From an uncultured Lachnospiraceae bacterium (GTDB taxonomy: Bacteria; Bacillota; Clostridia; Lachnospirales; Lachnospiraceae), in assembly GCA_905234595.1 (NCBI GenBank), contig CAJOID010000010.1:1-35011 (forward strand): a DNA stretch of 35,011 nt, given 5' to 3'. A program made the position numbers and the translations under genes. The notes under the pieces are model-generated. The model was not told the origin of the DNA, made no database searches, and was given only the letters and a program-made list of their open reading frames with translations. This document shows positions 1-35,011 of the stretch, one piece after another (positions within the stretch are counted from its first letter, which is position 1; every line of letters starts with the position of its first letter).

Positions 1-94
1 CAACCAACTGCCTCGTACCACCCAAGCCAAGTTACAAGGACAGAGTTTTTACAACAGGTGCAGTTAGGATAGCACATGCGCGCCGTGATGTCTA

Positions 95-123
95 TAGCCA
101 AAATGCAGGCGATAGTGTAGAAT
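95..123 (+). promoter_or_regulatory. Predicted sigma-70-type promoter for the glycosyltransferase
   Basis: TAGCCA (95-100), a 17-base spacer and TAGAAT (118-123) fit a housekeeping promoter. The start site would be near 130, about 32 bases before the ATG at 162. The remainder of bases 1-161 shows no gene that I can support. This is a consensus match only. Confidence 0.4.
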
Positions 124-161
124 GATTAACAGTTCGCGCACAGCGCCACGGAGGTAGACTG

Positions 162-1187
162 ATGATCACGATATCAGTGTGCATGATAGTTAAAAATGAG
201 GCCCCGGTTCTGGCCAGATGTCTCGATTCTCTTGTGTCCGTATGGGACGAACTCATCATAGTGGACACGGGATCCGAAGATGAGACCATGGAAATCGCCC
301 GCCGGTATACGGACAAGGTATATGAGTTCAAATGGACCGGTGATTTCTCGGAGGCGCGTAATTTCGCTCTCGCCCACGCCACATGTGATTACATATATAC
401 CGCGGATGCGGATGAGATCCTGGAGGGAGATAACATCTCCGCTTTCCTGGCTCTTAAGTCATGCCTGGATGAATCCGTCGACGTGGTACAGATGTATTAC
501 GGCAATCAGCTGGATCAGGGTACCGTCTATAATTTCGACAAGGAGCTCAGGCCCAAGTTGTTCAGACGGATGCGGCCGATCAGGTTCACGGATCCGATTC
601 ATGAGACGCTGGATCTGGATCCGGTGGTCATAGACAGTGATATAGTGATCACGCATAAGCCCACATCGCAGCACTCCGGCAGAGACCTGGAGGCTTTCGG
701 ACGGATAGTGGGAGCAGGAGGCAGGTTATCGGCCAGACTGCAGAGGTTCCTGTGCAGAGAACTCTACATGCACGGTGAGCCGGCGGACTTTGAGAGGTTC
801 GCGGAGTATCTGTACGGCGTGACCCGCGATACGGACAGGACTGTTGATGAAGTACTCGAGGCATGTACGCTGCTGGCCAGATATCACAGGCTGCGCGGTG
901 AGATACCCCGGATGTTTGATAATGTGGTGAAGGTCATAGCCCAGGAGACCAACTCCGAGGTATGCGACGAACTCGGTGCATACTATCTGGGACTGGGTGA
1001 TCATGATAACGCCGCCATCTGGTACTATAATGCCTGGCATGAAGTGACACCCGTACTGAGCGTCCATGCCGGATCGGATATCCCGCTCCACGGCTTATCC
1101 GAAGTATACAGAGCGCTGGGCAATGATGAGATGGCAGAAGAATATGCCCGTATGGCAGAAGGAGAAGATCATGTCCTGGGAGAATAA
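162..1187 (+). CDS. Family 2 glycosyltransferase with C-terminal TPR-like region
   Basis: This is a predicted cytoplasmic GT-A-fold glycosyltransferase that moves a sugar from a nucleotide donor to an unknown acceptor. The N-terminus (ISVCMIVKNEAPVLARCLDS) and the DxD metal/nucleotide motif (Asp82 and Asp84 in TADADEIL) are typical of GT2. The last part (about residues 240-335) is helical with repeated aromatic/Ala spacing (YYLGLGDHDNAAIWYYNAW), like the TPR repeats often fused to this subgroup. The ATG at 162 follows a CGGAGGT ribosome binding site. The 3' end overlaps the next gene, hisC, by 17 bases, so the two are probably translated in tandem. The acceptor cannot be told from sequence; related proteins act on cell-surface glycans or glycosylate proteins. 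Confidence 0.85.
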   Translation: MITISVCMIVKNEAPVLARCLDSLVSVWDELIIVDTGSEDETMEIARRYTDKVYEFKWTGDFSEARNFALAHATCDYIYTADADEILEGDNISAFLALKSCLDESVDVVQMYYGNQLDQGTVYNFDKELRPKLFRRMRPIRFTDPIHETLDLDPVVIDSDIVITHKPTSQHSGRDLEAFGRIVGAGGRLSARLQRFLCRELYMHGEPADFERFAEYLYGVTRDTDRTVDEVLEACTLLARYHRLRGEIPRMFDNVVKVIAQETNSEVCDELGAYYLGLGDHDNAAIWYYNAWHEVTPVLSVHAGSDIPLHGLSEVYRALGNDEMAEEYARMAEGEDHVLGE

Positions 1188-2238
1188 TATACGCAAAGTC
1201 GTGCCCTATGTACCCGGCGAACAGCCTGTGGGTGAAGACATAATCAAACTGAATACAAACGAGAACCCCTATCCCCCCGCACCCGGTGTTGAGGCGGCTC
1301 TGCGCGAGGTGGCCGATGAATATGCCATCATGCGCAAATACCCCGATCCCGATGCCGGTCTGCTCACGCATGCATTATCCGATTTCTACGGGGTACCTGA
1401 GGAAAGCATCTTCGTCGGAGTGGGCAGTGATGATGTGCTCGCGATGTCGTTCATGACTTTCTTTGATTCGGACAAACCGGTGCTTTTTGCGGATATCACC
1501 TACTCTTTTTATGAGGTATGGGCCGATCTGTTCAGGATCCCTCACAAGCTGATTCCTCTGCGCGGTGATTTTTCGATAGATCCCGAATCCTATATGCAGC
1601 TGAACGGCGGGATCGTGATAGCCAATCCCAATGCCCCCACATCCCTGTATCTGGATGTCTCCGATATAGAGAGGATCATAGCCGCCAATCCGGACAGCGT
1701 GGTCATAGTGGATGAGGCTTATATTGATTTCGGCGGGACCTCGGCTCTTCCGATGATAGATAAGTATGACAACCTGCTGGTGGTACAGACTTTCTCCAAA
1801 TCACGTTCAATGGCAGGCGCACGTGTGGGCGTGGCGTTCGGTTCGCCGAAGCTCATAGCTTATCTCAAGGACGTGAAATTCTCGTTCAACTCATATACCA
1901 TGAGTCAGGATGCGATCAGGATAGGTGCCGCTGCGGCATCTCTGTCCGACAGGGATTATTTTGAAGATGTAGTCCGCAGGATCATCGCGACCAGGGATGA
2001 TGCGACGGCGAGGCTCCGTGCCATGGGATTTAAGGTCATTGATTCCTCGACGAATTTCCTTTTTGTCACGCATCCCGGACACAGGGCTTCGGATATATTC
2101 GAGGCATTGAGGGAACGCAGGATATATGTGAGATATTTCAACAAACCGCGTATAGACGATCATCTGCGCATCACTGTGGGTACGCCCGAAGAGATGGAGA
2201 GTCTCTACACGGCACTTGCGGACATACTCGGCGCTTAA
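1171..2238 (+). CDS. hisC: Histidinol-phosphate aminotransferase
   Basis: This PLP-dependent fold-type I aminotransferase (355 aa) catalyses the transamination between imidazole acetol phosphate and histidinol phosphate in histidine synthesis. Visible marks are the N-terminal KLNTNENPYPPAPGV, NPNAPTS, the VDEAYIDF strand with the PLP Asp, and the PLP-binding Lys210 in TFSKSRSMAGARVG, followed by the C-terminal RITVGTPEE. I chose ATG 1171 because AGAAGGAG lies just upstream and because family homology begins there; an in-frame codon at 1066 would add unrelated residues read over the glycosyltransferase. No other his gene is adjacent, although a HisA-type enzyme occurs at 14305. Some relatives also act on aromatic amino acids. 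Confidence 0.93.
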   Translation: MSWENNIRKVVPYVPGEQPVGEDIIKLNTNENPYPPAPGVEAALREVADEYAIMRKYPDPDAGLLTHALSDFYGVPEESIFVGVGSDDVLAMSFMTFFDSDKPVLFADITYSFYEVWADLFRIPHKLIPLRGDFSIDPESYMQLNGGIVIANPNAPTSLYLDVSDIERIIAANPDSVVIVDEAYIDFGGTSALPMIDKYDNLLVVQTFSKSRSMAGARVGVAFGSPKLIAYLKDVKFSFNSYTMSQDAIRIGAAAASLSDRDYFEDVVRRIIATRDDATARLRAMGFKVIDSSTNFLFVTHPGHRASDIFEALRERRIYVRYFNKPRIDDHLRITVGTPEEMESLYTALADILGA

Positions 2239-2249
2239 GGAGGATATGA

Positions 2250-2792
2250 ATGAGTGCACTTACAGACCATATAGTACAGGCCTTTTCGACCAATACGTTT
2301 ACACAGTACATAGCCTGTTTCATTGTGGCGATGATACCGCTGATCGAGCTCAGGGGAGCCATTCCCGTGGCTTACATATTTGAGGGCCTCAATCCCGACG
2401 GCTTTAACCTGCTGCTCGGTTACGTGATCATAGCCATCGGCAACATGATCCCCGTCCCCATCATCTTTTTCTTTGCGAGAAAGGTGCTCGAGTGGGGTGC
2501 GGATAAGCCCGTTATAGGCAAATTCTTTTCTTTCTGTCTGGAAAAAGGGCACAAAGGCGGGGAGAAACTCCAGTCCAAGGCGGGGCGCGGCCTCTTCGTG
2601 GCGCTCATGCTGTTCGTCGGCATACCGCTGCCCGGAACCGGTGCGTGGACAGGTACCCTGGCTGCTTCCATCCTGGACATGAAATTCAAGGACAGTATCA
2701 TAGCAGTCATCTGCGGTGTGGCACTGGCAGGAGTGATCGTCGGACTGATCTGTACGCTCGGCTTCGGTGCATGGATCGGTATCGCGGGCTGA
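2250..2792 (+). CDS. Putative small multidrug export family membrane protein (COG2426)
   Basis: This is a 180-aa integral membrane protein. Hydrophobic spans lie near residues 20-35, 50-75, 115-135 and 148-178, and it carries the family pattern IPLIELRGAIPVAY near the first span, which resembles the small multi-drug export protein family. Transport function is assigned by family name only; the substrate is not known. The ATG at 2250 follows a strong TAAGGAGGA site just after the hisC stop, so it is probably co-transcribed with hisC. The C-terminus ends in a glycine-rich amphipathic stretch (TLGFGAWIGIAG). Confidence 0.72.
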   Translation: MSALTDHIVQAFSTNTFTQYIACFIVAMIPLIELRGAIPVAYIFEGLNPDGFNLLLGYVIIAIGNMIPVPIIFFFARKVLEWGADKPVIGKFFSFCLEKGHKGGEKLQSKAGRGLFVALMLFVGIPLPGTGAWTGTLAASILDMKFKDSIIAVICGVALAGVIVGLICTLGFGAWIGIAG

Positions 2793-2808
2793 GGCTTCGG
2801 GTGATGTC

Positions 2809-3612
2809 ATGAACAGTTATACCGATTTTGCATATGTCTATGATCTGTTCATGGATAACGTCCCCTATGATGAGTGGGCGGACAGGACAGACAGGCTTCT
2901 GCGTGAGTATGATGAGCGCATCATACCGGACGGCGATGATACACTCGCATCGGAAGCGGGTCTGCTGCTTGACTTGGGCTGCGGTACGGGCAGGTTCACG
3001 AGGCTCATGAGAGCGCGCGGATATGACTGTATAGGCATAGATTCGTCCGAGCAGATGCTGGAAGTCGCGATGGAGCATGAGGCCTCACGGCCGGATGATG
3101 AGGGACGCATATTATATCTGCATCAGGATATGCGCTCGCCCGATCTGTATTCGACAGTAGGGGCTGTCGTGTGCGTGTGCGACAGCATCAATTATCTGCT
3201 CGATGAAGGAGACGTTCTTTCGACTTTTAAGTCTGTCAATAATTATCTCTATCCCCGGGGGCTGTTCATATTTGATTTCAATACCGTACATTACTACCGT
3301 GATGTGCTGGGAGATACCATCATTGCGGAGAACCGTCCCGAGGGCAGTTTCATCTGGGAGAATTTCTATGACGCAGAGACGCGGATCAATGAATACGATC
3401 TGACCATATATGCCGCCGATGATGAGACGGATGGTACATACAGACGCTCGGAGGAGACTCATGAGCAGAGAGGATATGATGCCGGTGAGATGAAGGACAT
3501 GCTCATCCGGGCCGGTATGGAGATCGTCCGGATATTTGATTCGGACACGGAAGAAGAAGTGACTGATGAGACCACGCGTGTGTGTATAGTGGCGCGTGAG
3601 CACGGAAAATGA
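2809..3612 (+). CDS. Class I SAM-dependent methyltransferase
   Basis: The 267-aa protein has the Rossmann SAM-binding motif I (LLDLGCGTGRFTRLM), motif II around GIDSSEQML and a following acidic/aromatic strand (YLHQDMRSPDL). The N-terminal Y(T)DFAYVYDLFMDNVPYDEW is typical of a clostridial group of small-molecule methyltransferases of unknown substrate. The start at 2809 (MNSYTDF) matches where the conserved N-terminus begins; a GTG at 2767 would overlap the previous gene and add 14 unconserved residues. The ribosome binding site is weak, so coupling to the upstream gene (17 bases away) is likely. No substrate can be assigned. Confidence 0.82.
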   Translation: MNSYTDFAYVYDLFMDNVPYDEWADRTDRLLREYDERIIPDGDDTLASEAGLLLDLGCGTGRFTRLMRARGYDCIGIDSSEQMLEVAMEHEASRPDDEGRILYLHQDMRSPDLYSTVGAVVCVCDSINYLLDEGDVLSTFKSVNNYLYPRGLFIFDFNTVHYYRDVLGDTIIAENRPEGSFIWENFYDAETRINEYDLTIYAADDETDGTYRRSEETHEQRGYDAGEMKDMLIRAGMEIVRIFDSDTEEEVTDETTRVCIVAREHGK

Positions 3613-3619
3613 GGGTCAA

Positions 3620-4510
3620 ATGAAGGATACACTTGTAAGAGCGATAGCCGACAATGCACAGATACGTGCATTTGCAGTCAGGACTACGGATATGACGGAG
3701 ACGGCGAGGAGAGCACATGATACATCTCCCGTGGTCACCGCTGCCCTGGGCAGGCTCATGAGCGGCGCCGCCATGATGGGATCGATGCTGGGTGAGGAGG
3801 ATGAACTCCTGACGCTGAAGGTGGACGGTGACGGAGATGTGGGCGGACTCGTCGTGACTGCCGACGGACACGGATCCGTAAAGGGATATGCGAAGAATCC
3901 TCAGGCCATGTGCCCGGCCAGTGCGGCGGGCAAGCTCGATGTGGGCCGTATAGTGGGCAGAGGTTATCTCACCGTCATCAAGGATATGGGAATGGAGGAA
4001 CCCTATAACTCCAGGATAGAACTGGTGACGGGAGAGATAGGAGATGATCTGGCCCAGTATTTCGTATCGTCCGAGCAGATACCGTCCGGAGTCGGACTCG
4101 GAGTCCTGATGAATAAGGATAATACGGTCAGATGCGCGGGAGGATTCATCATACAGCTCATGCCTTTTGCTTCGGATGAATGCGTGGCACGGCTTGAGCA
4201 GTCGCTCTCGGAGATAAAGTCGGTCACGGCTCTGCTCGACAGGGGCCTGGATCCGGAAGAGATGCTTAGGGAGATACTTACGGGTGTCGATGCCCAGATC
4301 ACCGACAGGAGAGAGGTCGCTTTTCGATGCAACTGTACGAGGGACCGCGTGGAGCGCGTGCTCTTAAGTATGGGCAGACAGCAGCTCGAAGAGCTGGCAT
4401 CGGACGGAGAGGATGTGGAGCTGAACTGCCAGTTCTGTAATACTCATTATGTATTCAGTCCGCAGGAGATCAGAGAACTGTTGCGAGTTGAGAAAACACG
4501 TTCCGTGTGA
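3620..4510 (+). CDS. hslO: Hsp33 redox-regulated chaperone
   Basis: Hsp33 is a cytoplasmic holdase that becomes active when oxidised and protects unfolded proteins. The protein is 296 aa, the usual size. The N-terminal domain shows DTSPVVTAALGRLMSGAAMMG, and the C-terminal zinc-binding redox switch has the pattern CxC-x30-CxxC: Cys237 and Cys239 (FRCNCTRDR), then Cys270 and Cys273 (NCQFCNTHY). These four cysteines hold zinc in the reduced form and make disulfides in the active form. ATG 3620 follows GAGGG and lies 8 bases after the methyltransferase stop. The stop codon TGA (4508-4510) overlaps a predicted promoter for the next gene. Confidence 0.96.
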   Translation: MKDTLVRAIADNAQIRAFAVRTTDMTETARRAHDTSPVVTAALGRLMSGAAMMGSMLGEEDELLTLKVDGDGDVGGLVVTADGHGSVKGYAKNPQAMCPASAAGKLDVGRIVGRGYLTVIKDMGMEEPYNSRIELVTGEIGDDLAQYFVSSEQIPSGVGLGVLMNKDNTVRCAGGFIIQLMPFASDECVARLEQSLSEIKSVTALLDRGLDPEEMLREILTGVDAQITDRREVAFRCNCTRDRVERVLLSMGRQQLEELASDGEDVELNCQFCNTHYVFSPQEIRELLRVEKTRSV

Positions 4511-4516
4511 TAAACT
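4488..4516 (+). promoter_or_regulatory. Predicted extended -10 promoter embedded in the hslO stop codon
   Basis: TTGAGA (4488-4493), a 17-base spacer and TAAACT (4511-4516) are preceded by TGA (4508-4510), giving the extended -10 form TGATAAACT. That TGA is also the hslO stop. The inferred start near 4523 is followed by a GC-rich hairpin at 4536-4553 (GGGGACC, loop GGCA, GGGCCCC, one internal mismatch) and then an AGGAGG site. Confidence 0.55.
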
Positions 4517-4575
4517 TGAGTCACGGTTTATATCAGGGGACCGGCAGGGCCCCGGGATGACAGGAGGTTTCTAAA

Positions 4576-5058
4576 ATGGGATTTTCAGAAGTGTTCGGTA
4601 AGTTGACAGATGCGGTATTCAATACCGGCAGACAGGTGGGAGAGGCAGTATCCGACAGGGCCAAGGAAGCCAGAGATTATGCCAAGGACGCTGTTGAGGT
4701 AGCTAATCTGAAGAATCAGATATCATCCAACAGGACCACTCTTAAGGATAATTATGCTGCTCTCGGAGAGTACTATTACGGCAAGTTCAAGGACGAGCCC
4801 GCAGCCGAGGTTGTGGAGAACGTCAGAGCCATCGCCGATCTCGAGCAGGCCATCAAGGATCTCGAGGACAAGGTAAATGAGATAAAGGATGCCCAGGCAG
4901 AAGCCAAGGCAGCAAAGGAAGCAGCTAAGGAAGCCTCAAAAGAGGAAGCCGCACGCAAGGCCGCAGAAGCAGCCGAGACAGTGACGGAAGCTGTTGATGA
5001 TGAGCTGGCCAAGGTTAAGGAAGCTGCCGAGGATATCAAGGACAATATCGAAGAGTGA
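4576..5058 (+). CDS. Small coiled-coil protein of unknown function
   Basis: I do not recognise a named family. The 160-aa protein has no signal peptide or membrane span. Residues 1-60 are amphipathic with GKLTDAVFNTGRQVGEAVSDR, 60-80 carry an aromatic patch (YAALGEYYYGKF), 85-115 look like a heptad coiled coil (IADLEQAIKDLEDKVNEIKD), and the last 45 residues are almost only Ala, Glu and Lys. This resembles short helical proteins found in Clostridia that in other cases carry a zinc ribbon; no cysteines are present here. The ribosome binding site ACAGGAGG is strong. It has its own predicted promoter and a strong terminator, so it is probably a well-expressed single-gene unit. Structural, membrane-associated or stress roles are all possible. 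Confidence 0.75.
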   Translation: MGFSEVFGKLTDAVFNTGRQVGEAVSDRAKEARDYAKDAVEVANLKNQISSNRTTLKDNYAALGEYYYGKFKDEPAAEVVENVRAIADLEQAIKDLEDKVNEIKDAQAEAKAAKEAAKEASKEEAARKAAEAAETVTEAVDDELAKVKEAAEDIKDNIEE

Positions 5059-5080
5059 TATCCTTTGCAAAACGGATTCC

Positions 5081-5110
5081 AGGGCTGTGGGTTTTCCCGC
5101 AGCCCTTTTT
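5081..5110 (+). terminator. Intrinsic terminator after the coiled-coil gene
   Basis: An 11-bp stem, AGGGCTGTGGG / CCCGCAGCCCT with a single T-G wobble, closes a TTTT loop and is followed directly by a T run (5107-5110). It ends the unit that begins at the promoter at 4488. Confidence 0.9.
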
Positions 5111-5243
5111 GATGCGTCCGCCTAAAACGCATGATGCGGCCCGCTTCGGCTGAATGCCGGAATGCAGAGATTGCATCGACAGAACGGTTTACATAATACC
5201 AACCGACCTGCCGAAATGTGTATATTTCGAGTAGCAAGTTTTC

Positions 5244-5272
5244 TTGCCATGTATCATATTGTGGTGTATCAT
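5244..5272 (+). promoter_or_regulatory. Predicted typA promoter
   Basis: TTGCCA (5244-5249), exactly 17 bases, then TATCAT (5267-5272) give a good housekeeping promoter. The inferred start is near 5279, 38 bases before typA. Two small inverted repeats lie just upstream or overlap it: CGAAAT/ATTTCG (5212-5229) and GCAAG-TTTT-CTTGC (5234-5247, covering the start of the -35). The latter could be an operator or a chance hairpin. Confidence 0.6.
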
Positions 5273-5316
5273 TCAATGGATTGTGCAAATATGAATAAAA
5301 CAGGTGAAAGATTGAT

Positions 5317-7152
5317 ATGGAACAGACCAGAGAAGATGTCAGAAATGTAGCGATAATAGCCCACGTTGATCACGGTAAGACGACACTTGTGGACGAGCTT
5401 CTTAAGCAGAGCGGAGTATTCCGTGAGAACCAGGAAGTGGCGGAGCGTGTTATGGACTCGAATGCCATCGAGCGTGAGCGCGTCATAACCATCCTGTCCA
5501 AGAATACCGCCGTCATGTATAAGGGCACCAAGATCAATATCATAGATACCCCCGGACATGCTGACTTCGGAGGAGAGGTCGAGCGCGTTCTCAAGATGGT
5601 GAACGGTGTCATACTCGTGGTGGATGCTTTTGAAGGCCCCATGCCCCAGACCAAATTCGTGCTCAAGAAAGCACTCGAACTCGATCTGTCGGTCATAGTC
5701 TGCATCAACAAGATAGACAGGCCCGAGGCCAGACCCGAGCAGGTTGAGGAAGAGGTCCTGGAACTGTTCATGGATCTGGATGCGAATGACAAGCAGCTCG
5801 ATTCTCCTTTTGTATATGCATCGGCCAAGAACGGGTCGGCCACCAGGAATCTGACGGTCAAGAACAAGGACATGGAGCCGCTGTTCCAGACGATCATAGA
5901 GCATATACCCGCACCGACCGGAGATCCCGAGGCTCCCACACAGGTGCTGATCAGTACGATAGATTATAACGAGTATGTCGGCAGGATAGGTGTCGGCAAG
6001 GTCGATAACGGATCGGTGAAGGTCAATCAGGACGTGGTCATAGTTAACCATCACGACCCCGACAGCATCAAGAAGGTCAAGATAAGCAAGCTGTATGAGT
6101 TCGACGGACTGAACAAGGTGGAAGTACGTGAGGCTTCCATAGGTTCGATAGTGGCCATATCGGGTATCAGCGATATCAGCATCGGTGATACGCTGTGCTC
6201 TCCCGAAGACCCGCGTCCGATACCTTTTCAGAAGATATCGGAGCCTACCATATCGATGGATTTCATCGTCAACGATTCACCGCTGGCCGGACAGGAAGGC
6301 AAGTACGTGACTTCCAGACATATCCGCGACAGGCTGTTCAGGGAGCTGAATACGGATGTATCCCTGCGTGTGGAGGAGACCGATACCACAGAGGCATATA
6401 AGGTGTCGGGGCGCGGCGAACTCCATCTGTCCGTTCTGATCGAAAACATGCGCCGCGAGGGATATGAGTTCGCTGTCAGCAAGGCCGAAGTCATCTATAA
6501 GAGAGATGAAGCCGGCAAGCTGCTCGAGCCCATGGAAGAAGTGTTCGTGGATGTCCCCGATGAGTTCACCGGCGTGGTCATAGAGAAACTGAGCATCCGC
6601 AAGGCCGAACTCAAGGGCATGAATCCCATTGCGGGCGGCTATACCAGGCTCGAGTTCTACATGCCGTCCAGAGGCCTCATCGGATACAGAGGTGACTTCC
6701 TCACCGATACCAAGGGTAACGGCATCATGAATACCCAGTTTGAAGGATACGCTCCTTATAAGGGAGACATCTCGTTCAGAAAGCAGGGCTCGCTCATAGC
6801 TTTCGAAGCCGGCGAGGCCATCACATACGGCCTGTTCAACGCACAGGAGAGAGGTACTCTCTTCATCGGCCCCGGCGAAAAGGTATATCCGGGTATGGTC
6901 GTGGGACAGTCCGGCAAGCCCGAAGACATAGAGGTGAACGTGTGCAAGACCAAGCATCTGACCAACACGCGAAGCTCCAGTGCGGATGAGGCGCTCAGGC
7001 TCACACCCAAGAAGATCATGAGTCTGGAACAGTCGCTTGATTTCATAGATACCGATGAGTTGCTCGAAGTCACTCCGTCCAATCTGAGGATACGCAAAAA
7101 GATCCTCGATCCCACGCTCCGCAAGCGTGCGAACATGGCCGGCCGGAAATAG
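5317..7152 (+). CDS. typA: Ribosome-associated GTPase TypA/BipA
   Basis: TypA is a translation-factor GTPase of the EF-G class that binds the ribosome and aids 50S assembly and growth under stress or cold. The 611-aa length is standard. The G1 motif AHVDHGKTTLVDELL is near residue 15, switch I has RERVITILSKNTAV, G3 is DTPGHADFGGEVER, and G4 is NKIDRPEARP. Beta-barrel, EF-G domain III and V regions follow, with the family-specific C-terminal section containing YMPSRGLIGYRGDFLTDTKG and KHLTNTRSSSADEAL. ATG 5317 has AGGTGA eleven bases upstream. The gene is alone between the terminator at 5081 and the promoter of the penicillin-binding protein gene, with no terminator visible after it. Confidence 0.97.
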   Translation: MEQTREDVRNVAIIAHVDHGKTTLVDELLKQSGVFRENQEVAERVMDSNAIERERVITILSKNTAVMYKGTKINIIDTPGHADFGGEVERVLKMVNGVILVVDAFEGPMPQTKFVLKKALELDLSVIVCINKIDRPEARPEQVEEEVLELFMDLDANDKQLDSPFVYASAKNGSATRNLTVKNKDMEPLFQTIIEHIPAPTGDPEAPTQVLISTIDYNEYVGRIGVGKVDNGSVKVNQDVVIVNHHDPDSIKKVKISKLYEFDGLNKVEVREASIGSIVAISGISDISIGDTLCSPEDPRPIPFQKISEPTISMDFIVNDSPLAGQEGKYVTSRHIRDRLFRELNTDVSLRVEETDTTEAYKVSGRGELHLSVLIENMRREGYEFAVSKAEVIYKRDEAGKLLEPMEEVFVDVPDEFTGVVIEKLSIRKAELKGMNPIAGGYTRLEFYMPSRGLIGYRGDFLTDTKGNGIMNTQFEGYAPYKGDISFRKQGSLIAFEAGEAITYGLFNAQERGTLFIGPGEKVYPGMVVGQSGKPEDIEVNVCKTKHLTNTRSSSADEALRLTPKKIMSLEQSLDFIDTDELLEVTPSNLRIRKKILDPTLRKRANMAGRK

Positions 7153-7178
7153 ACCGCAGGACGGGATTGTGGTATAAT
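7150..7178 (+). promoter_or_regulatory. Predicted extended -10 promoter giving a leaderless PBP mRNA
   Basis: TAGACC (7150-7155), 17 bases, then TGG plus a perfect TATAAT (7173-7178). Only 8 bases separate the hexamer from the ATG at 7187, so transcription should start within a base or two of the start codon. No ribosome binding site is present, and an in-frame TAA at 7178-7180 rules out an upstream start. Confidence 0.7.
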
Positions 7179-7186
7179 AATTTACT

Positions 7187-9922
7187 ATGGATTTCAGTAG
7201 CAGAGGCGTAAATAAGAAAAAGCATGAGCTCAAGGCCATAGGTCCGAAAATCTCCAGGAAACTGGGGATATTCGTCGTTGAACTGATCATAATGGGGATC
7301 CTGGCCGTATTCATATGGGGAGCGAGCAGCGGCATCGGTATATTCAAGGGTGTCATAGCCACGGCTCCCGATATAGGCAATATCGACGTTACCCCTTCGG
7401 GATACTCCACCTTTGTATACGATACAGAGGGCAATCAGATCGCAAAGCTCGTATCCACGGATTCCAACCGTATCCCCGTCTCCATGGACCAGGTGCCGGA
7501 TAATCTGGCGCATGCTTTCGTGGCGGTAGAGGACTCACGCTTCTATGAGCATAACGGTATCGATGTAAAAGGTATCATACGTGCCGGTGTACTGGCGGTC
7601 AAAGACCGTGATTTCTCACAGGGTGCATCGACCATAACCCAGCAGCTGCTGAAGAATAACGTGTTCACGGACTGGACCAGCGAGTCGTCCATGATAGACA
7701 AGTTCAAGCGTAAGTTCCAGGAACAGTATCTGGCTCTTGAACTTGAGAAAGTCATGAGCAAGAATGACATCCTGATCAACTACATGAACACGATCAACCT
7801 CGGCCAGAACACACTGGGCGTGCAGGCTGCGTCACTCAGATATTTCGGCAAGGACGTATCCACGCTGACGCTGTCCGAGTGCGCCGTGATCGCGGGTATC
7901 ACTCAGAATCCCTCCAGATTCAATCCCATATCCCATCCGGACAAAAACGCCGAGAGGCGCGAGAAGGTCCTGCGCAATATGAAGGAACAGGGATATATAT
8001 CACAGGCGGATTACGATGCCGCCATGGCCGATGATGTGTATTCGAGGATCCAGCTGATAGATTCGGAGACCGCAGACGACACGATCAATTCATACTTCGT
8101 GGATGCTCTGACCGATGATGTCCTGGCGGACCTGATCGAAGCGGGCTATACGGAGACGCAGGCATATACGCTCCTGTACAGCGGCGGACTGAAGATATAC
8201 TCCACCCAGGATCCTCATATCCAGGGTATATGTGACGAAGTGTTCTCCAACGAAGAGTACTTCCCCGCCAATACCAAATGGTACCTGAACTATCAGATGA
8301 CCGTGCAGAAACCGAACGGCGATTTCTATAACACGAGTACAGAGATGTTCAGGACTTACTTCAGACAGTTCGATTCCAGATACAACCTGATATATTCGAG
8401 CCAGGAGGATGCGTATGCCGACATAGAGGCGTATAAGGCAGCTACCCTGGCGGAAGGTGAAGAGGTGTTTGATGAGAAAGTATCACTCACGCCTCAGCCC
8501 CAGGTATCGATTACGGTCGAAGACCAGTCTACCGGTCAGGTAGTGGCCATGGTCGGCGGCAGGGGCTCCAAGACTGCGAGCCGTACGCTGAACCGTGCTA
8601 CCGATACCATGAGACAGCCCGGATCCACATTCAAGATAGTATCTACCTACGCACCGGCTCTCGACAGCGCGGGCCTGACACTTGCCAATGTTCAGAACGA
8701 TGCACCGTTTAATTACGATAACGGCCGTCCGGTTCGTAACTGGTACGGTGAGACATACAGAGGCCTGACCACTCTCAGAGAAGGTATCAGGGAGTCGATG
8801 AACATCATAGCCGTTAAGACTCTTACCCAGATCACTCCTCAGCTCGGATTTGATTATCTGCGCAACTTCGGATTCACGACTCTGGTCGAGAACGAAGAGG
8901 TGAATACGGCCGAGGGCATAAAGATATTCTCCGATATCACGCAGTCACTGGCTCTGGGAGGTATCACCGACGGTGTAACGAACGAGGAGCTGAACGCGGC
9001 ATATGCCACTATCGCCAACGGCGGTCTCTACATCAAGCCCAAGCTCTATACCAAGGTTGTGGACCACGACGGCAATGTGATCCTGGACAATACCGAGCTG
9101 AACGGACACCGCGTGATCAAGGAGACAACGGCATTCCTGCTGACCGATGCCATGGAAGACGTTGTTACCAGCGGTACCGGCGGATCATGTAACTTCGGCG
9201 GAACGGCCATCGCAGGTAAGACCGGTACCACATCCGACTATAACGATGTATGGTTCGCCGGATATACGACATACTACACGGCTACTACATGGGCCGGTTA
9301 TGACAATAACGTCAAGCTCTCATCCTCAGATGAGAAGAACCTCGCCAAGAAACTGTGGAGACAGGTGATGTCCCGTATCCATGAGAATCTGGAGGGTACA
9401 TCATTCGCGGTTCCCAGCGGTATCATAACCGCATCGGTATGCTCCAGATCCGGTAAGCTGCCGATCGCGGGTCTGTGTGATGCGGCTGTCCATACCGAAT
9501 ACTTCGCAGAGGGTACCGTGCCTACGGAGACATGCGATGTGCACTACGAGGGCGAGATCTGTGCGTATGATAACTGCCCTGCAGCCGAAGGATGTCCTTT
9601 CTCATATCACGGTGTGATCGAGAGACTTCCTCAGGAGCATCCTTCGCTCCTGTCCGGATCATCGACGACGATGACCACCATAGATGAAGCAGGTAACGAA
9701 GTACCGATCACTGCGGGTACTCAGACCATATGTCAGCATACAGCCGAGTTCTTTGCCAATCCCGACTACGAAGCCGTGATCGCGGCACAGAGAGCCGAGC
9801 TTGAACAGAGGATAGCGGAAGCACAGGCAGCCGCAGCGGCTGAAGCGGCGGCCAACGGTGAAGCTCCTCCTGCAGAGGCAGCTCCTCCGGAAGCACCTCC
9901 CGCAGAGAATCCCAACCCCTGA
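7187..9922 (+). CDS. Class A penicillin-binding protein (PBP1A-type)
   Basis: This bifunctional peptidoglycan synthase polymerises lipid II and cross-links the stem peptides at the outer face of the membrane. The 911-aa protein has one N-terminal membrane anchor (about residues 24-48), then a GT51 transglycosylase domain: catalytic Glu115 in VEDSRFYEHNG, then GASTITQQLLKNN and NTINLGQNTLGVQAA. The transpeptidase domain follows with the SxxK nucleophile Ser480 (QPGSTFK), SxN at 537-539 (ESMNI) and KTG at 678-680 (GKTGTTSDYNDVWFAGY). The last ~50 residues are low-complexity Ala, Glu and Pro, presumably a flexible tail outside the membrane. Its start codon sits right after a promoter -10 box with no ribosome binding site, so it is probably a leaderless message. 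The yigZ-like gene follows 7 bases after the stop. Confidence 0.95.
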   Translation: MDFSSRGVNKKKHELKAIGPKISRKLGIFVVELIIMGILAVFIWGASSGIGIFKGVIATAPDIGNIDVTPSGYSTFVYDTEGNQIAKLVSTDSNRIPVSMDQVPDNLAHAFVAVEDSRFYEHNGIDVKGIIRAGVLAVKDRDFSQGASTITQQLLKNNVFTDWTSESSMIDKFKRKFQEQYLALELEKVMSKNDILINYMNTINLGQNTLGVQAASLRYFGKDVSTLTLSECAVIAGITQNPSRFNPISHPDKNAERREKVLRNMKEQGYISQADYDAAMADDVYSRIQLIDSETADDTINSYFVDALTDDVLADLIEAGYTETQAYTLLYSGGLKIYSTQDPHIQGICDEVFSNEEYFPANTKWYLNYQMTVQKPNGDFYNTSTEMFRTYFRQFDSRYNLIYSSQEDAYADIEAYKAATLAEGEEVFDEKVSLTPQPQVSITVEDQSTGQVVAMVGGRGSKTASRTLNRATDTMRQPGSTFKIVSTYAPALDSAGLTLANVQNDAPFNYDNGRPVRNWYGETYRGLTTLREGIRESMNIIAVKTLTQITPQLGFDYLRNFGFTTLVENEEVNTAEGIKIFSDITQSLALGGITDGVTNEELNAAYATIANGGLYIKPKLYTKVVDHDGNVILDNTELNGHRVIKETTAFLLTDAMEDVVTSGTGGSCNFGGTAIAGKTGTTSDYNDVWFAGYTTYYTATTWAGYDNNVKLSSSDEKNLAKKLWRQVMSRIHENLEGTSFAVPSGIITASVCSRSGKLPIAGLCDAAVHTEYFAEGTVPTETCDVHYEGEICAYDNCPAAEGCPFSYHGVIERLPQEHPSLLSGSSTTMTTIDEAGNEVPITAGTQTICQHTAEFFANPDYEAVIAAQRAELEQRIAEAQAAAAAEAAANGEAPPAEAAPPEAPPAENPNP

Positions 9923-9929
9923 TCTGCCT

Positions 9930-10553
9930 ATGAGCGATTATTATGTTCTGGCGTCTCCCGGAGAGGGAGAGTATACCGACCGCAAGTCCAGATTCATAGG
10001 GCATGCCATGCCGGTATCCGGTGAAGCGGAAGCGGCGGTCCTGATAGATCAGATCAAAAGAAAATACTGGGATGCCAGACATAACTGCTATGCATACGTG
10101 ACGGGCGGGAACGGAGAGATCAGCCGTTCATCCGACGACGGTGAACCTTCGGGTACCGCAGGACGTCCCATCCTGGACTGTATCACCGGGGCAGGACTCC
10201 GCGGAGTGCTCATAGTCGTAACGAGATACTTCGGCGGCACACTGCTCGGCACGGGTGGCCTCGTCAGAGCCTATACGCAGGCTGCCAAAGAAGCGCTGGC
10301 ACATGCGGATATCAGGCATATGCAGGCGGGCAGCCGGATCGAGATCAATGCAGACTATAACAGTGCGGAGAAGCTGCGCCGCAGTCTCGAGACGGACGGC
10401 GTGCGCATCGAAGACACCGCCTATACGGATTCGGTGAAGATGACCGTGATCGTATCCGCCCAGGTCCTGGAACAGGTACTCGACACGATCACGCAGGTTT
10501 CGGCCGGACGCGCCGAGGTACGTGTCCTGGAACATGGACACTATGCACTGTGA
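9930..10553 (+). CDS. YigZ/IMPACT family protein
   Basis: The 207-aa protein begins YYVLASPGEGEYTDRKSRFI and has the UPF0029/IMPACT core ARHNCYAYVTG ... SSDDGEPSGTAGRPIL ... VVTRYFGGTLLGTGGLVRAY. A C-terminal ferredoxin-like domain (DUF1949, about residues 135-205) follows. Family members in bacteria and eukaryotes are linked to translation and stress control, but the biochemical role is unsettled. ATG 9930 was picked because homology begins there; it lacks a clear ribosome binding site and lies 7 bases after the PBP stop, which suggests translational coupling. An in-frame ATG at 9858 would read through the PBP low-complexity tail and is unlikely. Confidence 0.9.
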   Translation: MSDYYVLASPGEGEYTDRKSRFIGHAMPVSGEAEAAVLIDQIKRKYWDARHNCYAYVTGGNGEISRSSDDGEPSGTAGRPILDCITGAGLRGVLIVVTRYFGGTLLGTGGLVRAYTQAAKEALAHADIRHMQAGSRIEINADYNSAEKLRRSLETDGVRIEDTAYTDSVKMTVIVSAQVLEQVLDTITQVSAGRAEVRVLEHGHYAL

Positions 10554-10566
10554 GCAATGTCAGCTG

Positions 10567-10706
10567 AGGGCTTAGCGAATGTATATTCACAAGCAGGTAC
10601 TTGAGAGCCGCCGGCGCTCTGTGAGGTATCTCACAAACAGAAGCGTCCGTTGCGAGCGATCAGTAGCGCAAGCGTGCCTGCGGTGAATGTGCATTCGTTA
10701 AGCCCT
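10567..10706 (-). repeat. Structured inverted-repeat element, copy A
   Basis: A 140-base element fills the gap before mgtE. The ends are 24-base inverted arms (10567-10590 and 10683-10706) with three differences. A second paired segment, GCAGGTAC/GTGCCTGC (10593-10600 and 10674-10681), extends the stem. Inside are three hairpins: AGAGC/GCTCT (10604-10620), GTGAG-GTAT-CTCAC (10621-10634) and TTGCG/CGCAA (10650-10671). All four arm differences are G-U wobbles on the + strand transcript. The core at 10605-10634, read in reverse complement, matches 26146-26175 of the second element at 23 of 30 bases. No coding capacity is seen. It ends 31 bases before mgtE, leaving the mgtE ribosome binding site outside. 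The minus label marks orientation relative to copy B. Confidence 0.75.
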
Positions 10707-10737
10707 GGCAGAGAATAAACACAGAAGGGAGGTATAT

Positions 10738-12096
10738 ATGGACGAGAAAGAAGAACTCGATCTGCTGACCGAGATAAAAGATCTGCTTGAGTCCAAGCAG
10801 TATACCCGCCTTCGACAGAAAGCCGCAGAATTAAACGAAGCCGATGTGGCTGCCATCATGGAAGAACTTGAGGACGAGGAACAGTTCAAGATGTTCCGGA
10901 TCCTGCCCAAGAGTATGGCTGCGGATGTTTTCTCGCATCTGGAAGTCGATACCCAGCAGTATATCATCACGTCTCTGTCCGAGCGTGATGCCGGCAGTAT
11001 CATAGATAACCTGATGGCCGATGATGCTGCGGACCTGCTGGAAGAAATGCCGGCAAATGTAGTCAAGAAACTGCTGGCAAGTGCTTCGCCCGAGACACGC
11101 AGGGATGTGAATCATCTGCTTCAGTATCCCGAGGATTCCGCGGGCAGCATCATGACCGTGGAGTATGTGGACCTGAAGGAGAACCTGACGGTCACACAGG
11201 CTATAGAACGTATACGTAAGCTCGGAGTGGACTCCGAGACCATCAATATATGTTATGTGCTGGATGCACAGCGTACCCTGATAGGTACGGTCGCGCTCAG
11301 ATACCTGTTGCTGTCCGATCCCGATGCCATCATCGGCGATATCATGCATGAGAATGTCATATCTCTCAATACCATGATGGACCAGGAGGAGGTTGCGAGA
11401 CAGTTCCAGAAATACGACTTCATCGCCATGCCCGTAGTCGACAATGAACACAGACTCGTCGGTATCATCACCGTCGATGATGTAGTCGACATCATGGAAG
11501 CCGAGGCTACGGAGGACATGGAGAAGATGGCCGCCATCGTGCCTACCGATAAGCCGTATATGAGGACGGGAGTATTCGAGACCTGGAAGAAGCGTATTCC
11601 GTGGCTTCTGCTGTTGATGGTTTCGGCTACTTTTACGAGTAAGATACTTACTTCATTCGAGGATGCACTGCAGGTATGCGTGGTGCTGACCGCATATATC
11701 CCCATGATCATGGATACCGGTGGTAATGCCGGCGGACAGGCTTCGGTTACGATCATCCGTGGACTCAGCCTGAACGAGATAGAGTTTTCGGATATATGGA
11801 AATGTATATGGAAAGAGATACGTGTGGCATGCGTCTGCGGACTTACACTGGCATCCGCCAATTTCGTCAAGATGCTGCTGTTAGACAGAAAGTCTGTTAT
11901 GGTATCATTAGTAGTGTGCCTGACACTGCTGTGCGCAGTGCTCATGGCCAAACTGGTCGGATGCACATTACCTATGGTTGCCAAGAAGATAGGGTTTGAC
12001 CCCGCCGTCATGGCATCACCCTTTATCACTACTATAGTCGACGCCCTGTCGCTGCTGGTATATTTTGGAATAGCGACTGCGGTACTCGGACTGTAG
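10738..12096 (+). CDS. mgtE: Magnesium transporter MgtE
   Basis: MgtE is a membrane Mg2+ channel gated by cytoplasmic Mg2+. The 452-aa protein has the full layout: an N-terminal helical superhelix domain (about 1-130; DLLEEMPANVVKKLL), two CBS domains (about 135-255; VVDNEHRLVGIITVDDVVDIM), and a membrane domain of about five helices (from residue 285) with the pore signature AYIPMIMDTGGNAGGQASV. The start at 10738 follows GAAGGGAGG. It is preceded by structured element A, which could act as its leader but does not resemble the M-box by eye. The next gene follows after 16 bases with its own GGAGG site. Confidence 0.96.
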   Translation: MDEKEELDLLTEIKDLLESKQYTRLRQKAAELNEADVAAIMEELEDEEQFKMFRILPKSMAADVFSHLEVDTQQYIITSLSERDAGSIIDNLMADDAADLLEEMPANVVKKLLASASPETRRDVNHLLQYPEDSAGSIMTVEYVDLKENLTVTQAIERIRKLGVDSETINICYVLDAQRTLIGTVALRYLLLSDPDAIIGDIMHENVISLNTMMDQEEVARQFQKYDFIAMPVVDNEHRLVGIITVDDVVDIMEAEATEDMEKMAAIVPTDKPYMRTGVFETWKKRIPWLLLLMVSATFTSKILTSFEDALQVCVVLTAYIPMIMDTGGNAGGQASVTIIRGLSLNEIEFSDIWKCIWKEIRVACVCGLTLASANFVKMLLLDRKSVMVSLVVCLTLLCAVLMAKLVGCTLPMVAKKIGFDPAVMASPFITTIVDALSLLVYFGIATAVLGL

Positions 12097-12112
12097 CACG
12101 CGGAGGTATCAG

Positions 12113-12613
12113 ATGGTAAACGGTATCATAAGGATCTACAACGGAAGCGGCAGGGGCAAGTCCCCCGCAGCACTTGGCAGAGCCGTACAGACCGCTTGCA
12201 GAGGTGGCAGAGCAGTTGTCATCCAGTTCCTGAAGAATAAAGGCCTGTCGGAATCGGAATTCCTGAAGCGCCTGGAGCCTGAGATCAAGGTCTTCAGATT
12301 CGAGAAGTCCGACGCGGCATTTGAATCGCTTCCCCCGGATAAGCAGGAGGAGGAGATCATCAATATCAGGAACGGCATGGGTTATGCCCGCAAGGTCTTA
12401 AATACCGGAGAGTGTGATCTGCTGATACTCGATGAGGTGCTGGGACTTGTGGATAATGGTATCATAACCGTAGATGAACTGAAGGATGTTCTGGCCCTGA
12501 AGGGTGAACATACAGACATCATAATGACAGGTAATACAGAGTCCGAATTGCTGAATGAGCTTGCCGATGAGGTGACCACTATCAGCAGCGATATCAGGAA
12601 TTCGGGATTATAG
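12113..12613 (+). CDS. CobA/CobO-like corrinoid adenosyltransferase family protein
   Basis: This 166-aa P-loop protein resembles ATP:cob(I)alamin adenosyltransferases, which add the 5'-deoxyadenosyl group to corrinoids. It has an N-terminal Walker A variant NGSGRGKSPAALGRA (family usual GNGKGKTTAA), VVIQFLKNKG, and the Walker B-like CDLLILDEVLGLVDNGII. At the C-terminus the family's TGR motif reads TGNTESELLNELADEVT, and the protein is about 30 residues shorter than E. coli BtuR. No other cobalamin gene is in the window; it sits between mgtE and dapA, 23 bases before dapA. It may be a working adenosyltransferase or a diverged paralogue. Confidence 0.75.
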   Translation: MVNGIIRIYNGSGRGKSPAALGRAVQTACRGGRAVVIQFLKNKGLSESEFLKRLEPEIKVFRFEKSDAAFESLPPDKQEEEIINIRNGMGYARKVLNTGECDLLILDEVLGLVDNGIITVDELKDVLALKGEHTDIIMTGNTESELLNELADEVTTISSDIRNSGL

Positions 12614-12636
12614 AGCAAATACCAGGAGGAAAAGTT

Positions 12637-13521
12637 ATGGCAGTATTTACGGGAGCAGGAGTCGCTATCGTTACACCTTTTCATGAGGACGGAAGCGTCA
12701 ACTACGATAAGTTCGCTGAGATCATCGAAGAACAGATAGCCGGCGGGACAGATGCGATCATCGTATGCGGTACCACCGGAGAGTCGGCATGCTTAAGTGA
12801 AGAAGAGCATGTGGATGTAGTCAAGTTCTGCATAGAGAGAGTCAATCACCGTATCCCTGTAGTTGCGGGTACCGGTTCCAACTGTACGGATACCGCGGTC
12901 CATCTCTCACAGGATGCCGAGAACTACGGAGCAGATGCAGTGCTCACCGTTTCTCCCTACTACAACAAAGCTACCCAGAACGGACTTTTCGCTCATTATA
13001 AAAAGATCGCAGACAGCATCAAGATCCCGATGATCCTGTATAACGTACCTTCCAGGACCGGATGCAACATAGCTCCCGAGACGGTAGTCAGACTGTGCAC
13101 GGAAGTGAGCAATGTAGCAGGTGTCAAGGAAGCCAGCGGCAACATAGGCCAGGTAGTCAAACTCATGAGCATGGCTGACGGCAAGGTGGATCTGTATTCG
13201 GGTAATGACGATCAGATCGTTCCGCTTCTTTCGGTCGGCGGTCTGGGTGTTATCTCGGTGCTCAGTAATGTGGCTCCGAAGCAGACACATGATATCTGTC
13301 AGAAATTCTTTGACGGTGATGTAAAGGGTGCGGCTGCTGCACAGCTTGAAGCCATCCCGCTCATAGATGCACTGTTCTGCGAAGTCAATCCTATCCCCGT
13401 TAAGACAGCCCTGAACCTGATGGGCAGGGAGGTAGGTCCCTTACGTATGCCTCTGAGTCCCATGGAACCTCAGAATGTCGAGAAGCTTAAGAAAGCAATG
13501 ACCGCATACGGTATCCTGTGA
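12637..13521 (+). CDS. dapA: 4-hydroxy-tetrahydrodipicolinate synthase
   Basis: DapA condenses pyruvate with aspartate semialdehyde, the first committed step of lysine and diaminopimelate synthesis. The 294-aa TIM barrel shows GTTGESACLSEEEH at the pyruvate-binding loop, VLTVSPYYNKATQNGLFAHY, YNVPSRTGCNIAPETV with the catalytic tyrosine, and the Schiff-base lysine in GVKEASGN. The ribosome binding site is CAGGAGG. The stop overlaps the region directly before dapB, which starts 20 bases later, so the pair forms an operon feeding peptidoglycan cross-links and lysine. Confidence 0.97.
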   Translation: MAVFTGAGVAIVTPFHEDGSVNYDKFAEIIEEQIAGGTDAIIVCGTTGESACLSEEEHVDVVKFCIERVNHRIPVVAGTGSNCTDTAVHLSQDAENYGADAVLTVSPYYNKATQNGLFAHYKKIADSIKIPMILYNVPSRTGCNIAPETVVRLCTEVSNVAGVKEASGNIGQVVKLMSMADGKVDLYSGNDDQIVPLLSVGGLGVISVLSNVAPKQTHDICQKFFDGDVKGAAAAQLEAIPLIDALFCEVNPIPVKTALNLMGREVGPLRMPLSPMEPQNVEKLKKAMTAYGIL

Positions 13522-13541
13522 TCGTAAGGAGAGATACAGAT

Positions 13542-14297
13542 ATGACCAGAGTGATAATGCACGGCTGCAACGGCCGTATGGGACAGGCCATAGTCGGTCT
13601 CATAGCAGGTGATGAAAATGCACAGATCGTTGCGGGCGTAGATAAGGTTGATAACGGACAGAATTCTTTTCCCGTATACAACGATATCAGAAAATGCGAA
13701 CTGGAAGCCGATGTGATCATAGACTTCTCCAACGCGGCAGCCGTAAGCGGCCTGCTCGAATATGCGGTGGAGAGGCAGATCCCCGTGGTCCTGTGTACCA
13801 CCGGTCTCAGCGATGAACAGCTTGAGGAAGTGAACAAAGCTTCCGGACAGATAGCGGTACTCCGTTCCGCCAATATGTCCATAGGCATCAATCTTCTGCT
13901 CAAGCTCATCAGGGAGAATGCCGCTGTCCTCAGGGATGCGGGATTCGATACCGAGATAGTCGAGAAGCATCACAGGCATAAACTTGATGCACCCAGCGGT
14001 ACCGCGCTCGCGCTCGCAGATGCTGCACGTGATGCGCTCGGTTCCGATTACGAATATGTATACGACCGTACCGGACGCCGTATGGAACGCCCGGTCAGGG
14101 AGATAGGTATATCGGCTGTAAGAGGCGGCTCCATAGTGGGTGATCATGATGTGATCTTCGCCGGTACCGATGAAGTGATAACACTTTCTCATACGGCATA
14201 CTCCCGTAACGTATTTGCACAGGGAGCCATTTCAGCCGCACATTTCCTGGCAGGACGCAGACCCGGTCTCTACTCCATGAGTGATGTGATAGGATAA
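13542..14297 (+). CDS. dapB: 4-hydroxy-tetrahydrodipicolinate reductase
   Basis: DapB reduces the DapA product with NAD(P)H in the diaminopimelate pathway. The 251-aa protein has a Rossmann dinucleotide site (IMHGCNGRMGQAIVGLI), VIIDFSNAAAV, CTTGLSDEQL and the signature EKHHRHKLDAPSGTALALA with the catalytic His and Lys. ATG 13542 follows AAGGAGA; an in-frame GTG at 13518 would overlap dapA and lacks homology. Confidence 0.97.
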   Translation: MTRVIMHGCNGRMGQAIVGLIAGDENAQIVAGVDKVDNGQNSFPVYNDIRKCELEADVIIDFSNAAAVSGLLEYAVERQIPVVLCTTGLSDEQLEEVNKASGQIAVLRSANMSIGINLLLKLIRENAAVLRDAGFDTEIVEKHHRHKLDAPSGTALALADAARDALGSDYEYVYDRTGRRMERPVREIGISAVRGGSIVGDHDVIFAGTDEVITLSHTAYSRNVFAQGAISAAHFLAGRRPGLYSMSDVIG

Positions 14298-14304
14298 GAC
14301 GCTT

Positions 14305-15087
14305 ATGAAGTTCCGACCGTGCATAGATATCCATGACGGGCGTGTGAAACAGATCGTGGGAGGAGCACTTGACGAAGCATCATTCCGGATCAGAGAGAAT
14401 TACGTATCACAGTCCGATGCGTCATATTTTGCCGGACTCTACAGAGATACGGATCTGCCCGGCGGACATGTGATCATCTTGAATAAACCCGGCACTCCGA
14501 TGTATGAGGCATCCCGTGAGCAGGCAGTCAGGGCACTGGGGGCTTACCCCGGCGGACTGCATATAGGCGGAGGGATGAATCCCGAATGTGCCCCCGGTTA
14601 TCTTGAAGCCGGAGCGAGCCACGTGATAGTGACGTCCTATGTATTTAAGGACGGAGAGATAGACATGCAGGCACTGGACCGTATGGTCTCTGCGACCGGC
14701 AGGGAACATCTGGTACTGGATCTGTCGGCCAGACGGCGCGATGACAGATACATGATAGTGACCAACCGCTGGCAGAAGTTCACGTCGGTTGAACTGAACG
14801 CCGATACACTGAACGAACTGTCGGGATACTGTGATGAGTTCCTGGTACATGCAGTCGATGTGGAAGGCAGGGTATCGGGCATAGAATCCGAACTGGTCGC
14901 CATGCTGGGAGCATGGGACGGCAACCCGGTAACATATGCCGGCGGGATACACAGTTTCGATGATCTGTATCTGATAGAAACCCTGGGATGCGGAAGAGTG
15001 GATATCACGATCGGATCCGCACTCGATCTGTTCGGCGGACAGATGAAGTTTGAAGAGGTGGTTGAGTACTGCCGCTCACCCCGTTGA
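14305..15087 (+). CDS. hisA: Eukaryotic-type ProFAR isomerase (HisA, yeast HIS6-like)
   Basis: This (beta-alpha)8 enzyme opens the ribose ring of ProFAR in histidine synthesis. The 260-aa sequence follows the eukaryotic subfamily rather than the usual bacterial HisA: RPCIDIHDGRVKQIVGGAL, then FAGLYRDTDLPGGHVIIL, GGLHIGGGMN, LDLSARRRDDRYMIVTNRWQ, HAVDVEGRVSGIE, TYAGGIHSFDDL and DITIGSALDLFGG. These track the yeast HIS6 sequence along its length from memory. Asp8 and Asp139 are the likely acid/base pair. It begins 7 bases after dapB with a weak GGATAAG site, so it rides the dapA-dapB transcript instead of a his operon. Confidence 0.9.
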   Translation: MKFRPCIDIHDGRVKQIVGGALDEASFRIRENYVSQSDASYFAGLYRDTDLPGGHVIILNKPGTPMYEASREQAVRALGAYPGGLHIGGGMNPECAPGYLEAGASHVIVTSYVFKDGEIDMQALDRMVSATGREHLVLDLSARRRDDRYMIVTNRWQKFTSVELNADTLNELSGYCDEFLVHAVDVEGRVSGIESELVAMLGAWDGNPVTYAGGIHSFDDLYLIETLGCGRVDITIGSALDLFGGQMKFEEVVEYCRSPR

Positions 15088-15108
15088 CAAAAGATAAATG
15101 AACAGTAA

Positions 15109-15136
15109 AAGCCCCTGTCCTTCCGGACAGGGGCTT
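15109..15136. terminator. Bidirectional terminator between hisA and the cold-shock gene
   Basis: A perfect 12-bp stem (AAGCCCCTGTCC / GGACAGGGGCTT) closes a TTCC loop. On the minus strand it is followed by TTTT, so it most clearly ends the cold-shock transcript. On the + strand the tail is AATTA, a weaker stop for the dap-hisA operon. Confidence 0.85.
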
Positions 15137-15207
15137 AATTACGTCATAACAAATCAGCTATTCTATAACATTACATATATGTGTAACAGGTAGGATAAGC
15201 AAATCAA

Positions 15208-15408
15208 TTATAACTTGGTTACGTTTACGGCCTGAGGACCTTTCTCTCCGTTAACTACTTCGAACTCAACTGCCTGGCCCTCGTCAAGAGACTTGAAGCC
15301 TTCCATATTAAGCCCGGTGTAGTGAACGAATACGTCGTTACCGCTCTCATCAGAGATGAAACCGTAACCCTTCTGGTTGTTAAACCACTTAACTGTACCC
15401 TTGTTCAT
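15208..15408 (-). CDS. Cold-shock protein (CspA family)
   Basis: This is a 66-aa OB-fold RNA chaperone that melts RNA structure in the cytoplasm. It shows [18 protein letters not shown] with the RNP1 motif KGYGFI, then RNP2 as VFVHY, and ends [10 protein letters not shown]. It is the only minus-strand gene in the window. The ATG (complement of 15406-15408) follows GGAGG. It has its own promoter and terminator, so it is a single-gene unit. Cold-shock regulation is inferred from the family and from a hairpin at the predicted 5' end of the message. Confidence 0.96.
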
Positions 15409-15437
15409 TGTGTACCTCCGAGAAAAATGAAACTGTC

Positions 15438-15463
15438 GTATGGATACTGCTATTCGTCCATAC
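15438..15463 (-). promoter_or_regulatory. Hairpin at the 5' end of the csp leader
   Basis: A 7-bp perfect inverted repeat, GTATGGA (15438-15444) and TCCATAC (15457-15463), sits exactly at the predicted transcript start of the csp gene, in a leader of about 55 bases. csp leaders in other bacteria fold in temperature-dependent ways; that this one does is inference. Confidence 0.4.
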
Positions 15464-15469
15464 CGCGTT

Positions 15470-15498
15470 AGCATAGCACGTTTGTTCTTAAGTGTAAA
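15470..15498 (-). promoter_or_regulatory. Predicted csp promoter
   Basis: On the minus strand, TTTACA, 17 bases, then TATGCT preceded by TGC (an extended -10). The -35 is at 15493-15498 and the -10 at 15470-15475. It is back to back with the divergent promoter at 15518. Confidence 0.7.
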
Positions 15499-15517
15499 GT
15501 GATTTATCTTATCTTAT

Positions 15518-15546
15518 TTGCATATGGAACGATCATGTGATAAAAT
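15518..15546 (+). promoter_or_regulatory. Predicted promoter for the M23-like gene
   Basis: TTGCAT (15518-15523), 17 bases, then TGA plus TAAAAT (15541-15546) gives an extended -10. The start is inferred near 15553. It lies 20 bases from the csp -35, so the two divergent promoters could influence one another. Confidence 0.65.
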
Positions 15547-15595
15547 GTTACAGATTTGTTACAATCACCGGACAGATACTTATGGAGGAATGGTT

Positions 15596-16330
15596 TTGAG
15601 CGAAGAAGTGCAGACTACCCCCAAAAAGAAAAAAGACAGGACTGAATACCATCTGATGCTGTTCGTCGACAACAAAAAAGACGGCGGCGTACACCAGATG
15701 GGGATCAATCGTATAGTGATCGAAGTGGTTGCTGCCGTGATAGCAGCCATCCTGGTCGTGACCATATCCGGATGGGCGGTCAACTCATCCGTCAGGAAGA
15801 ACGTTACGGCGGAAAAGGAAGCTCTCGAGCAGAAGACCGAAGAACTGTCGGCCGAAGTGGAGCAGCTGAAAGCCGAGAATACATCTCTGTCAGATAAGGT
15901 CACGATACTCAGCAACACGGTGAACACCAAGGTTGAGCTTGAGACCGCAGCCCAGGAAGAGAGCGAGGCGGCGCATTTCCCGCAGGGATTCCCGTTATCG
16001 TCCTCAGCTTCCATGACCACGAGCGAGGATGATCCGAAGTGCCTGCTGTTCAGCTGCGGCGAAGGTACCAGCGTGATCTCCGCCGGTGACGGCAAGGTAC
16101 TCGAGGTACTGCCTGATGCGGATTACGGATACTGTATACGCATAGACCACGAGAACGGATATATCTCCGAATACTATATGTCATCCACTCCTCTGATCAA
16201 GGAGGGCGATTCGGTGCTTCAGGGAGCGATACTCGCGCTTGTCGAGAGCAAGGATACCAAGCTCGCATATAAGATGTATCAGGACGGCCAGCAGATAGAT
16301 CCGATGGATGTCATCAAGATAGACGGTTGA
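15596..16330 (+). CDS. Membrane-anchored, catalytically degenerate M23 (LytM-like) protein
   Basis: The 244-aa protein has a short Lys-rich cytoplasmic head, one membrane span (about residues 38-62), a coiled coil (about 70-115; EKEALEQKTEELSAEVEQLK) and a C-terminal LytM/M23 fold (GDGKVLEVLPDADYGYCIRI, DHENGYISEYYMSS). The zinc ligands are missing: no HxxxD is seen, and the HLHF motif is replaced by KLAYKMYQDGQQIDP. It is therefore unlikely to cut peptidoglycan and may act as a scaffold or hydrolase activator, as for EnvC or SpoIIQ-type proteins. Start choice: ATG 15590 is one base after GGAGGA, too close, whereas TTG 15596 has a 6-base gap, so I prefer TTG. Confidence 0.75.
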   Translation: MSEEVQTTPKKKKDRTEYHLMLFVDNKKDGGVHQMGINRIVIEVVAAVIAAILVVTISGWAVNSSVRKNVTAEKEALEQKTEELSAEVEQLKAENTSLSDKVTILSNTVNTKVELETAAQEESEAAHFPQGFPLSSSASMTTSEDDPKCLLFSCGEGTSVISAGDGKVLEVLPDADYGYCIRIDHENGYISEYYMSSTPLIKEGDSVLQGAILALVESKDTKLAYKMYQDGQQIDPMDVIKIDG

Positions 16331-16332
16331 TG

Positions 16333-16361
16333 TTGCTTTTCTGACTGATATGAGATATGAT
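16333..16361 (+). promoter_or_regulatory. Possible promoter for the DUF3048 lipoprotein
   Basis: TTGCTT (16333-16338), 17 bases, then TATGAT (16356-16361). No terminator separates this gene from the M23-like gene, so read-through is also possible. Confidence 0.4.
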
Positions 16362-16425
16362 ATGCGTTGATGCGCGTAGAAGACCGAAGATATTTTTGTG
16401 CATTGTTTTATATAAGGAGAGGATA

Positions 16426-17550
16426 ATGAAAAAGAAACTGCTTATGAGTCTTATGATAGTTTCTGTGACTGCCGCTCTGGTTACGGGCTGCGGTGAGCAG
16501 GAAGCCGAAGAGACTCCCGAAGTAACCGTTACCGTAGAGGCTATTCCGGAAGAAACTGAACCTGAAGTTGTCGAAGAGGAAGAGCCCGTTGAAGAGATCG
16601 TAGATGAACTTCCCGAAGGATATGTCAGATCGGAACTTACGAACCTGCCTATCCCGGAGGAGATCAAGGATCAGCGTCCCATCGCTGCCATGGTTGATAA
16701 CGAATCACTCGCATTACCTCACTATGGCATAGCAGAAGCTGATATCGTATATGAACTTATGAATTCGACCTTAAACGGCCGTATCACCAGAATGATGGTC
16801 CTGATGAAAGACTGGGGATCGATCGAGCAGATGGGTTCCATCCGTTCCGCACGTCCGACCAACTTCTTCATCGCTGCAGAGTGGAATGCCTGCCTCGTGC
16901 ATGACGGAGGTCCTTTCTATATCGACCAGTACATCGCAAGAGATTACTGCTGCCATTTCTCGGGCGGATTCTCACGTGTTAACAACGGCAAGGCTACCGA
17001 GTATACCGAGTACATCATGAAGGGTGACCTGGAGGAGAAATTCGCAGCTTCCAGCTACTCTACCGATTATGACGAGTACAATCCCGGTACACACTATACA
17101 TTCGCTCTGCCTTCGGCACCCAACAAGCTGTCCGAGACCTACAGCGGATATACGGTTCCCGCCACTTCGGTGGATTTCCCGTTCCCGCACAACAGCTCCA
17201 AGCTTAAGTACAATGCCGAGACAGGTCTGTATGAGTACTCCGAATACGGCAACGAGCATCGTGACGGCGAGGATGACGAGCTTCTGACATTTACCAACGT
17301 CATCATTCAGAAGTGTACATTCTCACAGCTCGATGATAACGGATATCTGATCTTCAACATCCTGGCTGAGAACATGCCCGGATACTATCTCACAGGCGGT
17401 GAGGCCATCGACATCACATGGTCCAAACTTGCCGAGACTGATATCACCAGATACTACGACGGTACCGGCGAGCAGATCACTCTCAATACCGGTAAGACTT
17501 ACATAGCTATCGTTCCCGATGATGACTGGGATGATATGGTGATCAAGTAA
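16426..17550 (+). CDS. DUF3048 (YerB-like) lipoprotein
   Basis: The 374-aa precursor has a lipoprotein signal (MKKKLLMSLMIVSVTAALV) and lipobox VTGC, so it should be exported and anchored to the outer face of the membrane. A Glu/Pro-rich linker (about residues 25-60) leads into the DUF3048 N-terminal domain: PIAAMVDNESLALPHYGIAE, ADIVYELMNSTLNGRITRMM and the conserved GSIRSARP. The C-terminal domain holds TWSKL and GKTYIAIVPDDDW. The function of this family is unknown; envelope context suggests a wall-related role. ATG 16426 follows AAGGAGAGG, and an upstream in-frame codon at 16357 would spoil the signal peptide. A strong terminator follows the stop. Confidence 0.92.
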   Translation: MKKKLLMSLMIVSVTAALVTGCGEQEAEETPEVTVTVEAIPEETEPEVVEEEEPVEEIVDELPEGYVRSELTNLPIPEEIKDQRPIAAMVDNESLALPHYGIAEADIVYELMNSTLNGRITRMMVLMKDWGSIEQMGSIRSARPTNFFIAAEWNACLVHDGGPFYIDQYIARDYCCHFSGGFSRVNNGKATEYTEYIMKGDLEEKFAASSYSTDYDEYNPGTHYTFALPSAPNKLSETYSGYTVPATSVDFPFPHNSSKLKYNAETGLYEYSEYGNEHRDGEDDELLTFTNVIIQKCTFSQLDDNGYLIFNILAENMPGYYLTGGEAIDITWSKLAETDITRYYDGTGEQITLNTGKTYIAIVPDDDWDDMVIK

Positions 17551-17573
17551 GTATTTACGACTGTTTATTAAGG

Positions 17574-17603
17574 GACCTCCGGTGTATAAGCCGGAGGTCT
17601 TTT
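17574..17603 (+). terminator. Intrinsic terminator after the DUF3048 gene
   Basis: A perfect 9-bp stem (GACCTCCGG / CCGGAGGTC) with an 8-base loop is followed directly by TTTT. The next promoter element begins 2 bases after the T run. Confidence 0.9.
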
Positions 17604-17604
17604 G

Positions 17605-17613
17605 TGGTATGAT
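17605..17613 (+). promoter_or_regulatory. Extended -10 promoter giving a leaderless hydrolase mRNA
   Basis: TGG plus TATGAT (17608-17613) lies 7 bases before ATG 17621. A convincing -35 is not seen, since its place is taken by the terminator hairpin; extended -10 promoters often need none. No ribosome binding site precedes the ATG. Confidence 0.55.
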
Positions 17614-17620
17614 TATACGG

Positions 17621-18421
17621 ATGAACGACTATATAACGATCGACGGACTGACAATCTCATATATGTTCAGCGGGCGCGAGGACAGCGATGCCCCGTATGC
17701 GGTGATCATGCAGGGATGGGGCACAAACTGCCGGCTGTATGATCCGGTGGCTGCCCTGATAGGTGACCGCTTCCGTGTGCTGCAGTTTGACCTGCCCGGA
17801 TTCGGCGCCAGCGATGAGCCGGCTGAGTCATGGGATGTGGAGAGGTATGCACGGTTCACCGTCAGCCTGCTTAACACTCTCGGCATACAGCGTGCCATGA
17901 TGATAGGGCATTCATACGGAGGACGTGTGATCATCAGGATGGCTTCGGATGCGGACCTCCCCCTGGAGATATCCAGGATCATACTGATCGATTCCGCGGG
18001 CGTGCTGCCTTTAAGGACACCCGCGCAGATCCGCCGGCAGAAGCGCTATAAGATGCTTAAGAAACTGTTGGATAATAAGCTCATATACTTCCTTTTTGAT
18101 GAGATCATAGATGACTGGAAGAGCAGACAGGGATCCGAGGATTACCGCAGGGCCACCCCCGTCATGCGCGGTACTCTGGTCAAAGCGGTGAACGAGGATC
18201 TGACGGACTTACTCCCTCTGATCACTCAGGATACGCTGCTCATATGGGGCGAATGCGACACCGCAACTCCGATAAGGGATGCTCATATCATGGAAGAGAA
18301 GATACAAAACAGCGGACTGGCCGTGATACCCGGCGTCGGACATTTTTCGTTCGCCGAGAATCCCGCGGCTTTTGCCCGGATCATCAATACATATCTGAAC
18401 GCAGATGCGGGTGAGGTGTGA
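17621..18421 (+). CDS. Alpha/beta hydrolase
   Basis: The 266-aa cytoplasmic hydrolase has the classic alpha/beta fold marks: oxyanion region QGWGTN, FDLPGFGASDEP, nucleophile elbow GHSYGGR (Ser98), acid Asp213 in GECDTATP and base His241 in GVGHFSFAENP. The substrate is unknown; the neighbouring genes make D-Ala-D-Ala precursors, which hints at an envelope role but does not prove one. The start at 17621 has no ribosome binding site and sits 7 bases after a -10 box, so the mRNA is probably leaderless. The stop is followed one base later by the MurF-like ATG. Confidence 0.85.
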   Translation: MNDYITIDGLTISYMFSGREDSDAPYAVIMQGWGTNCRLYDPVAALIGDRFRVLQFDLPGFGASDEPAESWDVERYARFTVSLLNTLGIQRAMMIGHSYGGRVIIRMASDADLPLEISRIILIDSAGVLPLRTPAQIRRQKRYKMLKKLLDNKLIYFLFDEIIDDWKSRQGSEDYRRATPVMRGTLVKAVNEDLTDLLPLITQDTLLIWGECDTATPIRDAHIMEEKIQNSGLAVIPGVGHFSFAENPAAFARIINTYLNADAGEV

Positions 18422-18422
18422 T

Positions 18423-20015
18423 ATGGCAGATATCATCATCATGCTGATCCGCATACTGATCTCCGTGTCACTGGGCGTATGGGCTTATATATATACGCTT
18501 AAGTACAATCTGCATATGTTCCAGTTAAACGGCTATAAGAATGCCGAGCACATGGTATGGCTTAAGAGATACCGCAAGAGACAGTGGGTACTGTATGCCG
18601 GACTTATTCTGGGCATACTGTGGATAGTGCTTCGCGTAAGCCTGGCCGCTGATATCGTGATGTGGCTGTGGACCGTGCTCATCACAGTCGTATTCCGCGC
18701 ACTGTGCGGTATGTCCGCGAAGAAGAAACTGGTATACACGGCCAGGGTGAAGAGGCTTATGGCATGCATCATCATACTGGATGCGCTCATCGTCCTCGTG
18801 CCTTCGGTCGTATCACCGCTCGGACCGCAGGCCGCGAAGGGACTGATGCTCACTGTCGTAAGCCTTAAATTCCTGTCGTGCGTGATGGCCAATATCATCA
18901 ATTCCCCGATGGAAAAGGGCATCAATGCACACTTCATAAACGATGCAAAACGCAGACTGGCCGCATGTCCCGACATGACGGTGATAGGTGTGACGGGCAG
19001 CTACGGCAAGACCAGCGTGAAGTATTATCTGGGAGAACTGCTGGCCGTTAAGTACAACGTACTGATAACCCCCGAGAGCTATAACACTCCCATGGGAGTG
19101 GTGCGTACCGTGCGGGAGCATATGCGTCCGGGCACGGAAGTGTTTGTATGCGAGATGGGTGCGAGACATGTGGGAGATATACGCGAGCTGTGTGATCTGG
19201 TCCATCCTGATCACGGCATCATCACATCCATAGGACCGCAGCATCTGGATACGTTTCATACCATCGACAATATCATATCCACGAAGTATGAACTGGCAGA
19301 CGCACTGCCTGAAGGCGGCATGCTTTTCCTGAACGGGGACAACGAATATATCAAACAGCGTGCATCCGCATATAAGGATCCCGTCATGTATCATGCTGCG
19401 GGTGATGCAGCGGGTACGTATCATGCGGAGAATATCTCGCTCGATGCCGGAGGGACATCGTTTGATGTGGTCACTCCGGACGGTGAGCGTGAATCATATC
19501 AGATGTCGCTCATAGGCGGCCATAATGTCATCAATGTCGTGGGAGCCATAACCGTGGCTCATAAGATGGGCATACCGCTTAAGGATCTGCGTATACCCGT
19601 CAGGAGGCTGCGCCCCGTACCGCACCGTCTGGAGCTGATCAGACGCGGCAGCATGTACATCATCGATGATGCTTACAATTCCAATCCCGCCGGCAGCAGG
19701 GCAGCACTGGAGACGCTCGCCATGTTCGACGGCATGAAGATACTGATCACACCCGGCATGGTCGAGCTCGGTGAGCGTGAGACAGAGTATAACCGTGAAT
19801 TCGGCAGGCTCGCGGCAGGTATGTGCGATCATATCCTGCTCGTGGGACGCAGGCGTGCGGAACCCATACGCGAGGGTGCTCTCGAAGGCGGAGCGGACGG
19901 GAACAGGGTCAGAGTCTTCGACAGGCTGGAGGATGCTTTCGGATACGCACAGACGATCCGTGCGGATGCCGATAAATACATATTGCTGGAGAATGATCTG
20001 CCGGATAATTATTGA
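18423..20015 (+). CDS. MurF-like Mur ligase with N-terminal membrane domain
   Basis: The catalytic part resembles UDP-MurNAc-tripeptide:D-Ala-D-Ala ligase (MurF): P-loop VTGSYGKTSVKYY (Lys196), NTPMGVVRTV, VCEMGARHVGDI, TSIGPQHLDTF, FLNGDNEYI, IDDAYNSNPAGSRAALETL and TPGMVELGE. Unusually, residues 1-180 do not look like the normal MurF N-terminal substrate domain. They carry about four to five membrane spans (near 3-24, 57-76, 78-96, 112-131 and 137-156), so the ligase should be membrane-bound. The total is 530 aa against about 450 for MurF. GAGGTG overlaps the previous stop, so translation is coupled. It is paired with ddl 18 bases downstream, which supplies its presumed D-Ala-D-Ala substrate. 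Whether it is the only MurF of the cell is not known. Confidence 0.82.
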   Translation: MADIIIMLIRILISVSLGVWAYIYTLKYNLHMFQLNGYKNAEHMVWLKRYRKRQWVLYAGLILGILWIVLRVSLAADIVMWLWTVLITVVFRALCGMSAKKKLVYTARVKRLMACIIILDALIVLVPSVVSPLGPQAAKGLMLTVVSLKFLSCVMANIINSPMEKGINAHFINDAKRRLAACPDMTVIGVTGSYGKTSVKYYLGELLAVKYNVLITPESYNTPMGVVRTVREHMRPGTEVFVCEMGARHVGDIRELCDLVHPDHGIITSIGPQHLDTFHTIDNIISTKYELADALPEGGMLFLNGDNEYIKQRASAYKDPVMYHAAGDAAGTYHAENISLDAGGTSFDVVTPDGERESYQMSLIGGHNVINVVGAITVAHKMGIPLKDLRIPVRRLRPVPHRLELIRRGSMYIIDDAYNSNPAGSRAALETLAMFDGMKILITPGMVELGERETEYNREFGRLAAGMCDHILLVGRRRAEPIREGALEGGADGNRVRVFDRLEDAFGYAQTIRADADKYILLENDLPDNY

Positions 20016-20033
20016 CCGGATGAGAGGAGAACT

Positions 20034-21215
20034 ATGAAAACACAGGTTGCACTGGTATTCGGAGGGCGCAGCGTTGAACACGAGGTGTCCGTGATCTCGG
20101 GCCTGCAGGCCTATATGAATATCGATACCGACAGGTATGATGTCACACCCGTATATATGACCAAATCGGGTGAATTCTATGTGGGAGATCATATAGGTGA
20201 CATAGACTGCTACAAGGATATCCCCGGACTGATAAGCAGGTCCAGGCGCGTGATATGGATCAACGAAGACGGTGGTGTGAAGATGCGCGGGTATCCCTCC
20301 GGACTGCTGGGCGGACGGTATGAGAAGAGCATAGATATCGTATTCCCCGTAGTACATGGGACCAATGTTGAAGACGGAGCCCTGCAGGGATTCTTTAAGA
20401 CTCTGGGAGTCACGTTCGTGGGATGCGATGTATGCGCATCTGCCGTGGGCATGGACAAATACGTGACCAAGACCGTACTCAAGGAGGCGGGCGTGCCGGT
20501 CCTCGACGGTAAGTTGTATACGATGGCCGATTATCAGGAGATCGATAAGCTCATAACCAGCATAGAGGAGACGTTCGGCTATCCGGTGATCATCAAGCCC
20601 GTGGACCTGGGGTCCAGTGTCGGGATCAGCATAGCTCATGACCGCAGAGGTCTTACCGAGAGCCTGGATGATGCATACAGATATGCATCGGTGGTCCTGG
20701 CAGAGCATGCGATCAGCAATCTGCGTGAGATCAACTGCTCGGTGCTGGGAGACGAGAACGAAGCGGAAGCCTCCGAGTGCGAAGAGCCCATGCACACCGA
20801 GGAGATACTCAGCTACGAGGATAAATATGTTTCGGGAGCCAAAGGAGGCAAGTCCCGGGGTATGGCATCAGTATCGCGCAGGATCCCTGCGGACATACCC
20901 GCCGAAAAGCGTGAACTTATCCGTGATATGGCTGTCAGATCGTTCAAGGCTCTCAGATGTAACGGTGTGGCCCGCATAGACTTCATGATAGATGAGGATA
21001 ACGGGGAGATCTATTTCAACGAGATAAACACGATCCCCGGTTCTCTCGCCTTTTATCTGTGGGAGCCTCTCGGAGTACCTTATAAGGAGCTTCTCACACG
21101 CGTGATCGAACTGGCCCGCAAGCGCGAACGTACAGAGCGTTCGCTTACGTTTACATTTGATACCAACATACTTGACCGGGCTTCATTTGGTGGTGCAAAG
21201 GGCGGTAAGGTATGA
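20034..21215 (+). CDS. ddl: D-alanine--D-alanine ligase
   Basis: Ddl is an ATP-grasp enzyme that makes the D-Ala-D-Ala dipeptide for peptidoglycan. The 393-aa protein shows VALVFGGRSVEHEVSVISG, VFPVVHGTNVEDGALQGFF, FVGCDVCASAVGMDKYVTK, PVIIKPVDLGSSVGISIA, NCSVLGDENE and the Mg-binding end FNEINTIPGSLAFYLWEP. It is slightly long for the family, owing to an acidic insert near EAEASECEEPMHTEE. ATG 20034 follows GAGGAGA. It forms an operon with the MurF-like gene. Its TGA stop (21213-21215) doubles as the TGn of the next promoter. Confidence 0.97.
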   Translation: MKTQVALVFGGRSVEHEVSVISGLQAYMNIDTDRYDVTPVYMTKSGEFYVGDHIGDIDCYKDIPGLISRSRRVIWINEDGGVKMRGYPSGLLGGRYEKSIDIVFPVVHGTNVEDGALQGFFKTLGVTFVGCDVCASAVGMDKYVTKTVLKEAGVPVLDGKLYTMADYQEIDKLITSIEETFGYPVIIKPVDLGSSVGISIAHDRRGLTESLDDAYRYASVVLAEHAISNLREINCSVLGDENEAEASECEEPMHTEEILSYEDKYVSGAKGGKSRGMASVSRRIPADIPAEKRELIRDMAVRSFKALRCNGVARIDFMIDEDNGEIYFNEINTIPGSLAFYLWEPLGVPYKELLTRVIELARKRERTERSLTFTFDTNILDRASFGGAKGGKV

Positions 21216-21221
21216 TAAAAT
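21213..21221 (+). promoter_or_regulatory. Extended -10 element overlapping the ddl stop
   Basis: TGA plus TAAAAT (21216-21221) forms an extended -10. No good -35 is seen at 16-18 bases. The inferred start is near 21228, about 29 bases before the deacetylase ATG. Confidence 0.45.
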
Positions 21222-21256
21222 AATCCGTGTGTGTGCTATGACCCCGAAGAAAGCGG

Positions 21257-22216
21257 ATGACCGATATGGATGAATCAACTTACGCCGAATACAGGCGCAG
21301 ACGGGTCCGGCGGCTTAAGAAGATAATACTTATCACATTAGCACTGGCGATCATCATTCCTCTCGTGTGCTCGATCATATTTCTGGCACTCTTTATCCAT
21401 ACCAGGAGGGAACTGAATGATCTGCAGAACAGATACGACGAACTGCTCACATCCATGGAACAGCTCAGGGATGACATCGAGTATATCGATGGACCGCAGG
21501 ATGTCTACAGCGTATCCGATGTGACCGATTCACAGCGTGATACCACGGTCGAAACGACACCGGATATACCGGATGAGAGCGACGAGGATGAATATGTCAG
21601 AGAAGTATATCTGACATTTGATGACGGACCGAGCATATATACCGATGAGATCCTTGATATACTGGCGGATCACGATGTGAAAGCCACATTCTTCGTGACC
21701 GGCAAGACGGATGAGGAATCGGTTGATGCATACAAACGTATAGTGGAAGACGGACATACGCTCGGGATGCATTCCTACAGTCACCGGTACTCACAGATCT
21801 ACGCATCGAAGGAAGCATTCGTGGAAGATCTGAATAAGCTTCAGGAGTATCTGTATGAGACGACAGGGGTGTGGTCCAGGTATTACCGGTTTCCGGGAGG
21901 CAGTTCCAACACGGCTTCCACGGTTGATATGAGCGAGCTGATAGATTACCTGACGGAGCAGGATATCACCTACTTCGACTGGAATATAGTATCGGGTGAT
22001 GCTTCCGGGCAGTCCTTAAGCGCGGATACGATCTACAACAACTGCATATCCAGGCTGGCGAACTTCAATGAAGCCGTGATCCTGATGCATGATGCAGCCG
22101 ATAAACACAGTACGGTGGAAGCTCTCCCGCGTATCATAGAGAGCATACAGGAGATGGATGACACGGTCATCCTGCCGATTAACGACGATACATTTCCTAT
22201 TCAGCATAGAGAATGA
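21257..22216 (+). CDS. Membrane-anchored polysaccharide deacetylase (NodB domain)
   Basis: The 319-aa protein has a basic cytoplasmic head, one membrane span (about residues 22-48), a short coiled coil and acidic linker (to about residue 110), then a CE4 NodB domain outside the cell. Motifs are TFDDGPSIYTD (metal Asp), HSYSHRYSQIY (metal His pair), RYYRFPGGSSN, FDWNIVSGDA and VILMHDAADKHSTVEALP. It likely removes acetyl groups from peptidoglycan GlcNAc or another wall glycan. The start could be ATG 21257 or ATG 21266; GAAGAAAG before 21257 is only a modest ribosome binding site. The TGA stop overlaps the next predicted promoter. Confidence 0.9.
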   Translation: MTDMDESTYAEYRRRRVRRLKKIILITLALAIIIPLVCSIIFLALFIHTRRELNDLQNRYDELLTSMEQLRDDIEYIDGPQDVYSVSDVTDSQRDTTVETTPDIPDESDEDEYVREVYLTFDDGPSIYTDEILDILADHDVKATFFVTGKTDEESVDAYKRIVEDGHTLGMHSYSHRYSQIYASKEAFVEDLNKLQEYLYETTGVWSRYYRFPGGSSNTASTVDMSELIDYLTEQDITYFDWNIVSGDASGQSLSADTIYNNCISRLANFNEAVILMHDAADKHSTVEALPRIIESIQEMDDTVILPINDDTFPIQHRE

Positions 22217-22222
22217 TATAAG
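22194..22222 (+). promoter_or_regulatory. Possible bactofilin promoter overlapping the deacetylase stop
   Basis: A weak TTCCTA (22194-22199), 17 bases, then TGA plus TATAAG (22217-22222). The TGA is the stop codon of the deacetylase gene. The start would be near 22229, only about 8 bases before the bactofilin ATG, so the AAAGGA site would be cut off; read-through transcription is an alternative. Confidence 0.3.
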
Positions 22223-22236
22223 AAAGGATAATCAAC

Positions 22237-23061
22237 ATGGGATTTTTTTCTGACCTAAAAGATGATCTGTCACAGGCAGTCAATGAGATGATGCCGGAGG
22301 AGGAAGGAATGGCAGCAGCCGAAGGAGAAACACTACCTGATGTAGACTTGAGCGCAATGCTCGACAAGATGGAAGCAGGCAACATGGAATCCGGGGATAC
22401 GTCACCCGTATCATTCGAACCGGAGCCCGAACCCGTACCCGAGCCCGTGATCGAACCCGCAGTTGTTGAGGAGCCGATAGTGATCCCCGAGCCCGCCGTT
22501 ATGCCGGAGCCCGTATCGATGCCCGGCACTTCACAGGCAGCAGCTGCCGTACAGGAGTACTTAAGCAGCGACAATACACCTCAGGACCGCAAGCAGGTAC
22601 TCGATGAGACCGCTGTCATCACACTGGGTATGGAAATCAACGGTGACGTGACCACACAGGGTTCACTCGAACTCGTGGGACGCATCATAGGTAATGTAAC
22701 TGCACTCGGAAAGCTCAGCATCACAGGTACCATCAAGGGTAATGCAAGAGCTGCCGAAGTATACGCCGAAGGTGCTCAGATGAACGGAGATGTAGTCTCC
22801 GACGGAGCCGTTAAAGTCGGACAGAGCACTGTGATCATCGGTAACATCACCGCCACGAGCGCTGTGATAGCAGGTGCCGTAAAGGGTGATATAGATGTCA
22901 GAGGTCCGGTCATTCTGGACGGTTCTGCGATAGTAATGGGCAACATCAAGTCCAAGTATGTACAGATCAATAACGGTGCTGTCATCGAGGGTATGTGTTC
23001 ACAGGCATACGCCGATGTCAATCCGACATCCTTCTTCGAGGAGCTCAAGAAATCATTCTGA
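22237..23061 (+). CDS. Bactofilin (polymer-forming cytoskeletal protein)
   Basis: Bactofilins self-assemble into nucleotide-free beta-helical filaments that help shape cells or place wall enzymes. The 274-aa protein has an acidic N-terminal tail (about 1-60), a Pro/Glu repeat linker (about 61-100; EPEPVPEPVIEP) and the right-handed beta-helix DUF583 domain (about 125-255) with stacked short turns such as GDVTTQGSLELVGRIIGNV and GKLSITGTIKGNA. The C-terminus, FFEELKKSF, is a typical short tail. The ATG follows AAAGGA. It sits between a wall deacetylase and pyrH, consistent with a role in envelope shape. No transmembrane segment is seen. Confidence 0.92.
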   Translation: MGFFSDLKDDLSQAVNEMMPEEEGMAAAEGETLPDVDLSAMLDKMEAGNMESGDTSPVSFEPEPEPVPEPVIEPAVVEEPIVIPEPAVMPEPVSMPGTSQAAAAVQEYLSSDNTPQDRKQVLDETAVITLGMEINGDVTTQGSLELVGRIIGNVTALGKLSITGTIKGNARAAEVYAEGAQMNGDVVSDGAVKVGQSTVIIGNITATSAVIAGAVKGDIDVRGPVILDGSAIVMGNIKSKYVQINNGAVIEGMCSQAYADVNPTSFFEELKKSF

Positions 23062-23103
23062 GCATCCGGGGACGGCACGAACTGATCGGTTTATGAGGTG
23101 TAT

Positions 23104-23799
23104 ATGAAGAGAATACTGCTCAAACTAAGCGGTGAAGCACTCGCAGGTGACAAGAAGACCGGATTCGACGAAGATACGGTCCGCATGGTGGCACTGCAGG
23201 TGGCTAAACTGGTGGATTCCGGCATACAGGTCGGAGTGGTCATCGGAGGAGGCAACTTCTGGAGAGGCAGGACCAGTGAGCATATAGACCGCACCAAGGC
23301 AGACCAGATAGGTATGCTGGCCACGATCATGAACTGCATCTACGTATCCGAGATATTCAGGAGCGAGGGCATGAAGACCAGCATTCTCACTCCGTTTGAG
23401 TGCGGATCGTTCACCAAGCTCTTCTCCAAGGACCGTGCAAACAAGTACTTTGAACGCGGAATGGTAGTCTTCTTTGCGGGAGGTACCGGACATCCGTATT
23501 TCTCGACCGACACGGGAGTGGTACTCAGAGCCGTAGAGGTGGAAGCCGATGTCATACTCCTGGCCAAAGCTGTGGACGGAGTATACGATTCCGATCCGAA
23601 GGTCAATCCCGATGCGGTGAGATTCGATGAGATCACCATCGATGATGTGATCGCGAGAAATCTGCAGGTGGTTGATATGACGGCATCCATTCTGGCCAGA
23701 GACAATAAGATGCCCATGTGGGTGTTCTCGCTCAACGAACCCAACAGTATAGTTGATTCCATAATGGGGCAGTTCCACGGGACCAAGGTTACGGTCTGA
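23104..23799 (+). CDS. pyrH: UMP kinase
   Basis: PyrH phosphorylates UMP to UDP in pyrimidine nucleotide synthesis; it is a hexameric amino-acid-kinase-fold enzyme in the cytoplasm. The 231-aa sequence shows LLKLSGEALAGDK, VGVVIGGGNFWRG, FFAGGTGHPYFSTDT, and LLAKAVDGVYDSDPKVNPDA. ATG 23104 was preferred to GTG 23098 because the GAGG of TGAGGTG is correctly spaced for the ATG. It leads the conserved pyrH-frr pair; rpsB and tsf, which often precede it in Firmicutes, are not adjacent here. Confidence 0.97.
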   Translation: MKRILLKLSGEALAGDKKTGFDEDTVRMVALQVAKLVDSGIQVGVVIGGGNFWRGRTSEHIDRTKADQIGMLATIMNCIYVSEIFRSEGMKTSILTPFECGSFTKLFSKDRANKYFERGMVVFFAGGTGHPYFSTDTGVVLRAVEVEADVILLAKAVDGVYDSDPKVNPDAVRFDEITIDDVIARNLQVVDMTASILARDNKMPMWVFSLNEPNSIVDSIMGQFHGTKVTV

Positions 23800-23820
23800 A
23801 GTCAGTTAAGGGGGTATATC

Positions 23821-24375
23821 ATGGACGAAAGATTAAATGCATACAGTGACAAGATGGAGAAGACTCTCGAGCATCTGTCAGGCGACTACATGTCGATCAG
23901 GGCAGGCAGAGCCAATCCGCATGTACTCGATAAGATAAAGGTGGATTACTACGGTACTCCCACACCGCTTCAGTCAGTGGGTAATGTGACCGTACCGGAG
24001 CCCAGGCTCATACAGATCGCTCCGTGGGAGAAGACGATGATCAAGGAGATCGAGAAAGCGATACTTGCATCGGATGTCGGGATCACACCCAGCAATGACG
24101 GTGCGGTGATCAGACTGGTCTTCCCCGAACTGACAGAGGAGAGACGTAAGGAACTGGCCAAGGACGTCAAAAAGAAAGCCGAAGATGCGAAGGTGGCCGT
24201 GAGAAATATCAGAAGAGACGGCAACGACGCATTCAAGAAGCTCTCCAAAACAGATGATATCTCCGAGGATGAGATCAAGGATCTGGAGGACGGACTTCAG
24301 AAGCTGACCGATCAGTACATATCCAAGATAGATAAGCTGTGCGAGGATAAGGCGTCAGAGATCATGACAGTATAA
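23821..24375 (+). CDS. frr: Ribosome recycling factor
   Basis: RRF splits post-termination ribosomes with EF-G. The 184-aa protein is of normal length and has the signature SIRAGRANPHVLDKI, VDYYGTPTPLQSV, PWEKTMIKEIEKAI, LTEERRKELAKDVKKKAEDA and a helical C-terminus. It follows pyrH by 21 bases, and AAGGGGG precedes the ATG. A terminator hairpin follows the stop. Confidence 0.97.
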   Translation: MDERLNAYSDKMEKTLEHLSGDYMSIRAGRANPHVLDKIKVDYYGTPTPLQSVGNVTVPEPRLIQIAPWEKTMIKEIEKAILASDVGITPSNDGAVIRLVFPELTEERRKELAKDVKKKAEDAKVAVRNIRRDGNDAFKKLSKTDDISEDEIKDLEDGLQKLTDQYISKIDKLCEDKASEIMTV

Positions 24376-24381
24376 ACGTAT

Positions 24382-24407
24382 CGGGGGACAGCGTAAGCTG
24401 TCCCCCG
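24382..24407 (+). terminator. Hairpin terminator or attenuator after frr
   Basis: A perfect 11-bp stem (CGGGGGACAGC / GCTGTCCCCCG) with a GTAA loop is followed by TTATTCTATT, a broken T tract. It may only partly end transcription, which would allow downstream uppS to be read from pyrH-frr at a reduced level. Confidence 0.75.
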
Positions 24408-24434
24408 TTATTCTATTCGGACAGGTAATACATT

Positions 24435-25151
24435 ATGCAGGATAATCTCAAGATACCCGAACATGTGGCGATCATAATGGACGGGAACGGCAGGTGGGCC
24501 AAAGCTCAGGACAAGCCCAGGACTTTCGGTCATACCGAGGGCGCCAAACGTGTGGCCGATGTTACCAGGGCTGCAGGGCAGATGGGCATCAGATACGTGA
24601 CTCTGTATGCTTTCTCCACGGAGAACTGGAGCAGGACCGCAGAGGAAGTCGGAGCCCTGATGAAACTGTTCCGCGGCTACTTAAAGACCTGTATCAGGGA
24701 TGCCGACGAGAACAATATGCGCATCCGTGTGATAGGTGACAAGACCGGCCTGGATCCCGATATCCAGGAAGCCATAGCCCATGTTGAGGAGCACACGGCG
24801 AAGTACTCGAAAGTGACTCTGACACTCGCGATAAACTACGGCGGACGTGACGAACTTACGCGTGCCGTACGCAATATAGCACAGTCCGTGGAAAAGGGTG
24901 AACTGTCGAGCACAGACATCACCGCAGACACCATAAGCGCGCATCTCGATGCGCCGGATATACCCGATCCCGATCTGATGATCAGGACATGCGGGGAGGA
25001 GAGGATAAGCAATTTCCTGCTCTGGGAACTCGCTTATTCCGAACTGTATTTCACGGATGTGGCCTGGCCTGATTTCGGGCCGGAGGAACTGCGGCTGGCA
25101 GTAGAAGCTTATACCCGCAGAGACAGGAGGTTCGGAGGCGCAGATGAGTAA
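24435..25151 (+). CDS. uppS: Undecaprenyl diphosphate synthase
   Basis: UppS adds eight isoprene units in cis to farnesyl diphosphate, giving the C55 carrier lipid for wall synthesis. The 238-aa cis-prenyltransferase shows IIMDGNGRWAKAQ with the key Asp, RVADVTRAAGQMGI, TLYAFSTENWSRTAEEV, LAINYGGRDEL, DPDLMIRTCGEERISNFLLW and AYSELYFTDVAWPDF. The ribosome binding site (CAGGTAA) is weak. The last 8 bases overlap cdsA. Confidence 0.96.
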   Translation: MQDNLKIPEHVAIIMDGNGRWAKAQDKPRTFGHTEGAKRVADVTRAAGQMGIRYVTLYAFSTENWSRTAEEVGALMKLFRGYLKTCIRDADENNMRIRVIGDKTGLDPDIQEAIAHVEEHTAKYSKVTLTLAINYGGRDELTRAVRNIAQSVEKGELSSTDITADTISAHLDAPDIPDPDLMIRTCGEERISNFLLWELAYSELYFTDVAWPDFGPEELRLAVEAYTRRDRRFGGADE

Positions 25152-25998
25152 CTTCCTCCAGAGAACATTAACGACCATCATAGGCGGGGCATTCATGATC
25201 GCCGTGATACTGCTGGGCAGGGAGTTCCTTATAGGGGTCCTGCTGTTCGCTTCCGTAGTCGGTTACCATGAACTTGCATGTGCATTCGATGTACACGAGG
25301 CGGGCAGCCGCATACGTGCTATGGAGATCGTGGCATACATATCGATCTTCGTATGGTATGCGCTGCTTGAGATACAGACTCTGGGACTTCTGGATGCGGA
25401 TATGCTCAGGCTCCTGCAGATATGCACCGTCATACTGACCCTGATGGCTCATATGAGCGTATATGTCTTCACATATCCGCGATATGACGCCACGCTTACG
25501 ATATCATCATTCTTCTCGGTCATGTACTGTCCGGTGATGCTCTCGTACGTATATCAGATCAGAGCCATGGAACGCGGCATCGTGCTCGTGTGGATGGTCA
25601 TCATATGCTCATGGATATGCGACATCAGCGCATATCTGATAGGAATGAAATTCGGACGTCACAAGATGTCACCGGTCCTCTCGCCCAAGAAGAGCGTGGA
25701 GGGCGCGGTCGGAGGCGTGTGCGGATCCGTGATCGTCGGCTGCGTGTATGCGGCACTGCTGATCGCACCCGCATCGGATGATCCCGCGTGGGAAGTCATC
25801 GTGACGATCGTGGTCATCTGCGTGTGCGGTGCGCTGATCTCCATGGTTGGGGATCTGGCTGCGTCGGCGATCAAGAGGAATCACGACATCAAGGATTACG
25901 GGCATCTGCTTCCCGGACACGGCGGTATCATGGACAGATTCGACTCCGTGATCTTCGTCGCACCGGTGGTGTATATGCTGTTCAGATTTATGTTATAG
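25144..25998 (+). CDS. cdsA: Phosphatidate cytidylyltransferase
   Basis: CdsA makes CDP-diacylglycerol, the precursor of most phospholipids, in the membrane. The 284-aa protein has about eight hydrophobic spans and the C-terminal signature SAIKRNHDIKDYGHLLPGHG followed by GIMDRFDS, with the metal-binding aspartates. Its ATG overlaps the uppS end, with GGAGG inside uppS, so translation is coupled. The stop lies only 5 bases before the left arm of structured element B (one base before its TTAC flank), which separates cdsA from dxr. Confidence 0.95.
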   Translation: MSNFLQRTLTTIIGGAFMIAVILLGREFLIGVLLFASVVGYHELACAFDVHEAGSRIRAMEIVAYISIFVWYALLEIQTLGLLDADMLRLLQICTVILTLMAHMSVYVFTYPRYDATLTISSFFSVMYCPVMLSYVYQIRAMERGIVLVWMVIICSWICDISAYLIGMKFGRHKMSPVLSPKKSVEGAVGGVCGSVIVGCVYAALLIAPASDDPAWEVIVTIVVICVCGALISMVGDLAASAIKRNHDIKDYGHLLPGHGGIMDRFDSVIFVAPVVYMLFRFML

Positions 25999-26003
25999 GT
26001 TAC

Positions 26004-26211
26004 GTCTCGACACAGACAGTATATCTCGCAGAGGCGCTCCCGCTCATACTCCGACGTAGCGGCTGCTAGGCTCGTGCAATACCTCGCCAAGTATACTTCG
26101 CTTCGCGAAGTAGCCGTTTCACTAACGTGAAACTCTGCTAGGCTCGTGCAATACCTCGCCAAGCACCGGCGTCTCCGGATGCTCTGCGAGATATACTGTC
26201 TGTGCCGAGAC
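26004..26211 (+). repeat. Structured inverted-repeat element, copy B
   Basis: A 208-base non-coding element is bounded by 30-base inverted arms (26004-26033 and 26182-26211) with one difference, A26010 against C26205, which is a G-U wobble on the minus-strand RNA. Both arms are abutted by TTAC (26000-26003 and 26212-26215), resembling a 4-base target duplication. Inside is a 29-base perfect direct repeat (26063-26091 and 26135-26163) spaced 72 bases apart. Between the copies are the hairpins ACTTCGC-TTC-GCGAAGT (26095-26111) and GTTTCAC-TAAC-GTGAAAC (26116-26133). Without one 72-base unit the length would be 136, close to the 140 of copy A, which is related but inverted. Confidence 0.8.
26063..26163 (+). 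repeat. 29-base direct repeats inside element B
   Basis: Two identical copies (26063-26091 and 26135-26163) begin CTGCTAGGCTCGTGC and end CCTCGCCAAG. The 43 bases between them consist mainly of two hairpins. They mark a 72-base tandem duplication. The second copy runs into the stretch (26146-26175) that is also found in element A. Confidence 0.9.
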
Positions 26212-26236
26212 TTACACTTAAACACGGAGTAACTAC

Positions 26237-27379
26237 ATGCGTACAATATCCATAATCGGGTCCACGGGTTCGATAGGAACACAGACCCTGGAAATAGTCA
26301 GAAAAGAACAGGACATACGAGTATCCGCGCTCGCGGCGGGACGCAATATCGATCTGCTGGAGGCGCAGGTCAGGGAGTTTAAGCCCGGTCTGTGTTCGTG
26401 CATGGATGAAGCGGATGCGGCTGACTTAAAGAAACGCCTGGCCGATACGGACGTGCGTGTCGTCTGCGGCATGGACGGACTGATCGAGGCGGCGACCGAG
26501 CCGGAGGCTTCCATCGTAGTCACGGGTATCGTGGGTATGATAGGCATACGTCCGACTATAGCCGCGATAGAGGCCGGCAAGGATATAGCCCTGGCCAATA
26601 AGGAAACTCTGGTATGCGCAGGACATATCATCATGCCTCTGGCTGCGAAGCACGGGGTTAAGATACTGCCCGTGGATTCGGAGCACAGTGCGATATTCCA
26701 GTCGCTGAACGGAGAACCGAAGGACAGGCTCGAGAAGATACTGCTTACCGCGTCGGGCGGGCCGTTCAGAGGCAGGACGAGAGCGGAGCTCGAGAATATG
26801 ACACTTGCCGATGCACTGAAGCATCCGAACTGGTCGATGGGGCGTAAGGTCACGATCGATTCGGCATCGCTGTGCAATAAGGGACTTGAGGTCATGGAAG
26901 CCAAGTGGCTCTTCGGAGTGGAACTGGATCAGATCCAGGTACTCATACATCCCCAGAGCATAGTTCATTCGGCGGTGCAGTATAAGGACGGTGCCATCAT
27001 GGCGCAGCTCGGTGTGCCTGACATGAAACTGCCGATACAATATGCGCTGTATTATCCGGACAGGAGACCCATGGATACAGGCAGGGTCGATCTGTTTGAA
27101 CTGGGCAGTCTGACATTTGAGAAACCCGATACGGATACCTTCCCGGGTCTTAAGCTTGCCTATGATGCCTGCAGGAGAGGCGGCAGTCTTCCCACGGTAT
27201 TCAATGCGGCAAACGAAGCGGCCGTCAGGATGTTCATAGACGGCAGGATCGGATTTGTACAGATACCCGGATTCATATCGGAATGCATGGACCGTCATGC
27301 CGTGATCGATGATCCTTCGGTAGACGATATCCTCGGTATAGAGGCTGAGGTCGATGCATATGCGGAGGCATACAGATGA
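26237..27379 (+). CDS. dxr: 1-deoxy-D-xylulose 5-phosphate reductoisomerase
   Basis: Dxr (IspC) converts DXP to MEP with NADPH, the first committed step of the MEP isoprenoid route that feeds UppS. The 380-aa protein has SIIGSTGSIGTQTLEIVRKE for NADPH, ALANKETLVCAG, LPVDSEHSAIFQ with the metal-binding acid residues, KHPNWSMGRKVTIDSASL and LEVMEAKWLFG. The ribosome binding site is CGGAG. The 3' end overlaps rseP by 4 bases (ATGA-type). Confidence 0.97.
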   Translation: MRTISIIGSTGSIGTQTLEIVRKEQDIRVSALAAGRNIDLLEAQVREFKPGLCSCMDEADAADLKKRLADTDVRVVCGMDGLIEAATEPEASIVVTGIVGMIGIRPTIAAIEAGKDIALANKETLVCAGHIIMPLAAKHGVKILPVDSEHSAIFQSLNGEPKDRLEKILLTASGGPFRGRTRAELENMTLADALKHPNWSMGRKVTIDSASLCNKGLEVMEAKWLFGVELDQIQVLIHPQSIVHSAVQYKDGAIMAQLGVPDMKLPIQYALYYPDRRPMDTGRVDLFELGSLTFEKPDTDTFPGLKLAYDACRRGGSLPTVFNAANEAAVRMFIDGRIGFVQIPGFISECMDRHAVIDDPSVDDILGIEAEVDAYAEAYR

Positions 27380-28434
27380 TAGTTTCTGTCATACTTTTTC
27401 TGCTGATCATAGGATTGCTGATCATCTCGCATGAGTTCGGACACTATATAGTCGGAACGATGTGCGGAGTCAGGGTCAATGAGTTTACCGTCGGCTTCGG
27501 CCCGAAACTTTTTTCGTTTAAGAAGGGTGATACCCTTTTTGCGCTCAGGCTCCTGCCGCTGGGCGGGGCATGCATCTTCGACGGCATCGAAGGCCTCGGC
27601 GATGATGAAAAGGAGCTTGATGAGCATGCCCTTCCGAATGTGGCGCCGCTCAAGAGAGCAGCCACGCTGGCAGCAGGCCCTTTTGCGAACTTTATCCTTG
27701 CGTTTCTTTTTGCGCTCATACTGGTAGGCTATACAGGTGCAGATCTGCCGGTGATAGATTCGATCATCGAAGGATCCGCCGCAGAGGATGCCGGACTGAT
27801 GCCGGGTGACAAGATCACCAAAGTGGACGGTGAGCATGTACATCTGTACCGTGAAGTCAGCATGTTCTCATCCATGTACAGCAGCGGCAAGCCGGTTAAA
27901 CTTGAGTATGAGCGTGACGGAGTCAGACACACGATCGAGCTGACTCCCAGATATTCGGCAGAAGACGGCCGGTACTATATAGGTTTCAGAGGCGGATCGG
28001 CCATACTTGACTGCAATCCTTTTCAGATATTCCAGTATGCTCTCTATGAGGTTCAGTACTGGATGAGATATACCGTCAAGTCTCTGGGCATGCTCATCAC
28101 GGGCAAGCTCGGAATGGATGCCCTGTCGGGGCCTGTCGGCATGGCGGAAGTGGTCAATGATACATATGAGGAAGTGCGCCCGTACGGACTGACCAGTGTG
28201 ATTCTTACCATGATGAACCTGATAGTGCTGCTGTCGGTCAATCTCGGTATCATCAATCTGCTGCCCGTACCGGCACTTGACGGAGGCAGGCTGATATTTG
28301 CTCTGATAGAGCTCATCACCGGACGCCGCGTCCCTCCCGAAAAGGAAGGTATCATCCATCTGGTGGGAATGGTCGCCGTCATGTTACTGATGGTAGTGGT
28401 GATGTATCATGATATCGCTAGGCTGTTCAATTAG
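27376..28434 (+). CDS. rseP: RseP-type site-2 membrane metalloprotease (M50)
   Basis: This zinc protease cuts membrane-spanning helices, for example anti-sigma factors or signal peptide remnants. The 352-aa protein has the active-site HExxH in the first span (ISHEFGHYIVG, His19), a PDZ domain (about residues 115-200; GSAAEDAGLMPGDKITKVDG), a loop with GPVGMAEVV and the second metal motif NLLPVPALDGGRLIF, and further spans near 285 and 335. The start overlaps dxr, so the two are coupled. In Firmicutes it commonly precedes ispG or proS; here a signalling cassette follows. Confidence 0.95.
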   Translation: MIVSVILFLLIIGLLIISHEFGHYIVGTMCGVRVNEFTVGFGPKLFSFKKGDTLFALRLLPLGGACIFDGIEGLGDDEKELDEHALPNVAPLKRAATLAAGPFANFILAFLFALILVGYTGADLPVIDSIIEGSAAEDAGLMPGDKITKVDGEHVHLYREVSMFSSMYSSGKPVKLEYERDGVRHTIELTPRYSAEDGRYYIGFRGGSAILDCNPFQIFQYALYEVQYWMRYTVKSLGMLITGKLGMDALSGPVGMAEVVNDTYEEVRPYGLTSVILTMMNLIVLLSVNLGIINLLPVPALDGGRLIFALIELITGRRVPPEKEGIIHLVGMVAVMLLMVVVMYHDIARLFN

Positions 28435-28449
28435 CGGAGGAAGAGATTA

Positions 28450-30696
28450 GTGTACGCCTTAAGCGCATTGGTTTCCCTCATACTGTTCGGTATGGCCATG
28501 ACGGCTCTCGTTCTGGGCATATCCACATTCAGACAGAGCGACAGATCCAGGGTCGGCCTGAAGATGCTGCTCGTGTTTGCGAGCGTCTTCGTCTGGGATG
28601 CCGGCTATGCCTGGATGGGTCTGTGCTATGACAGCGAGTGGGCGTATGTAGCCAGGGCCATAGCTCTTGCGGGCGTATATATCTATATGCTGGCCGCTAT
28701 CGAATATGTCGGAGAACTGTCGAATTATCCCGGATTCAGCAGGTATGTGTTCTATGTGGTATACGGCTTAGCGGCACTGTCCGGCTGGCTCAGGATCATT
28801 CAGAAGTCCTCCGTGACCTTCGTGAGTACCCCGTGGGGATACTGGTTCAAGAGTTCCATGACATGGGGGCGTTATCTGCAGTTCGGATGCATCCTGGTAT
28901 CCATTGTCTATTACTTCGTTATCCTGTCCTACTGGAGACATACCACGATGCTTGAGCGTCAGCACATGATCATCAAGAGGTTCATGCTCTTTGCACCGAT
29001 CATGTTCTGCGGATATGTGCTGGATACGCTCCTGCCGTCCATATACGATATACCGGCCATCCCCGGCAGTGCACCGGCGGCCTTCATATCAGCCATGCTC
29101 CTGTACGGTATATCCCGCAGATACATGGCGTTCGGTATATATGAGCGTAATATCGCCAAATACGTGTTCAGAGACGTGAATGTACCCGTGCTTGTTATGG
29201 ACGGCTCGGACTCGATCGTCATGTGGAACAGGATCGCGCTGGATTACTTCGGACTGAAGCCTGATGAGATGAAGGGCAGGAAGAGAGACGAGCTTCTGTC
29301 GCTCGCATCGGAGGATGTCCTTTTTGAGAAGACCGAGGGCGAGGAAGTATACGTGGCAAATACTGCCAAAAGCGGCGAAGCGGAGAGCGACGCGTATTGC
29401 AGACTGTCGGTGACTTCATACTATGATGATTTCAATGACCTGCTATATACCATATGTTTCGTACAGGATATAACTGATATCCGCGAAGCGCTCAGCCAGA
29501 TGAACGAGAGCCGGCGCATAGCCGAGGAAGCCAGCGCATCCAAGAACGTATTCCTGGCTAACATGAGCCATGAGATTCGTACTCCGATGAACGCCGTCAT
29601 AGGCATAAGTGATATACTGCTCGCCGATCCGCAGATAAAGGATGAGGAGAGGCTGCAGATCAGGCACATACGTGAAGCAGGTGACAGTATGCTGGCCATG
29701 ATCAATGATGTGCTGGATATATCCAAGATCGAAGCAGGCCGCAACGATATGGTCGAGGCTGAATATTCCCTGCCCGATATGCTGCATGCGGTCAACAGTA
29801 TCATACGTGTACAGATCGCGGGAACCTCACTTGAGTACATAGTGGATGTGGATGAAACACTACCCGTCAGACTCATCGGTGATGAGCTGCGCATCAGGCA
29901 GATATTCCTGAATCTGATAACCAATTCGATCAACAGTACCGAGAAGGGATACATACATGTCAGGATATGGGGCGTCAGGGAATACGGCGGTCTGAGACTG
30001 TATGCCGATATCGCGGATACCGGAGCCGGCATGCGCTCCGATGAGCTGGAGCACGTATTCGAAGCATTCAATCAGGTCGATACCCACCGCAAACGTGATG
30101 CGCACGGACCGGGTCTCGGTCTGTCGATAAGCCTCAAACTGGCGCAGGCCATGGACGGTGATATCACAGTGGAGTCCGTATACGGACACGGTACCACATT
30201 CCATATGAATCTTTTCCAGAGAATGGGTGAGGATGAGGATGAGGCTATCGGTGCCGGAACCGCTGCTGCTCTCAGGGATGACAACTACGAGCCCGAAGAG
30301 AAGACTGACAGCTTTGAATATCATGCACACCCCGGCAGGAGAGTCCTGGTAGTGGATGATTCCAGGATCAATCTCATGGTGGCCAGGGGTCTGCTCGCAC
30401 CGTATTCCATGCAGGTGGATGTGGCTCCCGGCGGACAGGAGGCACTGGTACTTGCTTCGCAGAATAAATACGACATGATACTGATGGATCACATGATGCC
30501 CGAAATGGACGGTGTGGAGACTCTGCACGCCATACGTGATCTCGGCGGACATAACAGCAGGGTTCCGGTCATCGCACTTACTGCCAATGCCGTGGACGGA
30601 ACATGTGAGATGCTCCTGTCCGAAGGTATGCAGGATTTCATCAGCAAACCCATAGACAAGAAGTTATTGAACGACGTGATCGAAAAGTATTGTTGA
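28450..30696 (+). CDS. Hybrid sensor histidine kinase with seven-span N-terminus
   Basis: The 748-aa protein senses an unknown signal. About seven membrane spans fill residues 5-225, a layout like the 7TM histidine kinase N-terminus, followed by a PAS domain (about 235-345; PVLVMDGSDSIVMWNRIALD). The HisKA dimerisation domain has His374 (NMSHEIRTPMNAVIG). The ATPase domain shows NLITNSINS, DTGAGM (about 523) and GPGLGLSIS (about 553). A C-terminal receiver domain has Asp636/637 (VVDDSR), phosphoacceptor Asp680 (LMDHMMPEMDG) and Lys733 (ISKPID). There is no Hpt domain and no separate response regulator nearby, so its output partner lies elsewhere. Translation starts at GTG 28450, after GGAGGAAG. 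Confidence 0.92.
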   Translation: MYALSALVSLILFGMAMTALVLGISTFRQSDRSRVGLKMLLVFASVFVWDAGYAWMGLCYDSEWAYVARAIALAGVYIYMLAAIEYVGELSNYPGFSRYVFYVVYGLAALSGWLRIIQKSSVTFVSTPWGYWFKSSMTWGRYLQFGCILVSIVYYFVILSYWRHTTMLERQHMIIKRFMLFAPIMFCGYVLDTLLPSIYDIPAIPGSAPAAFISAMLLYGISRRYMAFGIYERNIAKYVFRDVNVPVLVMDGSDSIVMWNRIALDYFGLKPDEMKGRKRDELLSLASEDVLFEKTEGEEVYVANTAKSGEAESDAYCRLSVTSYYDDFNDLLYTICFVQDITDIREALSQMNESRRIAEEASASKNVFLANMSHEIRTPMNAVIGISDILLADPQIKDEERLQIRHIREAGDSMLAMINDVLDISKIEAGRNDMVEAEYSLPDMLHAVNSIIRVQIAGTSLEYIVDVDETLPVRLIGDELRIRQIFLNLITNSINSTEKGYIHVRIWGVREYGGLRLYADIADTGAGMRSDELEHVFEAFNQVDTHRKRDAHGPGLGLSISLKLAQAMDGDITVESVYGHGTTFHMNLFQRMGEDEDEAIGAGTAAALRDDNYEPEEKTDSFEYHAHPGRRVLVVDDSRINLMVARGLLAPYSMQVDVAPGGQEALVLASQNKYDMILMDHMMPEMDGVETLHAIRDLGGHNSRVPVIALTANAVDGTCEMLLSEGMQDFISKPIDKKLLNDVIEKYC

Positions 30697-30718
30697 TCGC
30701 GATCGTACGTGTTATACT
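30690..30718 (+). promoter_or_regulatory. Predicted promoter for the phosphatase/kinase pair
   Basis: TTGTTG (30690-30695), 17 bases, then TGT plus TATACT (30713-30718) gives an extended -10. The -35 overlaps the stop of the histidine kinase gene. The start is inferred near 30725. Confidence 0.55.
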
Positions 30719-30726
30719 CTTTTTCA

Positions 30727-30766
30727 ATCCGGACGGTCTGTCCGGATGCGGGAGATTTGCCTCCCG
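30727..30766 (+). promoter_or_regulatory. Two tandem leader hairpins before the PP2C gene
   Basis: ATCCGGAC-GGTCT-GTCCGGAT (30727-30747, perfect 8 bp) is followed by CGGGAG-ATTTGC-CTCCCG (30749-30766, perfect 6 bp). They begin within a few bases of the predicted transcript start. No T run follows, so a terminator is not favoured. Confidence 0.5.
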
Positions 30767-30805
30767 GATTTCCAAATTGCGCCCGAATATATGAGAGGTA
30801 TGACT

Positions 30806-31522
30806 ATGGTCAGTGGAGTGTACTGGTCCGTGGGAAACCGTACCGTGAATGAGGACACCGTGGCTCTTGAATCGGTACACACGGACAGGGGTAAGTGTAC
30901 CCTGATCGTCGTATGTGACGGGATAGGTTCGCTGTCTAACGGAGAGATCGTCAGCGGTTATGTGACGGAATGCCTGATCAGGTGGTTCTACACCGTCGGG
31001 ATCCGTATGTACGCAAGCCCCATCAAAAAGATCAAACGCAGTCTGTGCAAATGCATCTATGACTGCCATATGGAACTGAAGGAAACGGCAAGGCGATGCG
31101 GGATCGAATGGGGGACCACCTGTACATGCATATGCATCCTGGGAAGGAGATATGTATGTATGCATCTGGGAGATTCGGCCGCATACAGGCTGGACGGGAT
31201 GCACGCGCGCCGGGCACGCGGCCGGATCAGACGTATCACCCGGGCACATGTGAATGCCGGGGGTGAACTGGTCAGATGCGTCGGGAGCAGGAGGTACTGT
31301 GAACCCGAGATAAACGGCGGGATACTCACACGGGGCTCCGGAGTACTCGCAGCGAGTGACGGTTTCGCAGCGTGCTTCAGCGGACAGGAACTCATGGAGA
31401 GTCTGCAGATGGGTGGTGAGATCACTCAGGAACGGCTGGAGCGCAGGCTGGCTGCCATGGGCAATGAGGCAGCCGCACGCGGATGTACGGATAACCGGAG
31501 TGCGGTGTGTGTGCTGTTATGA
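30806..31522 (+). CDS. PP2C-family Ser/Thr protein phosphatase
   Basis: The 238-aa phosphatase has the PPM metal motifs: NRTVNEDTVAL, VVCDGIGSLSNGEIVS, a central LGDSAAYRLDG and ASDGFAACFSG, with a final DNRSAVCVLL that carries the late metal Asp. It should remove phosphate from Ser/Thr on targets of the kinase encoded next door. Start choice: ATG 30746 lies inside the first leader hairpin, while GAGAGG at 30793-30798 is well spaced (7 bases) for ATG 30806. It overlaps no neighbour; the kinase gene begins 28 bases later. Confidence 0.88.
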   Translation: MVSGVYWSVGNRTVNEDTVALESVHTDRGKCTLIVVCDGIGSLSNGEIVSGYVTECLIRWFYTVGIRMYASPIKKIKRSLCKCIYDCHMELKETARRCGIEWGTTCTCICILGRRYVCMHLGDSAAYRLDGMHARRARGRIRRITRAHVNAGGELVRCVGSRRYCEPEINGGILTRGSGVLAASDGFAACFSGQELMESLQMGGEITQERLERRLAAMGNEAAARGCTDNRSAVCVLL

Positions 31523-31550
31523 TGCGTCCGGATGAGAGAGGAGGATGGAT

Positions 31551-32909
31551 ATGGAGATGCTGTGCGGAAGATACAGAATCGGATCCCTGGCAGGACAGGG
31601 CGGATTCGGCAGTGTGTACAGAGGATATGATGAGAGCATGGAACGCGATGTGGCGATCAAGGTAGTGGAGGGTATAGGCGACCGCGAAGCGCGGATACTC
31701 AAGTCCCTCGATCATAAGGGGCTGCCCAGACTGTATGACATATACCGTGACCGCGACCACACATATATGATCATGGAATGGATAGAGGGTATAGACCTGG
31801 AGAGGTATATCACGACCCGCGGTGCCATGTCTGAGAAAAAGGCAGCGAACATAGGGACAGAACTGCTTAAGATCCTGAATTACCTGCACTCACTCCGTCC
31901 GGCCGTGATCTACCAGGATCTGAAACCCGCGAATATCATGCTGATGCCAGACGGACATATCAAACTCATTGATTTCGGGACCGCTCTGGTCATGAACTAC
32001 GGAGACGAAGCTAAGAACCTGGCCGGGACCGTGGGGTATGGCGCACCGGAGCAGAGAGGACTGTGCGGTGTGAGACACGCCGGAGTACAGAGTGATATCT
32101 ATGCCTGGGGTGCCGTGATGTACAGCTGCTTAAGCGGCAGGATGCTCAATAAGCCGCCATATACGATGGATAAGCCGCAGGTCGCCGCGCCGGGGATCTC
32201 GTACGGTATGGCTCATGTGATCTCCGGAGCCGTATCGAGGAATGAAAAGGACAGGTATCAGAGTGCCCGTGATGTGACCGAAGCACTCAGGAAGCGCAGA
32301 TACAGGGATGTTGTGTACAGAATGGGATTCATTGCTCTCATGTGCATGCTCACGGCTCCTTTTATCCTCGCCTGGTATATGGCACTGAATGACGGCATGT
32401 TCGGTGCTGCGGAAGCGCTGATCGCGGGGAGACATCTGCAGGATGTGTCCCACACGGGACTGTATCTGCGTGATCTGGGACTGCTGCTCGTGACCGGCGG
32501 GGTCATGCTGTGGGCATTTAAGAAGTTCCGGGGCAGACGGTTCATTAAGATCGACAGGAGCGTATATTTGAGTGCCCGCAGATATCCCGGATTGTGGATG
32601 GGTGCGCTGCTCGCCGGAGCCATATTCGGAGCAGGCATCGGAGGCGGGGGAGTACCCGTATCATACGCAGAGGAAGCGGTGGACACAGCCGGGATACTGC
32701 CTGTCAGCATCGCAGACGAGAACGGTAACAGGATGCTCCTTAAGTATGATGCCGTCTACAGCCCGGAGGGGGATCTGAGGCTGGTCATAGACCGTGATAT
32801 CCTGCGGGATAAGGGCGACGGATGCCTGACTCTGGCCTATTTTCCGGAGGGTGAAAGTGAGGCTTACAGCAGGAGCATTAATCTCCAAATCGACTCCCCG
32901 ATGTGGTAA
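31551..32909 (+). CDS. Membrane-bound eukaryotic-type Ser/Thr protein kinase
   Basis: The 452-aa protein has an N-terminal kinase domain (about residues 5-255): Gly loop AGQGGFGSVYRG, Lys37 (VAIKVV), catalytic loop IYQDLKPANIML with Asp123, metal Asp141 (LIDFGTA) and GTVGYGAPEQRG. The usual HRD triad reads YQD, so it lacks the activation-linked Arg. Two to three membrane spans follow (about 262-285, 305-323, 345-368), then an outer domain of about 75 residues with no PASTA repeat. ATG 31551 is 6 bases after GAGGAGG; ATG 31545 is immediately next to it and less likely. It pairs with the PP2C gene as a reversible phosphorylation switch. Confidence 0.9.
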   Translation: MEMLCGRYRIGSLAGQGGFGSVYRGYDESMERDVAIKVVEGIGDREARILKSLDHKGLPRLYDIYRDRDHTYMIMEWIEGIDLERYITTRGAMSEKKAANIGTELLKILNYLHSLRPAVIYQDLKPANIMLMPDGHIKLIDFGTALVMNYGDEAKNLAGTVGYGAPEQRGLCGVRHAGVQSDIYAWGAVMYSCLSGRMLNKPPYTMDKPQVAAPGISYGMAHVISGAVSRNEKDRYQSARDVTEALRKRRYRDVVYRMGFIALMCMLTAPFILAWYMALNDGMFGAAEALIAGRHLQDVSHTGLYLRDLGLLLVTGGVMLWAFKKFRGRRFIKIDRSVYLSARRYPGLWMGALLAGAIFGAGIGGGGVPVSYAEEAVDTAGILPVSIADENGNRMLLKYDAVYSPEGDLRLVIDRDILRDKGDGCLTLAYFPEGESEAYSRSINLQIDSPMW

Positions 32910-32912
32910 AAT
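32904..32912 (+). promoter_or_regulatory. Extended -10 element at the kinase stop codon, ahead of ispG
   Basis: TGG plus TAAAAT (32907-32912) includes the TAA stop of the kinase gene. The start is inferred near 32919, at the first of two tandem hairpins. A second possible -10, TATAAT at 32979-32984, lies closer to ispG but lacks a good -35. Confidence 0.4.
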
Positions 32913-32914
32913 TA

Positions 32915-32963
32915 GAGATGTGGCATAAATGCCACATCTCGTAAGAATGCAAAGCATTCTTAC
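32915..32963 (+). promoter_or_regulatory. Two tandem perfect hairpins upstream of ispG
   Basis: GAGATGTGGCA-TAAA-TGCCACATCTC (32915-32940, 11 bp) is followed at once by GTAAGAATGC-AAA-GCATTCTTAC (32941-32963, 10 bp). Neither has a T run, so they look more like RNA processing, stability or leader elements than a normal terminator. Confidence 0.7.
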
Positions 32964-33008
32964 AGGAATCCGGAAAAATATAATATCTGCCGGCAGAGCG
33001 GAGGGACC

Positions 33009-34070
33009 ATGTACAGAGACGAGACCAGGGTAATACATATCGGAGACAGGGTCATAGGGGGTGGGAATCCCATACTTATCCAGTCCATGACCAATACTCA
33101 CACGGAGGATGTAAAAGCCACCGTTGAGCAGATACAGCGTCTGGAGAAGGCAGGCTGTGAGATAATACGGTGCACCGTACCCACTCAGGAAGCTGCCGAA
33201 GCTCTGACTCAGATACGTAAGGAGATCAGTATACCGCTGGTCGCCGATATTCATTTTGACTATAAGATGGCCATAGCTGCCATGGAACACGGTGCCGATA
33301 AGATACGCATCAATCCCGGCAATATCGGCGGCCCCGATAAACTGCGCGAAGTGGTGAAGTGCGCGAAAGAGCGTAACATCCCCATCAGGGTGGGCGTCAA
33401 CTCGGGATCCCTGGAGAAGGATATAATAGCCAGATACGGTTCAGTGACAGCCGAGGGCATAGTGGAGAGTGCGCTTGATAAGGTGGCCATGATCGAAGAC
33501 ATGGATTATCACGAGATAGTGATAAGCATCAAGTCATCGGACGTGATGATGTGTGCACGGGCTCATGACCTGATCGCTGCCGGGACGAAATATCCCCTGC
33601 ATGTGGGCATCACCGAATCCGGTACGCTGTGGAGCGGCAATATCAAGTCGTCAGTAGGTCTCGGCATGATACTCTCCCGCGGTATAGGAGATACGATCAG
33701 GGTATCCCTGACCGGCGATCCGGTAGAGGAGATCCGTACGGCTAAACTCATACTCCGGACCCTCGGACTGCGTAAGGGCGGTATCGAAGTCGTCAGCTGT
33801 CCCACCTGCGGCAGGACTCAGATAGATCTGATAGGCCTGGCCAACCGCGTGGAGGCGATGTGTGCCGACATCCCGCTGGATATCAAGGTCGCAGTCATGG
33901 GATGCGTGGTCAACGGACCGGGCGAAGCCAGGGAAGCCGATATAGGCATAGCCGGCGGTATAGGCGAGGGACTTCTCATCAAGCACGGAGAAGTCATACG
34001 CAAGCTTCCCGAGAGCGAACTTCTGGATGCTCTCAGAGACGAACTTCTAAACTGGCAACAGACTGACTGA
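33009..34070 (+). CDS. ispG: 4-hydroxy-3-methylbut-2-enyl diphosphate synthase
   Basis: IspG (GcpE) is an iron-sulphur enzyme of the MEP route that converts MEcPP to HMBPP using reduced electron donors. The 353-aa protein shows the TIM-barrel start IQSMTNTHTEDVKATVEQI, VADIHFDYKMAIAA, RINPGNIGG, GVNSGSLEKDI and the 4Fe-4S cysteines Cys264 and Cys267 (SCPTCGRTQ) and Cys299 (MGCVVNGPGEAREADIG). The ATG follows GCGGAGGG. polC begins 5 bases after its stop. Confidence 0.97.
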   Translation: MYRDETRVIHIGDRVIGGGNPILIQSMTNTHTEDVKATVEQIQRLEKAGCEIIRCTVPTQEAAEALTQIRKEISIPLVADIHFDYKMAIAAMEHGADKIRINPGNIGGPDKLREVVKCAKERNIPIRVGVNSGSLEKDIIARYGSVTAEGIVESALDKVAMIEDMDYHEIVISIKSSDVMMCARAHDLIAAGTKYPLHVGITESGTLWSGNIKSSVGLGMILSRGIGDTIRVSLTGDPVEEIRTAKLILRTLGLRKGGIEVVSCPTCGRTQIDLIGLANRVEAMCADIPLDIKVAVMGCVVNGPGEAREADIGIAGGIGEGLLIKHGEVIRKLPESELLDALRDELLNWQQTD

Positions 34071-34075
34071 TACAG

Positions 34076-35011
34076 ATGGAACAGAAAGCTTTTTACGATG
34101 TATTCCCCCAAATTGAATTAGACGGGATATTGCACGATCTCTTTGACCGTGTGAATGTCGTGAACATATCCCAGACTTCGGACAGATCCCAGATACGTAT
34201 ATATCTCTCGAGCGATAAACTGATCACATATCAGCAGCTGGCCACCGTGAAGCGGAGCATCAGCAGACAGCTCATAAGCGCAGGCGCTCCGGAAGTGCTG
34301 CTGTATCCCAAGTTTCACCTCTCCGCGCAGTATGATCTGCCCAAACTCTACGATATCTACAAGGAATCGCTGTATGCCGAGATATATGACTACAGCAGGA
34401 TACTCTATGATCTGCTGAGCAATGCGCATGTGGAATTCCCGGCAGGGGATACCATGACGCTGACTTTTGAAGAAGGCTCTTACAGAGAAAAGAAAGTCCC
34501 CGAACTGGAGGACATGCTGCTCAAGATATTCACCGACAGATGCGGACTGGATGCGAAGATCATCATACAGTATGACCGAAGCACCGCCAGAGATGAATCC
34601 AAAGGCTGGACCGGCAGCTGGGTGGATGCCGCCATCAATCCGGACAGCCTCTCACATATCGTACCGGGAGCCGAACCTCCCTCACATGATGAGGAGGACC
34701 GTGATGCCGCCGGGGAATCCAAACCCAGACAGGAGAAGCGCAATCCGAAGATATCCCCGCTCAGACACAGCGAGGATCCGGCTGTCATATACGGCCGTGA
34801 TATTAAGGATGACTCGATCCCGATATCGGATCTGCAGGGTGAGATTGGCGACTGTGTGATACGCGGCATGATCACGTCCGTGGAGACCAAACAGATCAAG
34901 GGCGACAGGACCATAGTGACATTCATAGTCACCGATTTCGAAGACAGTATCAAATCCAAACTGTTCATTCACAACGACCAGGTTCTGGAATTATGCAATG
35001 ACTTAAAAAAA
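34076..35011 (+). CDS. polC: DNA polymerase III PolC-type alpha subunit, N-terminal part
   Basis: PolC is the replicative DNA polymerase of low-GC Gram-positives. The frame is open from ATG 34076 to the window end (312 codons, no stop), so the gene is cut by the edge. Visible are the N-terminal domain (MEQKAFYDVFPQIEL, poorly conserved), a second helical/beta region (to about residue 200), a charged linker (HDEEDRDAAGESKPRQEKR), the YGRDIKDDSIPISDL segment and the start of the OB-fold domain (IRGMITSVETKQIKGDRTIV). The exonuclease, PHP and polymerase regions lie outside. The ribosome binding site is weak, but it is only 5 bases from ispG, so translation is probably coupled. The ispG-polC order is a common one in Clostridia. 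Confidence 0.9.
   Translation, partial: MEQKAFYDVFPQIELDGILHDLFDRVNVVNISQTSDRSQIRIYLSSDKLITYQQLATVKRSISRQLISAGAPEVLLYPKFHLSAQYDLPKLYDIYKESLYAEIYDYSRILYDLLSNAHVEFPAGDTMTLTFEEGSYREKKVPELEDMLLKIFTDRCGLDAKIIIQYDRSTARDESKGWTGSWVDAAINPDSLSHIVPGAEPPSHDEEDRDAAGESKPRQEKRNPKISPLRHSEDPAVIYGRDIKDDSIPISDLQGEIGDCVIRGMITSVETKQIKGDRTIVTFIVTDFEDSIKSKLFIHNDQVLELCNDLKK

Follow-up and report, generated by a model that had tools for sequence, protein, structure and literature searches.

MITEs of the NEMIS/Correia, ERIC and RUP types are short, non-autonomous intergenic hairpins that enter mRNAs, and some are targets of RNase III; they have conserved terminal inverted repeats, often with a TA-type duplication. The elements described here are likewise short, non-autonomous intergenic hairpins, but their termini are unconserved in sequence and no duplication was seen. 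The bcr1 repeats of the Bacillus cereus group are 147–167 bp long and occur in 12–31 copies (PMC2267715). Our family shares with bcr1 its dispersal, a length of ∼150 bp, a mobile-element-like character and a conserved fold, but belongs to a different host group; the comparison with bcr1 is one by description. To our knowledge, neither locus-specific paired arms nor in-place inversion is a feature of bcr1.

REP elements measure 20–40 bp (PMC3733652). Like REPs and REPINs with their RAYT, the elements studied here are intergenic palindromes with a conserved imperfect hairpin and many copies, but REPs go with a Y1 transposase, and here the own genome and five of six congeners have none; neither that Y1 (RAYT) association nor a 20–40 bp palindromic unit is found in our family. 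Hairpins maintained by template switching are known from microRNA and rRNA genes, in which inversions of the loop were very rare (PMC8794818). Our elements resemble these in having perfect stems kept by multi-base compensatory change and in-place loop inversions, but they are inverted at about half of orthologous sites.

The family thus resembles small structured mobile repeats (bcr1, NEMIS, ERIC) and is new in sequence and host range (set apart from bcr1 by description); its new features are ends that are paired but unconserved, and frequent inversion of the whole element. It is a multi-genus structured mobile-repeat family of the Lachnospiraceae, common bacteria of gut and rumen, that is absent from Rfam 15, and it raises the question of how an element with unconserved end sequences is moved. 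It also offers a natural experiment on the upkeep of long perfect stems: related species share dozens of orthologous hairpins, in which compensatory pairs, wobble intermediates and in-place inversions make RNA selection separable from DNA template switching. We think it somewhat probable that the two copies that we started from belong to a non-autonomous mobile element, bcr1- or MITE-like, whose conserved product is a long RNA hairpin and whose arms are kept paired by selection together with template switching.

Two copies in the window

The window, the whole stretch of 35,011 nucleotides that was analysed, contains copies A and B, which an earlier note had located and described as having long inverted arms. 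An inverted-repeat scan and folding z-scores bear this out: the window has no inverted repeat other than A and B with at least 20 consecutive pairs within 260 bases, three shuffled windows have no inverted repeat of at least 20 consecutive pairs, and the z-scores in core orientation are −8.9 for A and −8.6 for B. The note was also right that neither copy carries a gene (no plausible gene overlaps A or B) and that the reverse complement of 10605–10634 agrees with 26146–26175 at exactly 23 of 30 bases. The features are as follows.

10567..10706, + strand: copy A, whole hairpin element of the single-module subfamily (covariance-model match 10568–10706, 131 bits)
10567..10590, + strand: copy A left arm, locus-specific sequence, 24 bp with 3 G-U pairs, absent from the empty sites in congeners G002 and G004
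10593..10600, + strand: copy A conserved inner stem, 5′ side, GCAGGUAC (columns 26–33 of alignment A1)
10608..10655, + strand: copy A internal hairpin, with loop region GTGAGGTATCTCACAAAC at 10621–10638
10666..10673, + strand: copy A GNRA mini-hairpin, GC-GCAA-GC
10674..10681, + strand: copy A conserved inner stem, 3′ side, GUGCCUGC (family alignment)
10683..10706, + strand: copy A right arm (inverted-repeat scan)
26004..26211, core on − strand: copy B, whole element of the two-module subfamily, antisense to the flanking genes
26182..26211, − strand: copy B left arm in element orientation, 30 bp
26138..26162, − strand: copy B first hairpin module, TTGGCGAGGTATTGCACGAGCCTAG
26066..26090, − strand: copy B second hairpin module, the same 25 bases as the first (TTGGCGAGGTATTGCACGAGCCTAG)
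26036..26043, − strand: copy B GNRA mini-hairpin, GC-GGGA-GC
26004..26033, − strand: copy B right arm in element orientation

Copy A sits between a UPF0029-family gene and mgtE, and copy B between a cytidylyltransferase (PF01148) gene and dxr. They represent two subfamilies, B having two hairpin modules and different end stems. The 24-bp arms of A form 21 Watson-Crick and 3 G-U pairs, and the 30-bp arms of B contain one G-U pair, read on the − strand; the one arm difference previously counted in B stands, while of the four counted in A three are found in the 24-bp stretch.

Across the family the unit measures ∼135–210 bp. Its outer arms, ∼22–30 bp long and differing in sequence by locus, often have a GC-rich end and an A/T-rich middle. 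In the window's genus the inner stem is conserved as GCAGGURCUU ... GUGCCUGC and includes a U-G pair that never varies (the wobble at 10598/10676 in copy A); a GC-GNRA-GC mini-hairpin lies on the element's 3′ side. The internal hairpin, for which the family consensus of the copy A loop region is GCGAGGUNYNNCACGAGC, has CGAG on both sides of the loop, possibly forming tandem G-A pairs; some copies, including B, have two copies of this CGAG hairpin module. Copies in other genera follow the same plan with a different inner-stem sequence, and those of C. symbiosum have further shared bases beyond their 23-bp arms. At two loci (L060 and L119) a second, longer palindrome encloses the C. symbiosum-type copy, and its outer part is common to both loci. 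In another copy (L196, on G001 contig 8) the left arm contains GGAGGGGGAATCATGG, resembling a ribosome-binding site and start codon within the palindrome.

Family size and host range

The earlier note had guessed at a family of structured elements, whether mobile, RNA-forming or both, and had suggested a covariance-model search for further copies; the guess is supported by dispersed copies in the own genome and its congeners, by compensatory changes and by empty sites. Whole-genome BLAST gave 15 matches for A and 13 for B. Model R1, a covariance model built from 25 copies, gave 18 matches in the own genome, which correspond to ∼16 loci because two loci yield two matches each, and 3–11 in each of six other genomes of the genus; most matches have E < 1e-15, and the lowest E is 1e-42.

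Public genomes contain at least 117 stretches with the 25-base hairpin motif TTRGCGAGGTNYNNCACGAGCYTAG. All named carriers are Lachnospiraceae (Enterocloster, C. symbiosum, Hungatella, Butyrivibrio, Pseudobutyrivibrio, Eisenbergiella, Dorea and others) of gut and rumen. The distribution is patchy, with an exact match in 7 of 150 genomes spread over the Lachnospiraceae and none for the reversed control pattern. An origin in viruses or plasmids was rejected: a single viral contig carries the motif, and phages and plasmids gave no match to a C. symbiosum-type copy.

Rfam 15 gave no match at the gathering score, and none up to E 5 for A and B, in line with the note's remark that it knew of no named family matching by eye. 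Searches of the open literature by hairpin-motif sequence and keywords found no description of the family, though papers outside the open literature may have one; the family is apparently undescribed so far.

Conservation of the fold and its strand

Compensating base changes, sought in the aligned stems as the earlier note had advised, are present in most of them. In the genus set both-sided compensatory change occurs at 31 of 46 predicted pairs, and 91% of cells are paired, against 29–46% after the 3′ side has been shifted one to three bases. With 66 distinct rows, 39 of the 46 pairs covary and 94.6% of cells are paired (25–42% when slid) in an alignment fitted to the model, and an independent set of 18 copies from other genera has covariation at 41 of 51 pairs. 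In 12 orthologous element pairs, 18 arm pairs changed on both sides and 19 on one side with pairing kept, 18 lost or gained pairing and 220 were unchanged. The fold is conserved through compensatory change, and the arms are constrained to pair, to no particular sequence.

A G-U pair on one strand is an A-C pair on the other, so the ratio of the two tests which strand folds without recourse to an energy model; the arm alignments gave G-U and A-C equal scores. On the core strand of 57 elements we counted 79 G-U and 6 A-C arm wobbles (nominal p ∼2e-17, related copies not being independent), or 48 and 6 without one widely shared U-G position. The earlier observation that all arm wobbles of A and B are G-U in core orientation (+ for A, − for B) therefore generalizes. 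Among 92 four-base loops scanned, 78 are GNRA and 2 are GNYA. The G-U excess and the GNRA loops together mean that selection on the fold acts on a single strand. That strand is the + strand of the core, which has to fold and does so most simply as RNA, less probably as single-stranded DNA. The family has both marks of a structured RNA, compensatory stem change and strand-specific wobble.

The same data bear on two DNA-level accounts. In the first, the element is a passive palindrome, in which template switching is enough both to keep the arms complementary and to flip the centre, with no need of an RNA function. Template switching is documented to homogenize arms and invert spacers (PMC8604942, PMC8794818), the C. 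symbiosum-type arms are often perfectly Watson-Crick over 23 bp, and the Eisenbergiella pair discussed below shows a concerted three-pair change; but this account does not predict the strand-specific wobble (79 against 6), the GNRA loops (78 against 2) or the invariant U-G pairs, nor compensatory changes in internal stems and a hairpin nearly invariant across genera, and we consider it unlikely. In the second, which we judge rather improbable, the + strand folds as single-stranded DNA, and an HUH (Y1) transposase mobilizes it, as in REP or IS200-IS605-like elements. G-T is a tolerated mismatch in DNA also, the + strand was the more stable DNA hairpin in the three elements tested, and target-site duplication was not seen, all as this account would have it; however, the preference for a purine at the third loop position suits an RNA GNRA loop better, the element measures 140–210 bp rather than 20–40, and Y1_Tnp is absent from the own genome (89% complete) and from five of six congeners, though every one of these genomes carries the element.

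Divided by the direction of the flanking genes, the wobbles number 35 G-U against 3 A-C in sense copies and 32 against 2 in antisense copies. The G-U bias as a by-product of sense transcription of the operon, in its simple form, was rejected because the bias is equal in the two. Either flipping outpaces substitution, or else the folded strand is produced separately or functions as single-stranded DNA. Selection of the core-strand fold whatever the gene orientation also suits a stand-alone, trans-acting structured RNA (sRNA- or ribozyme-like) with each copy a gene, as do the GNRA loop and the possible tandem G-A motif, both suggestive of contacts with protein or of tertiary interactions. Set against this are arms that belong to the fold yet vary in sequence, the lack of any Rfam or ribozyme match, and the few bases that separate copies from the genes on both sides, which leave little room for a conserved upstream promoter; we hold this reading to be rather improbable.

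Insertion and genomic placement

The flanks of A, B and nine other copies of the own genome were searched in congeners, and filled and empty sites were aligned for eight. Copies A and B are absent from G002 and G004, where the gaps are of a few to about twenty bases and contain no palindrome; empty sites without a palindrome were found in congeners for other copies also. Since the empty sites hold no palindrome, arms and core were inserted together: the element enters short intergenic gaps as a unit. Insertion into existing palindromes or terminators, which would explain the locus-specific arms, was rejected on the same evidence. The dispersed copies are thus present or absent at orthologous sites as those of MITEs are, but their terminal inverted repeats are locus-specific rather than conserved in sequence. 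No target-site duplication is evident in the filled/empty alignments, whose flanks are too diverged to show one sharply.

Copies occupy tight intergenic gaps, in most cases with genes of like direction on either side (46 of 65; 28 antisense, 18 sense), and usually lie within ∼50 bases of both ORFs, with gene calls that are longest ORFs only, a few being hand-corrected for the wobble count. In several species the hairpin module is near or within a ribosomal protein (spc-type) operon (L063, L069, L086, L145). On G003 contig 28 (L264) a recent local duplication carried the element along: two copies stand 724 bp apart, and their flanks are identical over 566 bp.

Under the mobile RNA-hairpin reading that we favour, the element would be selfish in origin and its hairpin would act as RNA inside operon transcripts. 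Its position between operon genes makes mRNA processing or stability the likeliest effect, so that the likeliest roles may be intercistronic mRNA processing or stability, or else recognition by a trans factor that spreads a selfish RNA. Action in operon transcripts only is at odds with a G-U excess that is independent of gene orientation. The diverged flanks with no clear target-site duplication also count against our reading, as does the failure to find a mobilizing enzyme among those searched for (Y1, reverse transcriptase, recurrent neighbour gene). Mobilization by Y1/RAYT was rejected, there being no such gene in the own genome, and so was mobilization by reverse transcriptase, as RVT_1 is absent from the own genome, G004 and G006. 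No gene travelling with the element and no recurrent mobile gene was found among 865 clustered ORFs near copies.

Inversion in place and change of the arms

Flank comparison clearly identified 15 groups of orthologous sites, 8 of which include at least one species that has the element turned round with respect to the neighbouring genes, as read directly for two; the comparison is between species, with one genome per species. Inversion in place thus affects about half of orthologous sites. At one site G004 and G002 have identical 87-base cores in opposite orientation, within flanks 89–91% identical. Outer-arm mismatches move with the core where they are informative (L237/L244, and weakly L003/L224), so most of each arm belongs to the unit that inverts. 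Other genera offer few near-identical ortholog pairs, all in the same orientation.

Inversion at 8 of 15 sites, with both orientations common (18 sense, 28 antisense), is what a phase switch would leave, a regulated inversion toggling core and complement in the operon RNA. We give this hardly any credence: the inversions are seen between species only, not inside any one population, neither a recombinase nor a common recombination site was seen, the known neighbours are mostly housekeeping genes, and the near-identical pairs of other genera share orientation. Very unlikely too, if less so, is a mobile RNA element with termini set by pairing rather than sequence that spreads via recognition of its folded RNA core and, by flipping whole within operons at a sufficient rate, serves as a reversible RNA switch for neighbouring genes.

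Two Eisenbergiella MAGs (L081/L110) with flanks 94–96% identical differ at three arm positions changed on both sides together, one of them a C-G to G-C swap, and the outermost arm is replaced on both sides. Template switching between the arms of inverted repeats homogenizes the arms and flips spacers (PMC8604942), and has been proposed as keeping RNA stems (PMC8794818); the paired changes fit it. In our preferred account of a mobile element with an RNA hairpin, both the inversions and these concerted changes could arise when DNA polymerase switches template between the long arms. As a cause of inversion this is weakened by its normally flipping the spacer, whereas here the readable outer-arm differences flip too. 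Template switching alone cannot yield the G-U and GNRA bias, from which we infer that selection and template switching are both at work.

Related hairpin repeats

The hairpin also occurs in regularly spaced tandem arrays (L125, 6246–6375; L116, 5998–6187, with a spacing of 55 bp). A second class of Lachnospiraceae repeat has the same CACTTRGCGAGG..CGAGCYTAGTG hairpin (L080, L082, L089, L092, L096, L100, L125, L138). In this class the hairpin directly follows an extended −10 box (TGGTATAATGTGAACACTT), often in tandem arrays, and the repeat looks like a putative promoter with a hairpin at the start of the transcript.
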